Assembly: GCA_024235695.1 (NCBI GenBank)
Contig: JACKLX010000007.1
Coordinates: 1 to 64,000 of the forward strand
DNA length: 64,000 nucleotides
Direction of reading: 5' to 3'
Origin: Accumulibacter sp.
Lineage (GTDB): Bacteria > Pseudomonadota > Gammaproteobacteria > Burkholderiales > Rhodocyclaceae
Shown: piece after piece, positions 1 through 64,000 of the stretch
Position numbering within the stretch: the first letter of the stretch is position 1
Layout of the letters: the number at the start of each line of letters is the position of its first letter
Notes under the pieces: model-generated
The model's database searches: none
Seen by the model: only the letters and a program-made list of their open reading frames with translations
Told to the model about the DNA's origin: nothing
Program-made: the position numbers and the translations under genes

Positions 1-2
1 AT

Positions 3-170
3 GGCACACACACCATGCGACGCACCAAGGCGACCCTGATCTACAAACGGACGAAGAACCTGCGGGCCGTGCAGATCTTGCTAGGCCACCTAAAGCTGGA
101 AAGCACGATTCGATACCTCGGAATCGACGTAGATGACGCGCTGGAGATCTCCGAGCAAACTGAAATTTAG
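3..170 (+). CDS. Tyrosine recombinase, C-terminal fragment (runs off left edge)
   Basis: The frame is open from the window edge and ends in TAG. The 55 residues match the end of short XerC/D-like site-specific recombinases: GTHTMRRTK (where the catalytic HxxR normally lies), then LLGHLKLESTIRYLG, which holds the GH motif and the nucleophilic tyrosine in IRYL, and a tail DALEISEQTEI. The upstream catalytic arginine and core-binding domain would be outside the window. It is a different recombinase from the integrase at 6872-8002. Whether the whole gene is intact cannot be judged. Confidence 0.75.
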   Translation, partial: GTHTMRRTKATLIYKRTKNLRAVQILLGHLKLESTIRYLGIDVDDALEISEQTEI

Positions 171-569
171 CGCTCCAAGTTCAGGCCGCATCGTTGCTCG
201 TCGAGGGTTCCGTGCGGCCACTTTCAGGCGCGAGCCTGAATGCGTAAAATCGGCCAGGAGCGGTCGTTGCCAATGCGAACAACAGCTCTGCATCAGCGAG
301 TGACAATGCGATGTCAGCGGCCTTTCGACCGATACGTTCACGCATTTGGGCACCGATTCAGCACATATTTCTTGGCGGCTGCTCCCTGTGCCAATAGGAC
401 CTGAGACACCTACCCCTGACGAATTTGAGTAGAAAGGTAGGTTCCCATCATGACAAACGACACGAAGGATCTGATGAACGGACAAGCCGCACTGGCGATG
501 GATGGACGCGTTGGAAGGAACCCGTAGGGCGACTGGAAACGCGTCATCCATCGCGCCGCCTGACCCCGA
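171..569. other. Non-coding or decayed stretch
   Basis: Between the recombinase stop and the arylsulfatase remnant I see no convincing gene. A 25-codon reading frame begins at the ATG at 450 (MTNDTKDLMNG) behind a purine-rich AAAGGTAGG, but it stops at once and resembles nothing I know. Long open frames here on both strands are high-GC shadows. Confidence 0.4.
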
Positions 570-946
570 GGTGGTGGCCACGGCGCGCCGCCGCCAGTTC
601 TCCAGCGCTGAGTTGCAAGCCGGCAAGCACACGATCGTCTTCGACTACAAACCTGCCGAGCCGAGCCGGGCCTGGGCAAGGGCGGGACCGGCGTGCTTCG
701 CGTGGACAGCAGGGAAGTGGCGCTCAGTTCGATGGAACATTCGACACCGATTACCTTTCCCGAGGACGAAACCGTCGACATCGGCCAGGACACCCGCACC
801 GGTGTCGCCATGGTGAGTATCGCTACGATCCACCATTCAAGTTCACCGGTACGATCAACAAACTCACCTTCCAGCTGGAGCCCGACCAAGTGACGGCAGA
901 AGAGCGCGAGGAAATGAATAAAGCCGTCGCCAAAGCACGAGATTAG
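570..946 (+). pseudogene. Arylsulfatase C-terminal remnant, frameshifted
   Basis: Three frames read in turn reproduce the end of a sulfatase-family (arylsulfatase) protein: LQAGKHTIVFDYK near 616-650, GKGGTGVLRVDSREVA with ETVDIGQDTRTGV near 675-810, and PFKFTGTINKLTFQLEPDQ with a lysine-rich tail ending at 946. At least two frameshifts separate them. The sulfatase catalytic domain with its formylglycine site is absent, so no enzyme is made. It precedes a small membrane protein gene; such a gene often follows arylsulfatases of this type. Confidence 0.65.
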
Positions 947-990
947 CGATTAAAATGGAGCGTGAAGCTTGGCGCACGAAAGGACCCGAA

Positions 991-1353
991 ATGACCGTTA
1001 TAACAAGGGTGCTGGCCTTGGCCGCGGCCGGGGAAATCGTGACAGGCCTGGCGTTGCTGATCACCCCGGCCGTGGTCGGACAAGTGCTGCTCGGCGAAGA
1101 ACTTGCCGGTGTCGCCGTCATCGTGGCACGTGTGGCCGGATTCGCTCTGATCGGATTGGGGGTCGCCTGCTGGCCGGGCACACCGCTAGTCGGCATGCTT
1201 ACCTACAGCGCGACCATCACGCTTTTTCTCGCCTACCTCGGCACAGCGGGGAACTCCACTGGCATACTGCTGTGGCCAGCGGTCGTGCTGCACGTGATCC
1301 TGACAATACTGCTGATCCGCGCATGGAGCGGCGCCAAAAAGACGAAGCCATAG
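991..1353 (+). CDS. Small four-helix membrane protein
   Basis: A 120-residue protein with about four hydrophobic helices (residues ~5-25, 32-55, 63-83, 88-110) and a basic tail. The ATG at 991 (MTVITRVLAL) has an AAAGGA-like ribosome site eight bases upstream; an in-frame ATG at 955 lacks one. It lies directly after the arylsulfatase remnant and was probably its operon partner. I do not recognise a characterised family and assign no function. The reading frame is intact, unlike its neighbours. Confidence 0.6.
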   Translation: MTVITRVLALAAAGEIVTGLALLITPAVVGQVLLGEELAGVAVIVARVAGFALIGLGVACWPGTPLVGMLTYSATITLFLAYLGTAGNSTGILLWPAVVLHVILTILLIRAWSGAKKTKP

Positions 1354-1976
1354 GGGACGAATCCGCGCCGACCGTGTCTGGCCGAGCAGCTTGCTTACGA
1401 GCGCTGCAATCAACAGGACGGCAGTTTAATCGCCTGAACCGGACACTTAGAATGCTATGCGTATCAGGCCGCTCAGGGTCGAAAGGGTGAGTAGCGCTCG
1501 TCAGTAAGCAGTCACTCGGAGTCGCCGGCCCAGACTTTTTCCACGAACCCGGTCCAACGGCGGCAATGCGGAATACAGCAGCCGCTCACGACGCATAGCC
1601 CGAATGACCGCTTTGGCCGAAGAGGAGTCATTGAAGCCGACCGCACACCCGTCTCCTTTACGCGGCACAGCGGACGTTCGCATCACAATTGACGTCGCAG
1701 CCTTCGAACAGCTCTTGCCGACCCGCGGCAACCATCGGCTGCAGAGTCCTGGCTACTTGTGTCCACCGCGCGCCCGCAGCTCGGTCTGTCGTCAGATCGT
1801 GTCAGGCAAGAACTCTCGCCTGAGCCATGTCCGTCCCGAAATGCAATCCTTCGGCACGCACAGCCTCGCAGCAACACGGAGAATTCCGCCGGCCCGCCGG
1901 CGCCAACGCCAGGATCCGCTTTCCGCAAAGGGCTGCGTCAACCCTCTGCGGAAAGCCCGGCGTTGCCGCCGGGGGT
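1354..1976. other. No clear gene; decayed spacer
   Basis: No reading frame here carries a recognisable protein signature. Frames such as 1604-2128 (+) have arginine/serine-rich, atypical composition. The right end contains two adjacent hairpins (1919-1975, listed separately). Confidence 0.4.
1919..1975 (-). terminator. Tandem hairpins after the recT downstream gene
   Basis: On the minus strand, immediately after the stop at 1977, comes a CCCGGC/GCCGGG hairpin (1956-1973). It is followed by a 14-bp stem with a single mismatch, CTTTCCGCAAAGGG (1919-1932) against CCCTCTGCGGAAAG (1942-1955). The T-tract after either hairpin is weak, so these may be terminators or RNA-stabilising structures of the module operon. 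Confidence 0.45.
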
Positions 1977-2324
1977 TTATCGGGGATCGCGTCGCCGGTA
2001 GCGTTCCAGCACCCGATCCCGAATCACTTCGGGATCGAGGCCAGAAAGCGCGCAGCACGCGTGGTACGAGAAGGCGTTCGAGCAATCCTTCGGGGACAGC
2101 AGCCAGTCGAGGATCTCCACCCGTGTAGCGGCGCAGACCTCGAATCGAACAAGGCGCGCAGCGACTTGGCAACAGGCGCCTGTGGAGCCTGACGAGGTCA
2201 TCGTCAGACCACGGTAGCCTTCGCCAGGTGTTTCTGCTCGCTCGGTGCCGACCAACGCCGTTTGTCGTGGCCTCGGGCCATCGGCGCAGATAGAGACACC
2301 GCAATCACGCTGCGGGCGCCTCAT
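1977..2324 (-). pseudogene. Small element gene downstream of recT, probably frameshifted
   Basis: The ATG at 2324 overlaps the stop of recT, suggesting translational coupling. The C-terminal part reads like a genuine protein (WLLSPKDCSNAF, then ALSGLDPEVIRDRVLERYRRR), but the middle makes better sense in another frame (SDDDLVRLHR around 2170-2210). A frameshift inside the gene is therefore likely. I do not recognise the family. Position suggests an accessory of the RecT/exonuclease module. Confidence 0.4.
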
Positions 2325-3381
2325 TTCGCTACGCCGACAATCGCACTGACCGGTGAAGCCGTGTCGGTCAACGCCGCCTTACGACTGCGATAGGCGCGAA
2401 GCAACTGCTCAAGATCGCCGTCGTCGGCGGCGTCTTCAGCCTTGGCGTAGCGTTCGTCGAGGTCATCAACGGATGCGGCCTGGCTGATGCTGGTGAGAAG
2501 CACATCGAGCGGCGGTTTGCCACCTTCACGACCGGACTTCTGGTCGCCCGCCCCCGTCTCCCTGGCCTTCGTGTCACTCGACTCGTCGTCGATGATCGGA
2601 GCCCAGGAGCTGTCGATCGCCTCGGCCATCCTGAGCTTCTGGGTCTTACCGCGTTCGTTGAGTTCGTCCATGGCCAGTGCCATGGCCAGCTCCGGCGATT
2701 TCGGCAGCAGATTGCACAGGCGGCGAATGGCCGTCTTGAGGCCCATCGGAACGAAATGCGTGTCCCAGGGACTCTCCTTTCGGTTCTTCTTCGCCATCTG
2801 GTAACCGCGGGACTGGTCACGTACCCACTCGACCTGCTCCTTCGACAAAGCGTGGAAAGTGCGTGAGCCATCGTTGAACACCGCCACCGCATAGAAACCG
2901 GCGATCGCTCCGCGCTCGTCGTCGGACGCCGGGAAGCCGTTCTTCTTCAACGGCTCGTGCATCAAGGAACGGTTGAGGCCCAGGACGATGTCGAACTTGT
3001 CGTTGATCCGCACTTCGTGCGCATAGATGTCCTGCACGCTTCCGCTGTTGCGCGCGAGTTTCACGAGCCCCTGATAGCCGGGAATCAACTGGCACTGGCT
3101 ACCAAAGGCGACGAGATGCGCTTCGCCCATCGTGCCGAATTGCAAACCGAGCTGGCAGGCCTGGATGACCGCTGCGAAGACACTGCGTGGCTCCACTTCA
3201 GACAGCTTCGGATTCATGCGAAACGCAGTCAGTGCGCTCCGCGCCATGCACTCCGCGCTGAGATGCTTGGGCAGCGCGCGGGCGATTTCGCCCTTGAGCT
3301 GTTCGAGCATCGCTGGAAAAGACACCGCGCTGGTCGTATTTCCTGACGGGCGCTCTGGATGTTACGCAAGGTTTGAGACAT
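2321..3381 (-). pseudogene. recT: RecT-family single-strand annealing protein with N-terminal frameshift
   Basis: Residues of the long frame (2321-3325) carry the RecT signature: KHLSAECMARSALTAFR, FAAVIQACQLGLQFG, and CQLIPGYQGLVKLARNSG. RecT proteins coat and anneal single-stranded DNA made by a partner exonuclease. The expected start is the ATG at 3381 (MSQTLRNIQSARQEIR) behind a strong GGAGG. That frame runs into the RecT body only if one base lost near 3335 is restored. As written, translation could only restart at the GTG at 3325, giving 334 residues lacking the first ~18. The acidic/lysine-rich C-terminus is normal. Function may therefore be reduced rather than abolished. Confidence 0.8.
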
Positions 3382-3419
3382 GGTTTCCTCCAAATACAAA
3401 TGGCGGAGACACCATGCCT

Positions 3420-3449
3420 CCCGGAGCGGGGACTGGTCTCCCCGCCGGG
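3420..3449 (-). repeat. Hairpin in recT leader
   Basis: CCCGG-A-GCGGGGA pairs with TCTCCCCGCCGGG, leaving a short loop and one bulge. It sits between the stop of the exonuclease remnant (3476) and the recT ribosome site. It is one of a set of GC-rich hairpins found between the leftward genes of this element. Confidence 0.5.
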
Positions 3450-3475
3450 GTTGATAAACTGACAATGGCCACCGA

Positions 3476-4270
3476 TCAGGCGGCGTCGAACTCGAAGGCG
3501 TCGGCGTTGGCGGCCCAACGCGGCAGCGAGATCAATTCGATCTCACCCCGGCTGGTAGGCCGGCCAGCTGCCGGAGTCCTGGCACCACTTCAGAAGCTGC
3601 AGTGCTGCCCGGTACTTTCTGCGACCGACCTCGATGATTTCGGGGTCGGCCCGGTAAAGCGCCACGGCATGGGGAGCCTCCTTCTCGACGGCGACGAAGA
3701 GAAAGGGCAGCTCCTTGCCGGTCACGGCTTTCATTCCATCGACGTAGAACGCCGCTTGAATGTCGTAGCCGAGGTTGGCGATGGCGCGAGAAAAGCCGCG
3801 GCTGCTGGCATCGACACAGCTCTTGAGATCCGCCACGGCCGTCCTGCTGAACCAGTCCGGACGACAGCGACAGGGATCCCGGTGAGCGGGTCTGTCCAGA
3901 ACGCCGACAGCTCGGCTTCGCCCTGCGTGAACAGGCGAGCCGCTCCCTCGTGCGCGTGAACGGCCGCACGCACCGGGTCAATGTCGCCAGCTCGTCGGAA
4001 GTGATCAGGGTTTGCCCTGATTTTCCTGTTCGAACCGGGCGGCGGCCTCCTTGCTTCCTTGGTGCGGCGATCAAACTTCTCGACCACCGCAAACTCTTCG
4101 GAAAAACGATCCGGTTCGAGGACGTGGTGGAACCGCGGACCCAAACGCCATCGCCGGCGTGGGTGGCGACGGATGATCGAGGGCTTCGCGCAGATGCGCG
4201 GGGCTCTTGAGCAGCCTGATGATCTCGAGTGGCCGATCGATGGATCGGCGTGGTATTGCTTGGCCGGCAT
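3476..4270 (-). pseudogene. PD-(D/E)XK exonuclease (DUF3799-like), multiply frameshifted
   Basis: Read across frames, the segment gives a phage/ICE-type exonuclease partner of RecT. In order it shows MPAKQYHADPSI, LLKSPAHLREALDHP, LEPDRFSEEFAVVEKFDRRTK, ENQGKTLITSDELATL, HEGAARLFTQGEAELSAFWTD, then VADLKSCVDASSRGFSRAI and NLGYDIQAAFYVDGM. The D-L-K of VADLK and the preceding AELSAFW segment are the expected nuclease core. At least four single-base shifts break it, the last just before the tail GEIELISLPRW. An in-frame ATG at 4300 is an alternative start. The frame from 3836 to 3543 is the longest intact part. It would have resected double-stranded DNA for RecT. Confidence 0.7.
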
Positions 4271-4326
4271 GCGCAGCAGGCCAGGATGTCTTACGTGCAT
4301 GGTGCCTCAGAAGAAAAAAGCCGAGT

Positions 4327-4362
4327 CACCAGCCCTTCCGGAGAGGGCCTCCCGGCTGGGTG
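4327..4362 (-). repeat. Hairpin upstream of exonuclease remnant
   Basis: Outer arms CACC-AGCC and GGCTGGGTG enclose an inner CCCTTCCGGAGAGGG hairpin (4333-4347). It lies between the two-part box at 4369-4397 and the exonuclease start, mirroring the arrangement in front of the ssb remnant. Confidence 0.45.
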
Positions 4363-4764
4363 GATGAAAATGCTGTTTGTTTCGTGCGGCCAGCTACCGC
4401 GACTTGCTCGGGCGAAGAATCGCTCGATCAAAGGCTGCTTTCCGGAGGCGCTTTGGAAACGCACTCGGGAAAGCCCCGGCAAGCCGGGGCGTGGTTCAGT
4501 TCGCTGCTTGTTCTGCTTCGAAAGGGCCAGAGCCCGTCGGAGCAACTCGCGGGTTTCCGGTCGGTGCGTCCTGCCTGGAGTCTCTGGTGGAGATCGCAGG
4601 CACGATTCATCGAGAGCGCCGAAAAGAGCTGAACGAAAAGCGGGTTGGATTGCACGACTTGATCGTGCGCGGGGTCGAAAGCCAGTTCAGAGCCCCAGCG
4701 CGCGAACGATCGGACGGCTGATGATCCAGCCGGTGATGCAGCAGGAAAGAAGAACGAGTGCCAT
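4363..4764 (-). pseudogene. Decayed small gene, family unknown
   Basis: An ATG at 4764 with a good GGAGG site starts MALVLLSCCITGWIISRP but stops after 25 codons. Protein-like stretches continue in other frames (VVQSNPLFVQLFSAL near 4625-4655, then RELLRRALALSKQ near 4510-4545). This fits a frameshifted gene of perhaps 100 residues. No function can be given. Confidence 0.35.
4369..4397 (-). promoter_or_regulatory. Two-part box, copy 1
   Basis: Minus-strand GTAGCTGGCC, nine bases, then AAACAGCATT. The same two decamers, spaced eight bases apart, recur at 5682-5709. Both copies lie in front of a leftward recombination gene and just before a hairpin, so a promoter or operator role is plausible. 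Confidence 0.4.
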
Positions 4765-4788
4765 GAGATGCCTCCATTAAGAAATCAA

Positions 4789-4818
4789 GGGCATCCTCCT
4801 GATGCGGAGGCGATGCCC
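4789..4818 (-). repeat. Hairpin between two small element genes
   Basis: GGGCAT and CCTCC pair with GGAGG and ATGCCC around a six-base loop; on the minus strand the 3' arm contains AGGAGGA. It could act as a terminator-like stop or sequester a ribosome-site-like sequence. It sits between the stop near 4835 and the start at 4764. Confidence 0.5.
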
Positions 4819-4834
4819 TGCAGGGGATGAGCGT

Positions 4835-5082
4835 TCAGGCGATCACTTCAAACGAAGCCTCACCGCTCTTGGCGGGATCGATGTCGATCCGGTCCGGCGC
4901 TGGTAAGCCGGTCGGTCGTATTGCTGCCAATGGGTGCTGGTGACCTTCACCGGCTCGGACGCTGCCATCGCTTCAGGTCTACGGTTCAACAAGCTCTTGA
5001 GGCCTTGTGCTGAGCAACGGAGAAACGACAGAAGTAAGTGAAGCCCTGCCAGCATGGCGAGGACGAGAATGACACGTTCCAT
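4835..5082 (-). pseudogene. Small membrane-anchored element protein, C-terminal frameshift
   Basis: The ATG at 5082 follows a strong AGGAGG. The product begins with a hydrophobic helix ([20 protein letters not shown]) and continues to [11 protein letters not shown]. In the current frame it ends after 79 residues at 4843 with an arginine-rich tail. Shifting one base near 4900 gives [20 protein letters not shown] and a stop at 4835, which looks like the original ending. I do not recognise the family. Confidence 0.45.
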
Positions 5083-5103
5083 GAGCGAACCTCCTGAGGT
5101 GAA

Positions 5104-5138
5104 GGGCGGTCGGCTCCCGGCCCGGAGAAGGACCGCCC
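5104..5138 (-). repeat. Hairpin in leader of small membrane gene
   Basis: A perfect 8-bp stem, GGGCGGTC (5104-5111) with GACCGCCC (5131-5138), lies between the ssb remnant stop and the AGGAGG of the next gene. It belongs to the recurrent hairpin set in this element. Confidence 0.5.
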
Positions 5139-5164
5139 GGCGGGGAAAAGACATGACGACCGGC

Positions 5165-5611
5165 TCAGAACGGCTCCATGGCCGGCACTTCGTCGACGGC
5201 TGAACTGCTTGCCTGATCAGACGAAACCGTGTTTGCACGACGAGGGACGGAACCCGATGCTTTGGCGTCCTTCGCCGATGGACAAGCGCCGAGCATCTGC
5301 ATCTCGCTGCCGATGATCTCGACGACGTAGCGATCCTGACCTGCGTTGTCCTGCCATTTGCGGGTCTGGATGCGACCTTCGACGTAGATCGGGAGCCCTT
5401 CCTGAGGTACTCGCCGACGACTTCGGCCATACGGTTGAAGAAGAGCACTCGGTGCCATTCGGTGGTTTCCTTGCGCTCACCGGACGACTTGTCCCTTACT
5501 GATCTCCGTCGTCGCGATCCGGATGGTGGCGATGCTTCGCGGCTCTGGGTGTAGCGGACCTCGGGTCGGCGCCGAGATGGCGATGAGGGTGACTTTGTTC
5601 AACGAGGGCAT
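5165..5611 (-). pseudogene. ssb: Single-stranded DNA-binding protein remnant, several frameshifts
   Basis: ATG at 5611 follows AGGAGG closely and starts [10 protein letters not shown]. Read across shifts, the OB-fold of SSB appears: [82 protein letters not shown]. It ends in the acidic-aromatic tip EVPAMEPF that recruits partner proteins. About five single-base losses, all before or near the middle, prevent a full product; the frame 5458-5165 is the longest intact part. It would have protected single strands for the RecT module. Confidence 0.75.
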
Positions 5612-5654
5612 ATGGCCTCCTGACAAGAAAGGCAGGGACGCCGCCGTATCCTGA

Positions 5655-5669
5655 CGGGGGTACCCGCCG
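5655..5669 (-). repeat. Hairpin in ssb leader
   Basis: CGG-GGGTACCC-GCCG forms a short palindrome centred on GGTACC, between the two-part box copy 2 and the ssb ribosome site. Confidence 0.35.
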
Positions 5670-5681
5670 GGGGTTGGAGAG

Positions 5682-5709
5682 AATGCTGTTTATGAAGAAG
5701 GCCAGCTAC
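5682..5709 (-). promoter_or_regulatory. Two-part box, copy 2
   Basis: Minus-strand GTAGCTGGCC, eight bases, AAACAGCATT, about 70 bases upstream of the ssb start. It is the partner of the copy at 4369-4397. Confidence 0.4.
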
Positions 5710-5778
5710 CTTCACTTCGATCGTCATAGACGGAACGAGAGATGGCTGAATTCTCTGCCGCCACGAGTACGCTCGGGA

Positions 5779-5815
5779 ATGGCTGTGTGCGCGGCATTTT
5801 CGTGCGCACAGCCAT
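5779..5815. promoter_or_regulatory. Long inverted repeat between divergent units
   Basis: ATGGCTGTGTGCGCG (5779-5793) and CGTGCGCACAGCCAT (5801-5815) form a 15-bp stem with two G-U pairs and a 7-base loop. It lies between the leftward ssb unit and the rightward AcaB-like gene, a natural position for a regulator-binding site or a terminator of readthrough. Confidence 0.5.
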
Positions 5816-5894
5816 GACGACTAGGCGGGTCCGGTTTCGTGAGCAAAAGTGGGTCAATTCCTGAGAGCGTCAAGGACAATCCGGGAGACGGCAG

Positions 5895-6548
5895 ATGGCA
5901 CAGCGACAGAGGAACGATTCGACGCACATTCCATCGGTCCGGCAGGACAACAGCCGGCCCTTCCTGACGCAGAAGGCCTTGCTCAATTCGCTGCACGCGC
6001 AGCAGATCTTCGACCGTGGCTACGAGATGTGCGCCAACGCGTTGTTCTCGTTGAGCGTGGTCTTGCGATTCATCGGAAGCGAAGAGCAGGCGCAGGAAGT
6101 CGATGCCTTGGTCGATACTCAGATCGACCAGACCCTGGAGGAGATTCGCAAGGAGTCGCTGCGGCTGAAGGAAGTTGCCGAGGGCAATGGCATCGAAACC
6201 GCGATCGGCTACACCAGCGCCAAGACCATCGATGTGCAGATCACCTCGCCACGCTCGATCAAGTACCTGGCGATCATCCGCGAGTTCGACGCGATGATGG
6301 CCCACCTGGATGCGCTCTGGCTGTCATGCGTCATCACCGACAGCCAATACGCCCGCGGGGTCTATGAATGGAAGCGGCGGATTCTTCGTCTGGCCGGACA
6401 GATCCGGCAGCTCGCTACGCGTGCGGTGCTGGCGGCACGGCGGAAGGAGACGGCGGGCGAGACGGTGGCTGAGAGTAACGGTCCGGAAACGGCGGCTGAG
6501 AATTTGGCAGCAGCCGGTACCAATGTAAAGCTTTCGGAGAGCAAGTAG
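5895..6548 (+). CDS. AcaB/DUF1845-like integrative-element protein
   Basis: This 217-residue protein starts at ATG 5895 behind GGGAGACG. Its body (SLHAQQIFDRGYEMCANALF, VDTQIDQTLEEI, SPRSIKYLAIIREFDAMM, and YEWKRRILRLAGQIRQL) resembles the DUF1845/PFL_4669 family of integrating conjugative elements, one branch of which (AcaB) is a transcriptional activator. The helical, charged make-up fits a DNA-associated regulator. The C-terminal 40 residues are Ala/Glu-rich and probably disordered. It is intact, in contrast with the recombination genes to its left, and its stop is one base from the next start. Confidence 0.6.
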   Translation: MAQRQRNDSTHIPSVRQDNSRPFLTQKALLNSLHAQQIFDRGYEMCANALFSLSVVLRFIGSEEQAQEVDALVDTQIDQTLEEIRKESLRLKEVAEGNGIETAIGYTSAKTIDVQITSPRSIKYLAIIREFDAMMAHLDALWLSCVITDSQYARGVYEWKRRILRLAGQIRQLATRAVLAARRKETAGETVAESNGPETAAENLAAAGTNVKLSESK

Positions 6549-6549
6549 C

Positions 6550-6864
6550 TTGGACCAGAGCGTGCTTCACGACACGCTGAAAAAAATGCCTACCGAACAT
6601 ATTCTCGACCTGAAGCAGATTGCGGAGCTGCTCCGTTGCTCTGAAGAACAAGCGGCCAGCCAACTGGCAAGCGGGAACCTGCCCGGCGTCAAATTCGGGA
6701 AAGCCTGGATAGCCCCGGCTGACGCTCTACTCTCCCGGCTGAACGAGATCGCCATCGCGCAGGCCAACGAGCGGCGCTCGCGCGAAAGAGCAACGCCAAT
6801 GGCTACTACCGTCGACCTACCTAAGTCCGCGAGGAAGCGACCGCCTGCCTTGCCATCATTCTGA
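6550..6864 (+). CDS. Excisionase-like helix-turn-helix protein
   Basis: A 104-residue protein from a TTG at 6550, one base after the previous stop; an in-frame ATG at 6586 (MPTEHILDLKQ) is an equally good start. Residues ~15-60 (DLKQIAELLRCSEEQAASQL, VKFGKAWIAPADALLSRL) form the winged-helix fold of MerR/excisionase-type DNA-binding proteins. The C-terminus is basic. Lying between an element gene and the convergent integrase, it is a good candidate for the recombination directionality factor, although that is inferred from position and fold only. Confidence 0.55.
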   Translation: MDQSVLHDTLKKMPTEHILDLKQIAELLRCSEEQAASQLASGNLPGVKFGKAWIAPADALLSRLNEIAIAQANERRSRERATPMATTVDLPKSARKRPPALPSF

Positions 6865-6871
6865 GGCGCCA

Positions 6872-8002
6872 CTACCCAAGGCGTGACGACAGATCCTCGC
6901 CGCGCAAGCTGGCGTAACGCAGAGCCATCCGTGGATCGGTCCAGCCCATGATGCGGCAGATCTCTATGTCGCTGAAAACCCATCGTCCATCGTGATGGCG
7001 CAGTTCGAACCATCGGCAGGCCGCCTCGTGCCGCAAGTCGTGCTCGGTGAAGTCGTCCACCTCGGCATACGTGAAAAGCCCACGAAACCGTTGAGACAGT
7101 CTACCGGTCGCCCCAGGTCTACCCTCCTCCGTGCCATCCCAGTACGGAAAAACGAGGGCAGAGCGTCCCTCGCACCAAGCGCGTAGCGGTTCCCGCAACA
7201 AAACCTTGATCGGTACCACGCGCGGCTTGCGTGCGCCCCTCGCGCCCTTACTGCCCTCGACGCGGATCACGTTGTACTGTAGGTCAATCCGATCGACAGT
7301 CAGACGGTAGGCCTCGAACAGACGCAGCCCCGTGTCGACAATAAGGCGGTATAGCAAACCAAACGCGGCATCGTCGGTAAAACGCCGCTCTCGGTCGATC
7401 CGTTTTTTTCCCCCGAGGGCAGCCAAGATTCTCTCGGCCTCCTCCTCAGACAACCGTCGATCGCGTTGAACATCCTGCTTAGGTGTGACGAGCGCCGAAT
7501 CCTCGCGTGAGTAGGTGCTGTACCCGGCGGGCAAGAGGCGAAACGGGTTCGCTACGGCCGCGCCAGAGGAATGCACTCGCCTGGCATGCCAGTCGAAAAC
7601 ACGACCCAGCAGGCCGACCCGTTTGCGGATCGTTCCGGGCGCCAAGTTGCGCTTGCGCTTGAGTTCCGCCACGTACTGCTCGACCCATCGGTATGTCACT
7701 CCCGACAACCGCACACCGACGATCTCCGGCAACACAACGGAAAGCAGGGCACTGTCAGAACGGGTCACGGGGAATTGCGAGGAATAGTCACTTGCGACGC
7801 GAGTCAGCAGCGGATCATCGACAGGCTGCGGCTTGACCAACAGCTCCTGGGGAACAATCCCTCGCTTGAGCAGCGCTTCGAGCTGGCTCCCGTAGGTACG
7901 AGCGTCGTCCTCGGTATCGAACGTGAAGAAAAACGGGCGCGGAAGCAGCTTGTGCTTCACACGAAGTTGGAACCGCTCTCCACGTTTTTGGATGGACGCC
8001 AT
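6872..8002 (-). CDS. Tyrosine recombinase (integrase) of the tRNA-Cys element
   Basis: A 376-residue phage-type integrase. The N-terminal ~60 residues are an arm-binding-like segment (MASIQKRGERFQLRVKHK). A SAM-like core-binding domain spans ~90-150 and the catalytic domain ~185-370. Visible catalytic elements are R in DTGLRLFEAYRL, HxxR in TEHDLRHEA, GW in IMGWTDPR and the nucleophile Y in ALRYASL. The reading frame is intact. It lies 164 bases from the 3' end of tRNA-Cys and converges with the excisionase-like gene, the classic layout of an element integrated in a tRNA gene. Confidence 0.88.
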   Translation of the reverse strand: MASIQKRGERFQLRVKHKLLPRPFFFTFDTEDDARTYGSQLEALLKRGIVPQELLVKPQPVDDPLLTRVASDYSSQFPVTRSDSALLSVVLPEIVGVRLSGVTYRWVEQYVAELKRKRNLAPGTIRKRVGLLGRVFDWHARRVHSSGAAVANPFRLLPAGYSTYSREDSALVTPKQDVQRDRRLSEEEAERILAALGGKKRIDRERRFTDDAAFGLLYRLIVDTGLRLFEAYRLTVDRIDLQYNVIRVEGSKGARGARKPRVVPIKVLLREPLRAWCEGRSALVFPYWDGTEEGRPGATGRLSQRFRGLFTYAEVDDFTEHDLRHEAACRWFELRHHDGRWVFSDIEICRIMGWTDPRMALRYASLRGEDLSSRLG

Positions 8003-8165
8003 GAGCGCAATTATACTCAGCTACACGCCCTGCACGATCCGTTTTCGAGTAGCAGCGCTACCCAGGCGAGGTAGCATGAAGCGGCTACCAGCCGATTTGA
8101 AGCACCAACGGCACCAAGCGGTTCTTGGCGAAAACCTGCAGTTAATTGATTTTATTAGTGTTTTA
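8003..8165. other. Integrase-tRNA spacer with GTAGC/GCTAC repeats
   Basis: The spacer carries several short GTAGC or GCTAC words in both orientations (about 8047-8099), which could be integrase arm sites. An AT-rich stretch (8140-8165) precedes the tRNA end. It is probably the attachment-site flank of the element. Confidence 0.4.
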
Positions 8166-8239
8166 TGGAGGCGCGACCCGGAGTCGAACCGGGCTGAACG
8201 GATTTGCAATCCGGTGCATAACCGCTTTGCTATCGCGCC
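8166..8239 (-). tRNA. tRNA-Cys (GCA)
   Basis: The minus strand gives a full cloverleaf: acceptor GGCGCGA/TCGCGCC, D-arm, anticodon loop TTGCAAA with GCA, T-loop GTTCGACTC, U73 discriminator as expected for tRNA-Cys, and an encoded CCA. Its 3' end faces the integrase and is the likely insertion site. Confidence 0.95.
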
Positions 8240-8302
8240 TTACCTACCTGACGGTAGGAATTGCCGTTGAGGGCTGAACCACGGGCCACTCGGCAGGGAA
8301 TC

Positions 8303-8378
8303 TGGAGCGGGAGAAGAGTCTCGAACTCTCGACCTATACCTTGGCAAGGTATCGCTCTACCAACTGAGCTACTCCCGC
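8303..8378 (-). tRNA. tRNA-Gly (GCC)
   Basis: The minus strand folds as a cloverleaf with acceptor GCGGGAG/CTCCCGC, D-loop AGTTGGTAGA, anticodon GCC in a TTGCCAA loop, T-loop GTTCGAGAC, U73 and encoded CCA. It precedes tRNA-Cys by 63 bases and is probably co-transcribed with it, behind pgsA. Confidence 0.95.
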
Positions 8379-8470
8379 GTGAAGCGAAGGCGCATTATAA
8401 AGGCCTGCCCATCGCTGTCAATGCCTAGTTCGGCCTCGCTGGTGTTCCTGGCGCCCTTGCGGGCATCCGC

Positions 8471-9049
8471 CTAGCGCCTTCTGTCCTCCTCGATCAGGTG
8501 CGGCCAGGCCATTCGCATGTAATAGCCCATCGACCAGAGCGTCAATACGGCGGCGACGTAGATCAGCCAGGTGCCGGCCAGCGAAACGTCCAGGCCATCG
8601 AGCGGCGCGTGGTAGAGCAGCATCGGAATGGCGATCATCTGCGCCGTGGTCTTGATCTTGCCGATCATCGAGACGGCGACGCTGCGGTGCGCGCCGATCT
8701 GCGCCATCCATTCGCGCAAGGCCGAGATGGTGATTTCGCGACCGATGATGATCGCCGCCAGGATGGCGTCGAGACGGCCGAGCTGAACCAGGACGATCAA
8801 CGCCGCGGCGACCATCAGCTTGTCAGCGACCGGGTCCAGAAAGGCACCGAAGGCCGATGTCTGCTGCCAGCGACGCGCCAGATAGCCGTCGAGCCAGTCG
8901 GTGACCGCCGCGACGACGAAGACCACCGTTGCCGCCAGATCGCGCCCGACCCCGCTTACCCAGGCCTCGGGGACGTAGTAGATGGCGATCATCAGGGGAA
9001 TCAGGATGATCCGCAACCAGGTCAGCAGAATCGGTACGTTCAGTGGCAT
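8471..9049 (-). CDS. pgsA: CDP-diacylglycerol-glycerol-3-phosphate 3-phosphatidyltransferase
   Basis: Makes phosphatidylglycerol phosphate from CDP-diacylglycerol and glycerol-3-phosphate at the inner membrane. The 192-residue protein shows the CDP-alcohol phosphotransferase signature DWLDGYLARRWQQTSAFGAF followed by LDPVADK, holding the metal-binding aspartates. Hydrophobic helices lie before and after it. The ATG at 9049 overlaps the uvrC stop by one base, so the two are translationally coupled; pgsA follows uvrC in many proteobacteria. The two tRNA genes follow. Confidence 0.93.
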   Translation of the reverse strand: MPLNVPILLTWLRIILIPLMIAIYYVPEAWVSGVGRDLAATVVFVVAAVTDWLDGYLARRWQQTSAFGAFLDPVADKLMVAAALIVLVQLGRLDAILAAIIIGREITISALREWMAQIGAHRSVAVSMIGKIKTTAQMIAIPMLLYHAPLDGLDVSLAGTWLIYVAAVLTLWSMGYYMRMAWPHLIEEDRRR

Positions 9050-10902
9050 CAGTGCAAAGCCGTGTAAATTTTCTCGGCGAGTTCCCGGCTGATTCCCGGA
9101 ACCGCTGTCAGTTGGTCAATCCCGGCATCCGAAATGCCTTGCAGGCCGCCAAAACGAGAAATCAGTGCCTTGCGCCGCTTCGGCCCGATACCATCGATCT
9201 CTTCGAGGCGCGAAGTCCGCGCGGTCTTGCCACGCCTGGCGCGATGCCCGGAAACGGCAAAGCGATGCGCCTCGTCACGAACTTCCTGGATCAGATGCAG
9301 CGCGAGATGTTCAGAGGGCAATTGTAACGGCTCGCGGCCATCCGCGAAAATCAGCGTTTCCAGTCCCGGCCTGCGCGCCTCACCCTTGGCTACGCCAAGG
9401 ATCGGCAGATGCGCGAGGCCGAGTTCCTCGAGTGCCGATACGGCGGCGCTCACCTGCCCGCCGCCGCCGTCGATCAGGATCAGTGTCGGCGCTGCGGCAT
9501 CGCCGGTCAGCAGCTTCTCGTAGCGACGCAGGACGGCCTGCCGGATCGCCGCGTAATCGTCGCCGGGCTGAATGCCGTTGATGTTGAAACGGCGATACTC
9601 GGCCTTGCGCATGCCGCCGCCCTGGTAAACGACGCACGCGGCCACTGTCGACTCGCCCTGCGTGTGACTGATGTCGAAACACTCGATGCGTGCTTCCCTG
9701 CCGCCCTCGACTTCGAAATCCAGCGCCGCCCACAGCGCGGCGAGCCGCAGCCCCTGCCGCGACAGCGCGCTGCGCCGTGCGGCGATCGCCAGGCGGGCAT
9801 TCTGTTCGGCCATTTCGACCCACACCCGCTCGACGCTCAAGCGGGCCTCGGCAACCCTGACCGGCCTTCCCGCCGCCTCGCCGAGCCACTCGGCCAGGTC
9901 GCCGTCGGCCGGCGGGACATTGACCAGGACTCGCAAGGGAATCGGGTGCGCAAGATAGTGCTGACTGAGAAAGGCGGTCAGCGCTTCGTGCGGCGACCAA
10001 CCGGCCGGGTTGGTGGTGCTGGCGGGGTTGGCAGAAATTCCGGCGTTGCTGGGAAACTGCTGCCGGTCGCCGAGGTGCCGGCCGCCGCGGACCATCGCCA
10101 GGTTGACGCACAGCATGCCCCGCTCTTCGACGGCGACGACGATGTCCACGTCGCCGCCCTTGCCGTGGTCGACGTACTGCTTGTCCTGGACCTGCCGCAA
10201 GGATTGAATCTGGTCGCGGCAAGTGGCCGCCTGTTCGAAGGCGAGCCTCGCCGCCGCCTGATCCATTGCTGCCGACAGCCGTCCGATGACGTCCTGCTGG
10301 CGCCCCTGCAGGAACAGGCTCGCCATCTCGACGTCTTCGGCGTAACGCCCGGCTTCGACCAGCCCGACGCAGGGCCCTGAACAGCGCTTGATCTGGTACA
10401 GCAGACAAGGCCGCGAGCGGTTGTTGAACACCGCGTTCTCGCAGGTGCGCAGGCGAAACATTTTTTGCAGCAGATGGATGCTGTCGCGCACGGCCAGTGC
10501 CGACGGGAAAGGGCCGAAGTAGGTGGCGCGCCGATCGGTCGCGCCGCGAAAGAAACCCAGTCGCGGATAGTCGTCGTGCGTCAGGACGATGTACGGGTAG
10601 GACTTGTCGTCACGAAAGAGGATGTTGTAGCGCGGCGAGAGGCTCTTGATCAGGTTGTTTTCGAGCAGCAGGGCCTCGGCTTCGGAGCGTGTCACCGTGG
10701 TCTCGATGCGGCTGATCTGCGCCACCATCAGGGCGATCCGCGGGCTCGGATGGCGGTCGCGAAAATACGAGGCAACGCGCTTCCTGAGGTTCTTGGCCTT
10801 GCCGACGTAGAGCACCCGGTCGTCGGCAGCAATCATCCGGTAGACGCCGGGCAGGTCGGTCAGCGTGGCCAGCAGGGACTTGGCGTCGAAGGGTCGTTCC
10901 AT
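9049..10902 (-). CDS. uvrC: UvrABC system protein C
   Basis: Nucleotide-excision-repair nuclease making both incisions around a lesion marked by UvrB. From the ATG at 10902 (MERPFDAKSLL) the product has 617 residues: GIY-YIG domain (PGVYRMI, VLYVGKAKNLRKR), a UVR UvrB-binding motif near FEQAATCRDQIQSLRQ, the RNase-H-like C-terminal nuclease (FDISHTQGE, LILIDGGGGQ) and a terminal helix-hairpin-helix. The frame stays open to 11007, but that extension is low-complexity and overlaps earP. An insert rich in Asn-Pro-Ala (around 9995-10065) sits before the nuclease domain. Confidence 0.95.
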   Translation of the reverse strand: MERPFDAKSLLATLTDLPGVYRMIAADDRVLYVGKAKNLRKRVASYFRDRHPSPRIALMVAQISRIETTVTRSEAEALLLENNLIKSLSPRYNILFRDDKSYPYIVLTHDDYPRLGFFRGATDRRATYFGPFPSALAVRDSIHLLQKMFRLRTCENAVFNNRSRPCLLYQIKRCSGPCVGLVEAGRYAEDVEMASLFLQGRQQDVIGRLSAAMDQAAARLAFEQAATCRDQIQSLRQVQDKQYVDHGKGGDVDIVVAVEERGMLCVNLAMVRGGRHLGDRQQFPSNAGISANPASTTNPAGWSPHEALTAFLSQHYLAHPIPLRVLVNVPPADGDLAEWLGEAAGRPVRVAEARLSVERVWVEMAEQNARLAIAARRSALSRQGLRLAALWAALDFEVEGGREARIECFDISHTQGESTVAACVVYQGGGMRKAEYRRFNINGIQPGDDYAAIRQAVLRRYEKLLTGDAAAPTLILIDGGGGQVSAAVSALEELGLAHLPILGVAKGEARRPGLETLIFADGREPLQLPSEHLALHLIQEVRDEAHRFAVSGHRARRGKTARTSRLEEIDGIGPKRRKALISRFGGLQGISDAGIDQLTAVPGISRELAEKIYTALH

Positions 10903-10946
10903 GGGCATTCGCGGCGGCCACCGGCTGGCGTAGGATAGCGTCTTTG

Positions 10947-12161
10947 ATGTTATCACGCCCGTCCGCACTGCCCGTGTCACCCTCGCCGCCCTTGCCACCC
11001 TTGCCACCCGTGTCGACCACTGCCGGCGGAGCCGACTGGGATGTCTTCTGCAGGATCATCGACAATTTCGGCGACATTGGCGTCTGCTGGCGACTGGCGC
11101 GACAACTGGCCAGCGAACACCACTTGCGCGTGCGCCTGTGGGTCGATGAACTGGCGACCTTCAGGCTGCTCTGCCCGCAAGTCGACCCGACACGGGCGGT
11201 CCAGGAGCTGCAGGGGATCGAGGTCCGCCTCTGGGAGAAGCGCCTGCCGGCGGTCACACCCGCCGCCGTGGTCGTCGAGACCTTTGCCTGCCGCATCCCG
11301 GAGCCATTCGTTGAGCGGATGGCGAAACGTTCGCCACGACCGGTGTGGATCAATCTCGATTATCTGAGCGCGGAAGCGTGGGTGCCGACCTGCCATACCC
11401 TGCCGTCGCCACAGCCGCAGCTGCCGCTCGAAAAGTTCTTCTTCTTCCCGGGATTCACCGCCGACACCGGCGGCCTGCTGCGCGAGAGAGACTTGCTGGA
11501 GCGCCGTCGGCAGTTCGTCGACAACGCCGGCATGCACGATGCCTTCTGGCGCCGGACCGGTTTCACGCGACCACCCGTCGGCCACCTGCTGGTCTCGCTG
11601 TTCGCCTACGACAACGCCGTGATCGGCGACCTGCTGGCAATCTGGGCGGACGCGGGCGTTCCGTTGTGTTGCCTGGCGCCGCTATCCCAAACCCTGCCGG
11701 CGATCAGGAGGTTTGCGGGGCGCGCGCTCGAGGCCGGCGACACGTTTCGACGCGGGACGCTCGAAGTCCGTGTCCTGCCGTTCCTTAGGCAGGAGCACTA
11801 CGACCAGTTGCTGTGGCTCTGCGACGTCAATTTCATTCGCGGCGAGGATTCCTTCGTTCGCGCCCAGTGGGCGGCGCGGCCACTGGTCTGGCATATCTAC
11901 CCGCAGCAGGAAGGCGTCCACATCGGCAAACTCGACGCCTTCCTGGCGATCTACTGTGCCGACCTGCCGGCCGCGAGCGCCCTGGCGCTGCGGCAGTTCT
12001 GGCACGCCTGGAACGTAGGACGAATCGAAACGTCTGTCTGGCAGGCGCTGGCAGCGAATCTGCCGACGCTGCGCGAACACGCCATCCGCTGGCAGGATGG
12101 CCTCGCCCAACAGGACGATCTGAGCCGCCGCCTGGTGAACTTCGCAGGTTCCAAGTTATAA
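10947..12161 (+). CDS. earP: EF-P arginine rhamnosyltransferase
   Basis: EarP transfers rhamnose from dTDP-rhamnose to Arg32 of EF-P, activating it to rescue ribosomes stalled at polyproline. The family start motif [25 protein letters not shown] is present, as is the C-terminal sugar-nucleotide pocket ([25 protein letters not shown]). From ATG 10947 the protein is 404 residues with a Pro/Ser-rich leader of ~25 residues that the family lacks; a GTG at 11010 would give a standard N-terminus. It is divergent from uvrC and directly upstream of its substrate gene efp. Confidence 0.93.
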
Positions 12162-12162
12162 T
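12157..12162 (+). promoter_or_regulatory. Possible -10 element of efp inside the earP stop
   Basis: A perfect TATAAT overlaps the earP TAA stop and lies 35 bases before the efp ATG. No strong -35 is visible 16-18 bases upstream (GTGAAC at best), so activity would rest on the -10 or on an activator. Confidence 0.4.
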
Positions 12163-12196
12163 TGCCGGTTATTCTCCACTGCTTTCGGAACACCCT

Positions 12197-12754
12197 ATGA
12201 AAACCGCACAAGAACTTCGCGCCGGTAATGTCTTCATGGTCGGCAACGACCCGATGGTGGTCATGAAATCCGAATACGTCAAGTCCGGACGCAACGCTTC
12301 GGTGGTCAAGATGAAGATGAAGAATCTGCTGACCGATTCGCCGACCGAAACGGTCTATCGCGCCGACGACAAGTTCGACGTCATCCAGCTCGATCGCAAG
12401 GAAGTCACCTATTCGTACTTCGCCGACCCGCTCTACGTCTTCATGGACGCCGAATACAATCAGTACGAGATCGAAGCCGACTGCATGGCCGACGCGCTCA
12501 ACTACCTCGAGGATGGCATGCCCTGCGAGGCCGTGTTCTACAACGGCAAGGCGATCTCGATCGAACTGCCGAGCAACGTCGTTCGCGAAGTCGTTTACAC
12601 CGAGCCGGCGGTCAAGGGCGACACCTCGGGCAAGGTGCTGAAGCCCGCCCGCCTGACGACCGGTTTCGAGCTGCCGGTTCCCGCCTTCATCGAGATCGGC
12701 GACAAGATCGAAATCGATACCCGTTCGAACGAGTATCGCTCGCGCGCCAAGTAA
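12197..12754 (+). CDS. efp: Translation elongation factor P (arginine type)
   Basis: A 185-residue EF-P that binds between the P and E sites and promotes peptide-bond formation at proline runs. Three beta-barrel domains are of normal length. The loop KSGRNASVV places an arginine at position 32, the residue rhamnosylated by EarP, rather than the lysine modified by EpmA/B. The gene for EarP is directly upstream, so substrate and enzyme agree. Start at ATG 12197 ([13 protein letters not shown]). Confidence 0.96.
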
Positions 12755-12760
12755 GGGTCA

Positions 12761-12786
12761 CCGCGCGGTCGCTTCGACCAGCGCGG
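12761..12786 (+). terminator. Hairpin after efp
   Basis: CCGCGC-GGTCG pairs with CGACC-A-GCGCGG around a three-base loop, starting six bases after the efp stop. The stem is strong but no U-tract follows, so termination is only likely. Confidence 0.4.
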
Positions 12787-12854
12787 ATCGGCCTCCATCC
12801 CGGACATCCAAGAGCCGCAGCAGGCCGCCACGGCGGCCGCTTCGTCGGTGGCTG

Positions 12855-13892
12855 TCAGGCCGACAGCTGCCGTGCCGCGGCGACGCCCGACCGATACGCC
12901 GCGTCGTGCTGCAGAGTCGACCAGTCGATGGCGCTGGTCACCGCTGACAGCCGCTCGACACGCCTGGCGCGCCGTGCATCGGCGGGCGGCCGCCAGTCGG
13001 CGAGCACTTCGCCCACCGCTTGCGGGGCGTTGCACACCAGCAGCATGTCACAGCCGGCGTCCCAGGCAGCGCGGCAGCGGGCGACGATGCCGCCAGCGAC
13101 AGCCGCGCCGGCCATCGACAGGTCGTCGCTGAAGATCACCCCGGCAAAACCGAGGTCCTCGCGCAACAGACGGTGCCAGACCGGCGAGAAACCCGCCGGC
13201 CGGTGGTCTACCTGCCGGTAGATCACGTGCGCCGGCATCACGGCGTCGAGGCGGAGTCGCCGGTAAGGCTCGAGATCGGGCGCCATCTCGTCGAGGCAAC
13301 GCTCGTCGACCGGCAGGGCGACGTGCGAATCGGCCTCGGCCCAGCCGTGGCCCGGAAAATGCTTGCCGCAAGCGGCCATGCCGGCGCTGTGCAGGCCCTC
13401 GATGAACGCCCCGGCGAGGTCGACGACGGCGACCGGGTCGCGGTGGAAAGAGCGGTCGCCGATGACGCTGCTGCGCGCCCAGTCGAGGTCCAGGACCGGC
13501 GTAAACGACAGGTCGACGCCGCGGGCGCGCAATTCGGCGGCCAGAACGTATGCCAGCTGCCGGGCGGTCGCCATGGCGGCCTGTCGATCATCGTCCCATA
13601 GCTCGCCGAGACGGCGCATCGGCGGCAAATGCGTGAACCCCTGCCGACAGCGCTGCACCCGGCCGCCTTCGTGGTCAATGGCAATCGGCAGCGGCGGCGT
13701 GCGCAATGCATGTACCGCCGCAGTCAGGCGCTCAAGCTGTTGCGGCGACTGGTAGTTGCGCGCAAACAGGATCAGGCCGCCGACCAGCGGATGACGGAGA
13801 CGCTGACGGTCGAGATCGGACAGGGTGAGCCCGGCGATGTCGATCATCAGCGGTCCGAGCGGCTGTTCTTCCGGGGTGTTGGTGGTGTTCAT
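12855..13892 (-). CDS. nagZ: Beta-N-acetylhexosaminidase (cell-wall recycling)
   Basis: Cytoplasmic GH3 enzyme that removes N-acetylglucosamine from GlcNAc-anhydroMurNAc peptides during peptidoglycan recycling. The 345 residues show IDHEGGRVQR (substrate binding), KHFPGHGWAEADSHVALP (catalytic His/Asp loop) and the nucleophile aspartate in FSDDLSM. It overlaps acpS by four bases and is the last gene of the lepA-to-nagZ run. Confidence 0.94.
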   Translation of the reverse strand: MNTTNTPEEQPLGPLMIDIAGLTLSDLDRQRLRHPLVGGLILFARNYQSPQQLERLTAAVHALRTPPLPIAIDHEGGRVQRCRQGFTHLPPMRRLGELWDDDRQAAMATARQLAYVLAAELRARGVDLSFTPVLDLDWARSSVIGDRSFHRDPVAVVDLAGAFIEGLHSAGMAACGKHFPGHGWAEADSHVALPVDERCLDEMAPDLEPYRRLRLDAVMPAHVIYRQVDHRPAGFSPVWHRLLREDLGFAGVIFSDDLSMAGAAVAGGIVARCRAAWDAGCDMLLVCNAPQAVGEVLADWRPPADARRARRVERLSAVTSAIDWSTLQHDAAYRSGVAAARQLSA

Positions 13893-14266
13893 GCCTGTTC
13901 CATGATCACGAAGGCGACCGCAAGTTCCTGTTCATCGCTGATCGACAGGTGGGCGACCAGCCGGCGCTGCGCGAGATACGCCGCGAGCGGCGCCGCGTAC
14001 TCGAACACCGGCCGGCCCAGGGAGTCGTGCACGACAGCGACGTTGGGCAGCGTCGCCGGCGCCGCGAGGCCGATGCCGAGCGCCTTGCCAAAGGCTTCCT
14101 TGGCAGCGAATCGCTTGGCAAGAAAGCGCGCTGGCTGCCTGGCGCCGGCAAACTCGAGACGCTCGCGCGGCGACAGCAGCTTCTCGAGGGCGCGCTGGCC
14201 ATGGCGATCGTAGAGTGCGCCGAGCCGGGCGATGGCGACGATATCGGTACCGACACCGGTGATCAT
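13889..14266 (-). CDS. acpS: Holo-[acyl-carrier-protein] synthase
   Basis: Transfers 4'-phosphopantetheine from CoA to the serine of ACP. The 125-residue protein has the family start GVGTDIVAIARL with the metal-binding aspartate, and FLAKRFAAKEAFGKALG with the catalytic glutamate. It overlaps pdxJ and nagZ by four bases each, indicating coupled translation. Its substrate acpP lies at 27361. Confidence 0.94.
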   Translation of the reverse strand: MITGVGTDIVAIARLGALYDRHGQRALEKLLSPRERLEFAGARQPARFLAKRFAAKEAFGKALGIGLAAPATLPNVAVVHDSLGRPVFEYAAPLAAYLAQRRLVAHLSISDEQELAVAFVIMEQA

Positions 14267-15030
14267 GGCGTCGCCCCGGGTGGCTGTGCCTGCGCTTCGC
14301 GAATCAGCCGCTTCATTTCGCGCACCGCCTCGCGCAGGCCGACGAATATCGCCCGACTGATGATCGCGTGCCCGATATGAAGTTCGCGGATGCCGGCCAG
14401 CTGCGCCACCGGCTGGACGTTGAAATAGTTGAGCGCGTGGCCGGCGTTGAAACGCATTGCCAGCTGCCGAACCGCCTCGCCGGCCAGCCGAAGCCGGTCG
14501 ATCTCGGCGAGTACCGCGGCGCTCTCGGGATCGCGGCCCTGGGTGTAGAAGGCATGCGCGTAGGGCCCGGTATGGAGCTCGCAGACGCGCGCGCCGATCC
14601 GCGCGGCGGCTTCGACCTGCGCCTGCTCGGCGTTGATGAAGACGCTGCTGACGATCCCGGCGTCGGCCAGCCGGGCGACGACCTGGCGCAGCCTCGCTTC
14701 CTGCGCGACAACGTCGAGTCCGCCTTCGGTCGTCACCTCGTGCCGGCCTTCAGGTACCAGCATCGCCATTTGTGGCTTGACCCGGCAGGCAATGGCGATC
14801 ATCTCGTCGGTCGCCGCCAGTTCGAGGTTGAGCTTGATTTGCGCCAGGTCGCGCAGCTTCTCGACGTCGGCATCCTGAATGTGCCGCCGGTCCTCGCGCA
14901 GGTGGATGGTGATCCCGTCGGCGCCGCCGAGGTGCGCCTCGACGGCCGCCCAGACCGGATCGGGCTCGTAGGTGCAGCGCGCCTGCCGGATCGTCGCCAC
15001 GTGGTCGATATTGACGCCAAGTTCGATCAT
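14263..15030 (-). CDS. pdxJ: Pyridoxine 5'-phosphate synthase
   Basis: Condenses 3-amino-2-oxopropyl phosphate with 1-deoxyxylulose-5-phosphate to pyridoxine phosphate. The 255-residue TIM barrel begins MIELGVNIDHVATIRQAR, with the family marks GADGITIHLREDRRHI and LNLELAATDEM. The ATG at 15030 overlaps the recO stop. A pdxJ-acpS pair is typical of proteobacteria. Confidence 0.95.
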   Translation of the reverse strand: MIELGVNIDHVATIRQARCTYEPDPVWAAVEAHLGGADGITIHLREDRRHIQDADVEKLRDLAQIKLNLELAATDEMIAIACRVKPQMAMLVPEGRHEVTTEGGLDVVAQEARLRQVVARLADAGIVSSVFINAEQAQVEAAARIGARVCELHTGPYAHAFYTQGRDPESAAVLAEIDRLRLAGEAVRQLAMRFNAGHALNYFNVQPVAQLAGIRELHIGHAIISRAIFVGLREAVREMKRLIREAQAQPPGATP

Positions 15031-15743
15031 AGTTCCTGTAGCTCCCTGAAGATCCTGCGGCTCGCCAGACGCCTGCCGCCGGTGTAGTGGCCGATCAGCG
15101 CCCGCATCAGTTGCTTGGCTTCGGCCAGCGAGCGCGGATCGGAAAAATCCTCGCGCGCCAGATCGATCAGCGTCCGACCGCGAACCGACAGCGCTGACTC
15201 CCCCGGACCCGGCAAGCGCACCGGACCACGCTCGATCTCGTAGCCATAATGCGCGCCGGACTCGACGGCCAGACCGTCGGCATCGGTATCGAGGGTCAGG
15301 CCGTAACCCAGCTCCTGTAACAGCGCTCGCTCGAAGCAGCGCAAGTCCGCTTCCTGGGCGCCATCGGCAAAGCGGCGCAAGGTCGCCGAGTAGGCCGAGA
15401 AGAGGCGCGCATGGGCGTCTTCCCTGGGCAGCAGATGGATCAGCAGTTCGTTGAGGTAGTAGCCGCAAAACAGCGATTTTCCTGCCAGCAGCGGTTGCCC
15501 ACCGCGCCATTCGGCCTTCATCAGCGTTTGTACTTCACCTCGGCCCGTCCAGCCGATCTCGAGCGGCTGAAAAGCGAGCAGGACGCCGCGCAACACCGAC
15601 CGTGGTCGACGCGCGCCGCGCGCGAGCAGTGCGACGCGACCGAAGTCACGCGAAAAGACATCGACGATCAGGCTGGTTTCGCTGTAGGGATAGGCGTGCA
15701 GCACAAAAGCCGGCTGCCCGTCGACCTTGTGACGTTGATTCAC
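15027..15743 (-). CDS. recO: DNA repair protein RecO
   Basis: Mediator that loads RecA onto SSB-coated single strands with RecR. The 238-residue protein has the N-terminal OB fold (AFVLHAYPYSETSLIVDVFSR, FGRVALLARGARR) and the helical C-terminal part with YYLNELLIHLLPRED. Normal length. It follows era after a 94-base gap that carries a C-rich repeat-like stretch. Confidence 0.93.
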   Translation of the reverse strand: MNQRHKVDGQPAFVLHAYPYSETSLIVDVFSRDFGRVALLARGARRPRSVLRGVLLAFQPLEIGWTGRGEVQTLMKAEWRGGQPLLAGKSLFCGYYLNELLIHLLPREDAHARLFSAYSATLRRFADGAQEADLRCFERALLQELGYGLTLDTDADGLAVESGAHYGYEIERGPVRLPGPGESALSVRGRTLIDLAREDFSDPRSLAEAKQLMRALIGHYTGGRRLASRRIFRELQEL

Positions 15744-15837
15744 TTCCCAGCTCGCCGGTCAGCGCGCAATACGCCCATCGCCAATCCCGCCTCTTCCGCC
15801 TCTTTCGCCGACCCTGCCAACCCCGCCTTCGCTGCGT

Positions 15838-16722
15838 CTACTCGTAGCCGAGGCTCTTGAGCAACTGCGCGTCGTCGGCCCAACCCGACTTGACCTTGAC
15901 GAATACTTCCAGGAAGACCGGACCGTCGAACATCCTCTCCATGTCCTGCCGCGCCTCGGAAGCGATTCTCTTGACGACCTCGCCACCCTTGCCGACGATG
16001 ATCGACTTGTGCCCGGCGCGATCGACGACAATCGCCGCGCTGATCCGCCGCAAGGCGCCATCGACAACGAATCGCTCGATATCTACGGCGGCGCCATACG
16101 GCAGTTCGTCGCCGATCAGCCGGAAAAGCTTTTCGCGGATGTACTCGGCGGCCAGAAATCTTTCGCTGCGGTCGGTGATCTCGTCCTCGGCGAACAGCAG
16201 CTGGTCGTTCGGCAAGTGCTTGCGGATCTCGGCCAGCAGCACGTCGAGCTGCTGGCGCCGCGTCGCGCTGACCGGTACGATCGCCGCGAATTCACCCTCG
16301 CTGCCAAGTCGTTGCAGGAACGGCAGCAGTTCGGCCCTGTTCCTGACCTGATCGATCTTGCTGACCACGATGATCAGCGGACAGTCATCCGGCACCAGCT
16401 GCCGCACCGCCCGGTCGCGGTCGTCGAAACGGCCGGCTTCGACGACGAAGACGACGACATCGACCTCCGCCAGTGCTTGCCGGACGCCGCGATTCATCAT
16501 CTGGTTCAGCGCGTTACCGTACCTGGTCTGGAAACCCGGCGTGTCGACAAAGACGAATTGCGCGTCGGCTTCGGTGAGGATGCCCATGATCCGATGGCGG
16601 GTGGTCTGGGCGCGGCGCGAGACGATGCTCAGCTTCTCGCCGATCAGCGCGTTGAGCAGGGTCGACTTGCCGACATTCGGCCGGCCAACAATGGCAATCT
16701 GCCCGGAGCGGAATTCGCTCAT
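15838..16722 (-). CDS. era: GTPase Era
   Basis: Ribosome-assembly GTPase that binds 16S rRNA near its 3' end. Visible are the P-loop [14 protein letters not shown], switch II DTPGF, NKxD-type VSKID, and the C-terminal KH domain with [22 protein letters not shown]. 294 residues, full length. It overlaps rnc by four bases. Confidence 0.96.
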
Positions 16723-17390
16723 GAGCTGACCAGACGTTCCAGCGCGCGCTCGGCGGCCATCTGTTCGGCAGCTCGGCGCGTGCCGCCACTGCCCTCACTG
16801 CGGATCTGCAGGGAATCGATCACACAGGCGACGCGAAAGTGCTGTGCGTGCGCTTCGCCCTCGGTGCCGGTCAAGGCGTATTGCGGCAAGGCCAGCCGTC
16901 GGCCCTGAAGGTACTCCTGCAGACGTGTCTTGGCATCCTTGCTACCCTGCCCGGGAGTCAGTTGCTCGAGCGCTTCGCGATAGAGGCGAACAACGACCTC
17001 GCTGGCGGCATCGAAACCGGCGTCCAGCCACACGGCACCGAACAGGGCTTCGACGGCGTCGGCCAGAATTGACGGTCGCTGATGCCCACCGCTGCGCAGC
17101 TCGCCCTCGCCAAGATGCAGGAAGCCACCGAGCGCCAGTGCCAATGCCTGCTGGTGCAGGCTGTCCTGGCGGACGAGATGGGCGCGCAATCGCGACAGGT
17201 CGCCTTCCGGAAGCGTCGGGAAGCATTCGAACAAGCGGCGCGCGATGGCGGCGTTGAGCACCGCATCGCCGAGGAATTCGAGCCGCTCGTTGTGCGGCGA
17301 ACCGTAGCTGCGGTGGGTCAGCGCTGTCTGCAGGAGTTCACGATCCCGGAAGCGGTGGCCGAGTGCCTGTTCGAGGCCGCCTGCGGTCAT
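16719..17390 (-). CDS. rnc: Ribonuclease III
   Basis: Double-strand-specific endoribonuclease for rRNA and mRNA processing. The catalytic signature [13 protein letters not shown] and the downstream acidic site [13 protein letters not shown] are intact. A dsRNA-binding domain fills residues ~150-223. It overlaps both era and the DUF4845 gene by four bases. Confidence 0.96.
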
Positions 17391-17752
17391 TGGCCGGAGT
17401 CGCGCGCCGATGCCGAACTCCTGAAATCGATCAGCAGACTGACGTTGGCCACCAGCGGAATGCGCCGCTCGTAGGCAAAAGCGACGAATACCTCGTTATC
17501 CTGCTTGTAGATGTCGAGATCGGCCGGCCCCAGGGTCTTGATGTGCTCGATCTCGGCGTAACGGCTGTAAGCCGTGCGAATCTCGGCCACCGTCTTGCCG
17601 CTGGAATCGGCCGCGACGGCCTTGATCGCGTGCCTGATCTTGTAGTAATCGATGACATCGGGAAGAACCCGGATGACGAGAATGGCGACCAGGGCGATCA
17701 CCACACCCCAGAGCAGCAAGGCCGAAAGTGCTAAACCACGCTGACGATTCAT
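17387..17752 (-). CDS. DUF4845 membrane protein
   Basis: A 121-residue protein with one N-terminal membrane helix (LSALLLWGVVIALVAILVIRVLP) and a short periplasmic domain containing VAEIRTAYSRYAEI and VFVAFAYERRIPLVANVSLLIDF. This small family sits between lepB and rnc in many beta- and gammaproteobacteria. Its function is unknown; position suggests a link to protein export or membrane quality control. Confidence 0.85.
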   Translation of the reverse strand: MNRQRGLALSALLLWGVVIALVAILVIRVLPDVIDYYKIRHAIKAVAADSSGKTVAEIRTAYSRYAEIEHIKTLGPADLDIYKQDNEVFVAFAYERRIPLVANVSLLIDFRSSASARDSGQ

Positions 17753-17764
17753 AGCCCCGGCTCC

Positions 17765-18553
17765 TTACCTGAACGAACCAATCCGTTTGAAATCACCAAA
17801 ATTCAACCAGATGAAAAACGCCTTGCCGACGATGTTCTCATCGGGAACAAAACCCCAGAAACGGCTATCCCGGCTGTTGTCGCGGTTGTCACCCATGACG
17901 AAATACTCACCCGGTGGCACCGTACAGATCACCCCCGCGCTATTGTAGGAGCAATTGTCGCGATGCGGGAACTGCGCCGGATGCGGGATGAATGGCGGTG
18001 CATCCTGATCATTGAGCATGCGATGTTCGCCCTCGCCGAGTTTTTCGACGTACTGCTCCGAATAGTACAGTCGCTCCGGATGCAGATAATCGGCGACCTG
18101 CTCTACCGGCACCGGTTTGCCGTTGATCGTCAAGCGCTTGTTCTGGTAGGCGACAATGTCGCCGGGAACGCCGACCACCCGCTTGATGTAGTCGAGGGAG
18201 GGATCTTCCGGATAGCGGAAAACCATCACGTCGCCACGCTGCGGCTCGTTGAGGTCGATCACCTTCAGGTTGGCGACCGGCAGGCGTATGCCATAGGTGT
18301 ACTTGTTGACGAGAATGAAATCGCCGACCAGCAAGGTCGGAATCATCGACCCGGACGGGATCTTGAAGGGCTCGACGATGAACGAGCGGAGGACGAAAAC
18401 GATCAGGATGACCGGGAAGAAGCTCGCGCCATACTCGACCCACCACGGCTCCTTGGCGTCGGCAGCGCGCCGCTTGCGAAGAAACAGGGCGTCGGCAGCC
18501 CAGATCGCCCCGCTGAGCAGCAGCAGAATCAACAAGATCAATGCAAAATTCAC
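17765..18553 (-). CDS. lepB: Signal peptidase I
   Basis: Removes signal peptides from exported proteins at the inner membrane. The 262-residue protein has an N-terminal anchor, the catalytic serine in PSGSMIPTLLVGDF, the general-base lysine in YIKRVVGVPGD, and box E GDNRDNSRDSRFWGFVP. It follows lepA by 18 bases. Confidence 0.96.
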   Translation of the reverse strand: MNFALILLILLLLSGAIWAADALFLRKRRAADAKEPWWVEYGASFFPVILIVFVLRSFIVEPFKIPSGSMIPTLLVGDFILVNKYTYGIRLPVANLKVIDLNEPQRGDVMVFRYPEDPSLDYIKRVVGVPGDIVAYQNKRLTINGKPVPVEQVADYLHPERLYYSEQYVEKLGEGEHRMLNDQDAPPFIPHPAQFPHRDNCSYNSAGVICTVPPGEYFVMGDNRDNSRDSRFWGFVPDENIVGKAFFIWLNFGDFKRIGSFR

Positions 18554-18571
18554 TGGTCTATCCCCTCCCCT

Positions 18572-20368
18572 TTACTTGCCGACTCGCAACACAGCAAGGA
18601 AAGCCTCCTGTGGAATCTCGACCGACCCGACCTGTTTCATGCGTTTCTTGCCCGCCTTCTGCTTTTCAAGCAGCTTTCGCTTGCGTGAAATGTCGCCACC
18701 GTAGCACTTGGCCAGCACGTCCTTGCGCATCGCCTTGACGTTTTCCCGGGCGATGATGTTGGCGCCGATGGTCGCCTGAATGGCCACGTCGTACATCTGG
18801 CGCGGGATCAGTTCGCGCATCTTGGCCGCCAGTTCGCGGCCGCGGTATACCGAGTTGGCGCGATGCAGGATGACCGACAGGGCGTCGACTCTTTCGCCAT
18901 TGATCAGGATGTCGAGCTTGACGACGTCGGCCGCCCGATACTCCTTGAAGTCATAGTCGAGCGAGGCGTAGCCACGTGAAACGGACTTCAGCCGGTCGAA
19001 GAAATCCATCACCACTTCGGCCATCGGCATCTCGTAGACGAGTTGCACCTGTCGGCCGTGATAGGTCATGTCGACCTGGTTGCCGCGCTTCTGATTGCAC
19101 AGGGTGATGACGTTGCCAAGATAGTCCTGCGGGACAAAGACGGTGATGGTGATGATCGGCTCGCGGATCTCCTCGACTTTCGCCAGTTCGGGCAGCTTGG
19201 CGGGGTTCTCGACGTTGAGCAGGCTGCCGTCACGCAGCAGCACTTCGTAGACGACGGTCGGCGCGGTGGTGATCAGGTCCTGATCGAACTCGCGTTCGAG
19301 ACGTTCCTGTACGATCTCCATATGCAGCAAGCCGAGGAAGCCGCAGCGAAAGCCGAAGCCGAGCGCCTGTGAAACCTCGGGTTCGTAGCGCAGCGAGGCG
19401 TCGTTCAGTTTCAGCTTCTCCAGCGCCTCGCGCAGCGAGTCGTACTGGTTCGACTCGACCGGGTAAAGCCCGGCAAAGACCTGTGACTTGATTTCCTTGA
19501 AGCCCGGCAAGGCTTCAGCCGCTCGCCGGTCCACCAGGGTCACCGTATCGCCGACCTTGGCCGCCTGCAACTCCTTGATTCCAGAAATGATGTAGCCGAC
19601 CTCACCGGCCCGCAGCTGATCACGCGGCAGCGCCTTGGGGGTAAACACTCCGACCTGCTCACAGAGGTGTGTCGAGCCGGTAGCCATCAGGCGAATCCGG
19701 TCCTTGGGTCGCAGTGTGCCGTCGAAGACGCGCACCAGCATCACCACGCCGACGTAATTGTCGAACCAGGCGTCTACCAGCAAGGCCTTGAGCGGCGCCT
19801 CCGGATCACCCTTGGGTGCCGGAATGCGCTCGATGATCGCTTCCAGGACGTCCTCGACACCAAGGCCGGTCTTGGCCGATGTCAGGACGGCGTCGGTGGC
19901 GTCTATGCCGATCACGTCTTCGATCTCCTGGCGCGCCTTGTCCGGCGTCGCCGACGGCAGATCGATCTTGTTCAGCACCGGCAGGACATCGACGCCGAGC
20001 TCGATCGCCGTGTAGCAATTGGCGACCGTCTGCGCTTCGACACCTTGTGAGGCATCGACCACCAGCAAGGCTCCTTCGCAAGCCGACAACGAGCGCGACA
20101 CCTCGTAGGAGAAGTCGACGTGGCCCGGGGTGTCGATCAGGTTCAGGTTGTACATCTCGCCACTGCGCGCCCGGTATTGCAGCGCCGCGGTCTGCGCCTT
20201 GATGGTGATGCCTCGCTCGCGCTCGATATCCATCGAGTCCAGCACCTGCGCCTCCATCTCGCGATCGGAAAGGCCTCCGCACAGATGGATGATGCGGTCG
20301 GCAAGTGTCGACTTGCCGTGATCGATATGCGCGATGATGGAAAAATTGCGGATGTGTTGCATGGACAT
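18572..20368 (-). CDS. lepA: Elongation factor 4 (LepA)
   Basis: Ribosome-associated GTPase. The 598 residues show the G1 motif [14 protein letters not shown]3 [13 protein letters not shown]4 NKIDLP and the LepA-specific C-terminal domain with the basic tail [25 protein letters not shown] or MQHIR (ATG 20368 or 20362) are both usable starts. A strong terminator (20402-20428) isolates it from the stress operon upstream. Confidence 0.96.
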
Positions 20369-20401
20369 CGTGCCGGCGCCGTCACGAGCGCGCCGCCCCT
20401 G

Positions 20402-20428
20402 AAAAAAAGGGTGCCGGTGGGCACCCTT
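20402..20428 (-). terminator. Rho-independent terminator of the rpoE-mucD operon
   Basis: On the minus strand a perfect 9-bp stem AAGGGTGCC/GGCACCCTT with a 4-base loop runs into seven T's. It follows the glutaredoxin-like gene and precedes lepA. Confidence 0.85.
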
Positions 20429-20454
20429 GTTCGAACTGCCTGAAGGCGCGGATT

Positions 20455-20697
20455 CTAGCGGATTTCGCTCAAATAATCACGGACTTTGGCAACATCGAGG
20501 AAGTAGTGGCAGAGCTCCAGGCGATCGTGCAGGAGCACCGGCACCAGTTCGTCGTAGCGGGCTTCGAGGGCCGCATCGGCGTCGACGTCGACCACCTCGA
20601 GGTCGACGCCGAACTCGGCAGCAAGTGGCCGTAGCGCCAGTTCCATTTCCTGACAGAGGTGGCAGTAGTGGCGCGAAACCAGCGTCAGGGTGGTCAC
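20455..20697 (-). CDS. Glutaredoxin-family (DUF836-like) protein
   Basis: An 80-residue thioredoxin-fold protein from GTG 20697: [17 protein letters not shown] with a CxxC redox pair, then [22 protein letters not shown], which carries the cis-proline region in LVPVLL. It matches the small glutaredoxin-like family often placed next to MucD/DegP proteases. It starts five bases after the mucD stop, so it is probably the last gene of the envelope-stress operon. The disulfide role is inferred from fold and motif. Confidence 0.8.
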
Positions 20698-20702
20698 CCC
20701 GG

Positions 20703-22145
20703 CTACTCGGCGCGGCGGTCGGCGAAGCCCTTGATGGTAACGAAGGTTTGCTGGTCGCCGCGGCGGACCAGCAGGGTCACATTGGCCGACTTGTCGAATT
20801 GCGCCAACAGCCGGTTGAACTGATCGACGCTCTTGATCTCGGTGCTTTCGCCGCGCGAAATGAGCGCCAGGATGATGTCGCCTGGCCGCAAATCGGAACG
20901 CACCGCGTTGTTGCGGACATCGTCGATCACCAGACCGCCGCTGACCTTGAGTTCGCGCTTCTGATCGGCGGTCAGCTCGGACACCACCAGGCCAAGCCGA
21001 TTGGCGGCGCGCTCTGCCGGCCGAGCGCCGCGGGTGCTGCGGGCGGGAGGCCCCTCGTCGGGGATTTCGCCGATCACCACCGCCACCTCCTTGCGCGCTC
21101 CCTGCCGCCACAATTGCATGCTCACCTTGCTGCCCGGCCGGGTAGCGCCGACCATGCGCGGCAAGTCGCTGGAACTGCTGACCGTCTTGCCGTCGAACGC
21201 CAGAATCACATCGCCTGGTTCAACGCCCGCCTTGTCCGCCGGCCCACCCTTCTCGACCGCGCTGACCGCCGCACCGGTGGCCTGCTTCAAGCCGAAGGAC
21301 TCGGCAAGATCCTTGCTCACCTCCTGGATGACGACACCGATTCGTCCACGACTGACCTTTCCGGTCGCCCGCAGCTGTGCCTGGACTTCCATCGCCACGT
21401 CGATCGGAATGGCAAAGGAAATACCCATGAAACCACCCGAACGGCTATAGATCTGCGAATTGATGCCGACCACCTCGCCCTTCAGGTTGAACAGCGGGCC
21501 ACCCGAGTTGCCCGGGTTGACCGCGACGTCGGTCTGGATGAACGGAACATAGCTCTCCTGCGGCAAAGAGCGGCCCTTGGCACTGACGATGCCGGCGGTG
21601 ACGCTGTTGTCGAAGCCGAATGGTGAACCGATGGCGACCACCCACTCGCCCACCTTGAGTACGCCGGGATCACCAAGACGAACGGTCGGCAGACCGCTTG
21701 CCTCGATCTTGATCAACGCCACATCGGTGCGCTTGTCGGCGCCAATCACCCGCGCCTTCAGTTCACGCTTGTCGGTCAGGCGAACGACGATCTCGTCCGC
21801 CGCCTCGACGACGTGCGCGTTGGTCAGGATATAGCCGTCGGCGCTGACGATGAAACCCGAACCAAGCGAGCGGCTCTCGAACTCGCGCGGCGCCCCCGGA
21901 AATCCGGGCATCCCCGGTTGGCGCGGGATGAATCGACGGAAGAACTCATACATCGGATCGTTCTCGTCGAACGGAAAGGGCAGCGCACCACGCCCGCTGG
22001 CGCGTGCCGTTTGCGTGGTACTGACATTGACCACCGCCGCGCCGTGCTTTTCCACCAGTTCGGTGAAATCCGGAAGGCCGGGATTTTGCGCTTGCGCGAG
22101 CAGTGAGAAGGCCGTCAAGAAGAAAGCTGCAAACAGTTGTTTCAT
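20703..22145 (-). CDS. mucD: Periplasmic serine protease of the DegP/MucD family
   Basis: Protease-chaperone that clears misfolded envelope proteins. The ATG at 22145 (MKQLFAAFFLTAFSLLAQAQ) gives a signal peptide and follows AGGAGGTG; a longer frame to 22178 lacks support. The catalytic triad appears as His in LTNAHVVEA, Asp in RTDVALIKIE and Ser in NPGNSGGPLFN. Two PDZ domains occupy ~265-365 and ~390-480. 480 residues. It lies downstream of rpoE, rseA and rseC, and its expression is probably driven by RpoE. Confidence 0.93.
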   Translation of the reverse strand: MKQLFAAFFLTAFSLLAQAQNPGLPDFTELVEKHGAAVVNVSTTQTARASGRGALPFPFDENDPMYEFFRRFIPRQPGMPGFPGAPREFESRSLGSGFIVSADGYILTNAHVVEAADEIVVRLTDKRELKARVIGADKRTDVALIKIEASGLPTVRLGDPGVLKVGEWVVAIGSPFGFDNSVTAGIVSAKGRSLPQESYVPFIQTDVAVNPGNSGGPLFNLKGEVVGINSQIYSRSGGFMGISFAIPIDVAMEVQAQLRATGKVSRGRIGVVIQEVSKDLAESFGLKQATGAAVSAVEKGGPADKAGVEPGDVILAFDGKTVSSSSDLPRMVGATRPGSKVSMQLWRQGARKEVAVVIGEIPDEGPPARSTRGARPAERAANRLGLVVSELTADQKRELKVSGGLVIDDVRNNAVRSDLRPGDIILALISRGESTEIKSVDQFNRLLAQFDKSANVTLLVRRGDQQTFVTIKGFADRRAE

Positions 22146-22224
22146 GGCACCAGACACCTCCTGCGTGTCAGTAAACATCCGACCGGGACCGGGACGATGG
22201 ATCTAAGGGCCAGAGGGGCGAAAG

Positions 22225-22644
22225 TCAAGACCTGATCGACGGCTGAAAGCGGCAGTCACCGGTATGACGTCGTTGCGCGCGCCGCAAACCCAACCAGCCG
22301 ACCAGCAAGCCGGCGATCGCGCCACCAATCGCGCCCGCCTCGCCGGCCAGCGCCGATCCGGCCAGCGCACCGACCAGCAACGCCAGCAAGGGAAAGGCGT
22401 AGGCATACAGGGCACTGCGACTGACCGAACCCGCTAAGACGTGTACGCGCACGCGCTCGCCGACCGCCCGACCGTCCGGGTTGGGCACTCGAAAGGTTCG
22501 CGGTGTGGCGCACAACAAGCTGGCAACGTTGTTGCCGCCGCAACCGCCCGGTTCGCGACAGCGGCCACAGCCGCCTTCGTCCATGCGGACCAGAGCATCG
22601 TCGCCATCGACCGCAGCGATACTTCCCCAGGCACCACCAGTCAT
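22225..22644 (-). CDS. rseC: RseC/MucC-family SoxR-reducing protein
   Basis: Membrane protein of the RseC family: an N-terminal OB-like part with the cysteine cluster GGCGRCREPGGCGG, then two membrane helices (SALYAYAFPLLALLVGALAG and IGGAIAGLLVGWLGL) and a basic tail. 139 residues from ATG 22644; a TTG at 22662 has a better placed GGAGG and could be the true start. Family members modulate the sigma-E system or help re-reduce SoxR. It lies between rseA and mucD. Confidence 0.85.
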   Translation of the reverse strand: MTGGAWGSIAAVDGDDALVRMDEGGCGRCREPGGCGGNNVASLLCATPRTFRVPNPDGRAVGERVRVHVLAGSVSRSALYAYAFPLLALLVGALAGSALAGEAGAIGGAIAGLLVGWLGLRRAQRRHTGDCRFQPSIRS

Positions 22645-22681
22645 CGAGTCACGTTCGGACAACACTTCCTCCGCCAGCAAT

Positions 22682-23173
22682 CTACGGTTGCCGCGGGACG
22701 TCCACCAGCGTCGGCCGCCAGCGCTGTTCACCAGGCCGCCGTGGCTCGCCGACGCTGTAACGTCCGACCGGCAGTACCGGCGGCGCGGCAGCGGACGCCG
22801 ACGCGGGCGCGATCGCCACCTCGAAGGCCTGCGGCGAGTTGATCGCCAACACCGCCCAGCAAACGATCGCCACACCAATTACCGAAGCGGCGACCGACAG
22901 GGCGAGCCACCACGGCGCTTGCCGTGAAGCCACCCGACCAGCTGCCACGACCGTCGGTTCGGCAGCGAGACGCTGCCGCAATCGCGAGGCGAACCCCGTC
23001 GTCAGGGCAGAGTCGCCGCGCAGATGGTCGCCGATCAGATGGGCAAGCGCCCAGTCGCATCGTAGGGGAGCGTTCTCGCAGAAGCTCTTTAGGCACGCCC
23101 GGAGCCTTCCTTCGTCAATCGCGTCCAGCTCGCCGTCAATCAACGCCGACATCTGCTCGGTCATGGCTACCAC
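22682..23173 (-). CDS. rseA: Anti-sigma-E factor RseA
   Basis: Inner-membrane inhibitor of RpoE. The N-terminal domain (MTEQMSALIDGELD, CDWALAHLIGDHLRGD) is the sigma-binding helix bundle. A single membrane segment (WWLALSVAASVIGVAIVCWAV) precedes a short periplasmic part. 163 residues; ATG at 23173 overlaps the rpoE stop, with a second ATG at 23164. No RseB gene lies next to it. Confidence 0.9.
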   Translation of the reverse strand: MVAMTEQMSALIDGELDAIDEGRLRACLKSFCENAPLRCDWALAHLIGDHLRGDSALTTGFASRLRQRLAAEPTVVAAGRVASRQAPWWLALSVAASVIGVAIVCWAVLAINSPQAFEVAIAPASASAAAPPVLPVGRYSVGEPRRPGEQRWRPTLVDVPRQP

Positions 23174-23766
23174 CTGCGATCAGCCGAAGTATCGAGTAGT
23201 GGCCGCAACTTGTCGGCGACGGCTTCGCGCGCACGGAAGATCCGCGAGCGCACCGTACCGATCGGACAACTCATCGCCTCGGCAATTTCCTCATAACTCA
23301 AACCGTCGATCTCGCGCAGGACGATCGCGCTGCGCAACTCGTCGGGCAAAGCCGCCATCGCGGCATCGATCGTCTCACCAACCTCTTTCGACTGCAGCAA
23401 GCTCTCGGGCGTGTTGATATCGCGCAACTGCCCTGCATCTTCAAAGCTCTCGGCGTCGGTGGCGTCGAACTCGGTCGAGGTTGGCGCCCGGCGCCCCTGA
23501 GCAACGAGGTAGTTCTTCGCGGTGTTGATGCCGATCCGGTAGAGCCAGGTGTAGAACGCGCTGTCGCCACGAAACGACGGCAGCGCCCGGTAAGCCTTGA
23601 TGAAGGCCTCCTGCGCAACGTCCTCGACTTCCGCCTGGTCGCGTACGAAGCGCGACAACAGGCGAGCGAGCTTGCGTTGGTACTTCTCGACCAGCAGCTC
23701 GAAAGCGTGCTTGTCGCCGGCCTGTGCGCGCTCGACCAGCAGTTGGTCAACTTCGCGTTCGCTCAT
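23167..23766 (-). CDS. rpoE: RNA polymerase sigma factor RpoE
   Basis: Extracytoplasmic-function sigma factor for envelope stress. Region 2 is seen as ARLLSRFVRDQAEVEDVAQEAFIKAYRAL with FYTWLYRIGINTAKNYL; region 4 is LREIDGLSYEEIAEAMSCPIGTVRSRIFRARE. 199 residues, normal length. It heads the leftward operon with rseA, rseC, mucD and the glutaredoxin-like gene. A TATACT lies about 40 bases upstream. Confidence 0.95.
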   Translation of the reverse strand: MSEREVDQLLVERAQAGDKHAFELLVEKYQRKLARLLSRFVRDQAEVEDVAQEAFIKAYRALPSFRGDSAFYTWLYRIGINTAKNYLVAQGRRAPTSTEFDATDAESFEDAGQLRDINTPESLLQSKEVGETIDAAMAALPDELRSAIVLREIDGLSYEEIAEAMSCPIGTVRSRIFRAREAVADKLRPLLDTSADRRW

Positions 23767-23925
23767 GCTCTGTGCTTATCCTGTCGAAGACCAATGGAGT
23801 TTTGCGGCGAAGTATAGCGCAAGCGTCCGATGGTCATCGTAACAGACCGTGAGCTCCTGCTCTGACCAACTCTGCCGGCAAATGGTTCGGCTCACAGGAG
23901 GGCAATTGCAGCGCCACGCGCGTGC

Positions 23926-23931
23926 TATAGT
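23926..23931 (+). promoter_or_regulatory. Candidate extended -10 of nadB
   Basis: TGCTATAGT gives an extended -10 on the plus strand. Transcription would begin near 23938, which would exclude a TTG start at 23931 and favours GTG at 23961. No good -35 is seen. Confidence 0.35.
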
Positions 23932-23960
23932 TGCCGTCCTTTCGCGGTCGGACCCCCAGC

Positions 23961-25532
23961 GTGGCGCTTCGCTTCGACGTCCTCATCATCGGCAGTGGCC
24001 TGGCTGGACAGGCGGCCGCACTACGGCTGGCCGAAACACGGCAGGTGGCGCTGGTCAGCAAGCGAGCGCTGGAGGACAGCGCCTCGAGCTGGGCGCAGGG
24101 CGGGATTGCCGCCGTCCTCGACAACCGCGACTCGATCGAAGCGCACATCCGCGACACGATCACCGCTGGCGCGCTGCTCAACGACCCGCGGGCGACACGA
24201 TTCGTCGTCGAAAACGGTCGCCGCGCGGTCGACTGGCTGATCGAACAAGGCGTTCCCTTCACGCGTGACGAAGCCGGCTACCATCTTGCCCGCGAGGGCG
24301 GCCACAGCGCCCGCCGCGTCATCCACGTCGCCGACGCCACCGGCCTGGCGGTGCAGAGCACGCTCACCGGCAAGGTCCGTCGGCAAGCCAACATCACCAT
24401 CCTCGAACAGCACATCGCCGTCGACCTGATCACCAGCCACAAACTGGGGCTGCCAGACCGGGGCTGTCACGGCGCCTATGTGCTGGACACCGCCAGCGGC
24501 GAGGTCCTCACGGTTGGCGCGCAGCACACGGTGATCGCCACCGGCGGCGCCGGCAAGGTCTATCTGTACACCACCAATCCCGACACCTCGACTGGCGACG
24601 GCATTGCCATGGCCTGGCGCGCCGGCTGCCGGGTGGCCAACATGGAGTTCATCCAGTTTCATCCGACCTGCCTCTATCATCCGCAGGCCAAGTCCTTCCT
24701 GATCTCCGAAGCGGTTCGCGGTGAAGGAGGCCGACTGCTGCTGCCCGACGGCACGCGCTTCATGCCCAGACACGACCGGCGCGCGGAACTCGCGCCACGC
24801 GACGTGGTGGCGCGGGCAATCGACTTCGAAATGAAGAAGAGTGGCCTGGACTGCGTCTATCTCGATATCTCGCACAAGCCGGCGGCGTTTCTCGCGACGC
24901 ATTTCCCGAACATCCTGGCGCGCTGCCTGGAGCTGGGCATCGACATTACCTGCCAACCGATCCCGGTCGTCCCCGCGGCGCACTATACCTGTGGCGGCGT
25001 CGTCACCGACCTGCGGGCACGCACCAACGTTCCGGGGCTCTACGTCGCCGGCGAAGCATCCTGCACCGGGCTGCACGGCGCCAATCGCCTGGCCAGCAAC
25101 TCATTGCTCGAGTGCCTGGTTTTTGCCGAAGCGGCAGCGAACGACATTCTCGAACAGCCCGCCGGCGACTTGCCCGACCTGCCACCATGGGACGCCAGCC
25201 GCGTCAGCGACCCCGATGAAGAGATCGTCATCGCCCACAACTGGTACGAGTTGCGGCGCTTCATGTGGGACTACGTCGGCATCGTCCGCACCACCAAGCG
25301 CCTGCAGCGCGCTCACAACCGGATCCGTCTGTTGAGGCGTGAAATCGACGATTTCTACTCGCTGTTCCGGGTGAGTCACGACTTGATCGAACTGCGCAAT
25401 CTGGTGGTCACCGCCGACCTGATCATCCGCTGCGCTCTGCGCCGCCGTGAAAGCCGCGGCCTGCACTCCAGTCGAAACTACCCGGACACCCTTCCGTACG
25501 CGCGCAATACGGTGCTCAAACGCCGCCTGTGA
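23961..25532 (+). CDS. nadB: L-aspartate oxidase
   Basis: FAD enzyme oxidising L-aspartate to iminoaspartate in NAD synthesis. The 523-residue protein starts at GTG 23961 (VALRFDVLIIGSGLAGQAAAL), with the dinucleotide fold, then SSWAQGGIAAVL, EGGHSARRVIH, EFIQFHPTCLYHP and GLYVAGEASCTGLHGANRLASNSLLEC, all family hallmarks. A TTG at 23931 would add ten residues. It is divergent from rpoE and overlaps the end of the convergent ygfX by 17 bases. Confidence 0.94.
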   Translation: MALRFDVLIIGSGLAGQAAALRLAETRQVALVSKRALEDSASSWAQGGIAAVLDNRDSIEAHIRDTITAGALLNDPRATRFVVENGRRAVDWLIEQGVPFTRDEAGYHLAREGGHSARRVIHVADATGLAVQSTLTGKVRRQANITILEQHIAVDLITSHKLGLPDRGCHGAYVLDTASGEVLTVGAQHTVIATGGAGKVYLYTTNPDTSTGDGIAMAWRAGCRVANMEFIQFHPTCLYHPQAKSFLISEAVRGEGGRLLLPDGTRFMPRHDRRAELAPRDVVARAIDFEMKKSGLDCVYLDISHKPAAFLATHFPNILARCLELGIDITCQPIPVVPAAHYTCGGVVTDLRARTNVPGLYVAGEASCTGLHGANRLASNSLLECLVFAEAAANDILEQPAGDLPDLPPWDASRVSDPDEEIVIAHNWYELRRFMWDYVGIVRTTKRLQRAHNRIRLLRREIDDFYSLFRVSHDLIELRNLVVTADLIIRCALRRRESRGLHSSRNYPDTLPYARNTVLKRRL

Positions 25533-25959
25533 CCCGGCCGCCCGGCTCGCCGGGAATGGCCCGCCAGCGCAGCCACAGTCGCAGCATGCGAAACTGCTCG
25601 GCGGAGAGGGCGTCGGGCAACAGCGCCAGGCTGTCGCCGCGGCCGGTTTCACTGACCCGCACACGCAGCACGACCAACTGGCTGAAGACCACGGTGTCGG
25701 TCCTGACGATCGCCGACACGCGCTCGCCGCTGGCCAGCACGCAGATCAGCTCACCGCTCGCCAGGAGGCGCAGGCCAGCGATGCGCGAGGGCCGCAGCGC
25801 CTGCCAGGCCGAAACCGCCACCAGCGACAGCAGCAGGTAGCGCGGCGCCAGCGGCCACGGCAGCACGAGCAGACACGCCGCCGCCACGAGGTGCAGGGCA
25901 ACGATCAGCAGCAACAGCCGGCGTGACCGGCGCAGCTCGATGTCGATCGGGAAGAACAA
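25516..25959 (-). CDS. ygfX: YgfX-family membrane protein
   Basis: A 147-residue protein with two adjacent membrane helices near the N-terminus (LLLLIVALHLVAAACLLVLPW, YLLLSLVAVSAWQAL) and a cytoplasmic beta-rich domain. This fits the YgfX/CptA family, which in E. coli was reported as a membrane toxin-like partner of SdhE (YgfY). No SdhE gene is adjacent here. It lies between nadB and fabF; its role in this organism is open. Confidence 0.7.
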   Translation of the reverse strand: MFFPIDIELRRSRRLLLLIVALHLVAAACLLVLPWPLAPRYLLLSLVAVSAWQALRPSRIAGLRLLASGELICVLASGERVSAIVRTDTVVFSQLVVLRVRVSETGRGDSLALLPDALSAEQFRMLRLWLRWRAIPGEPGGRVTGGV

Positions 25960-26006
25960 CGACGACGCCGGCGATCGATCAGGCGATCCGGAGCCAAACG
26001 GCGGCG

Positions 26007-27245
26007 TCAGATTCGCTTGAAGACGACCGTCGCGTTGGTACCGCCAAATCCGAAGGAGTTCGAAATGCCGACATCGATCCTGAGCGGGCGAGCCTCATTG
26101 GCGCAGTAGTCGAGATCGCAGGATTCGTCCTGATTGAAGATGTTGATCGTCGGTGGCGAAACCTGATGATGAATCGCCAGCACCGTGAACAGCGCCTCGA
26201 CGCCACCGGCGGCACCCAGCAGGTGGCCGGTCATCGACTTGGTCGAATTGACCACCAGCTGCTTCGCGTGCGCACCGAAAGCGCGCTTGACGGCGATCGT
26301 TTCGGCCTTGTCGCCGAGGGGCGTCGAAGTGCCATGCGCATTGACGTATTGCACATCCTGCGGATTCAGTTCGGCGTTGCGCAGGGCGTTGGTCATGCAA
26401 CGGGCGGCACCGTCGCCGTCCTCGCATGGTGCGGTCATGTGGTTGGCGTCGGCACTCATGCCAAAACCGCCCAGTTCGCAGTAAATCCGCGCACCACGTG
26501 CCCTGGCGTGCTCATATTCCTCGAGCACCACGACGCCGGCACCTTCGCTGAGAACGAAGCCGTCGCGGTCGCGATCCCATGGGCGGCTCGCGGTCTGCGG
26601 ATCGTCATTGCGCGTCGACAGCGCCCGCGGCGCGCAGAAACCGCCAAGGCCAAGCTTCGACACGCAGCCTTCGGCGCCGCCGGCAATCATCACATCCGCA
26701 TCGCCGTATTCGATCAGCCGGCCGGCATCACCAATGCTGTGGGTGCCCGTCGAACACGCGCTGACCAGCGAGATGTTGGGGCCCTTGTAGCCGTACATGA
26801 TCGAGAGGTTGCCGGAGATCATGTTGATGATCGATCCGGGAACGAAGAATGGTGAGACCTTGCGCACGCCGCCGGCAGCGAAATCGTCACAGGTGTTTTC
26901 GATCATCGGCAAGCCGCCGATTCCCGAACCGATCGAGACGCCAATCCGCTCGGCCTGTGTCGGATGGACGTCCAGCCCGGCATCGCGGATCGCCTGAATT
27001 CCCGCCGCCATGCCGTAATGGATGAAGATATCCATCCGCCGTGCTTCCTTGACCGAGAGGTACTGGCCAACGTCGAAATTCCTGACTTCCCCGGCAATCT
27101 GCACAGGGAAAGCAGCAACATCGAAACGGGTGATACGGTCAATTCCGGAGCGCCCGGCAAGGATGTTCCGCCACGCTTCCTCAACGGAATTGCCGACCGG
27201 AGAAAGGATTCCGAGGCCGGTGACAACAACTCTGCGACGTGCCAA
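26007..27245 (-). CDS. fabF: 3-oxoacyl-ACP synthase II
   Basis: Condensing enzyme elongating acyl-ACP with malonyl-ACP. The active-site cysteine is in VSACSTGTHSIGDA, histidines in NAHGTSTPLGDKAE and MTGHLLGAAGGVE. The TTG at 27245 (LARRRVVVTGLGILSP) with GGAG seven bases upstream gives 412 residues, the usual length; the frame stays open to 27272. It is the last gene of the leftward fatty-acid cluster. Confidence 0.94.
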   Translation of the reverse strand: MARRRVVVTGLGILSPVGNSVEEAWRNILAGRSGIDRITRFDVAAFPVQIAGEVRNFDVGQYLSVKEARRMDIFIHYGMAAGIQAIRDAGLDVHPTQAERIGVSIGSGIGGLPMIENTCDDFAAGGVRKVSPFFVPGSIINMISGNLSIMYGYKGPNISLVSACSTGTHSIGDAGRLIEYGDADVMIAGGAEGCVSKLGLGGFCAPRALSTRNDDPQTASRPWDRDRDGFVLSEGAGVVVLEEYEHARARGARIYCELGGFGMSADANHMTAPCEDGDGAARCMTNALRNAELNPQDVQYVNAHGTSTPLGDKAETIAVKRAFGAHAKQLVVNSTKSMTGHLLGAAGGVEALFTVLAIHHQVSPPTINIFNQDESCDLDYCANEARPLRIDVGISNSFGFGGTNATVVFKRI

Positions 27246-27360
27246 CTGATGCTCCGTGGATAGAAGGTGCAAAAGCGGGAGCGGACCTCCTGGTCGCGAT
27301 CACTCCCCGCCGGGCGCGATCGCTGATCAGGCCAGACCGCGGCGATCCGAGATCGGCAGA

Positions 27361-27597
27361 CTACTTCTTGTGCGCGACCACGTAATCGATGGCTTGCTGA
27401 ACGGTGGTGATCTTCTCGGCTTCATCGTCCGGAATCTCGCACTCGAACTCCTCTTCCAGAGCCATCACCAGCTCGACCGTATCCAGCGAATCAGCACCGA
27501 GATCATCGACGAACGACGACTCGTTCTTGATGTCGGCTTCATTGACCCCGAGTTGTTCGGCGACGATCTTCTTGACACGTTGCTCAATATTTTCCAT
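27361..27597 (-). CDS. acpP: Acyl carrier protein
   Basis: Carries growing acyl chains on a phosphopantetheine arm. The 78-residue acidic protein has the attachment serine in [22 protein letters not shown] at 27597 follows AAGGAG. A promoter of its own is visible upstream (27643-27671). Confidence 0.97.
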
Positions 27598-27642
27598 CAA
27601 AGTGCTCCTTCTCCGAGTTCATGTACGAAACAGAAATGCGCC

Positions 27643-27671
27643 ATTCTAGCAAAATGGCCGGAACTTACCAA
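27643..27671 (-). promoter_or_regulatory. Promoter of acpP
   Basis: Minus-strand TTGGTA (27666-27671), 17-base spacer, TAGAAT (27643-27648) preceded by TGC, giving an extended -10. It lies ~45 bases before the acpP start, in the 119-base gap after fabG, and would allow extra acpP expression. Confidence 0.6.
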
Positions 27672-27716
27672 TCATCGCTCCCGGCCGCCAGCACGCTTGT
27701 TCTTGCCGGGCGAGCC

Positions 27717-28460
27717 TCAGCCAACGAACATGCCACCATTGACATGGATCGTCGTCCCGGTGACATAGCCTCCGCCTGGCGAAGCCAGAAATGCAACCGC
27801 CGCGGCAACGTCCTGCGGCGAGCCCAGGCGACCGAGCGGAATACTGCCCAGCAGCGATTCCTTCTGCTGCTCGTCGAGCCCCCGGGTCATGTCGGTATCG
27901 ATCAGGCCCGGGGCCACACAATTGACAGTGACGTTGCGGCTCCCCAGTTCCCTTGCCAACGCCCGGCTCATCCCGGCGACGCCGGCCTTGGCGGCGCAGT
28001 AATTGGCCTGGCCGGGGTTGCCGGCATGACCGACCACCGAGGTGACATTGATGATCCGACCCCGCCTGGCCTTCATCATGCCGCGCATGACGGCTTTGCA
28101 AAGGCGAAAGACCGCTTTCAGGTTGGTCTCGATGACCGCGTCCCACTCGTCGTCCTTCAGCCGCATCGAGAGATTGTCGCGGGTGATGCCGGCGTTATTG
28201 ACCAGCACCGACACCGCGCCGTAGGTCTTTTCGATGTGGCGGATCAACTCGTCGACCTGCGCCGCGTCGCGCACTTCGAGGATCGCACCTTCGCCCTTGA
28301 GGCCGGCATCGATCAGGTTGGCGGAAATCCTCGCGGCGCCCTCGGAAGTCGTGGCGGTACCGATCACGGTCGCGCCCAGACTCGCCAGTTCACGCGCTAT
28401 GGCCTGACCGATGCCACGCGAGGCGCCGGTGACCAGCGCTACTTCACCGTCAAGAATCAT
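27717..28460 (-). CDS. fabG: 3-oxoacyl-ACP reductase
   Basis: NADPH-dependent short-chain dehydrogenase reducing beta-ketoacyl-ACP. Cofactor motif VTGASRGIGQAIA, VNNAGITRDNLSMRL, catalytic Ser in INVTSVVGHAGNPGQANYCAAKAG with the YxxxK pair, and C-terminal TTIHVNGGMFV. 247 residues; overlaps fabD by four bases. Confidence 0.96.
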   Translation of the reverse strand: MILDGEVALVTGASRGIGQAIARELASLGATVIGTATTSEGAARISANLIDAGLKGEGAILEVRDAAQVDELIRHIEKTYGAVSVLVNNAGITRDNLSMRLKDDEWDAVIETNLKAVFRLCKAVMRGMMKARRGRIINVTSVVGHAGNPGQANYCAAKAGVAGMSRALARELGSRNVTVNCVAPGLIDTDMTRGLDEQQKESLLGSIPLGRLGSPQDVAAAVAFLASPGGGYVTGTTIHVNGGMFVG

Positions 28461-29401
28461 CCGCCCTCCAGATTGGCCAGCGCCGCATCGATCGCCGCCA
28501 GGTCGGCAAGGGCGACGCTGCTCAGCGTCTCCGCGCAACGCCTGGTCAGGCCCGCCAGCACCTTGCCCGGCCCACATTCGGCGACCGTAGCAACGTCCAT
28601 CGCGGCCATTTTCCGGATCGTCTCGACCCACCGCACCGGCGAATAGGCTTGCCGGATCAGGGCGTCCTTGATCCTCGCCGGATCAGACTCGATCGCCACA
28701 TCGGCGTTGTTGATCAGCGGGATTTGCGCTGCGGCAAAGGGCAGCTCGGCAAGTCGGGCGGCCAGCTTTTCTGCTGCCGGACGCATCAGCGACGAATGGA
28801 AAGGCGCAGAAACCGGCAACAACAGCGCCCGCTTGGCGCCTCGCGCCTTGCACGCTTCGCAGGCGCGCTCGACCGCTGCCTTGCTGCCGGCAATCACCGT
28901 CTGTCCGGGGCCATTGAAATTGACCGGTTCGACGACCGCGCGATCGCCGGCAGCAACCGCCTCGGCACAGGCGTCCGCGATCTTCTCGTCATCGAGACCG
29001 AGAATCGCCGCCATCGCACCAGCTCCCGCCGGCACCGCTTCCTGCATCGCGGCAGCGCGCAAACGGACCAGCGGCACCGCGTCCTCGAAGGCAATCACGC
29101 CGGCGGCAACCAGTGCCGCGTACTCGCCGAGACTGTGTCCGGCGACGACGGCCGGCAAGCCGCCCCCCTTCTCGCGCCACAGACGATAGACGGCAACGCC
29201 TGCGGTGAGCATCACCGGCTGCGTGTTGATGGTTTGTGCCAGCGCTTCGGCCGGCCCATCGGCAAGCAACTGCCAGAGATCCTGAGCGAGCACCGCCGAT
29301 GCTTCAGCGAAGGTGGCCCGCACCACCGGCGAGTCACCATAGGCCGCCATCATCCCGACCGATTGCGAACCCTGACCCGGAAAAACAAACGCAAACGCCA
29401 T
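28457..29401 (-). CDS. fabD: Malonyl-CoA:ACP transacylase
   Basis: Loads malonyl groups onto ACP. The start MAFAFVFPGQGSQSVGM, nucleophile serine in VVAGHSLGEYAALVAAG and histidine in VSAPFHSSLM mark the family. 314 residues from ATG 29401. It follows fabH by 11 bases. Confidence 0.96.
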   Translation of the reverse strand: MAFAFVFPGQGSQSVGMMAAYGDSPVVRATFAEASAVLAQDLWQLLADGPAEALAQTINTQPVMLTAGVAVYRLWREKGGGLPAVVAGHSLGEYAALVAAGVIAFEDAVPLVRLRAAAMQEAVPAGAGAMAAILGLDDEKIADACAEAVAAGDRAVVEPVNFNGPGQTVIAGSKAAVERACEACKARGAKRALLLPVSAPFHSSLMRPAAEKLAARLAELPFAAAQIPLINNADVAIESDPARIKDALIRQAYSPVRWVETIRKMAAMDVATVAECGPGKVLAGLTRRCAETLSSVALADLAAIDAALANLEGG

Positions 29402-29412
29402 GCATCCTCCCC

Positions 29413-30372
29413 TTACAGCTGCAACAGAACGGCACCCCAGGTGAATCCACCACCGACACCTTCCAGCATGATCGTCTGACCCGGCCGGATGCGGCCGTCG
29501 CGAACGGCCTCGTCGAGCGCCAGCGGAACCGACGCTGCCGAGGTATTGCCATGCCGGTCGACGGTGACGACGACTTTGTCCATCGGCAGTTTCATCCGTC
29601 GCGCCGTCGCCTCCAGGATGCGGATATTGGCCTGGTGCGGAATCAGCCAGTCGATATCCGAGGGGGCAATCCCGGCCTCCTGGCAGCATTCGTCGGCCAC
29701 CTCGGCCAGCACGCGGACGGCGAACTTGAACACCGCCTGGCCATCCATGCGCAGAAAGGGATCACCGGTCACCTTGCCGCCACAGACACTGCCCGGGACT
29801 GACAGGATGCCGTGGTGCGCGCCGTCGGCGTGCAATGCGGTCGCCATGATCCCCGCTTGATCCGAAGCCTCGACGACCACCGCGCCAGCGCCATCGCCAA
29901 ACAGCACACAGGTGCCGCGGTCCGACCAGTCCAGAATTCGCGAAAAGACCTCGGCGCCGACCACCAGTGCTCGCCGATGGCTGCCCGAGCGGATGAACTT
30001 GTCGGCAATCGTCAGTCCGTACACGAAGCCACTGCATACTGCCTGGACGTCGAAGGCAGTCGCACCCTGATTTCCCAGCTTGCCCTGCAGCAGGCACGCC
30101 GTGCTCGGAAAGATGAAGTCGGGGGTCGACGTCGCGACAATGATCAAGTCCAGGTCGGAGGCTTCCAGCCCGGCGGCGGCGAGTGCCCGGCGGCTGGCCG
30201 CGAGGGCCAGGTCGCTCGCCGTCTCACCGCTCGCCGCGAGATGGCGAAAGCGGATGCCGGTCCGACTGACGATCCACTCATCGCTCGTTTCGATGCCTCG
30301 GTCGGCCAGGTCGCCGTTGCTGACGGCCGCTCCTGGCAGGAAACTGCCGATCCCGGTAATGCGGGAGAACAT
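29413..30372 (-). CDS. fabH: 3-oxoacyl-ACP synthase III
   Basis: Starts fatty-acid synthesis by condensing acetyl-CoA with malonyl-ACP. Catalytic triad: Cys in [13 protein letters not shown], His in [11 protein letters not shown], Asn in [15 protein letters not shown]. 319 residues from ATG 30372, one base after the plsX stop. Confidence 0.96.
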
Positions 30373-30373
30373 G

Positions 30374-31384
30374 CTATGCGATCTCCTGAAGCGGTTGTTG
30401 TTGCGCGACGCGCTCGCTGATCCTGGCGAGAACGCCGCTCCTCGACTCTTCCACCGCCCGCCGCAGCGCGTGCACAAAACCAAAGGCATCGGCCGAACCA
30501 TGGCTCTTGACGACGATTCCCCTCAGTCCGAGCAGCGTGGCGCCGTTGTACTGGCGATGATCGACCCGGTTCTTGAACCTCTTGACGACCGGCATGGCGA
30601 CCAGCGCCGCCAGTTTGGTAAGGAGGTTGCGCCTGAACTCCTGTCGCAGGAAGGTTGCGAGAAGTTGCGCCAGGCCTTCCGACGCCTTCAGGGCGACATT
30701 GCCGACGAAACCATCACAGACGATGACGTCAGCCTCGCCTTTATAGACGCCATCACCTTCGACGTTGCCGATGAAGTTCAAGCCGGAATCCCACAGCAGT
30801 TCGGCTGCCCGCTTGACCACGTCATTGCCCTTGATCTCCTCCTGGCCGATGTTGAGGATGCCGACCGTCGGTCGATCGCGATGCTCGATCGCCGCCACCA
30901 GCGAAGCGCCCATGATGCCGAACTGCAAGAGGTTCTCGGGACTGCAATCGACATTGGCGCCAAGATCGAGAACGTGCGTATGGCCGGTGATCGTTGGCAG
31001 AACGCCGCAAATCGCCGGCCGATCGATGCCCGGCAGCATCTTGAGGACAAAACGGGAAATCGCCATCAGGGCGCCGGTATTGCCGGCAGAAACACAGGCA
31101 TCTGCCTCGCCATTCTTGACCAGGTTGATCGCCACGCGCATCGACGAGTCTTTCTTGGTACGCAACGCCAGCGACGGCGACTCGTCCATGGCCACCACTT
31201 CGCTGGCGTGACGAACGGTCACCCGCCCAACTGCCGCATCACCGACAAAGGGCCGAATGCTTTCTGCAAGCCCTACCAGGATCACCCGAACGTCGGCGTG
31301 ATCGCGCACGAGATCAAGCGCTGCCGGCACGGTCACCGCCGGGCCGTGGTCGCCGCCCATGCAGTCGATGGCGACGGTAATCAT
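30374..31384 (-). CDS. plsX: Phosphate acyltransferase PlsX
   Basis: Makes acyl-phosphate from acyl-ACP for phospholipid synthesis. The start [38 protein letters not shown], and [17 protein letters not shown] are family signatures. ATG at 31384; a GTG codon precedes it. 336 residues. A terminator-like hairpin (31400-31443) lies just upstream. Confidence 0.95.
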
Positions 31385-31399
31385 CACCGGCAGCCGGAC

Positions 31400-31443
31400 A
31401 AAAGAAAAGGCAGGCAGTTCACCATCATGGGAACCTGCCTGCC
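31400..31443 (-). terminator. Terminator or attenuator between rpmF and plsX
   Basis: On the minus strand GGCAGGCAGGTTC (31443-31431) pairs with GAACTGCCTGCC (31420-31409) with one bulged base, followed by TTTTCTTTT (31408-31400). It begins 13 bases after the rpmF stop and ends 15 bases before the plsX start. Confidence 0.75.
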
Positions 31444-31456
31444 CGCTGCGGACGAA

Positions 31457-31636
31457 TCACTCGCCCGAGTCCTTGCCGACCTTCTTGCCGCGATAGTGTC
31501 CGGTGGGGCTGACATGGTGGCGCCGATGCACCTCGCCGGTGGTCGGTTCGACGGCCAGTGGCGGGTTGCTCAGGGAATCGTGCGCACGATGCATGCCACG
31601 TTTGGAAGGGGATTTCTTGTTCTGCTGAACAGCCAT
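31457..31636 (-). CDS. rpmF: 50S ribosomal protein L32
   Basis: A 59-residue basic protein: [53 protein letters not shown]. This is the zinc-free bacterial L32 type of the large ribosomal subunit. It lies in the standard yceD-rpmF-plsX order, 21 bases after yceD. Start ATG at 31636 with AGGAGT-like sequence upstream. Confidence 0.96.
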
Positions 31637-31657
31637 GACAAACTCCTAAAATCAAAC

Positions 31658-32152
31658 TCACTGGGGCCTGCCCTTGAGGCCGGCCAGCACTGAAAACGGC
31701 GACTCCTCCGGCGATCCCTGGCCGCCACCAGGCAGAACACAATCCTCGTGGCGCGGTACCGTGGGAAGGGCAAGGAGGATCTCGTCCTCGATCAGAACAG
31801 CTACATCCAACTCCTTCTGAGCCGGCAGAAAATCGCGGGAGTCATCCTCGAGTTCCTCCTGCGTCAGGTCGCTTTCGCCATCGACGAATTCCAGCAGACT
31901 GCGCAAGGCCAACGGGTATTCCAGCGTTTCCAGACAGCGCTGGCAGCACAGGTGCACGACGCCGTCCACCTGCACCGCCAACTGCGGCCGGTTGCCGGAC
32001 GCCAGGCTGCCGTCGATCCGATAGACCAGAGAACCTTCCGAATCGGTCAGCAAGTCAAGCAGTCGCGTCATCGTGGCGAGCGGCAATTCGCCTTTCAGCG
32101 AGCCTCCCTCAAGCCCAAAGGCCAGACTGTCAATGACCACGCGTCGCGACAT
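31658..32152 (-). CDS. yceD: YceD/DUF177 protein
   Basis: A 164-residue protein with the family's CxxC core VHLCCQRCLETLEYPL and acidic C-terminal stretch DLTQEELEDDSRDFLPAQKELDV. Members lie upstream of rpmF in most bacteria and have been linked to 23S rRNA accumulation and ribosome assembly. It is the first gene of the leftward cluster. The promoter at 32162-32190 leaves only a few bases before its ATG and there is no ribosome site, so a leaderless mRNA is likely. Confidence 0.88.
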   Translation of the reverse strand: MSRRVVIDSLAFGLEGGSLKGELPLATMTRLLDLLTDSEGSLVYRIDGSLASGNRPQLAVQVDGVVHLCCQRCLETLEYPLALRSLLEFVDGESDLTQEELEDDSRDFLPAQKELDVAVLIEDEILLALPTVPRHEDCVLPGGGQGSPEESPFSVLAGLKGRPQ

Positions 32153-32161
32153 AAGGCGCGC

Positions 32162-32190
32162 ATGATATTATTTTCGGCTTTTGAAGTCAA
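32162..32190 (-). promoter_or_regulatory. Strong sigma-70 promoter of the yceD-rpmF cluster
   Basis: Minus-strand TTGACT (32185-32190), 17-base spacer, TATCAT (32162-32167). The best purine starts lie at 32157 or at the A of the yceD ATG (32152). Confidence 0.75.
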
Positions 32191-32267
32191 AGCTGCGGTG
32201 TGGCAAAACCGGGTATTTGCAGAATTTTTCCGCCACATCGAGTTCGCATGCAGTAATCGGCCATCTG

Positions 32268-32852
32268 ATGCCCAACCCACCACTCATCCTCGCCTCGACC
32301 TCACCGTTCCGACGCCAACTGCTTGCCCGCCTGGGCTTGCCGTTCGAGACCGCCAATCCGGCCATCGACGAGGCACCGCTGGCCGACGAAACGCCCGAAG
32401 AAAGCGCCATGCGCCTGTCGCGAGCAAAGGCCCTGGCAGTCGCACCGCTGTTTCCAGAGGCACTGATCATCGGCAGCGACCAGGTGGCCTTTCTTGACGG
32501 CCAGGTCTTCGGCAAGCCGGGAACACACGCCAACGCGGTGCGGCAGTTGAAAAGCATGCGCGGACGCCGGGTCAATTTCTTTACCGGACTGTGTCTGCTT
32601 GACGCCGCCAGCGGCCGGACGCACCTGCGCGGCGTCGCGACGCTGGTCACCTTTCGCGACCTGGCGGACCGGGAAATCGAAAGCTACCTGCGCAAGGAAC
32701 AGCCCTACAACTGCGCGGGCAGCGCCAAGTCCGAAGGCCTGGGCATTGCGTTGATCGCCAGAATCGATGGCGAAGACCCCAATGCACTGATCGGACTTCC
32801 GCTCATCGCACTTTGCGACCTTCTACGAATGGAGCAGGTATCCGTATTATAA
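32268..32852 (+). CDS. yceF: Maf-family nucleotide pyrophosphatase, YceF (m7GTP) type
   Basis: Hydrolyses modified nucleoside triphosphates, by analogy with E. coli YceF 7-methyl-GTP. The 194-residue protein starts at ATG 32268 ([22 protein letters not shown]), with the DEAP motif in [26 protein letters not shown] and the YceF-branch [16 protein letters not shown]. An in-frame ATG at 32181 would overlap the divergent yceD promoter and is unlikely. Confidence 0.9.
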
Positions 32853-32853
32853 T
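32848..32853 (+). promoter_or_regulatory. Possible -10 element overlapping the yceF stop
   Basis: TATAAT spans the TAA stop of yceF, 33 bases before the next ATG. No matching -35 is seen. The arrangement repeats that of earP/efp. Confidence 0.35.
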
Positions 32854-32885
32854 CATTGCCTTAGGCGTTTGAAGCAAGGCCGGTT

Positions 32886-33596
32886 ATGAGCAAGGGCAGG
32901 CTTTATCTGATCCCCGTTCCACTCGGACAGACGGCGGTCACCCTGGTCCTGCCACAGCCCGTCATCGCCCGCGCGCAGGCACTCGGCCATTTCGTCGCCG
33001 AGAACGCCAGATCGGCCCGCGCCTTCCTCAAGGCCTTGCCGGCCACGCTGCCATTGCAACAGATCGAGATTGCGGAACTCAACAAGCACACGGCAACCAG
33101 CACGCTGCCACAACTGCTGGCGCCGCTGCTGGCCGGACACGATGTCGGCCTGATTTCGGAAGCGGGATGCCCGGCCGTTGCCGATCCCGGCGCGACGCTG
33201 GTTGCGTTGGCCCATCAGGCGGCAATAGAGGTCGTTCCGATGGTCGGCCCGTCGTCGATCCTGCTGGCCTTGATGGCTTCGGGACTGACCGGCCAGGGCT
33301 TCGCCTTCCACGGTTACCTGCCCAGCGACCCGCGCGAGCGCGAAAGGCGCCTGCGCGAACTTGAGAACGAATCCCGGCAGGCACAGCGCACGCAGATCTT
33401 TATCGAAACACCCTACCGCAACCGCCAGATGCTCGAATCGATGCTCAAGGCCTGCGCCCCGGAAACCCGCCTGTGCGTCGCCAGCGACCTGACGCTGGCC
33501 AGCGAACGGATCACCACCCGGCCGGTCTCGGCGTGGCGACGTCAGCCGCTACCGGAAATCAATCGCCGGCCGACGGTTTTCCTGCTGCAGGCGTAG
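32886..33596 (+). CDS. RsmI-like SAM-dependent methyltransferase
   Basis: A 236-residue tetrapyrrole-methylase-fold protein: GRLYLIPVPLG at the start, LISEAGCPAVADPGATLVALAH, VVPMVGPSSILLALMASGL (SAM site) and FIETPYRNRQMLESML. These match the RsmI superfamily (2'-O-methylation of 16S C1402), but the protein is shorter and begins differently (IPVPLG rather than the VPTPIGN of RsmI). It is therefore probably the RsmI-related paralogue common in betaproteobacteria, with unknown substrate. Convergent with sppA. Confidence 0.75.
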   Translation: MSKGRLYLIPVPLGQTAVTLVLPQPVIARAQALGHFVAENARSARAFLKALPATLPLQQIEIAELNKHTATSTLPQLLAPLLAGHDVGLISEAGCPAVADPGATLVALAHQAAIEVVPMVGPSSILLALMASGLTGQGFAFHGYLPSDPRERERRLRELENESRQAQRTQIFIETPYRNRQMLESMLKACAPETRLCVASDLTLASERITTRPVSAWRRQPLPEINRRPTVFLLQA

Positions 33597-33655
33597 CCAA
33601 TGCGCCGCCTGCAACGCCTCGGCGAATCGACGTAACCGCAACCCGTCGACGGTCG

Positions 33656-34609
33656 TCAGCGAAGGCGCGGCGGATCGAGTCCCAGCAGCGACGCCACACC
33701 TGGCGTTCCGCCGGCACGCAGGCGCTTGGCGAGACGCTCGGCGATGTTGTCCTTGATCGTGAAATCGACGATCTTGTCGGCCTTGATGACATCGCGCGCC
33801 ACCGATCCGACGGTGCCGAAGCCGTCGGCCAGACCGAGGTCGATGCTCTGACTGCCGGTCCACATCAAGCCACTGAACATCTCGGGCGTCTCCTTCAGCC
33901 GATCGCCGCGGCCCCGCCGGACGACTTCGATGAACTGCCTGTGAATCTCGCCCAGGAGCGTCTGCGCGTGCGCCTTCTGCGTCTCGTCTTGCGGCGAGAA
34001 CGGATCAAGAAAGCCCTTGTTCACGCCGGCGACCAGCAAGCGCCGCTCGACGCCGAGCTTGTCCATCGTCCCGGTGAAGCCGAAACCGTCCATCAGCACA
34101 CCGATCGACCCGACGATGCTGGCCTTGTCGACAAAAATCTTGTCGGCCGCCGCGGCAACGTAATAACCGCCGGAAGCGCACAGGTCTTCGACGACGACGT
34201 AGAGCGAGATCTGCGGATGCTTGCTGCGCAAGCGACGGATTTCATCGTGCACGATACCGGCCTGAACCGGGCTGCCACCCGGGCTGTTGACCCGCAGGAT
34301 GACGCCGGCCGTGCCCTTGTCTCCGAAGGCGGATTGCAGCGCCTCGTTGATGCTCTCGGCGCTGGCCTCGCCGCTGGCCTCGATGGTGCCGTTGAGACGA
34401 ACGACCGCGGTATGCCGACTGCCATCGGCAAGCTTCTCGGGGCCACCCCAATCGACCAGCAGGACCAGCACCGCGACCAGATAGGCCAGGCCAAGGAACT
34501 TGAAGAGAATCCCCCAGCGGCGCTTGATTTTCTGCTCGCGCAGCGCCTCCAGGGCCAACTTCTCGAGCAACTGCCGTTCCCAATGGGGTTCATTTTCAGG
34601 GGTAGTCAA
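33656..34609 (-). CDS. sppA: Signal peptide peptidase, S49 family
   Basis: Inner-membrane serine protease that degrades cleaved signal peptides. The 317-residue protein has one membrane helix (ILFKFLGLAYLVAVLVLLVDW), ILRVNSPGGSPVQAG, the nucleophile serine in EDLCASGGYYVAAAAD and the general-base lysine in DKASIVGSIGV. It is the short (single-domain) type. It overlaps the Rieske gene by four bases. Confidence 0.93.
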   Translation of the reverse strand: MTTPENEPHWERQLLEKLALEALREQKIKRRWGILFKFLGLAYLVAVLVLLVDWGGPEKLADGSRHTAVVRLNGTIEASGEASAESINEALQSAFGDKGTAGVILRVNSPGGSPVQAGIVHDEIRRLRSKHPQISLYVVVEDLCASGGYYVAAAADKIFVDKASIVGSIGVLMDGFGFTGTMDKLGVERRLLVAGVNKGFLDPFSPQDETQKAHAQTLLGEIHRQFIEVVRRGRGDRLKETPEMFSGLMWTGSQSIDLGLADGFGTVGSVARDVIKADKIVDFTIKDNIAERLAKRLRAGGTPGVASLLGLDPPRLR

Positions 34610-34965
34610 GATTCTTGCTCGCTCGGGATAAAGTAGATCGCGCCATCACGTTCTTCGACGACCAGCGGCGTCAGCCCTCTGCCCTGGCAACGACCGCCCA
34701 GGCACCGACCGTCTTTGGGGGAATACAGCGCGCCATGCGTCGCGCAGATCAAGTATAGCTTGGAATCATCGAAGAATTGTCCGGGCTGCCAGTCCAGCTC
34801 GATCGGCACGTGGCCGCAACGATTGATGTAGGCTGCCGCACGGCCGCGAAAGCGCACGGCGAACGCCTGCTCGTCGCCATCGTGCCGATGAACGGTGAAG
34901 CGGACACCAGGACCACCGTCGACCAGCTCGCCGGACGAGCAGATCAGGCGTGCGTCCGCAGCCAT
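34606..34965 (-). CDS. Rieske 2Fe-2S protein
   Basis: A 119-residue soluble Rieske protein: cluster ligands in NRCGHVPIELD (CxH) and LICATHGALY (CxxH), with SPKDGRCLGGRCQGRGL after them. This resembles ferredoxin components or the small Rieske proteins found next to sppA in betaproteobacteria. It overlaps the HAD phosphatase by 22 bases and sppA by four. The redox partner is unknown. Confidence 0.85.
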   Translation of the reverse strand: MAADARLICSSGELVDGGPGVRFTVHRHDGDEQAFAVRFRGRAAAYINRCGHVPIELDWQPGQFFDDSKLYLICATHGALYSPKDGRCLGGRCQGRGLTPLVVEERDGAIYFIPSEQES

Positions 34966-35600
34966 CGCGCCATCTCTTCGATCTGATGGACAAGTGCCAG
35001 CGGCGCCAGCGCGTCCAGTTCAGCCGGCGGATGCGCGCCATAGGCAGCCGCCAGCGACGCGACACCGGCGTTCCGCGCCATCTGCAGGTCGTGCGTGGTA
35101 TCGCCGATCATCAGCGTACGCCCGGGCGCAACGGCCAACTCGTCCATCAGTTCTTCAAGCATCTGTGGATGCGGTTTCGAGAAACACTCATCGGCGCAAC
35201 GTGAGGCCCGGAAGTGCTCGCCAAGACCACTGATCCGCAAGGCACGATCGAGGCCGAGTCGACTCTTGCCGGTCGCGACGGCGAGCAGAAAACCGGCCCC
35301 GGCAAGTTCGCCGATCAAGGCCGCGGCGCCGTCGAACAACTGCAACTCGTGATCGTGCGCCAGGTAATGATGACGGTAACGCTCGACCATCTGCGGGTAG
35401 CGCTCTTCCGGCAAGTCCGGCACGGCGTGACGCAGCGCGTCACGCAGACCGAGACCAATGACGTGCCGTGCCCGTTCGTCGCCCGGCGCGGGCAAGCCGA
35501 GGTCGTCGCAGGCGGCATTGATCGCCGCGACGATCGCCGCCGCCGAGTCGAGCAGCGTGCCGTCCCAGTCGAAAACCAGCAGTTCAAATCTTGCTGCCAT
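34944..35600 (-). CDS. HAD-superfamily phosphatase (Gph-like)
   Basis: A 218-residue HAD hydrolase: nucleophile aspartate in VFDWDGTLLDS, motif II in LAVATGKSRLGL, motif III lysine in CFSKPHPQML, motif IV in MIGDTTHDLQMARNAG. It is close to phosphoglycolate phosphatases but located behind rluC, a placement typical of a broader-specificity member. It overlaps rluC by 17 bases. Confidence 0.85.
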   Translation of the reverse strand: MAARFELLVFDWDGTLLDSAAAIVAAINAACDDLGLPAPGDERARHVIGLGLRDALRHAVPDLPEERYPQMVERYRHHYLAHDHELQLFDGAAALIGELAGAGFLLAVATGKSRLGLDRALRISGLGEHFRASRCADECFSKPHPQMLEELMDELAVAPGRTLMIGDTTHDLQMARNAGVASLAAAYGAHPPAELDALAPLALVHQIEEMARWLRTHA

Positions 35601-36570
35601 AGTCCTGCCTCTCGCTTGCCGACAGGCCCTGCAGAAACTGCCGCAATGCCCCTGGCAAGGTCGCTTCGAGCACCAGATCGCGCCCGTCCTGCGGATGCGG
35701 CAACGACATCCTGCAGGCGTGCAGGAACATCCGCTTCAGCCCCTGCCGGCCGAGCACCCGGTTCAACGCGAAGTCGCCATATTTCTCGTCACCGGCGATC
35801 GGGTAGCCGAGGTGCGCAAGATGAACGCGAATCTGGTGCGTTCGCCCGGTCTTCAGTTGTGCCTCGAGCAGGCTGAAGCCCTGCCAGCGCGCCAGCAGCC
35901 GAAACACCGTGTGCGCCGCCTTGCCCTCTTCGGCGACGCGCACGCGGCGCTCGCCCGACTCGAGCAGATACTTGTGCAAGGGCAGCCGGACATGGCGCAG
36001 CGGGTCCATCCAGCGTCCGCACACCAACACCTGGTAACGCTTGTCCGCGCCCCGCCCGCCACGCGCACCTTCGCGGAACATCTCGTGCAGCGCCACCAGC
36101 ACCGAGCGCTTCTTGCCGAGCAGCAGGACCCCCGAGGTTTCCCGGTCCAGCCGGTGCGCAAGCTCGAGAAAACGGGCTTGCGGCCGCTGCCGCCGCAACG
36201 CCTCGATCACTCCGAAACTCTCGCCACTGCCACCGTGCACCGCGATGCCCGCCGGTTTGTCGACCACCAGCAGCCCCTCGTCCTCATAAACCACCGGCAG
36301 TTGCACCTTCAGTGCCGCGCCGTCGACGACCTGCCGCTCGACGCCGGCAGTCCGCATCGGCGGGATGCGGAGCACGTCACCGGTCTGCAGCCGATAGGAG
36401 ACCTCGGCACGCCGCCCGTTGACCCGCACCTGGCCGCTACGCACGACGCTGTAGACGTGACTCTTGGGCACCCCCTTGCAGGTCTTGAGCAACAGGTTGT
36501 CCAGGCGCTGCCCGTGCTCGTTCTCGGTAACTAGCGCCTGGACCACGGAGGTTTTGCTTACTTCGGCCAT
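35584..36570 (-). CDS. rluC: 23S rRNA pseudouridine synthase RluC-type
   Basis: Isomerises uridines 955, 2504 and 2580 (E. coli numbering) in 23S rRNA. An S4 RNA-binding domain (LDNLLLKTCKGVPKSHVYSVVRSGQVRVNGRR) precedes the catalytic domain with aspartate in HRLDRETSGVLLLGKK. 328 residues from ATG 36570; a GTG at 36588 is in frame. Divergent from rne, as in many proteobacteria. Confidence 0.92.
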   Translation of the reverse strand: MAEVSKTSVVQALVTENEHGQRLDNLLLKTCKGVPKSHVYSVVRSGQVRVNGRRAEVSYRLQTGDVLRIPPMRTAGVERQVVDGAALKVQLPVVYEDEGLLVVDKPAGIAVHGGSGESFGVIEALRRQRPQARFLELAHRLDRETSGVLLLGKKRSVLVALHEMFREGARGGRGADKRYQVLVCGRWMDPLRHVRLPLHKYLLESGERRVRVAEEGKAAHTVFRLLARWQGFSLLEAQLKTGRTHQIRVHLAHLGYPIAGDEKYGDFALNRVLGRQGLKRMFLHACRMSLPHPQDGRDLVLEATLPGALRQFLQGLSASERQDYGSKI

Positions 36571-36588
36571 TTTGAATATACTTCGCAC

Positions 36589-36975
36589 GTTTTGCGTCTA
36601 GGGTTGAAAGAGGCGCTGACCCGTGAGACCGTCGAGCGACGCCGATTCTGAAGCACTTGCGACGCACTTTCCGGCAGGCCTCAGCCGCCTCGCTTGCGCC
36701 AACCTGCGCAAGATCACTCAACGCCATCCACCTGGTTAAGTACGCTCACCACTAAGTAGCGATACTACTTGAACTGCGCGCGCCCAGCACCTGTGAACCG
36801 GCCCAGGCAGATTCCGGAGTCCTTGAATTTCAAGGCCAAACGAGCAATCGAGTCAGCGAGATTCCCCTTTCAGTTGCATGATCGGACAAGCTTACAAGGA
36901 TCCCCCCGACAACTGATCCGTCGCTGCCTGCACCAGGCATTTCCCCCGTGAGAGCGCGTGGGAGCCCAATTTATT
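36589..36975. other. rluC-rne intergenic region, probable rne leader
   Basis: No gene is visible in these 387 bases. In bacteria where it is known, rne has a long structured 5' leader used for autoregulation by RNase E cleavage; the same may hold here. I see no clear promoter pair. Confidence 0.45.
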
Positions 36976-39696
36976 ATGAAACGCATGCTTTTTAACGCGA
37001 CACAGGCCGAAGAACTGCGTGTCGCCATTGTCGACGGTCAGCGACTCATCGACCTGGACATCGAATCGGCCTCGAAGGAACAGAAAAAGAGCAACATTTA
37101 TAAGGCAGTCATTACCCGCATAGAACCCAGCCTGGAGGCGGCGTTTGTCGACTACGGCTCCGAACGGCATGGTTTTCTCTCGTTCAAGGAGGTTTCGCGC
37201 GCCTTCTTCCAGCCCGGTGTCGAAGCCGGCCGGGTGACGATCAAGGAAGCGCTGCGCGAAGGCCAGGAACTGATCGTCCAGGTGGACAAGGACGAGCGCG
37301 GCAACAAGGGCGCGGCGCTGACGACTTTCGTCAGCCTCGCCGGTCGCTACCTCGTGCTGATGCCGAACAACCCGCGTGGCGGCGGCGTTTCGCGCCGCGT
37401 CGAGGGCAGCGAGCGGACCGAACTGCGCGAAGTGATGGACCAGCTGGAAGTCGCACCGGGCATGAGCCTGATCGCGCGCACCGCGGCCATCGGGCGCAAT
37501 GCCGAAGAACTGCAATGGGATCTCAATTACCTGCTGCAGCTCTGGAAAGCCATCGAAGCAGCCGCCCAACAGCAGAAGGGCGCCTTCCTGATCTACCAGG
37601 AAGGCAGTCTGGTAATCCGCGCCATCCGTGACTACTTCCAGCCCGATATCGGCGAGATCCTGATCGACACCGATGAAGTCTTCGAGCAGGCAACGCAGTT
37701 CATGGAGCACGTGATGCCGGGAACGGTCAATCGCATCAAGCGCTATCGCGACGATGTGCCCCTGTTCTCGCGCTTCCAGATCGAGCACCAGATCGAGTCC
37801 GCCTATTCGCGTCAGGTCAGCCTCCCTTCCGGCGGCGCGATCGTCATCGATCACACCGAGGCCCTGGTTTCCGTCGACGTCAACTCGGGCCGCTCGACGC
37901 GCGGCGCCGACATCGAAGAAACGGCCCTGAAGACCAACCTCGAAGCCGCCGACGAAGTGGCCCGCCAATTGCGCCTGCGCGACCTCGGCGGCCTGATCAT
38001 CATCGACTTCATCGACATGGAAAGCCAGCGCAACCAGCGCGAAGTGGAAAACCGCGTCCGCGAGGCGCTCCGCTTTGACCGCGCGCGCGTACAGACCGGC
38101 AAGATCAGCCGCTTCGGACTGCTCGAACTGTCACGCCAGCGCCTGCGGCCGGCACTCGCCGAAACGAGCTACATCGCCTGCCCGCGTTGCTCGGGGACCG
38201 GTCATATCCGCAGCACCGAATCGGCCGCCCTGCACATCCTGCGGATTCTCGAAGAAGAGGCGATGAAGGACAACACCGCGGCAGTGCATTGCCAGGTGCC
38301 GGTCGACGTCGCCACCTTCCTGCTCAACGAGAAGCGCACCGACGTCCAGGCAGTCGAAACGCGGCACAAGGTGAATATTCTCCTGATTCCCAACATGCAC
38401 CTCGAGACGCCGCAACACACCATCACGCGCGTTCGTCAGGATGAACTGACCCAGGACGAACAGCTGCAGCCTTCCTACCGGATGGTCGACGTGCCGACGG
38501 TGAACGATGGCATCGAGACGCTGGCCGTCGGCGATGCCAAAGCCGCGCGCCCGGAAGCGGCGATCAAGGGCATTACGCCGTCGCAGCCGGCGCCGATGCG
38601 CCGTGAAACACCCGCAGCCGATGCCGCAACGCCGGCACCGGCGACTGGCGGTTTCCTGAACCGGATCCTTGCCTGGTTCCAGCCCAAGGCCGAACCCGCA
38701 GCGGCCCCCGAAACGGCGCAGCCGAGTCGTGCCAGCAGTCCGCCGCGCGAGCCGCGCCGCGGCAATCCGCGCAACAATCGCCGCGATGAAGTGCGTGGCG
38801 CAGCCGCCGCGGACAGCCCCGACCCAACGTCACCGCAACCGGCTTCGACATCCGGGCCGTCAAGAAGCGAGCCGCCGAAGCCGCGTGAGCCACGCCCACC
38901 GCGCCGTCCACGCGGCGAACGCAAGGAGCCAGCGGCCGCTCCGCTCGTCGAGGCGAGTACCGGCACGACGGCGGCTTCGGCCGCCCCAGCCACCGCTCCG
39001 CTTCGGGAACGGACAAGCGAAGAGACGGGCAGCACGCCACGTCGTCGTGGCCGTCGCGGTGGTCGCCGCGACCGCGGTGACAAGACCGAGAACCAGCTCG
39101 ACCTGCTGAGCGGAGGAAGCGCGGCAACGGCTGCCGAGACCACCTTCACGGCAGACGAAACGCCGCCCACCGCAGCCGCCATCGTCGCGCCAGCAAGCGC
39201 AACGCCCGAAGCGCCGGCGGCAGCGGCAACATCGGAGCCAGCGCCGATCGTCGAGACGGCTCCGCCAGCGGCCGCCAACATCGACCAGCAGGCGGCCGCC
39301 GCCGGCGACGACGCCACGGCGACGAGCCAAACGCCGACCGCGGTCGAAGAAGCCGCCACCACCCCCGCCCCGGCCGCCGAGCCGCCGGCAGCTGCTGAAC
39401 CGACGGCACCGGCGACGTTGGCGGCGGCAACCGTCGTCGAGCTTCCCGACGCTGCGAAATTGCCCGAAATCGAGCAAGTCGCGGCAGTGATCGCGCCGAT
39501 CGACAGCACGCCCGCCGCGCCGCGCGCGGCGACGACGGTCGAGATCGGCGGCATGGTCATGGTCGAGACGAGCAAGGAAAAGACTCAGTCCTGGCAGGCG
39601 ACCAGCGAACCGCCGGCGCTGCCGCAACCTCGCCGCAAACGCAGCGCGGCGGCTGTTGCCGACGAGCCACTGGTGATGGTCGAAACCCGCAAGTAA
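36976..39696 (+). CDS. rne: Ribonuclease E
   Basis: Endonuclease that starts mRNA decay and rRNA/tRNA maturation and scaffolds the degradosome. From ATG 36976 ([22 protein letters not shown]) the protein has 906 residues. It shows an S1 domain (~35-120), the DNase-I-like catalytic core with metal sites in [13 protein letters not shown] and [10 protein letters not shown], and the Zn-link [10 protein letters not shown]. The last ~390 residues are an Ala/Pro/Arg-rich disordered scaffold. Near the end MVMVETSK and at the terminus LVMVETRK repeat a short hydrophobic-acidic motif, a likely protein-docking element. Confidence 0.95.
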
Positions 39697-39875
39697 GGCG
39701 CCGTTGGCGGCTCCCTCAGTGATGTGCGACGGGCGCGCTGGAACTTCTCGGGCGCGGCGCGAAGCGGCAGACCGGGGAGTTCCGGCGCCGCGGACGAACC
39801 ATCACCGCGATGACGCCCGGCCGCCGCAGATCAGCGGCTGGCCAGGCCGGCGCCGCTGCTGCTGAGTCGACCGTG

Positions 39876-39909
39876 AAACCTGCGTCGGCGACTCACGCAT
39901 CGCTCGTCT
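39876..39909 (+). repeat. Direct repeat, copy 1 (REP-like)
   Basis: Begins GAAACCTGCGTCGGCG and ends CGCTCGTC; copy 2 at 40006-40038 has the same ends (GAAACCCGCGTCGGCG, CGCTCGTC) with a divergent 9-10 base centre. Confidence 0.5.
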
Positions 39910-40005
39910 TCCCGACCCGGGCGAAGGGTCGGACGAGGCCAACGCGCACAAGCGGCATGATCGGGAGTGTCTCGACAGCTCATCGCCGTTTGGCGATCGG
40001 CGGGG

Positions 40006-40038
40006 AAACCCGCGTCGGCGGGCTGACGGCGCTCGTCA
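40006..40038 (+). repeat. Direct repeat, copy 2 (REP-like)
   Basis: Partner of the copy at 39876-39909. Its own sequence contains a CCCGC/GCGGG hairpin. Confidence 0.5.
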
Positions 40039-40123
40039 TCGGAGCACCGACTCTCGCGAGCAAGCAGGAGATCCCAAGCGCGCGGCATCCGTTTTGCGCC
40101 AAACCGCCAGACGAAGCGGAACG

Positions 40124-41092
40124 ATGAACTGTTCAAGGCATTCCCTACTGCTCGGCGCCGTCCTGGTGGCATTTCTCGCCGCCTGCGGTGACCAACGGCC
40201 GCCCTCCTTCCAGGGCTACATCGAGGGCGAGTACATCTATCTGGCGGCGCCCCAGGCAGGCTATCTCGAGTCTCTCGACAGCCGCCGCGGCAGTCGCGCC
40301 GAAGAGGGCCAAGCCGTTTTTGCCATCGCGCCCGAACCCGACTCGCTTGCGCTGGCCGAGGCCGAGGCCCGCAGCAGCGCCGCCCGCGACCGGCTGAACA
40401 ACCTCTCCGAAGCGCGCCGTCCGCCCGAAATAGCTGCCCTGGAGGCCGAGCTTCGGGCCGCCGACGCCGCGCTGCAGCTATCGGAAACGCAACTTCGCCA
40501 ACAGCAGGCACTGGCCAGGCAGCATTTCGTCTCGCAAGCCAGACTCGACGAAGCCAGGGCGACGCGTGACGGCAACGCCGCCCGTCGCGACGCGGCCAGG
40601 CAACAGCTGGCCAACTTCCGGATTTCCGTCGGCCGCCGCTTCGAAGTGCGCAGCGCCGAGGCCGATCTGCAGGCCGCCGCCGCGGTGGCGGCACAAAAAC
40701 GCTGGCTGGTCGACAGCAAGACCGTCGCGGCGCCGGCTACCGGCGAGGTGACCGACACCTACTACCAGGCCGGCGAGTGGGTCCCGGCCGGCGCAGCGGT
40801 CGCCAGCTTGCTGCCCGATGGCCGTCGCCGACTGCGTTTCTACGTACCGCAAGCGCTTATCGCCGGACTCAAGCCTGGCCAGCAGGTCGAGGCGCGCTGC
40901 GATGGCTGCAGCGAAGTGATCCGCGCCACCATCGACTTCATCGCCCCGCAGGCGGAGTACACACCGCCGGTGATCTACAGCCGAGGCAGCCGCGAGAAGC
41001 TCGTCTTCCGCGTCGAAGCCGCTCCGGCGGCGGCTCAGGCAGCGTCACTGCGGCCCGGGGTGCCGGTCGACGTGTGGATTGCCGGGAACTGA
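40124..41092 (+). CDS. HlyD-family periplasmic adaptor (YbhG-like lipoprotein)
   Basis: A 322-residue membrane-fusion protein from ATG 40124. The signal LLLGAVLVAFLAACGDQ ends in a lipobox (LAAC). A lipoyl half (YIYLAAPQAGYLESL), a long coiled coil (~75-180; ALAEAEARSSAARDRL, LSETQLRQQQALARQHFVSQARLDEA) and the second half (KTVAAPATGEVTDTYYQAGE) follow. It bridges an inner-membrane ABC pump to the outer membrane. Its stop is one base before the ABC ATPase ATG. Confidence 0.88.
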   Translation: MNCSRHSLLLGAVLVAFLAACGDQRPPSFQGYIEGEYIYLAAPQAGYLESLDSRRGSRAEEGQAVFAIAPEPDSLALAEAEARSSAARDRLNNLSEARRPPEIAALEAELRAADAALQLSETQLRQQQALARQHFVSQARLDEARATRDGNAARRDAARQQLANFRISVGRRFEVRSAEADLQAAAAVAAQKRWLVDSKTVAAPATGEVTDTYYQAGEWVPAGAAVASLLPDGRRRLRFYVPQALIAGLKPGQQVEARCDGCSEVIRATIDFIAPQAEYTPPVIYSRGSREKLVFRVEAAPAAAQAASLRPGVPVDVWIAGN

Positions 41093-41093
41093 A

Positions 41094-42020
41094 ATGGACG
41101 CTCTCGCGATCGACGTCAGCGGCATCAACAAGCGTTTCGGCGACAAACACGTCGTCAGGGATCTGGCGCTGCAAGTCCGCCAGGGCGAAATCTACGGTTT
41201 TCTCGGGCCCAACGGCAGTGGCAAGACGACCTCGATCCGCATGCTGTGCGGGCTACTGACGCCGGACAGCGGCCGCGGCACCTGCCTCGGCCTGGACGTA
41301 CTGAAAGAGAGCGCCGCAATCAAGCGGCAGGTTGGCTACATGACCCAGAAGTTCTCGCTGTGGGACGACTTGACGATCGCCGAGAACCTGGATTTCGTGG
41401 CGCGGATGTTCGGCATGGCCAATCGCCGTCCGGCCGTCGACCAGACGCTCGACGATCTTGGCCTCGCCGGCCGGCGCCAGCAACTGGCCGGCACGCTTTC
41501 GGGCGGCTGGAAGCAACGTCTCGCGCTGGCGTCCTGTCTGCTCCACACGCCCCGCCTACTGCTGCTCGATGAGCCGACCGCCGGCGTCGACCCCAAGGCG
41601 CGCCGCGACTTCTGGGAGGAGATCCACCGCCTGTCGGCCGCCGGAATCACCGTCCTGGTGTCTACTCACTACATGGACGAGGCCGAACGCTGCCACCGCC
41701 TGGCGTATATCGCCTACGGCAGCCTGCTGGCATCGGGCACCGCCGCCGAAGTGGTCGCCGGCTGCCAGCTCAACACCTGGCAGATCAGCGGCGACGGTAT
41801 CCACGGTCTGGCCGAACGCCTGCGCGGTCTGCCGGGTGCCGAGCAGGTGGCGAGTTTTGGCGCGACACTGCACGTCAGTGGCCGTGACGGCGCACTCCTG
41901 CAGGCAAGCCTGCGGACGCTGAGCGACGCGACCGGATTGCAGAGCATGGCGGTGGCGCCTTCCCTGGAAGACGCTTTCATCAACCTGATGCAGCGCAGTC
42001 CGGACCCGCTTTCGAGCTGA
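41094..42020 (+). CDS. ABC transporter ATP-binding protein (YbhF-like half)
   Basis: A 308-residue ATPase: Walker A FLGPNGSGKTTSIRML, Q-loop YMTQKFSLWDDLTI, signature LSGGWKQRLALA, Walker B LLLLDEPTAGVD, and His-switch VSTHYMDEAERC. Unlike E. coli YbhF, which fuses two ATPase units, this is a single unit. Start ATG 41094, directly after the adaptor gene. Confidence 0.92.
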   Translation: MDALAIDVSGINKRFGDKHVVRDLALQVRQGEIYGFLGPNGSGKTTSIRMLCGLLTPDSGRGTCLGLDVLKESAAIKRQVGYMTQKFSLWDDLTIAENLDFVARMFGMANRRPAVDQTLDDLGLAGRRQQLAGTLSGGWKQRLALASCLLHTPRLLLLDEPTAGVDPKARRDFWEEIHRLSAAGITVLVSTHYMDEAERCHRLAYIAYGSLLASGTAAEVVAGCQLNTWQISGDGIHGLAERLRGLPGAEQVASFGATLHVSGRDGALLQASLRTLSDATGLQSMAVAPSLEDAFINLMQRSPDPLSS

Positions 42021-42024
42021 GATC

Positions 42025-43146
42025 ATGCACGGCTTCTCCTTCTCCCGCTGGTTGGGCATCCTGCTCAAGGAATTCATCCAGCTCAGACGCGACCGGCTGA
42101 CCTTCGGAATGATCGTCGGCATTCCGATCATCCAGTTGATGCTGTTTGGCTTCGCAATCAACTCCGACCCCAAGCACCTGCCGACCGCGATCGTCATCGC
42201 CGACCCCGGCCCGTTCGCCCGAGCCTATGTCGCGGCGATGGCCAACAGCCAGTATTTCAAGATCGTCGGCCAGGTGGACGAGGCTCAGGCCGACACCCTG
42301 CTCGACCGCAGCGAGGTGCAGTTCGTGGTCACCTTCCCGGCCGGTTTCCACCGTGACCTGGTGCGCGGCAGGAGCCCGACGCTGCTGGTCGAGGCCGATG
42401 CCACCGACCCGATGGCCACCGGCGGCGCCATCTCGGTACTTCGGCAACTGGGCGTCGAAGTCTTCGCTCCCGACCTGCCCGGCCGGCAAGCGGCCGCCAG
42501 GCCGCCCGTCGATCTTCGTATCCATCGCCGTTACAACCCCGAAGGCATCACCGCCTACAACGTCGTCCCCGGTCTGCTGGGAGTCATCCTGACGATGACC
42601 ATGGTGCTCATGACCGGCCTGGCGATGACCCGCGAACGCGAGCGCGGCACCTTCGAGAATCTTCTGTCGACGCCGGCCACGCCGCTCGAGGTGATGACCG
42701 GCAAGATCGTACCGTACATCCTCATCGGCCTGCTCCAGGTGACGCTGGTTCTGCTGGCCGCCCGCTGGATTTTCGACGTGCCGATGCACGGCAGCCTGCT
42801 GCTGCTCTACGCGGTAGTGCTGCTGTTCATCTGTGCCAACCTGACGCTCGGCATCACCTTCAGCTCGATCGCCCGCAACCAGCTGCAGGCGATGCAGATG
42901 ACCTTCTTCTTCTTCCTCCCGTCGATGCTCCTCTCGGGCTTCATGTTTCCCTTCCGCGGCATGCCGGAATGGGCACAGGCGATCGGCAGCGTCCTGCCGC
43001 TCACTCATTTCCTGCTGCTGGTCCGGGGAATCCTGCTGAAAGGCAACGGACTGGCTGCGCTCTGGGACCAGACCTGGCCGATTCTGGCGTTCATCGCTGT
43101 CGTCCTGGCGATCGGCCTGAAGACCTTCCGCCGGACGCTGGACTGA
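42025..43146 (+). CDS. ABC-2 type permease (YbhS/YbhR-like)
   Basis: A 373-residue permease of the ABC-2 family: one N-terminal helix, a large periplasmic domain (~45-170), then about five helices (VVPGLLGVILTMTMVLMTGLAM through WPILAFIAVVLAIGLKTF). The conserved MTRERERGTFENLLSTP lies after the second helix. E. coli has two different permeases here; only one is encoded, so a homodimer is likely. Substrate unknown; relatives export cations or drugs. Confidence 0.9.
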   Translation: MHGFSFSRWLGILLKEFIQLRRDRLTFGMIVGIPIIQLMLFGFAINSDPKHLPTAIVIADPGPFARAYVAAMANSQYFKIVGQVDEAQADTLLDRSEVQFVVTFPAGFHRDLVRGRSPTLLVEADATDPMATGGAISVLRQLGVEVFAPDLPGRQAAARPPVDLRIHRRYNPEGITAYNVVPGLLGVILTMTMVLMTGLAMTRERERGTFENLLSTPATPLEVMTGKIVPYILIGLLQVTLVLLAARWIFDVPMHGSLLLLYAVVLLFICANLTLGITFSSIARNQLQAMQMTFFFFLPSMLLSGFMFPFRGMPEWAQAIGSVLPLTHFLLLVRGILLKGNGLAALWDQTWPILAFIAVVLAIGLKTFRRTLD

Positions 43147-43453
43147 TCTTCGCCGGTCGCTGTGGCGGAGATCGCGGACTGCCTGCTCGCCCGGTGGCGA
43201 ACGCCGACCAGCGGCAGGCAATGGCCCCGGCAGGACCGCGACGCCGAAAATCGGGCGGCAGGAAGGGGGCGTGGTGGATTCGCCGAGTCATATCCTGCAT
43301 AATCCGCTCCTGATCTCGAAGTTCACGCCAACATTTCCCCCTCGCCGAATGAGGGAGATGGACACGAGGCATGCTCTGGAAACCCTAGCCCGGCACGTCG
43401 GAAGGTTCCACAGGTGCAGCTGGCCACTTCACTTTCCGCCATCGGGAGCCACC
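43147..43453. other. Intergenic region upstream of the RND operon
   Basis: No gene is visible. A CATAAT near 43299-43304 could be a -10 for the efflux operon, without a clear -35. No adjacent regulator gene is encoded. Confidence 0.35.
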
Positions 43454-44686
43454 ATGATCTTTGCCCTACCTTCCCTGCCGTTCATGCGTCGCGCGTTCGG
43501 GTACACGACCACCGGTCTGGCCAGCGCGGCACTGCTGCTGATGGCGGGTTGCGGCCAGAAAGAGCAGGCAGCGCCGCCCGCAGTACCGCTGGTCGACGTC
43601 GTCACGGTACAGCAGAAGGATGTGCCGATCTATGAGGAATGGATCGGCTCGCTGGACGGCGTGGTCAACGCCGTCATCCGGCCGCAGGTCACCGGCTATC
43701 TGATCAAGCAGAACTACCGCGAAGGCGACGTGGTGAAGAAGGGCCAACTGCTCTTCGAGATCGATCCCCGCACTTTCGAAGCGGCGGTCGACCAGGCCAA
43801 AGGTTTGCGTGCCCAGCAAAGCGCTCTCTACCAGACCGCCAAGGCCAATCTGGCGCGTGTCAAGCCGCTGGCCGCCAAGAACGCCCTCAGCCAGAAGGAC
43901 CTCGACGATACCACCGGTGCCGAGTTGTCGGCCAAGGCATCGCTCGAAGCCGCCGAAGCGGCGCTCGAAACAGCAAAACTCAACCTCAGCTTCACCCGCA
44001 TCCGCTCCCCCATCGAAGGCATCGCGGGTATCGCCAAGGCGCAGATCGGCGACCTCCTGAGCCCCAGCATGCCGACCGAACTGACCACCGTGTCCACCGT
44101 CGATCCGATCAAGGTGTACTTCAACCTCAGTGAGCGGGAATACCTGCCGCTGGCGCGCGCGATGCTTGCCGACGGGCCAAAGCGGCAGCGTCGGCACGTT
44201 CCGCTCGAGCTGATCCTGGTCGACGGCACGACCTATCCTCACCAGGGTGAGTTCTTGCTGCTCAATCGGCAGGTGGACCCGACCACCGGCACGTTCAAGG
44301 CCGCCGCGTTGTTCCCGAATCCCGACCGGCTTCTCCGCCCCGGGCAGTATGGCCGCATCCGGGCAACGATGGCGGTCGCCAAGGACGCGTTGCTGGTGCC
44401 GCAGCGCGCGGTTACCGAAATTCAGGGCAAGTACCTGCTTGCCGTCGTCGGTCCCGACAACAAGGTCGACATCCGCCCGGTGACGGTCGGCAACCGGATC
44501 GGTTCGGACTGGATCATCGCCAGCGGCCTGCAGGGCGGCGAAAAGGTGATCGCCGAAGGCACCCAGAAAGTCAAGGCGGGAATCACGGTCAATCCCAAGC
44601 CTTTCGAGCCGCCAGCACCGGACGCCGCTGCGCCGGCAAAGCCCGGCGAAAAGCCGCCGGCCGCTGCAGCCGGCAGCAAGGGTTAG
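43454..44686 (+). CDS. RND efflux periplasmic adaptor
   Basis: A 410-residue membrane-fusion lipoprotein from ATG 43454 behind GGGAGCC. The signal TTGLASAALLLMAGCGQK has the lipobox MAGC. A lipoyl domain (RPQVTGYLIKQNYREGDVVKKGQLLFEIDPR), hairpin (~105-165) and beta-barrel domain (DPIKVYFNLSEREYL) follow, as in AcrA/MexA. The C-terminus is Pro/Ala-rich. First gene of the tripartite pump. Confidence 0.92.
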   Translation: MIFALPSLPFMRRAFGYTTTGLASAALLLMAGCGQKEQAAPPAVPLVDVVTVQQKDVPIYEEWIGSLDGVVNAVIRPQVTGYLIKQNYREGDVVKKGQLLFEIDPRTFEAAVDQAKGLRAQQSALYQTAKANLARVKPLAAKNALSQKDLDDTTGAELSAKASLEAAEAALETAKLNLSFTRIRSPIEGIAGIAKAQIGDLLSPSMPTELTTVSTVDPIKVYFNLSEREYLPLARAMLADGPKRQRRHVPLELILVDGTTYPHQGEFLLLNRQVDPTTGTFKAAALFPNPDRLLRPGQYGRIRATMAVAKDALLVPQRAVTEIQGKYLLAVVGPDNKVDIRPVTVGNRIGSDWIIASGLQGGEKVIAEGTQKVKAGITVNPKPFEPPAPDAAAPAKPGEKPPAAAAGSKG

Positions 44687-44692
44687 GCAGCC

Positions 44693-47600
44693 ATGTCCAA
44701 GTTCTTCATCAACCGGCCGATCGTCGCCATGGTCATCTCGATCCTGATGACCCTGATCGGCGTGATCGCCATGTCCGGGCTGCCGATCGCCCAGTTCCCG
44801 AACATCGTGCCGCCGGAAATCAAGGTCAACAGTACCTACACCGGCGCTGACGCGTTGACCGTCGAACAGGCGGTAGCGACCCCGATCGAGCAGCAGATGT
44901 CGGGCGTCGACAACATGAACTACATGTATTCGATCAACGCCAACAACGGCCAGTCGACGCTGACGGTGAACTTCGACATCGCCACCGACGCCAATACCGA
45001 CCAACTGCTCGCCCAGATGCGCCAGGGTCAGGCGGAATCGCAGCTGCCCGCGGACGTTCGCAACTACGGTGTCACGGTGCAGAAGTCGACTTCCTCGCCG
45101 CTGATCATGTTCGCGCTGTACTCGCCGAACGGCACTTACGACAACGTCTTCCTGGCCAATTACGCGTACATCAACATCAATGACCAGATGACGCGGGTCA
45201 AGGGGATCGCCAGCGTCACCGTCTTCGGTGCCGGCCAGTATGCCATGCGGCTGTGGGTCAGGCCAGACCAACTGGCCAAGCTGAACATCACGATTCCCGA
45301 GATCATCAACGCGGTCAAGGAACAGAACACCGTCAACCCGGCCGGGACGATCGGTGCCGAGCCGGTGCCGCCCGGCCAGGAATTCACCTACGCGGTACGG
45401 GCGCAGGGGCGACTGCAGAGCGCTGAGGAATTCGCCAACATCGTGCTGCGCGCCAACACCGACGGATCAATCGTTCGCGTCCGCGACGTTGCGCGCATCG
45501 AACTGGGCGCCCAGACTTACAGCATGGAGGGCCGGCTGAACGGCAAGCCGGCCGCATTGGTCGCGCTCTACCAGATGCCCGGCGCCAACGCCCTCGTCGC
45601 AGCCAACGGCGCCAAGGAGTTGATGGAGAAGATCAAGGCGAGCTTCCCGCCCGACCTCGACTACGTCGTCGCCCTCGACACCACGCTATCGGTCACCGAA
45701 GGGATCAAGGAGATCCAGCACACGCTGATCGAAGCACTGGTGCTGGTAATGATCGTCGTCTTCGTTTTCCTGCAGGGCTGGCGGGCGACGCTGATTCCCT
45801 TGCTGGCGGTGCCGGTATCGCTGGTCGGCACCTTCATGCTCTTTCCGGCTTTCGGTTTTTCGATCAATACCCTCTCACTGTTCGGTCTGGTGCTGGCCAT
45901 CGGCCTGGTCGTTGACGACGCGATCGTTGTCGTCGAAGCCGTCGAACATCATATCGAGAACGGCTTGTCGGCGAAGGACGCGACGATGAAGGCAATGGAC
46001 GAGGTCACCGGGCCGGTGATCGCCATCGCCGTCATCCTGGCGGCTGTTTTCGTGCCGACCGCCTTCATTCCGGGAATAACTGGTCAGCTCTACCAGCAGT
46101 TCGCGGTCACCATCGCCATCTCGGTGATCATTTCGGCATTCAACGCGCTGACCCTGAGTCCCGCGCTCTGCGCCATGCTGCTGCGGCCGAAGGTCAAAGG
46201 GAGCGGCCCGCTGCAGAAGTTCTACGACGGCTTCAACCGGACGTTCGGCCGCGTTACCGCCGGCTACGTCGGCATTTGCCGCATCGGCATCCGCAGGAGC
46301 ATCCTCAGTCTCTTCTTCCTCGTGGCGGTAACGGTAGCCACCGGTTTCTTTGGCAAGCTGACCCCCGCCGGATTCCTCCCGGACGAGGACCAGGGTTACG
46401 TCTACGCCGGTATACAGCTGCCCGATGCGTCGTCGCTGCAACGTACCGCGGAAATCGCCGCCCAGGCCGAGGAACTGATCATGAAGGTGCCGGGCGTGAA
46501 ATACACCACCACGGTCATCGGCTACAGCATGTTAAGCCAGGTGACCAATACCTACAGCGCCTTCTTCTTCGTCACCCTCGAGGAATGGGCCGCGCGCAAG
46601 AAGCCCGAAGAGCAGTACGCGGCGATCAAGGCTGAGCTGACGAAAAAACTTGGTGGCCTCCCTGGCGCGATCGGTTTCGCGTTTCCGCCACCGGCGATCC
46701 CCGGTGTCGGCGTGTCGGGCGGCGCAACCTTCATTCTCGAGGACCGGGCCGGCAAGGACATCGCCTTCCTCGCGGAGAACACCAACAAGTTCCTGGAAGC
46801 AGCGCGGAAGCGCCCGGAGCTGGCCAGCGTCTCGTCAACCTTCCGGCCGACCGTGCCGCAGTTGTTCATCAACGTGGACCAGGACAAGGTGCTCAAGCAA
46901 GGGGTCAACATCGACGACGTCTACAAGACACTGCAAAGCTTTCTGGGCAGTGGCTTCATCAATTACTTCAACCGCTTCGGACGCCAGTGGCAGGTCTACC
47001 TCCAGGCCGAGGGCGACTATCGTACCAACATCGAGAATATCGGCCAGTTCTACGTGCGCAACAACAAGGGTGAAGCGGTGCCGCTTTCAGCGCTGACCTC
47101 GATCCGCAACATCGCCGGGCCAGAGTTCACCATGCGCTACAACCTCTACCGCAGCGCGCAGATCAATGCTTCGGCAGCGCCCGGCTACAGTTCGGCACAG
47201 GTCATGCGGGCACTCGAAGCGGTCTTTGCCGAAACGATGCCCAACGAGATGGGCTACGACTACATGGGCATGTCCTTCCAGGAGCAACGAGCCGAGCAGG
47301 GTGTTTCTCCAGTGGTCATTTTTGCCTTCTCGCTGCTCTGCGTCTTCCTGATTCTGGCGGCGCAGTACGAAAGCTGGTCGCTGCCGTTCTCGGTCCTCCT
47401 GGGTACCCCGGTCGCCATCGCCGGCGCCTTTGCGGCCCTGCTCCTGCGCGGCCAGGAACTCAACGTCTATGCCCAGATCGGCCTGGTGATGCTGATTGGG
47501 CTGGCCGCCAAGAATGCCATCCTGATCGTCGAATTCGCCAAGATGGAGTACGAGAAGGGCGAACTGTCGCTCGCCGAAGCGACGCTCAAGGGCGCGCAAC

Positions 47601-47896
47601 TGCGCTTTCGGCCGATTCTGATGACTTCCTTCGCCTTCATCCTCGGCTGCGTACCGCTGGCAATTGCCAGCGGTGCCGGAGCCATTTCGCGTCAGGTCAT
47701 GGGTAGTACGGTGATCGGCGGCATGCTGGCAGCCACCGGCCTGGCCATCTTCCTTATCCCGGTGACCTTCTACGTCGTCGAGAAGATGTCGCACAAGGGT
47801 GACACGAGCGCCTCCCATCACTACGGCAGTGCCGACCCTGCCCAGGTCGGCGTCGCCGCGGAACCGGCAGGAAAGGAGGAAGCGCCCCATGCGTAA
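44693..47896 (+). CDS. RND multidrug efflux transporter (HAE1, AcrB/MexB type)
   Basis: A 1067-residue inner-membrane proton-driven pump. The start MSKFFINRPIVAMVISILMTLIGVIAM, the TM4 proton-relay aspartates in GLVVDDAIVVVEAVEHH and the second repeat (GLAAKNAILIVEFAKMEYEKG) with its relay lysine region in TM10 are standard. Twelve helices and two large periplasmic loops fit AcrB. It follows the adaptor by six bases and overlaps the outer-membrane gene by eight. Confidence 0.95.
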   Translation: MSKFFINRPIVAMVISILMTLIGVIAMSGLPIAQFPNIVPPEIKVNSTYTGADALTVEQAVATPIEQQMSGVDNMNYMYSINANNGQSTLTVNFDIATDANTDQLLAQMRQGQAESQLPADVRNYGVTVQKSTSSPLIMFALYSPNGTYDNVFLANYAYININDQMTRVKGIASVTVFGAGQYAMRLWVRPDQLAKLNITIPEIINAVKEQNTVNPAGTIGAEPVPPGQEFTYAVRAQGRLQSAEEFANIVLRANTDGSIVRVRDVARIELGAQTYSMEGRLNGKPAALVALYQMPGANALVAANGAKELMEKIKASFPPDLDYVVALDTTLSVTEGIKEIQHTLIEALVLVMIVVFVFLQGWRATLIPLLAVPVSLVGTFMLFPAFGFSINTLSLFGLVLAIGLVVDDAIVVVEAVEHHIENGLSAKDATMKAMDEVTGPVIAIAVILAAVFVPTAFIPGITGQLYQQFAVTIAISVIISAFNALTLSPALCAMLLRPKVKGSGPLQKFYDGFNRTFGRVTAGYVGICRIGIRRSILSLFFLVAVTVATGFFGKLTPAGFLPDEDQGYVYAGIQLPDASSLQRTAEIAAQAEELIMKVPGVKYTTTVIGYSMLSQVTNTYSAFFFVTLEEWAARKKPEEQYAAIKAELTKKLGGLPGAIGFAFPPPAIPGVGVSGGATFILEDRAGKDIAFLAENTNKFLEAARKRPELASVSSTFRPTVPQLFINVDQDKVLKQGVNIDDVYKTLQSFLGSGFINYFNRFGRQWQVYLQAEGDYRTNIENIGQFYVRNNKGEAVPLSALTSIRNIAGPEFTMRYNLYRSAQINASAAPGYSSAQVMRALEAVFAETMPNEMGYDYMGMSFQEQRAEQGVSPVVIFAFSLLCVFLILAAQYESWSLPFSVLLGTPVAIAGAFAALLLRGQELNVYAQIGLVMLIGLAAKNAILIVEFAKMEYEKGELSLAEATLKGAQLRFRPILMTSFAFILGCVPLAIASGAGAISRQVMGSTVIGGMLAATGLAIFLIPVTFYVVEKMSHKGDTSASHHYGSADPAQVGVAAEPAGKEEAPHA

Positions 47897-49328
47897 GCCC
47901 TTGACTGCCGTGCTGCTGGCAGTCCTTGCCGGTGGCTGCATGGTTGGGCCCGACTACGTTCGGCCGCAGGTGGACACGCCACCTGCCTGGCGCCTCAATG
48001 AACAGGATGCCAATGATCTCGCCAACACCGCCTGGTGGAAGCAGTTCGACGATCCGGTACTCGACGATCTGGTGAGCACCGCCCTGCACCAGAACCACGA
48101 TCTGCTGATCGCCACGGCGCGTATCGAGGAGTTTGCTGGCCGCTATGGCATCGTTCGCGCCGAACTCTTCCCGCAGGTGGGCGCCGGCTACGAGGCGAGC
48201 CGCCAGCGCAACACACTTCCCGGGGCCAACAATCCAGCCACCTACAATGCCTACCAGGCGGTGATCGCTGCCAGCTGGGAGATCGACCTCTGGGGACGCA
48301 TTCGCCGCCTCAACGAAGCCGCGAAGGCGCAACTGCTGGCCAGCGAGGATGCCCGGCGGGCGGTCGTCCTGTCGCTGGTCGGCCGGGTCGCCGGCGCCTA
48401 CGTGAACCTCCGCGACCTCGACCGCCAGCTCGAGATTGCCAGGGCGACGGCGAAAAGCCGAGGAGAGTCGTACGACGTCTTCAAGGATCGCTACATGGGC
48501 GGCGTCATCTCGATCCTCGAACTGAGCCAGAACAAGTCGCAGTACGACGAAGCGCTGGCCAGCATCCCGCCGATCGAAAAAGCGATCGCCCAGCAGGAGA
48601 ATGGTCTGAGCGTGCTGCTCGGCCGCAACCCCGGGCCAATCGCCCGCGGCAAGAACATCGACCAGCTGACCCTGCCGACGATCCCCGCCGGCCTGCCGTC
48701 GGACCTCCTCGAACGCCGGCCCGACATTCAGCTGGCCGAGCAGAACCTGATCGCCGCCAACGCCCTGATCGGCGCGGCCAAGGCCGCCTATTTCCCGACC
48801 ATTTCGCTGACCGGACTCTTCGGCTACGCCAGCAACGGACTGAGCAACCTGTTCGACAGCCAATCGAAGGTCTGGCAGTACGCAGCGCCGATCAGCATGC
48901 CGATCTTCACCGCCGGCGCCATCGCCGGTCAGGTCCAGGAAGCGGAAGCCGCGCAGCAGCAGGCGCTGTTCGCCTATCAGCGAACGATCCAGGAAGCCTT
49001 CCGCGAGGTTAACGACGCGCTGGTCAATCAGGAACGGACGCGCGAGCAGTTGCGGGCGCAGAAGCAGCAGGTACAGGCACTGGAACAATATTCCGCGACC
49101 GCCCGGCTGCGCTACGACAACGGCTATACCAGTTACATCGAAGTGCTCGATTCGGAACGAAGCCTGTTCAACGTTCAGCTGCAATACGCGCAGACACAGC
49201 AGGTGCAGTTTCAGGCGATGATCAACCTCTACCTGGCGATGGGTGGCGGCTGGGTAAACGAGGCCGCGGAAATGTCCAGCGCCAAGCCCGACAAGAATGC
49301 CATGCGGGATCCGGGCCCCACGCGCTGA
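47889..49328 (+). CDS. Outer-membrane efflux lipoprotein (OprM/NodT family)
   Basis: A 479-residue TolC-like channel from ATG 47889 (MRKPLTAVLLAVLAGGCMVGPDY). The lipobox is AGGC and the family start GPDYVRPQVDTPPAWR follows. Two OEP repeats with long helices span ~60-270 and ~275-460 (SWEIDLWGRIRRLNEAAKAQLLAS; ERRPDIQLAEQNLIAANA). Completes the RND pump. Confidence 0.93.
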   Translation: MRKPLTAVLLAVLAGGCMVGPDYVRPQVDTPPAWRLNEQDANDLANTAWWKQFDDPVLDDLVSTALHQNHDLLIATARIEEFAGRYGIVRAELFPQVGAGYEASRQRNTLPGANNPATYNAYQAVIAASWEIDLWGRIRRLNEAAKAQLLASEDARRAVVLSLVGRVAGAYVNLRDLDRQLEIARATAKSRGESYDVFKDRYMGGVISILELSQNKSQYDEALASIPPIEKAIAQQENGLSVLLGRNPGPIARGKNIDQLTLPTIPAGLPSDLLERRPDIQLAEQNLIAANALIGAAKAAYFPTISLTGLFGYASNGLSNLFDSQSKVWQYAAPISMPIFTAGAIAGQVQEAEAAQQQALFAYQRTIQEAFREVNDALVNQERTREQLRAQKQQVQALEQYSATARLRYDNGYTSYIEVLDSERSLFNVQLQYAQTQQVQFQAMINLYLAMGGGWVNEAAEMSSAKPDKNAMRDPGPTR

Positions 49329-49436
49329 TCCTGTTATTTGGCACCATGTCCTGGTCAGCCAGTGAATCCGTCATCGGCGACTTCCCCGCACAGCTTCCCG
49401 CAGCGGCACACCACCTTCAATCACCAGGAGAAAGCG

Positions 49437-50315
49437 ATGAGCAAGAAAGCAAAGTCAGCCAAGAAAGCCAGGCGTGAGAACATCTCCGGCCCGGATGCGC
49501 AGGCACCATCCGCCGTCAGCGACGCCTCGGTGCCAGCGAAGAAACTGTCCAACAAGGCCTACCTGAAGGAACTCGAAAAACTCGAGGCCGAGTTGGTTCA
49601 CCTCCAGCAATGGGTGGTTAGCAAGGGCCTCAAGGTGATCATCGTCTTCGAAGGCCGCGACGGAGCCGGCAAGGGCGGCACGATCAAGGCGATCACCGGT
49701 CGTGTCAGTCCGCGCATCTTCCGCGTCGTCGCGCTGCCCGCGCCGAATGACCGCGAGAAGAGCCAGATGTACCTGCAACGCTACCTGCCGCACTTTCCGG
49801 CAGCCGGCGAAGTGGTGATCTTCGACCGCAGTTGGTACAACCGCGCCGGTGTCGAGCGGGTCATGGGTTTCGCCAGCGAGGAGCAGGTGCAGGACTTCCT
49901 CAAGGGGGCGCCGCTGTTCGAAAAACTCATGGTCAGCAAGAACGACATCATTCTGCTCAAGTACTGGCTCGAAGTCGACATGGACGAGCAGACACGCCGC
50001 CTCGAGGCGCGCATAACCGACCCGCGCAAGCAATGGAAGCTGTCACCGATGGACCTCAAGTCCTACAGCCGCTGGTACGACTATTCGCGGGCGCGCGACG
50101 CCATGTTCGAGGCCACCGATTCCGAATGGGCGCCGTGGTTCGCGGCGCGATCCAACGACAAGAAGCGGGTACGGCTGAACATCATCAGGCACATTCTGAA
50201 CAGCATTCCCTACGAAGTGGCGAAACCCGCGAAAATCACCCTGCCCAAAAGGCAGAGCGCCGGCAAGTACCAGGCCAGCGTTCATCCCGTGAAATACGTC
50301 CCGGAAGTCTACTGA
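49437..50315 (+). CDS. ppk2: Polyphosphate kinase 2
   Basis: Transfers phosphate between polyphosphate and nucleoside di- or monophosphates. The 292-residue protein from ATG 49437 (after CAGGAGAAAGCG) has Walker A FEGRDGAGKGGTIKAI, Walker B VVIFDRSWYNRAGVERVMGF and the lid LRKQW-like DPRKQWKLSPMDLKSYSRW. Length and motifs fit the one-domain class I PPK2. The first 35 residues are Lys/Ala-rich. Fits an organism cycling polyphosphate. It lies 108 bases after the RND operon, possibly cotranscribed. Confidence 0.93.
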   Translation: MSKKAKSAKKARRENISGPDAQAPSAVSDASVPAKKLSNKAYLKELEKLEAELVHLQQWVVSKGLKVIIVFEGRDGAGKGGTIKAITGRVSPRIFRVVALPAPNDREKSQMYLQRYLPHFPAAGEVVIFDRSWYNRAGVERVMGFASEEQVQDFLKGAPLFEKLMVSKNDIILLKYWLEVDMDEQTRRLEARITDPRKQWKLSPMDLKSYSRWYDYSRARDAMFEATDSEWAPWFAARSNDKKRVRLNIIRHILNSIPYEVAKPAKITLPKRQSAGKYQASVHPVKYVPEVY

Positions 50316-50396
50316 GGCATGGCGACCTGGCCGATCCGCGACCGGGAATCGGCCGCTGCCCTGCTCCCAGACAAGTCTGTCAGGGCGGTCGACAGC

Positions 50397-51425
50397 TCAG
50401 AGATAACGACCGGCATCGTCAAGATTGATCTGCTGCGGAGGCGGCATTTCGCCGCGCGCGACGCGCGCCAGCACGAAGGCTCTGCGCATGGGTGGCGACC
50501 CGCCAAGTTCGGCAAGGGAAAAATCGACGTCGGCCGCGGCTTCGGAACTGGTGTCATCGACCAGGACGTTCATCGAACTCAGTCGCAGGCGTCTCGGCTC
50601 GACGCGTAGATAACGTTGCGGATTGCCGAGTACCGTCCGCAGGCAGTCGAGTTCCGCTTCGAGTACCGACTCGCCACCCCCCAGCGCGGCCAGTTGCCGC
50701 TCGTTTTCCAGCAGCTCCGCGTTCAATCGCGCCTGCTCGCTCGGCCTTGCCGGCGGCCCGCCGAACATCGATCCCAGGCCCGGCCCCTGCTGCTGAAGCA
50801 GCCGCAGTCGCGCCCGGATCAGCGAGCGACTTCCCTGCAGCTCCTGCCGCTCGAGACGATCCTCGGCGATCTCCGCCAAGGCCTGGCCGAGCAGGTACTC
50901 AAAGGCCTCGACCGCCGCGACGCGACGCAAGCGCGACTCGTCGCTACCGCAGATCCGCGCGCCGTGATCCGAGAAGCTGACATTGGTCTGGGCCACGTCG
51001 CGCTGCACCACGCCCCCGTGCACCACCATCCCGAAGACTTGCCGTTCCATGAACGCCATGCCCAGCACCAGGCAGGCCTCGTCCAGCTCGGGAAACTTGT
51101 CGAACAGCGTGCGTAGATTGCCAGCTCGGCCAAGCAGCCCGGGGATATCCGAAGCTGCGACGAAGAATGCCCGCAGCGTCGGATCGGAAGACCAGACCGC
51201 CGACGAAAGCGGTCGCGCAGCGGGTAGATCGTGGACCAGCGCGCGCAGAAATTCGATCGTCGTCGCGACGGCCGGCATCAGGCGTTTGTGACAGTCTGGC
51301 AACAGCTTGAGGCGGGGGTTGGTCAGCGTGATCGCCTTGTCGACTGCTCCGCGAAGCATCTCGTCAGACACCCGGTCCGGATCGAATTGAGCCGGCCGAT
51401 TCTTGAACCAGTCGAGAATCCCCAT
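50397..51425 (-). CDS. Unrecognised conserved-looking protein
   Basis: A 342-residue protein from ATG 51425 behind GAGGAGAAAG. The N-terminus MGILDWFKNRPAQFDPDRVSDEM is soluble; residues ~15-150 are alpha-helical; residues ~195-275 are charged and Leu/Gln/Arg-rich (DRLERQELQGSRSLIRARLRLLQQ, LNAELLENERQLAAL) and look like a coiled coil. No signal peptide, membrane helix or catalytic motif is seen. The tail is VARGEMPPPQQINLDD. Codon use is ordinary. It converges on ppk2 with an 81-base gap. I do not know its function. Confidence 0.7.
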   Translation of the reverse strand: MGILDWFKNRPAQFDPDRVSDEMLRGAVDKAITLTNPRLKLLPDCHKRLMPAVATTIEFLRALVHDLPAARPLSSAVWSSDPTLRAFFVAASDIPGLLGRAGNLRTLFDKFPELDEACLVLGMAFMERQVFGMVVHGGVVQRDVAQTNVSFSDHGARICGSDESRLRRVAAVEAFEYLLGQALAEIAEDRLERQELQGSRSLIRARLRLLQQQGPGLGSMFGGPPARPSEQARLNAELLENERQLAALGGGESVLEAELDCLRTVLGNPQRYLRVEPRRLRLSSMNVLVDDTSSEAAADVDFSLAELGGSPPMRRAFVLARVARGEMPPPQQINLDDAGRYL

Positions 51426-51873
51426 GGCTTTCTCCTCGCACGAAGCGCAAAGACTTGCGCAGATCATGGCAGCGCTGGTCGCGCCGCCGACGATTCGGCA
51501 GCGATCGGCGCTCCCGAGTAGTTCGACAGCCGCCACAACTATGGCGACGCAAACAGCATTGTACCTGCTGCGATAGCCCGTCGATCGACCGCTTCACCGG
51601 ACGACGTGGAACGTTCCGTGCCGCGTGCCGCCCGGCCCACGGCGAGGCACATCGAAGCCAGCGACGCCGACTGCGGCATCGACCGCCGCCGTGCATGCCG
51701 ATCGCGGCCCGAGCAGGCGCATGCGAAAGTCATCAAAGTCGCTTCGCCATTGCCACCACACGAATGCTTCAAGCATTGCGATCGCCGGGATGGCTACGAC
51801 ATGAACAATTCGCAAGATTCCTTTCGATAGGCGTATATTGCGAATCCGTGTCCTTTCGCCCGGAGCCAGGAAG
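51426..51873. other. Intergenic region, no clear gene
   Basis: Short frames on both strands (for example minus 51594-51815) have no recognisable domain or good start. The region separates the divergent unknown gene and SulP gene and should hold their promoters, but I cannot place them. Confidence 0.4.
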
Positions 51874-53604
51874 ATGAATGCTTCTGCCCTACTAAGGCAT
51901 CTGCAGACAGGGGTGCCGCTGCTCGCGACGCTGCGAAACTATCGACTGGCCTGGCTGAGCAAGGATTCGATCGCCGGCCTGTCGGCGTGCATCGTCTCGA
52001 TTCCGTCGGTGATTGCCTATGCCGAGCTGGTACACCTGCCGGCAATTACCGGCCTGTACGCGGCGCTGGCGGCGGCGATCGGCTACGCACTGTTTTCCAG
52101 TTCACGTCACGTCATCGCCGGACCCGATGCGGCGATCGGACTGCTCGCCGGTTCGGCGATCCTGCCGCTGTCGGGTGGCGATCCGGCACGCATCGTCGCC
52201 CTGGCGGCGGTGCTCAGCCTGCTGTCGGGTGTCGTGCTGCTGCTCGCCGCGCGACTGAAGCTGGGGGTCATCGCCGACCTGCTGTCGCGGCCGGTGCTGA
52301 TCGGCTACCTGAACGGCGCCTCGCTGGTGCTCATCGCGACGCAGCTCGGCAAGATGTTCGGCATCAAGACCGAGGGCGAGGAATTCTTCCAGATCGTCTA
52401 TACGGTATTCGAGAAACTGTCCGAGACGCATCTGGCGACTTTCATTTTCGGCGTGCTGCTGGTCGCCCTGCTGGTTGCCCTGGCGCGCTGGCTGCCGCGC
52501 GTACCAGGCGCGCTGGCGGTCTGCGCGGTGGCGATCACGGCCACTTTCGTCTTTGACCTGGGCAGCTACGGCATCGCCCTGGTCGGCGAGGTGCCCTCCG
52601 GTTTTCCGCATCTGTCGATTCCGTCGCTGCGCTGGGCAGATCTCGCGGCACTCGCACCGGCCGCCGTGGCGATCGCCTTCCTGGCATTTTCGGACGGTAT
52701 CCTGCTGGCACAGACCTTCGCCGAGAAGAACGGCTATGAAGTGCGCCCGAACCGCGAACTGGTCGCTCTGGGCTCGGCGAACATACTGGCCGGGCTCTGG
52801 CAGGGCTTTCCCGTTTCGGCCAGCCAGTCACGGACCTCGATCGTCGATTCGGCCGGCGGCAAGACACAGCTTGCGCAGGTGATCCTGGCCATCGGCCTGC
52901 TCCTGTTCCTGTTCTTCCTCACCGGTCTGATCGCGCTGCTGCCGAAAGTCGCGCTCGGCGCGATCCTGATCGTCACCGCCATCGGCATGCTGGAAGTAGC
53001 GTCGCTGAAGGGGCTGTACAAGATCGACCGGGTCGAGGCCGGCATTGCCCTGGGCGTCACCGCCGCAATCCTGCTGGCCGGCGTCGTGCCGGGGATCATT
53101 CTCGGTCTGCTGCTGTCGCTGGTCACGGTGCTGGTCGAGGTTTCGCGCCCCGATGACGCGGTGCTTCGCCGCTTGCGCAGCGACGGCAAGTTCCACGATT
53201 GTCTCGATGACGAGGAGGCAGAGAGCGTCCCCGGCCTGCTCGTTTACCGGCTCTACGCGCCGCTGATCTTTGCCAATGCCAGGCACGTGACGAATCGTAT
53301 CCGGACGCTGGTCGATGAAGCCGAGCCGCCGGTCAAGTGGCTGGTGATCGACGCGCAGGCGATCCACGACATGGACGTCACGGCGGCGCAGCGCTTTGTC
53401 GAGCTGCACCGGGAATTGATCGCCAGGGGGGTTGACGTCAAGATCGCCGATGCGCCGCGGCCTTTCCGCGAGGAACTCGCCAAGGTCGGGCTTTCCGAGG
53501 AAATCGGCGGGACGGACTTCTACGTTTCGGTCAAGCAGGCGACCCAGGACTTCGAGCGGCAGGCTGTTTCGCCAGCCGGGGAATCCGGCAAGACGCCGGA
53601 GTAG
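51874..53604 (+). CDS. SulP-family anion transporter with STAS domain
   Basis: A 576-residue transporter from ATG 51874. The SLC26/SulP core has about 12-14 helices (DSIAGLSACIVSIPSVIAYAELVHLPAITGLYAAL; FSSSRHVIAGPDAAIGLLAGSA), and a cytoplasmic STAS domain fills ~435-560 (LLVYRLYAPLIFANARHV, WLVIDAQAIHDMDVTAAQRFVEL). Substrates in the family are sulfate, bicarbonate, chloride or dicarboxylates; none can be chosen from sequence alone. Confidence 0.9.
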   Translation: MNASALLRHLQTGVPLLATLRNYRLAWLSKDSIAGLSACIVSIPSVIAYAELVHLPAITGLYAALAAAIGYALFSSSRHVIAGPDAAIGLLAGSAILPLSGGDPARIVALAAVLSLLSGVVLLLAARLKLGVIADLLSRPVLIGYLNGASLVLIATQLGKMFGIKTEGEEFFQIVYTVFEKLSETHLATFIFGVLLVALLVALARWLPRVPGALAVCAVAITATFVFDLGSYGIALVGEVPSGFPHLSIPSLRWADLAALAPAAVAIAFLAFSDGILLAQTFAEKNGYEVRPNRELVALGSANILAGLWQGFPVSASQSRTSIVDSAGGKTQLAQVILAIGLLLFLFFLTGLIALLPKVALGAILIVTAIGMLEVASLKGLYKIDRVEAGIALGVTAAILLAGVVPGIILGLLLSLVTVLVEVSRPDDAVLRRLRSDGKFHDCLDDEEAESVPGLLVYRLYAPLIFANARHVTNRIRTLVDEAEPPVKWLVIDAQAIHDMDVTAAQRFVELHRELIARGVDVKIADAPRPFREELAKVGLSEEIGGTDFYVSVKQATQDFERQAVSPAGESGKTPE

Positions 53605-54112
53605 GCTCTGTCCCCTGCTCGCGCGATCTCCGACGACCGGACAGTGAGTGCGTGCCGACATGACCCGGACTGACGGCCATGCCAGGCGCCTGCAACTGCG
53701 GCTCGTCGAGCGGGTTTCCGAATCACCGGCGTAACGAAAGCATTCAACACTCGACCCGGCGCCGCAAATGAACGAATGGCCTAGCGGCGTCCGATCGCTC
53801 GGTGGTCGCGTGCCGTGCCGTGAGAACCCTGCCGCACCATGGGCAGCAGGCAATCGACTGAAAACTGCCGCGCGTTCGAGGCTCCTCCAGGCTTGTCGGG
53901 AAACAGCTCGCAACTTGCGCGCGACAGGACTCACGACCACGAACTACGGCCGGGGCAACTCGGGGGAACGGCCAATAGCATAACAAAAAAGTCAACCATG
54001 CAAAAAGCAAAGTGCTAATCTGAAGCTTCGAGGGCGCGGGGACCGCCTGCCGAGTTCGTGGCGAACCAGACGCTTGCATTTTGCCGCTTCTTTTCCTACA
54101 GGAGGCACGATT
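53605..54112. other. Long upstream region of the lipoprotein-DASS-decarboxylase run
   Basis: About 500 bases without a supported gene. The last ~130 bases turn AT-richer (around 53980-54020), unlike the rest, and probably hold the promoter; TGCTAATCT near 54012-54020 is a weak extended -10 candidate. Confidence 0.4.
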
Positions 54113-54724
54113 ATGCGTTTACCCAGTGACTCAACCGGACGACATTGCTTGCGAACCATCGCCCTGCTTGGCGTGCTCTCGATCACAGCCTGCGGCCAGC
54201 GGGAAACTCCGCCGACGACTGCGGCGACGGCCACGACCGCGACGACCGAGCGCCCCGGGGCAGCCGACGCCAAGGGAGGCTTCACGGGCAACTGGACCAC
54301 CATCGGCAGCCGGCAGGTCCTCGACCTCGGACCCGGCCAGCAGGCAAGCATATTCCAACTCAGCGGTTCGATGCTGCTGAGTGGCAGGGAGCGCATCAAT
54401 CGCGGCTTTCAGGCGCAGCTGATCGGCTTTTCCGACACCACCACCGGCCTGCAGGGACGCAGCGTGTGGACGGACGAGCACGGTGACAAGGTCTTCAGCG
54501 AGTTGGGCGGCGAAGGCCTTGGCCCCGGTCAGTTGATCGAAGGCAAGTTCACCGGTGGCACCGGTCGCTACGCCGGAATCAGCGGTGAATACAGCTTCAA
54601 ATGGAAGCGCATCGGCGCTATCGAAGGCAACGAACTGACCGGGCGCGTCGTCGGTCTGAGTGGCTGGGCCCGCCTCGGCTCGTCCAGTGTGGTTGCTCCC
54701 ACCACTGCAGGAGGTCAACAATGA
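54113..54724 (+). CDS. Lipoprotein with small beta-barrel-like domain
   Basis: A 203-residue protein from ATG 54113 behind AGGAGG. The signal LRTIALLGVLSITACGQ has the lipobox ITAC. A Thr/Ala linker (~30-50) precedes a beta-rich domain with GGFTGNWTTIGS, FSDTTTGLQGRSVWTDEHGDKVFSEL and GKFTGGTGRYAGISGEYSFKWKR. The G-T-G-R-Y-x-G-x-x-G pattern resembles allene-oxide-cyclase-like/dirigent-type barrels. Function unknown. Its stop overlaps the DASS transporter start, so the two are probably made together, perhaps as a substrate-capturing or envelope partner. Confidence 0.7.
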   Translation: MRLPSDSTGRHCLRTIALLGVLSITACGQRETPPTTAATATTATTERPGAADAKGGFTGNWTTIGSRQVLDLGPGQQASIFQLSGSMLLSGRERINRGFQAQLIGFSDTTTGLQGRSVWTDEHGDKVFSELGGEGLGPGQLIEGKFTGGTGRYAGISGEYSFKWKRIGAIEGNELTGRVVGLSGWARLGSSSVVAPTTAGGQQ

Positions 54725-56136
54725 GCACAGCCGCTTTCGGAACGGGAAGAATCGTCAAGTTGGTGGGACTGCTGATTATCTTCTTTGGCCTCTGGTTCGC
54801 GCCGGTTCCCGAGGGATTGACCGTTGAAGCCTGGCATCTCTTTGCCGTCTTCGCGTCGGCGATCACCTCGGTGGTGCTCAATGTCTTCCCGCTATTCACT
54901 TCTGCCTTGCTGGCCTGCGCGATCGTCGTACTCACCAACACGCTGACGCCAGCCAAGGCCTACGGCGCCTTTGCCAACGCCATCGTGCTGCTGGTGGTGA
55001 CCGCTTTCCTGGTCTCGCAAGCGGTGGTCAAGAGCGGCCTCGGCAAGCGGATCAGTCTGCGGGTGATCACGGTATTCGGGAAATCGACGCTCGGCTTGGC
55101 GTACAGCATTTTCATCACCGACACCCTGATCGCCCCCGGCTTCCCGAGCAATACCGCCCGCGGTGGCGTGCTCTTCCCGGTCATCCTGGCGCTGGCGCAG
55201 AACAGCGGCTCGACGCCCGACGACGAGAACAAGCGACGTCTTGGCGGCTACCTGATGTTCTGCGGCATGGCCAGCCTGGCGATCACCTCGGCGCTGTGGT
55301 TCACCGCCACCTCGGGCAATCCGGTCGGAGCGTCACTGGCCGCCGATCAGGGCCTGAAAGTCGATTTCGGCTCGTGGCTGCTCGCCTCCTCCGTACCGTG
55401 TCTGGTGGTGATCGCCGTACTGCCGCTGCTGCTCTACAAGCTCTTCCCCCCTGGCATCACCAGCACCCCGGATGCTCCGGAGAACGCCCGCAAGGAATTG
55501 CGTACCATGGGGCCGATGTCGCGCCACGAGTGGATTACGGCTATCACCTTCGCGATCATGGTCACCGGCTGGATCCTGGCCGCTCCCTACAAGCTGAACC
55601 TGACGGCGATCGCCCTTGCCGGTCTCGCCACGCTGATGATCACCGGCGTTCTGACGATGGACGACATGAGCAAGCAGGGTGGCACGCTGGTGACTTTCAT
55701 CTGGCTGGCCGTTCTTTTCGGCATGAGCGGACAACTGAACGAAATGGGCTTCATGGGCTACGTCGGCGAGCGGTTGGCCGTCGGGCTGGAAGGTCTCGCC
55801 TGGCCGGTCGCCTACGTCGCGCTGCTGGTCATCTATGTCCTGCTCCACTTCGGCTTCGTCAGTCAGAACGCCCAGGTCCTGGCGCTGCTCGGCGTGTTTC
55901 TCGATGTCGGTGTGAAATCGGGCGTTCCCGTCGCCTTGATGGCTTATGCGCTGTTGTTTGCCAGCAGTTACTTCTCGGTCATCACGCCTCAGGGCGGCAG
56001 CCAGAACATCATCTTCGTCGCCAGCGGCTACCTGAAACAGAGCGAACTGTACCGCCTGGGACTGTCGACGACAGTCTTCTGTACCGTGGTTTTTCTGGTC
56101 ATCGGCACTCCCTGGATACTCTGGGTCGGCGGCTAG
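54721..56136 (+). CDS. DASS-family (divalent anion:sodium symporter) carboxylate transporter
   Basis: A 471-residue membrane protein with ~12-13 helices. Family marks are the first substrate/sodium loop in LIAPGFPSNTARGGVLFP, with SNT, and the second in FSVITPQGGSQNIIF. Relatives carry malate, succinate or 2-oxoglutarate. ATG 54721 lies in an ATGA overlap with the lipoprotein and follows AGGAGG. A decarboxylase gene starts 110 bases downstream, suggesting that substrate or counter-ion supply for it is the job. Confidence 0.88.
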   Translation: MSTAAFGTGRIVKLVGLLIIFFGLWFAPVPEGLTVEAWHLFAVFASAITSVVLNVFPLFTSALLACAIVVLTNTLTPAKAYGAFANAIVLLVVTAFLVSQAVVKSGLGKRISLRVITVFGKSTLGLAYSIFITDTLIAPGFPSNTARGGVLFPVILALAQNSGSTPDDENKRRLGGYLMFCGMASLAITSALWFTATSGNPVGASLAADQGLKVDFGSWLLASSVPCLVVIAVLPLLLYKLFPPGITSTPDAPENARKELRTMGPMSRHEWITAITFAIMVTGWILAAPYKLNLTAIALAGLATLMITGVLTMDDMSKQGGTLVTFIWLAVLFGMSGQLNEMGFMGYVGERLAVGLEGLAWPVAYVALLVIYVLLHFGFVSQNAQVLALLGVFLDVGVKSGVPVALMAYALLFASSYFSVITPQGGSQNIIFVASGYLKQSELYRLGLSTTVFCTVVFLVIGTPWILWVGG

Positions 56137-56246
56137 CTGGAACCAGCCGGGGATACCGGGCCCGTGCTCGCCGCGGGCATCTCGGACGAGCGAAAGCGCC
56201 CACCTAGCCGGCGGCAGCGAACCGCCGGTCCTTCTGGAGACAAGTC

Positions 56247-59063
56247 ATGACTATCGACACCGGAACTGGCCGCAGCGCGGCCCCACTGAGCCGCCACCGC
56301 AGCGTTTGGGAAGTGCGATCGGAAAGCTGGATCGGGCTGGTCGACCACCTGTCGCAACTCGCCAAGTTGCCCCCGGATGACTCCGGTCGGGAAGGCCGCT
56401 TGACGAAGGTGCAGGCCCTGACCGAAGCCTTGCGACCGATTGAAGCCTGTTGGGCGTATCCCGGCCGTCGCGCCTTCGCCGACCTGTGCGCACACATCGA
56501 TCGCGGCGATCTGGCGCTGGCGGCGATCGCGGCTCGTCGCACTCATCGCACGCTGGCCTCGCTGACCTATCGCCACGAGGGTACGACGCCAAGGAACGAT
56601 GCCGACCTACCCTCGCAGATCGAAAGCGAGCAGGAGTACCAGGCGCAACTGCGCTGCCCATACTTCGAGGTACTCGTGGTCGATGACATGCCAGCCGACG
56701 AAGAGGAATCCCTGCATCGTCACGTGCGCAGCGAGCGCCGCGCCGACGACGATTTCGTCTTCGACGTGGTGGTCGTGCCGACCTTCGAGGACGCGCTGGT
56801 TGCGACGATGGTGAACTTCAACCTGCAGGCGGTCGTCATCCGCTACGGCTTTCCCTACCGCTCGATCCATTTCGCCGAGCTGACGATGCGGCGCTTCTTT
56901 GAAGGCGCTGACGTCGACGGCGAGCTGCTGCCGGAGTCCGAACGCGGTCCGTTGCTGGGGAGGCAGATCGCGCGCTTGCGTCCCGAGCTGGATCTCTATC
57001 TGGTCACCGACGTCAATGTCGAGGACGTCGCTGCGAAGGCCGGGGAGACCTTCAACCGCATCTTCTTTGGCGAGGAAGACAAGCTGGAACTCAACCACTC
57101 GATCATGCAGGGCGTTGCCGAACGTTACCACACACCGTTCTTCGAAGCGCTGTGCAAGTACGCCAAGCAGCCGACCGGCGTCTTCCACGCCCTGCCGCTG
57201 GCGCGTGGCAAGTCGATCATGAACTCGAACTGGATCGGCGATCTTGGGCAGTTCTATGGCATGAACCTGTTCATGGCGGAAACCTCGGCCACCTCGGGCG
57301 GGCTCGATTCTCTGCTCGAGCCCACCGGCTCGCTGAAACTGGCGCAGGAGTACGCTGCGCGGGCCTTCGGCTCGCGCCGCAGCTTCCTGGTCACCAACGG
57401 CACATCAACGGCCAACAAGATCGTCGTGCAGGCGATTGTCCGGCCAGACGACATCGTCCTGGTCGACCGCAACTGCCACAAGTCCCACCACTACGGCATG
57501 GTGCTGGCGGGCGCGCAGGTCACCTACCTCGAGGCCTATCCGCTGCACGAGTACTCGATGTACGGCGCGGTGCCGATCCGCCACATCAAGGAGACGCTGC
57601 TCGAGTTGCGCCGCGCCGGGACGCTGAACCGCGTGCGCATGGTGCTGCTGACCAACTGCACGTTCGACGGCATCGTCTACAACGTCGAGCGACTGATGCT
57701 CGAGTGCCTGGCGATCAAACCCGACCTGGTGTTCCTGTGGGACGAGGCGTGGTTCGCCTTCGCCCGCTTCCACCCGGTCTACCGCCAACGCACCGGCATG
57801 GCGGCGGCCGCCAAGCTGACGGAGATGTTCCAGAGCGAGGAGTACGCCAAACGCTATGCCGAGTTTGCCAGAGGTTTTGACGAGGCGGCCTGGGCGGATG
57901 ACGACAAGGTGCTGAACACCCGTCTGCTGCCCGATCCCGCGAAAGCACGCGTTCGCGTCTACGCCACGCAGTCGACCCACAAGACGCTGACTTCGCTGCG
58001 CCAGGGCTCGATGATCCACGTCTGGGATCAGGACTTCAAGGACAAGACCGAGGAGGCTTTCCATGAGGCCTACATGACGCACACCTCGACTTCACCCAAC
58101 TACCAGATCCTCGCCTCGCTCGACGTCGGTCGGCGGCAAATGGAGCTGGAAGGCTACGAACTGGTGCAGCGCCAACTCGAGCTGGCGATGAACCTGCGCG
58201 ACCAGGTCGGCGCGCATCCCCAGCTCAAGAAGCACTTCCGTTTCCTGACCGTGACCGATCTGGTACCGGAGGAATTTCGCGAGTCGCAGGTCGAATCGCT
58301 GTACAACATGGATACCGGCTGGGCGAACCTGTTGAAAGCCTGGCGTTTCGACGAGTTTGCGCTCGACCCGAGCCGCGCCACGCTGGCCATCGGCCTGACC
58401 GGGATGGATGGTGACACGATCAAGAACAAGTACCTGATGGACAAGTACGACATCCAGATCAACAAGACCTCGCGCAACACGGTGCTGTTCATGACCAACA
58501 TCGGCACCACCCGCTCGACCATCGCCTATCTGCTCGGAGTGCTGGTCAAGATCGCCCGCGACGTGGACGACAGGGTCCGCGACATGAGCACTCCGGAACG
58601 TCGCATCCATGAAAAGCGCGTCCGCTCGCTGACCCTCGAGCTGCCGCCGCTGCCCAACTTCTCGTGCTTCCACCAGGCCTTCCGCGGCCACAGCCTGGAT
58701 GGGCAGAGCGAGACGCGCGATGGTGACGTCCGCAGCGCCTTCTTCCTCGGCTACGAAGATGGCAACTGCGAGTACCTGACCATGGACGATACGGCGCAGG
58801 CGATCAAGAATGGACGCGAATGCGTCTCCGCCCAGTTCGTCATCCCCTACCCGCCCGGCTTCCCGATTCTCGTTCCCGGGCAAGTGATCAGTGCCGAAAT
58901 ATTGCAGTTCATGCAGGCGCTCGACGTGCGCGAGATCCATGGTTTCCGGCCTGAACTGGGTTTTCGCATCTACACCGAAGCGGCCCTCGAACTGGCAGGG
59001 CAGGCAAACGCGGTGTGGAAGGCCCAGATCAATGCCAGCGCCGGGGCGGCCGAGGGCGAATGA
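56247..59063 (+). CDS. Orn/Lys/Arg decarboxylase-family PLP enzyme with extended N-terminus
   Basis: A 938-residue fold-type I PLP enzyme, longer than the ~715-755 of CadA/SpeC/AdiA. Residues ~1-130 have no counterpart I recognise. Residues ~140-235 resemble the receiver-like wing domain (YFEVLVVDDMPADEEES, VVIRYGFPYRS). The core follows with TNGTSTANKIVVQAI, the pyridine-binding Asp499 in FLWDEAWFAFARFHPVY and the PLP lysine K579 in TQSTHKTLTSLRQGSMIHV, as in lysine and arginine decarboxylases. The C-terminal domain has ISAEILQFMQALDVREIHGF. Amino-acid specificity is undetermined. GGAGAC precedes ATG 56247. It probably decarboxylates a basic amino acid to an amine for the next enzymes. Confidence 0.85.
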   Translation: MTIDTGTGRSAAPLSRHRSVWEVRSESWIGLVDHLSQLAKLPPDDSGREGRLTKVQALTEALRPIEACWAYPGRRAFADLCAHIDRGDLALAAIAARRTHRTLASLTYRHEGTTPRNDADLPSQIESEQEYQAQLRCPYFEVLVVDDMPADEEESLHRHVRSERRADDDFVFDVVVVPTFEDALVATMVNFNLQAVVIRYGFPYRSIHFAELTMRRFFEGADVDGELLPESERGPLLGRQIARLRPELDLYLVTDVNVEDVAAKAGETFNRIFFGEEDKLELNHSIMQGVAERYHTPFFEALCKYAKQPTGVFHALPLARGKSIMNSNWIGDLGQFYGMNLFMAETSATSGGLDSLLEPTGSLKLAQEYAARAFGSRRSFLVTNGTSTANKIVVQAIVRPDDIVLVDRNCHKSHHYGMVLAGAQVTYLEAYPLHEYSMYGAVPIRHIKETLLELRRAGTLNRVRMVLLTNCTFDGIVYNVERLMLECLAIKPDLVFLWDEAWFAFARFHPVYRQRTGMAAAAKLTEMFQSEEYAKRYAEFARGFDEAAWADDDKVLNTRLLPDPAKARVRVYATQSTHKTLTSLRQGSMIHVWDQDFKDKTEEAFHEAYMTHTSTSPNYQILASLDVGRRQMELEGYELVQRQLELAMNLRDQVGAHPQLKKHFRFLTVTDLVPEEFRESQVESLYNMDTGWANLLKAWRFDEFALDPSRATLAIGLTGMDGDTIKNKYLMDKYDIQINKTSRNTVLFMTNIGTTRSTIAYLLGVLVKIARDVDDRVRDMSTPERRIHEKRVRSLTLELPPLPNFSCFHQAFRGHSLDGQSETRDGDVRSAFFLGYEDGNCEYLTMDDTAQAIKNGRECVSAQFVIPYPPGFPILVPGQVISAEILQFMQALDVREIHGFRPELGFRIYTEAALELAGQANAVWKAQINASAGAAEGE

Positions 59064-59126
59064 ATTGGCCGCTGGCGAGCGCCAACCCGGCATTCCTTTT
59101 GTGGCAACAACCGTGAGGAGACAGCA

Positions 59127-60584
59127 ATGGCTTTCAAAGTAAAGACGATTTCCGACCTGCGGCTGATGTTCCACCGCAACGAGCGGCCGATCTATTTCAT
59201 CAGCGCCACCAACTTCAATCTGCTGGGAATCGATCAATGGGTCAATCGCTTCCGCTTCATCAGCTATATCGATTGCTTTGACGGTCGCCATCCGAATGTC
59301 TTCGTGCCGCAGGAAACGCCGCACGACGAGTTCACGTCGATCGAGGACATCAACAACTACATGTTGCAGCACAAGGACGTGATCGACTTCATCGAGCGCC
59401 GCGGTGGCAGCCCGGCAGCGACCTTCCTGATGTTCGACGAGAAAACCGAGGCTCTGGCCAAGGAACTGGGCATGGAAGTCTGGTTCCCGCCAGCCAAGCT
59501 GCGCCAGCGTTGCGACAACAAGATGGAAACGGTACGTATCGGCAACAAGGCCGGCGTCGCGTCGGTGCCGAACGCCCTCGAGAAGGTGAGTAGCTTCGCC
59601 AATCTGATGGAGATCGCCGAGCGCAACGGCCTCGGCAAGCACCTGGTCCTGCAGTCGGCCTTTGGCGATTCCGGCCACACGACCTTCTTCATTTCGAACG
59701 AAGACGATTTCAACAAGCACAAGGACGACATCTGCAAGGATCCCGAAATCAAGATCATGAAGCGCATCAACTGCCGTGGGGCGACGCTCGAAGCCTGCGC
59801 GACGCAGTCGGGAACGCTGGTCGGGCCGATGCTCACCGAAGTCGTCGGCGCCAGCGAACTGACGCCCTACAAGGGCGGCTGGTGTGGCAACGAGGTATTC
59901 CCCGGTTCATTCTCCGAAGCCGTGCGCGCCAAGGTCAGAGAGATGACCGAGCGCTTTGGCAATCAGTTGATCGAGGAAGGTTATCGCGGCTACTTCGACC
60001 TCGATTTCCTGATCGACCAGGACGGCGGCGAGGTCTACCTCGGCGAACTGAACCCGCGCGTCTGCGGCGCCAGCCCGATGACCAACCACGCCGCCTTTGC
60101 CTACGCCGATGCGCCGCTGTTCCTGTTCCACCTGCTGGAATTCTCCGGCGTGCCGTTCGACCTCAACGTCAGTGAAATCAACGAGCGCTGGGCGCAGCCG
60201 CACTTCATCGATTCCTGGTCGCAGGTGGTGATGAAGTACACCGAACAGCACGTCGATCAGGTCACACACGCGCCAGGCACCGGCATTTACCGGATGAGCG
60301 AAGACGGCAGCGTCAGCTTCCAGCGCTTCGACTATAACCGCCAGGCGATCGACAGCGAGCGCGAGGCCTTCTTCCTGCGCATCACCGGCCCCGGTGACTA
60401 CCGCTACGAGGGCGCCGACCTGGGCATCCTGATCACGCGCGGCCGTTCGATGGACGATAACTTCAAACTCAACCTGCGCGCCCGTGACTGGATTCGCGGC
60501 ATCAAGCAGTACTATGCCGGCCGGCCGATCGTTACCACCGAGCACGAGGCGGCACCAGAGCCCGGCGCGTTCAAGATCCTTTGA
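59127..60584 (+). CDS. Free-standing ATP-grasp ligase
   Basis: A 485-residue protein with the ATP-grasp fold: nucleotide-binding part ~120-230 (RQRCDNKMETVRIGNKAGVAS, HLVLQSAFGDSGHTTFFI) and metal/catalytic loop RGYFDLDFLIDQDGGEVYLG, with E307 and N309 in ELNPRVCGASPMTNH. Databases would probably label it biotin carboxylase-like, but no carboxyl-carrier or carboxyltransferase gene is adjacent. ATP-grasp enzymes of this shape join a carboxylate to an amine, and the upstream gene makes an amine; an amide-ligase role is inferred. ATG 59127 follows GAGGAGACAGC. Stop overlaps the next start. Confidence 0.75.
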   Translation: MAFKVKTISDLRLMFHRNERPIYFISATNFNLLGIDQWVNRFRFISYIDCFDGRHPNVFVPQETPHDEFTSIEDINNYMLQHKDVIDFIERRGGSPAATFLMFDEKTEALAKELGMEVWFPPAKLRQRCDNKMETVRIGNKAGVASVPNALEKVSSFANLMEIAERNGLGKHLVLQSAFGDSGHTTFFISNEDDFNKHKDDICKDPEIKIMKRINCRGATLEACATQSGTLVGPMLTEVVGASELTPYKGGWCGNEVFPGSFSEAVRAKVREMTERFGNQLIEEGYRGYFDLDFLIDQDGGEVYLGELNPRVCGASPMTNHAAFAYADAPLFLFHLLEFSGVPFDLNVSEINERWAQPHFIDSWSQVVMKYTEQHVDQVTHAPGTGIYRMSEDGSVSFQRFDYNRQAIDSEREAFFLRITGPGDYRYEGADLGILITRGRSMDDNFKLNLRARDWIRGIKQYYAGRPIVTTEHEAAPEPGAFKIL

Positions 60585-61600
60585 CCGCCGTGCCACGCGC
60601 GGACCAGCCGATCCACCAGCACTTCACGGCGCTGGTGGAGGATGCGCCCGGCCCATTGTGGCAGGCGCTTTTTGAACGCTGCTGGCCCGGCTACCGCGAC
60701 TGGTACCTGCGCAGTGGCGTCTTCGGTCGGCCCAGCTACCTCGAGTGTCGGCGTGCCCTGCGCGAGCACATGCCCGAGCTGGTGCCCACCTGGACGCGGC
60801 TGGTCGAGTTGGCAGGTGGTGGCGACGTCGAGGCGCGTGCCCTCTCCATGTGGTGCCCGCCGGCTTACATTGCCGGTTGCGCGCAGGCCGTATGGATTGA
60901 TCCCGCTGGCGCGCAAGGCCCGGCCCTGTTGCGCAACTACGACTACGCCCCGGCCTTGCTGGAAGGCAACTGGCTGGCCACGCGCTGGTGCGGCCAGCGG
61001 GTGCTGGCCATGGCTGATTGCCTGTGGGGTGTACTGGATGGCATGAACGAGGCGGGCCTGGCCGCGTCATTGAGCTTCGGGGGCAGAACGCAGGCCGGCG
61101 AAGGGTTCGGCATCCCGCTGGTGATGCGCTACCTGCTCGAGGTGTCAAGCACCGTCGAGGAGGCTTGCGCGGTGCTCAAGCGCGTCCCCGTGCACATGTC
61201 CTACAGCATCACCCTGCTCGATACTGACGGACATTGGGCGACCGTGTTCGTCGGACCAGACGCGGCGACCTATGTAAGTCGCCGGCGGGCAATCACCAAC
61301 TTTCAGCACAAGGTGGATTGGCCAGAGCACGCCAGGGCGACTTCTGCCGTGGAGCGCCTGAATACCCTCGAGCATCTGGTCGACAAGACGCATTCCTTGC
61401 CGCAGGTCGCGGCGGCGCTGCTGCAGCCGCCGCTGTTCCAAACCAGTTATCGACGCGGCTACGGTACGCTTTACAGTGCTCTTTACCAGCCGACAGAGCG
61501 CCTTGTCGAACTCTTCTGGCAAGACCAGCGCTGGCAGCAGTCCTTGCTCGCGCCGCAGGCCGGCGAGCGCCACATCGTCTTCCCGACCGGCCCGAGCTGA
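60581..61600 (+). CDS. C45-like Ntn hydrolase / acyltransferase
   Basis: A 339-residue protein resembling the acyl-CoA:6-aminopenicillanate acyltransferase (C45) family. The expected autoprocessing and nucleophile cysteine is C100 in YIAGCAQAVW, followed by ALLRNYDYAP (R118, N119, D121), the family's RN-x-D motif. GVLDGMNEAGLAASLSFGG and TNFQHKVDWPEHARATSAVERL are further family-like blocks. Start TTG 60581 overlaps the ATP-grasp stop; GTG 60590 is an alternative. C45 enzymes form or cut amide bonds, so a coupled pair with the ligase is suggested. Cleavage at C100 would leave a 99-residue alpha chain. Confidence 0.7.
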   Translation: MTAVPRADQPIHQHFTALVEDAPGPLWQALFERCWPGYRDWYLRSGVFGRPSYLECRRALREHMPELVPTWTRLVELAGGGDVEARALSMWCPPAYIAGCAQAVWIDPAGAQGPALLRNYDYAPALLEGNWLATRWCGQRVLAMADCLWGVLDGMNEAGLAASLSFGGRTQAGEGFGIPLVMRYLLEVSSTVEEACAVLKRVPVHMSYSITLLDTDGHWATVFVGPDAATYVSRRRAITNFQHKVDWPEHARATSAVERLNTLEHLVDKTHSLPQVAAALLQPPLFQTSYRRGYGTLYSALYQPTERLVELFWQDQRWQQSLLAPQAGERHIVFPTGPS

Positions 61601-61645
61601 AGCCGACCTATCACCAATTGTCCGTTTGCAAAGGAGACCGAAACG

Positions 61646-62551
61646 ATGTTCACAATTTCGCGGCGCCTCGTCATTGCTGTAACACTCGCCACTGCCCTGA
61701 TCTCGGCGCCGGTTCTGGCGCAGGATCTGACCGGTACGCTGAAGAAGATCAAGGAAACCGGGGTGATCACTCTGGGACATCGGGAATCGTCGATGCCGTT
61801 CTCGTACTATGACGACAAGCGGCAGGTCGTCGGCTACTCGCAGGACATGATGCTCAAGGCGGTAGATGCGATCAAGGCCGAACTTAAACTTCCCAAGCTC
61901 GAAATCAAGCTCGTTCCGGTCACCTCCGAGAATCGCATCACGCTCGTTCAGGATGGCACGGTCGACCTGGAATGCGGTTCGACGACCAACACCACCGAAC
62001 GTCAGAAACAGGTCAGCTTCTCCAACAGCATATTCGTTGTCGCGACGCGTCTGATGACCAAGAGCAGTTCCGGGATCAAGGACTTCCCTGACCTTGCTGG
62101 CAAGAATGTCGTGACCACCGCCGGCACCACCTCCGAACGCCTGCTGCGCAAGATGAACGAAGATAACCACATGAAAATGAAGATCATCAGCGCGAAGGAT
62201 CACGGGGACGCGTTCCAGACCCTGGAAAGTGGCCGCGCGGCCGCCTTCGTGATGGACGAAGTGCTGCTGTACGGCGAAATGGCGAGCGCCAAGAACCCGC
62301 GCGAGTGGGCCGTCGTCGGCACGCCACAGTCGTACGAAGCCTATGCCTGCATGATGCGCAAGGATGACCCGGCGTTCAAGAAGGTCGTCGATGACGCGCT
62401 CGCCAAGGTGATGACCTCGGGCGAAGCCGAGAAGCTCTACGCCAAGTGGTTCCTGCAGCCGATCCCGTCGAAGGGCCTGACCCTCAACTTCGCGCTTTCG
62501 TACGCCCTCAAGAAGCTGTACAAGTCGCCCAACGACAAGGCTTACGAGTAG
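61646..62551 (+). CDS. Periplasmic amino-acid binding protein (GltI-like)
   Basis: A 301-residue type II periplasmic binding protein. The signal peptide is RLVIAVTLATALISAPVLAQ; ITLGHRESSMPFSYYDDKRQVVGYSQDM starts lobe I; VDLECGSTTNTTERQKQVSFS and VVTTAGTTSERLL are typical of glutamate/aspartate binders (GltI). ATG 61646 follows AAAGGAG. No ABC permease or ATPase gene follows, so it works with subunits encoded elsewhere or as a scavenging partner of the cluster. It lies 45 bases after the C45-like gene. Confidence 0.88.
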   Translation: MFTISRRLVIAVTLATALISAPVLAQDLTGTLKKIKETGVITLGHRESSMPFSYYDDKRQVVGYSQDMMLKAVDAIKAELKLPKLEIKLVPVTSENRITLVQDGTVDLECGSTTNTTERQKQVSFSNSIFVVATRLMTKSSSGIKDFPDLAGKNVVTTAGTTSERLLRKMNEDNHMKMKIISAKDHGDAFQTLESGRAAAFVMDEVLLYGEMASAKNPREWAVVGTPQSYEAYACMMRKDDPAFKKVVDDALAKVMTSGEAEKLYAKWFLQPIPSKGLTLNFALSYALKKLYKSPNDKAYE

Positions 62552-62878
62552 GCTTAGCGGCGAGAGCGGGGCCCCCGGCATCCGGCCGGCGTTTTCCGGG
62601 CGGGCCACGGCGACGTCGGGCTTGGGGGCGCAGCAGCCTGGCCGCCCCGCCTCCGCCGGCACCGACTGGCGCGCTGATCGCGGTGATGAGCGCGCGACTC
62701 ACCCCTGATCCGGAACCGGCGCGATGGCCGCGCGCCCTCCGGAATTGCCCGCATGGGCAACGCCTGCTAGCCTTGAAGTGGAAAGGAACGCCGGTCGCCT
62801 TGGTCCTCGTTCGGCTGGCGCCGGGAGCGTCGAACGAGATCCTCGCGGTGTTTCGATCGATGCTCCCGGACGACAGCT
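62552..62878. other. Convergent intergenic region
   Basis: 327 bases between the binding-protein stop and the aminotransferase stop. GC-rich inverted pieces such as GGCCC..GGGCC (62570-62610) may act as a bidirectional terminator but lack U-tracts. No gene is supported. Confidence 0.4.
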
Positions 62879-64000
62879 TCAGGCGCCTACCGCCTGCAGC
62901 GACGCCTCGATGATGTCCAGACCTTCGTCCAGTACGGCCTCCGGGATGGTCAGCGGCACCATCACCCGCAGGACATTGCCGTGCGGCCCACACAACAGCA
63001 GCAGCAAACCGCGTTTTGCCGCTTCGTTCTTCAGGGAAGTGGCGATGTCGGCCGCCGGTTGCTTCGCGTCGCCATCACGGCAGAACTCCACGGCCGTCAT
63101 CGCGCCCAGCCCGCGCACCTCGGCGATCGTCGAGAACTGGGCCTGCATGGCCTCGAAGCGCGCGCGCATGCGTTCGCCAAGCACCATCGAGCGCTCGCAG
63201 AGCTTTTCTGCCTCGACGACGTCGAGGACCGCCAGGGCGCCGGCAACCGCCACCGGATTTCCCGCATAGGTCGATCCCAGGCCGCCAACGTCCGCGGCAT
63301 CCATGATCTGCGCCTTGCCGACCACCGCGGCAATCGGCAAGCCGCCGCCAAGGCCCTTGGCCATGGTGATGATGTCGGGCTCGACATCGTAGTGCTCGCT
63401 GGCAAACAGTCTGCCGCAGCGGGCAACGCCGGTCTGCACTTCATCGGCGACCAGAAGGATGCCGTGCGTGTCGCACAGCGCGCGCAGGCGGCGCAGAAAA
63501 CCGAGCGGCGCCGGCACGTAGCCACCTTCGCCCTGGACCGGCTCGATGAAGATCGCCGCAACGCGCGAGGCTTCGATACTGGTCGCGAACAGTCGCTCGA
63601 TGGCGGCGATGGAATCTTCTTCCGACACCCCCTGCAGGGCATTCGGGAAGGGAACATGGAAGATCTCGCCGGGGAATGGCCCGAACTTGATCTTGTAGGG
63701 AGCGATCTTGCCGGTCAGCGCCATGCCGAACATCGTGCGACCATGGAAACCGCCGCCGAAAGCGATCAGCCCCGAGCGCCCGGTCGCCGCACGGGCGATC
63801 TTGACGGCGTTCTCGACAGCCTCGGCGCCGGTATTGACGAGGAAAGATTTCTTCGGAGTGCTGCCCGGGGCGGCCGCATTGAGCCGCTCGCACAGCTCGA
63901 CGTACGATTCGTAGGCCACCACCTGGAAACAGGTATGGGTAAAGGTCGACAGTTGCTGGCGCGCCGCATCGACGACCCGGGGATGGCAGTGACCGGTATT
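62879..64000 (-). CDS. gabT: 4-aminobutyrate-type aminotransferase (5' part beyond window)
   Basis: The 373 visible residues open at the window edge with NTGHCHPRVVDAARQQLSTFTHTCFQVVAYE, so only the first ~50 residues are missing. Class III aminotransferase marks are NTGAEAVENAVKIAR, GGFHGRTMFGMALTGK, EPVQGEGGY, LLVADEVQTGVARCGRLFA and the PLP lysine in ITMAKGLGGGLP. GabT converts GABA to succinic semialdehyde; relatives use 5-aminovalerate. It converges on the amine/ligase cluster, whose products could feed it. Confidence 0.9.
   Translation of the reverse strand, partial: NTGHCHPRVVDAARQQLSTFTHTCFQVVAYESYVELCERLNAAAPGSTPKKSFLVNTGAEAVENAVKIARAATGRSGLIAFGGGFHGRTMFGMALTGKIAPYKIKFGPFPGEIFHVPFPNALQGVSEEDSIAAIERLFATSIEASRVAAIFIEPVQGEGGYVPAPLGFLRRLRALCDTHGILLVADEVQTGVARCGRLFASEHYDVEPDIITMAKGLGGGLPIAAVVGKAQIMDAADVGGLGSTYAGNPVAVAGALAVLDVVEAEKLCERSMVLGERMRARFEAMQAQFSTIAEVRGLGAMTAVEFCRDGDAKQPAADIATSLKNEAAKRGLLLLLCGPHGNVLRVMVPLTIPEAVLDEGLDIIEASLQAVGA

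Follow-up and report, generated by a model that had tools for sequence, protein, structure and literature searches.

In the Ebony/Tan system and in the butirosin enzymes BtrJ/BtrK/BtrG, an amide of β-alanine or of γ-Glu-GABA is made and cut; Tan belongs to the C45/AAT family, BtrJ is an ATP-grasp protein and BtrK is a decarboxylase. The γ-glutamyl-putrescine (Puu) pathway relies on PuuA, a glutamine-synthetase-like ligase, and gadBC forms the GAD system of acid resistance. Here we analyzed a gene cluster from Accumulibacter whose long decarboxylase has a whole-length homologue (831 bits over residues 26-923) in the M. tuberculosis protein Rv2531c, a 'probable amino acid decarboxylase'. We took PDB entries 9n0n, 9n0o and 9n0p to be structures of Rv2531c because 9N0O is given as such in PMC12910592, and the same paper describes the activity of Rv2531c as not clarified. 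Literature searches, with subscription papers and preprints outside their coverage, returned no description of the gene set that we could recognise and no reported activity for the decarboxylase, ligase or C45 families.

The cluster consists of six + strand genes (Table 1) in the window, i.e. the whole 64,000-nucleotide stretch of DNA that was analysed. The ORF coordinates confirmed the layout described in the sequence-only reading, with two 4-base overlaps and gaps of 45-110 bases elsewhere; the start codons are predicted. The next gene past the binding protein, gabT, lies on the opposite strand and runs beyond the window to about C7:64162 (contig coordinates). It is followed on its own strand, outside the window, by the gene for succinate-semialdehyde dehydrogenase (SSADH; TIGR01780, 726 bits, cutoff 646). 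Both GABA catabolism genes thus pass their family cutoffs, and both adjoin the operon. Besides the copy in the window, the genome holds a second copy.

Table 1. Genes of the cluster (54113-62551) and the adjoining gabT, in window positions
Feature	Coordinates	Strand	Family match and spacing
Lipoprotein-like ORF	54113..54724	+	No family in profile scans; 4-base overlap with transporter
DASS-family sodium-coupled anion symporter	54721..56136	+	TIGR00785, 308 bits, cutoff 199; lineage-specific
Long PLP decarboxylase, Rv2531c type, OKR superfamily	56247..59063	+	PF01276; gap 110 after transporter
ATP-grasp ligase, PRK06524/NF005096	59127..60584	+	Gap 63 after decarboxylase
C45-family Ntn-type acyltransferase/amidase	60581..61600	+	NF040521; 4-base overlap with ligase
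Glutamate/aspartate-type ABC binding protein	61646..62551	+	NF008063, 438 bits, cutoff 375; gap 45
gabT, 4-aminobutyrate transaminase	62879..64000	-	TIGR00700, 567 bits, cutoff 507

The decarboxylase belongs to the OKR_DC_1 superfamily (PF01276, 255 bits against a cutoff of 27 in the profile scan), and the proposed PLP lysine, Lys579, matches its counterpart in the aligned classical Orn/Lys/Arg decarboxylase from the same genome and is invariant in 57/57 rows. It lies far under the cutoffs of all six Lys/Arg/Orn NCBIfam models that it touched (best 230 bits vs 968). At the position of Glu562 in the classical enzyme it carries Asn739, as do all 57 aligned rows, and Asn739 and Arg320 are present without exception in 64 rows that include the sister clade and plasmid copies. 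We take the classical glutamate, which is part of the VEK motif, to be the contact for the distal amine. The sister clade (47-49% identical to the decarboxylase) is adjoined by AspT, the aspartate-alanine antiporters, in 7/7 loci examined, and one of these loci also contains SSADH and a class-III transaminase. The Asn in place of the classical Glu and the AspT neighbours are our reasons for regarding the substrate as probably acidic (Glu converted to GABA) and not Lys, Arg or Orn. AspT beside the sister clade could also indicate aspartate, and the aspartate 4-decarboxylase present in 2/7 of these loci could be the partner of AspT. The genome encodes one further protein with a PF00282 match, of either the glutamate or the aromatic type; if it is a glutamate decarboxylase, a second one would be redundant.

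The ligase matches NF005096/PRK06524, named 'biotin carboxylase' (785 bits, cutoff 684), which is a family name and not a demonstrated function; no Pfam family matched it above cutoff. An ATP-grasp fold without biotin partners had been postulated, and this description held: Foldseek recovered the fold (best E 8.8e-18), and profile scans of nine window proteins detected neither a biotin carrier nor a partner with carboxyltransferase function. The metal/phosphate residues D293, E307, N309 and R311 are invariant in 45 rows. When the motif ELNPRVCGAS is set against EMNTRIQVEH of AccC (a weak alignment, hhalign probability 7.5%), Ala315, conserved in at least 90% of the 45 rows, falls on the Glu that is presumably the catalytic base of biotin carboxylase, acting on bicarbonate. 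Because of the altered motif and the absent partners, a true biotin carboxylase is not our first choice, and the ligase looks as if it were built to form an amide bond. The C45 protein, noted earlier as an Ntn-type protein with a GC...RNYD signature, indeed exceeds the NF040521 cutoff (166 bits vs 85), and its presumed nucleophile Cys100 and the stretch R118-N119-Y120-D121 are invariant in 43/43 rows. Its nearest fold is isopenicillin N acyltransferase (2x1c, TM 0.60-0.67, about 15% identity), and the enzyme looks built to cut an amide bond.

Among the 80 ligase loci that we kept as the best of 558 relatives, the C45 gene directly follows the ligase in 79, and the remaining locus stops at a contig end. 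Since this adjacency extends across alpha-, beta- and gammaproteobacteria, the six-gene cluster is not a chance grouping. The decarboxylase lies within the locus in 60/80 cases (some of the 20 loci without it are cut by contig ends), making it the usual third member beside a near-constant pair. In 54 loci with long flanks we found the decarboxylase in 42, a racemase set in 10, neither in 2 and both in none. In this sample, the outcome set to refute the proposed association, ligase and C45 mostly without the decarboxylase, did not occur, but 12 of the 54 loci lack the enzyme. Pairwise distances of the three proteins correlate at 0.81-0.90, in part through shared descent. In one betaproteobacterial family (f169, 61 genomes), nine genomes had ligase and C45 and none had the window-type decarboxylase at E <= 1e-100; this search (0/61) had no positive control inside the family, and the same query matched in other genomes. 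The one f169 neighbourhood that was read had neither GABA source beside the module. A class-wide sample of 143 genomes gave ligase in 2, C45 in 2 and decarboxylase in 3, too few for a co-occurrence count, and 3 genomes of an order-wide sample of 250 had the ligase. Acinetobacter baylyi, Variovorax, Delftia, Cupriavidus and Accumulibacter carry the module, and so do rhizobial plasmids, some of which are symbiosis plasmids, with one copy beside nif genes.

In Shinella, Labrys, Thiothrix and their kin, the place of the decarboxylase is taken by a racemase, DadA, an AruI-like decarboxylase, an ALDH and, in most, a SpeB-type ureohydrolase. Of the 13 racemase-type loci, 12 were assigned by similarity and a single one by a gene-by-gene family scan. 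The AruI-like decarboxylase (NF005712, 735 bits over 500), the agmatinase/ureohydrolase (TIGR01230, 216 bits over 174) and DadA (464 bits over 383) passed their cutoffs, and the Orr-like racemase, at 400 bits, stayed under its cutoff of 480. DadA was confined to these 13 among the 80 loci (best of 558). Enzymes of the racemase, DadA, AruI, ALDH and SpeB types can yield GABA from arginine by known chemistry, and we infer that this set can do the same. A ligase tree of 89 rows requires 3 changes of the racemase label: Thiothrix/Thiofilum and Rhizobiales are separated on it, and racemase-type Shinella surround two plasmid copies from Rhizobium that have the decarboxylase. This indicates that two different suppliers swap and that ligase and C45 stay.

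The same 80 loci (best of 558) contained gabT in 35 and SSADH in 25 at 45% identity or more, leaving out 3 weaker gabT matches and 1 weaker SSADH match. A Glu/Asp binding protein recurs in 15 of them, a DctA/GltP-like symporter in 10, TAXI in 12 and NAD-glutamate dehydrogenase (NAD-GDH) in 6; the neighbour names kdp, NAD-GDH, GntR/MocR and transaminase were checked by Pfam. The predicted acidic-amino-acid specificity of the window's binding protein gains support from its NF008063 match, of the Glu/Asp type, and no ABC permease for it was found among the neighbours scanned. The lipoprotein and DASS genes occur in 6/80 loci, all of them from Accumulibacter, and are therefore lineage-specific additions. 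By eye, the candidate FAD oxidases listed from betaproteobacterial loci were DctA-like symporters or wrong-frame ORFs.

A nitrilase gene is present in 62 of the 80 ligase loci (best of 558). It follows gabT (correlation 0.94, with or without the weaker matches) far more closely than it follows the ligase (0.58-0.60). Beside the window copy, tblastn detected no nitrilase in the window or in C7:60000-74000, where two unnamed ORFs had no Pfam match. The GABA reading leaves the nitrilase unexplained, and two amidases for one ligase are odd.

We tentatively propose a GABA-centred module, in which GABA from one source or another is made into an amide by the ligase and this amide is cleaved by the C45 enzyme. 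The long PLP enzyme would produce GABA by decarboxylating an acidic amino acid, glutamate being the likeliest; the ATP-grasp ligase would use ATP to activate a carboxylate and form an amide of two partners, one of them GABA; and the C45 Ntn-type enzyme would break or transfer it, if it works in this direction. The nitrilase-family amidase may be a further hydrolase of the set in most relatives, and the neighbouring GabT and SSADH would burn free GABA. In Shinella, Labrys, Thiothrix and kin, the racemase set would supply GABA from arginine instead. The order could also be different, with the ligase acting ahead of the decarboxylase. A broader and more speculative formulation is that Rv2531c-type decarboxylases may constitute a separate, hitherto undescribed acidic-amino-acid (glutamate) decarboxylase family that arose inside the Orn/Lys/Arg superfamily, one branch of which, in Proteobacteria, would feed a likewise undescribed GABA conjugate made by PRK06524 ligases and broken by C45 enzymes and a nitrilase, in a cycle that arginine could also feed.

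Alternatively, in an acyl protection similar to the γ-glutamyl step of Puu, the ligase could first put glutamate on an amine. The conjugate would then be processed by the decarboxylase or by the oxidative set, and its final deacylation by C45 would free GABA. Ligase and amidase are almost always together, as a put-on/take-off step needs, the lost side-chain Glu would also suit a neutral, acylated substrate, and the alternative modules both act on the alpha carbon. We nevertheless consider this unlikely, as the sister clade sits with AspT in all seven loci, fitting free acidic amino acids, and its loci had no ligase match (L092 by similarity search, the others by annotation). Moreover, no amine oxidase was recognised among the recurrent neighbour clusters, and the arginine set can arrive at GABA with no protecting step.

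Improbable, too, is a decarboxylase unrelated to one job shared by ligase, C45 and nitrilase, brought next to them by glutamate or nitrogen supply. The exchange of the decarboxylase for a specific alternative set, with no case of the two together in 54 loci, and the distance correlation of 0.87-0.90 (partly shared descent) argue against it, even though 20/80 loci (some cut by contig ends) and 9/9 f169 genomes have ligase and C45 without the decarboxylase. We also doubt that the decarboxylase acts on aspartate and that the module is built on β-alanine: gabT and its partner exceed the GABA transaminase and SSADH cutoffs and the arginine set would give GABA, whereas AspT and the aspartate 4-decarboxylase (2/7) beside the sister clade, an aspartase/fumarase-family gene as the neighbour of ligase loci L020 and L081 and the β-alanyl-amine hydrolase Tan among the C45 relatives would suit β-alanine. 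Lys, Arg or Orn, proposed in the sequence-only reading to give an amine that is acylated by the ligase and cleaved by C45, had to be demoted and now makes a rather improbable starting point. Membership in the OKR superfamily and the arginine-related alternative set are in keeping with it, but the six Lys/Arg/Orn cutoffs were missed by far, the Glu to Asn exchange and the gained Arg residues speak against a basic substrate, and so do AspT beside the sister clade and gabT/SSADH at the operon. In addition, according to PMC4569260, deletion of the M. tuberculosis homologue left growth on arginine unimpaired, which is a weak point, and the recurrent neighbours included no recognisable polyamine catabolic genes except, in the alternative set, the agmatinase-type one. 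Although Foldseek gave biotin carboxylase and PurK as its best matches (TM 0.5-0.6) and the NCBI family is named biotin carboxylase, the ligase is very unlikely to be a biotin-independent, PurK-like carboxylase using bicarbonate, given Ala at the presumed base position (in that same weak alignment), nine scanned window proteins without a biotin carrier and a pairing with a presumed amidase that suits an amide.

The decarboxylase-ligase-C45 set is widespread in bacteria and unstudied, and hints at a GABA-linked metabolite. The proposed GABA-centred module ties an Rv2531c-like decarboxylase, the PRK06524 ligase and their C45 partner into one testable unit; a defined metabolite would assign a function to all three families and correct the names 'biotin carboxylase' and 'Orn/Lys/Arg decarboxylase'. 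If the proposal is true, some rhizobia carry a GABA-conjugate cycle, also fed by arginine, on symbiosis plasmids.

Compared with known systems, the module resembles the GAD/GABA systems in the presumed Glu to GABA step, in GabT and SSADH next door and, for the sister clade, in an antiporter beside the decarboxylase; it differs in that the decarboxylase is from another superfamily and the antiporter is of the AspT type, and we know of no counterpart of the ligase and C45 there. The logic of Puu is alike, with an ATP-dependent amide ligase and then an amidase ending in GABA, but here the ligase is ATP-grasp and not PuuA-type, the amidase is Ntn-type, and none of the constant members was recognisably a PuuB-like oxidase. 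The likeness to Ebony/Tan and Btr is one of logic, and no NRPS-like ligase or carrier protein was among the window proteins scanned. The C45 protein has the Cys nucleophile in common with isopenicillin N acyltransferase (2x1c), and the substrate is, as far as can be told, unrelated. Classical AdiA, CadA and SpeC share the PLP domain, the STHK lysine and core motifs with the decarboxylase, which is about 190 residues longer than the classical enzyme of its own genome (938 vs 745), lacks the CPGHSGG stretch of that enzyme and has Asn739 for its Glu562. Rv2531c has Ile at the Arg743 position of the window decarboxylase family and shares with it the Asn for Glu and the Arg in the ALPxARG motif. 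A metabolite defined for the module would also suggest a substrate class for this M. tuberculosis enzyme, for which there is a structure but no activity is known.

The six plus-strand genes of the window were found on its sequence at the positions, and with the overlaps and gaps, that the sequence-only reading had claimed. Family scans assigned no family to the first, lipoprotein-like product and identified the others as a DASS symporter, a PLP enzyme of the OKR superfamily (938 residues; the decarboxylase), an ATP-grasp protein of NCBI family PRK06524, named biotin carboxylase there (the ligase), a C45-family Ntn protein and a glutamate/aspartate binding protein. Directly beyond the last gene lies gabT on the opposite strand, followed on the same side, outside the window, by a succinate-semialdehyde dehydrogenase (SSADH) gene, both over their NCBIfam cutoffs. 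A search of the window and of positions 60000-74000 of its contig found no nitrilase gene. Upstream, and outside the module, lie two genes that fit a polyphosphate-accumulating host: one for polyphosphate kinase 2 (TIGR03707, score above cutoff), the other for a SulP anion transporter.

These genes could form a chain in which an acidic amino acid would enter and be decarboxylated to GABA, an amide with GABA as one of its partners would be made with ATP, the C45 protein and perhaps also a nitrilase would cleave it, and GabT and SSADH would dispose of the GABA. The whole chain is the best-supported unit, although a tentative one; the amide could serve as a store, a signal, a solute or a means of detoxification. 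An acyl-protection route is a rival account of the same genes.

We aligned the decarboxylase and 56 relatives with the classical OKR decarboxylase of the same genome. Lys579 is kept, Asn739 replaces the glutamate of the classical VEK motif in all 57 rows, and ALPLARG, with an invariant Arg320, stands where the classical enzyme has CPGHSGG; both Asn739 and Arg320 remain exceptionless when four proteins of the sister clade and three from plasmids bring the alignment to 64 rows. The VEK glutamate presumably contacts the distal amine of classical substrates. Sister-clade decarboxylases, from loci where no ligase was matched, are 47-49% identical to that of the window, and an AspT-type aspartate-alanine antiporter adjoins the gene in 7/7 loci examined (five annotated, L110 by tblastn, L092 by tblastn and HMM), with an aspartate 4-decarboxylase in two and SSADH plus a class-III transaminase in one. 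The plasmid search gave 15 sister-clade records among the matches listed, of which six were inspected. L101, L102, L103, L108 and L109 look like an undescribed amino-acid-dependent acid-resistance system. Residues and neighbours point to an acidic amino acid as the predicted substrate. A beta-alanine version of the same chain is a further rival; glutamate is preferred over aspartate as the substrate because of gabT, SSADH and the arginine set described next.

GTDB genomes were scanned once with the ligase, and the best 80 of 558 stretches encoding a relative were kept, so that the sample is biased to near kin of the window. Thirteen loci (Shinella, Labrys, Rhizobium, other Rhizobiales, Thiothrix/Thiofilum) lack the decarboxylase and carry, in a single run that includes ligase and C45, a racemase set: an Orr-like racemase, a D-amino-acid dehydrogenase and an aldehyde dehydrogenase (13 each), an AruI-type 5-guanidino-2-oxopentanoate decarboxylase and an amino-acid permease (11 each), an agmatinase-type ureohydrolase and an Lrp regulator (9 each) and RidA (8), two of the loci being incomplete and broken off early. 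By established chemistry, such enzymes can convert arginine to 4-guanidinobutyrate and GABA. On the ligase tree (89 rows; a quick tree with SH-aLRT support only and some long branches), the racemase label needs three changes; Thiothrix/Thiofilum separate from Rhizobiales, and two decarboxylase-bearing Rhizobium plasmid copies nest within racemase-type Shinella. That unrelated front ends swap while ligase and C45 remain suggests a common product. GABA would be common to a glutamate decarboxylase and the arginine route; the polyamine version put forward earlier, another rival, would need an arginine, lysine or ornithine decarboxylase, which has no product in common with that route. In one locus the racemase carries, as a C-terminal fusion, part of an arginase-family domain (PF00491, 49 bits, profile positions 98-247 of 280).

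That the ligase is instead a carboxylase would agree with its family name and with its closest structures, biotin carboxylase and PurK (model pLDDT 87). The residues presumed to bind metal and phosphate do not vary in it and its relatives; the ELNPRVCGAS that follows them lacks, in a weak alignment, the glutamate of AccC's EMNTRIQVEH, and no biotin partner was found among the window proteins scanned. For these two reasons an amide ligase seems the likelier assignment, though this falls short of proof. The C45 model (pLDDT 93) is closest to isopenicillin N acyltransferase, and Cys100 and RNYD are invariant in 43 rows. Between ligase, C45 and decarboxylase the pairwise distances show correlations of 0.81 to 0.90 (n=76, 57 and 54); none of 500 permutations gave values as high, but shared descent inflates them. 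Nitrilase distances follow those of gabT (0.94, n=31) more closely than those of the ligase (0.60, same 31 loci, within L008-L088); the nitrilase may thus belong with the transaminase step.

Mere neighbourhood of the genes is one more rival. C45 directly follows the ligase in 79/80 loci (partial match in L013; in the exception, L037, the contig ends within the ligase). The decarboxylase occurs on the same strand in 60 (46 upstream, 14 downstream), a nitrilase (CN-hydrolase) in 62; matches of no less than 45% identity place gabT in 35 and SSADH in 25. Because contig ends cut many loci, the 54 whose flanks reach 6 kb or more upstream and 4.5 kb or more downstream give the cleaner figure: C45 54, nitrilase 48, decarboxylase 42, gabT 29, SSADH 20 and racemase set 10, with two of these loci (L033, L061) having neither front end and none having both. 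The decarboxylase match is split in two pieces in L077 and L085; assembly error or decay may account for this and for the partial C45 match in L013. Two distant genomes (L090, L091), with ligases 43-44% identical, retain decarboxylase, ligase and C45 in one locus, and the closest ligases among the best 80 of 558 relatives (97 and 96% identical) are both from Accumulibacter records, which marks the genome of the window as Accumulibacter-like. The DASS and lipoprotein genes occur in six loci, every one Accumulibacter. Among 61 genomes of a single betaproteobacterial family, the 9 that encode the ligase are also the 9 that encode C45, and none of the 61 has a window-type decarboxylase (E ≤ 1e-100); in the one neighbourhood inspected among these, nitrilase, ligase and C45 make up the whole module, and its adjoining kdp genes hint at an osmotic role.

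The genome of the window holds a second copy on another contig, 58% (decarboxylase) and 54% (C45) identical to the first, in the order gabT, nitrilase, ligase, C45, decarboxylase. Three further loci, L106, L095 and L096, are on plasmids. L106, on symbiosis plasmid p3 of R. leguminosarum OyaliB, adjoins nifHDKE and is followed by an ABC transporter; L095 is a second copy on p3, broken after the ligase by transposase genes. In the portion of PMC8305402 consulted, Bphy_7724 of Paraburkholderia phymatum, a 'putative biotin carboxylase' on the symbiotic plasmid and a candidate counterpart of the ligase, is up-regulated in nifA mutant bacteroids.

Coordinates and contents of features in the window and in the loci compared
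Feature	Location	Remark
Polyphosphate kinase 2	window 49338-50315	upstream of module
SulP anion transporter	window 51838-53604	upstream of module
Diverged second copy	G000:C20:26000-44000 (L088)	with nitrilase, gabT; further genes: MocR-type regulator, acyl-CoA ligase (ADP-forming type), TAXI-type binding protein
Decarboxylase, ligase, C45	L106:5989-11180	OyaliB plasmid p3
KdpD, KdpC, KdpB-like ATPase	L089:12693-18229	beside stand-alone nitrilase-ligase-C45 module; Pfam
Racemase-arginase fusion	L052:12657-14594	
Sister-clade decarboxylase with AspT antiporter(s)	L101, L102, L103, L108, L109	
Aspartate 4-decarboxylase	L103, L108	HdeA/HdeB-family chaperone nearby in L103

In the open-access literature searched, no report was found of the gene combination, the front-end swap or an acidic substrate for Rv2531c-type enzymes; each fold in the module is already known. 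By sequence, Rv2531c is the sole full-length relative of the decarboxylase with a solved structure (831 bits). Its activity is stated as not clarified in the passage seen of PMC12910592, and its deletion left growth on arginine unimpaired according to an excerpt of PMC4569260. Rv2531c shares Asn739 and Arg320 with the window decarboxylase and differs in lacking Arg743; an acidic substrate is probable for enzymes of its type.
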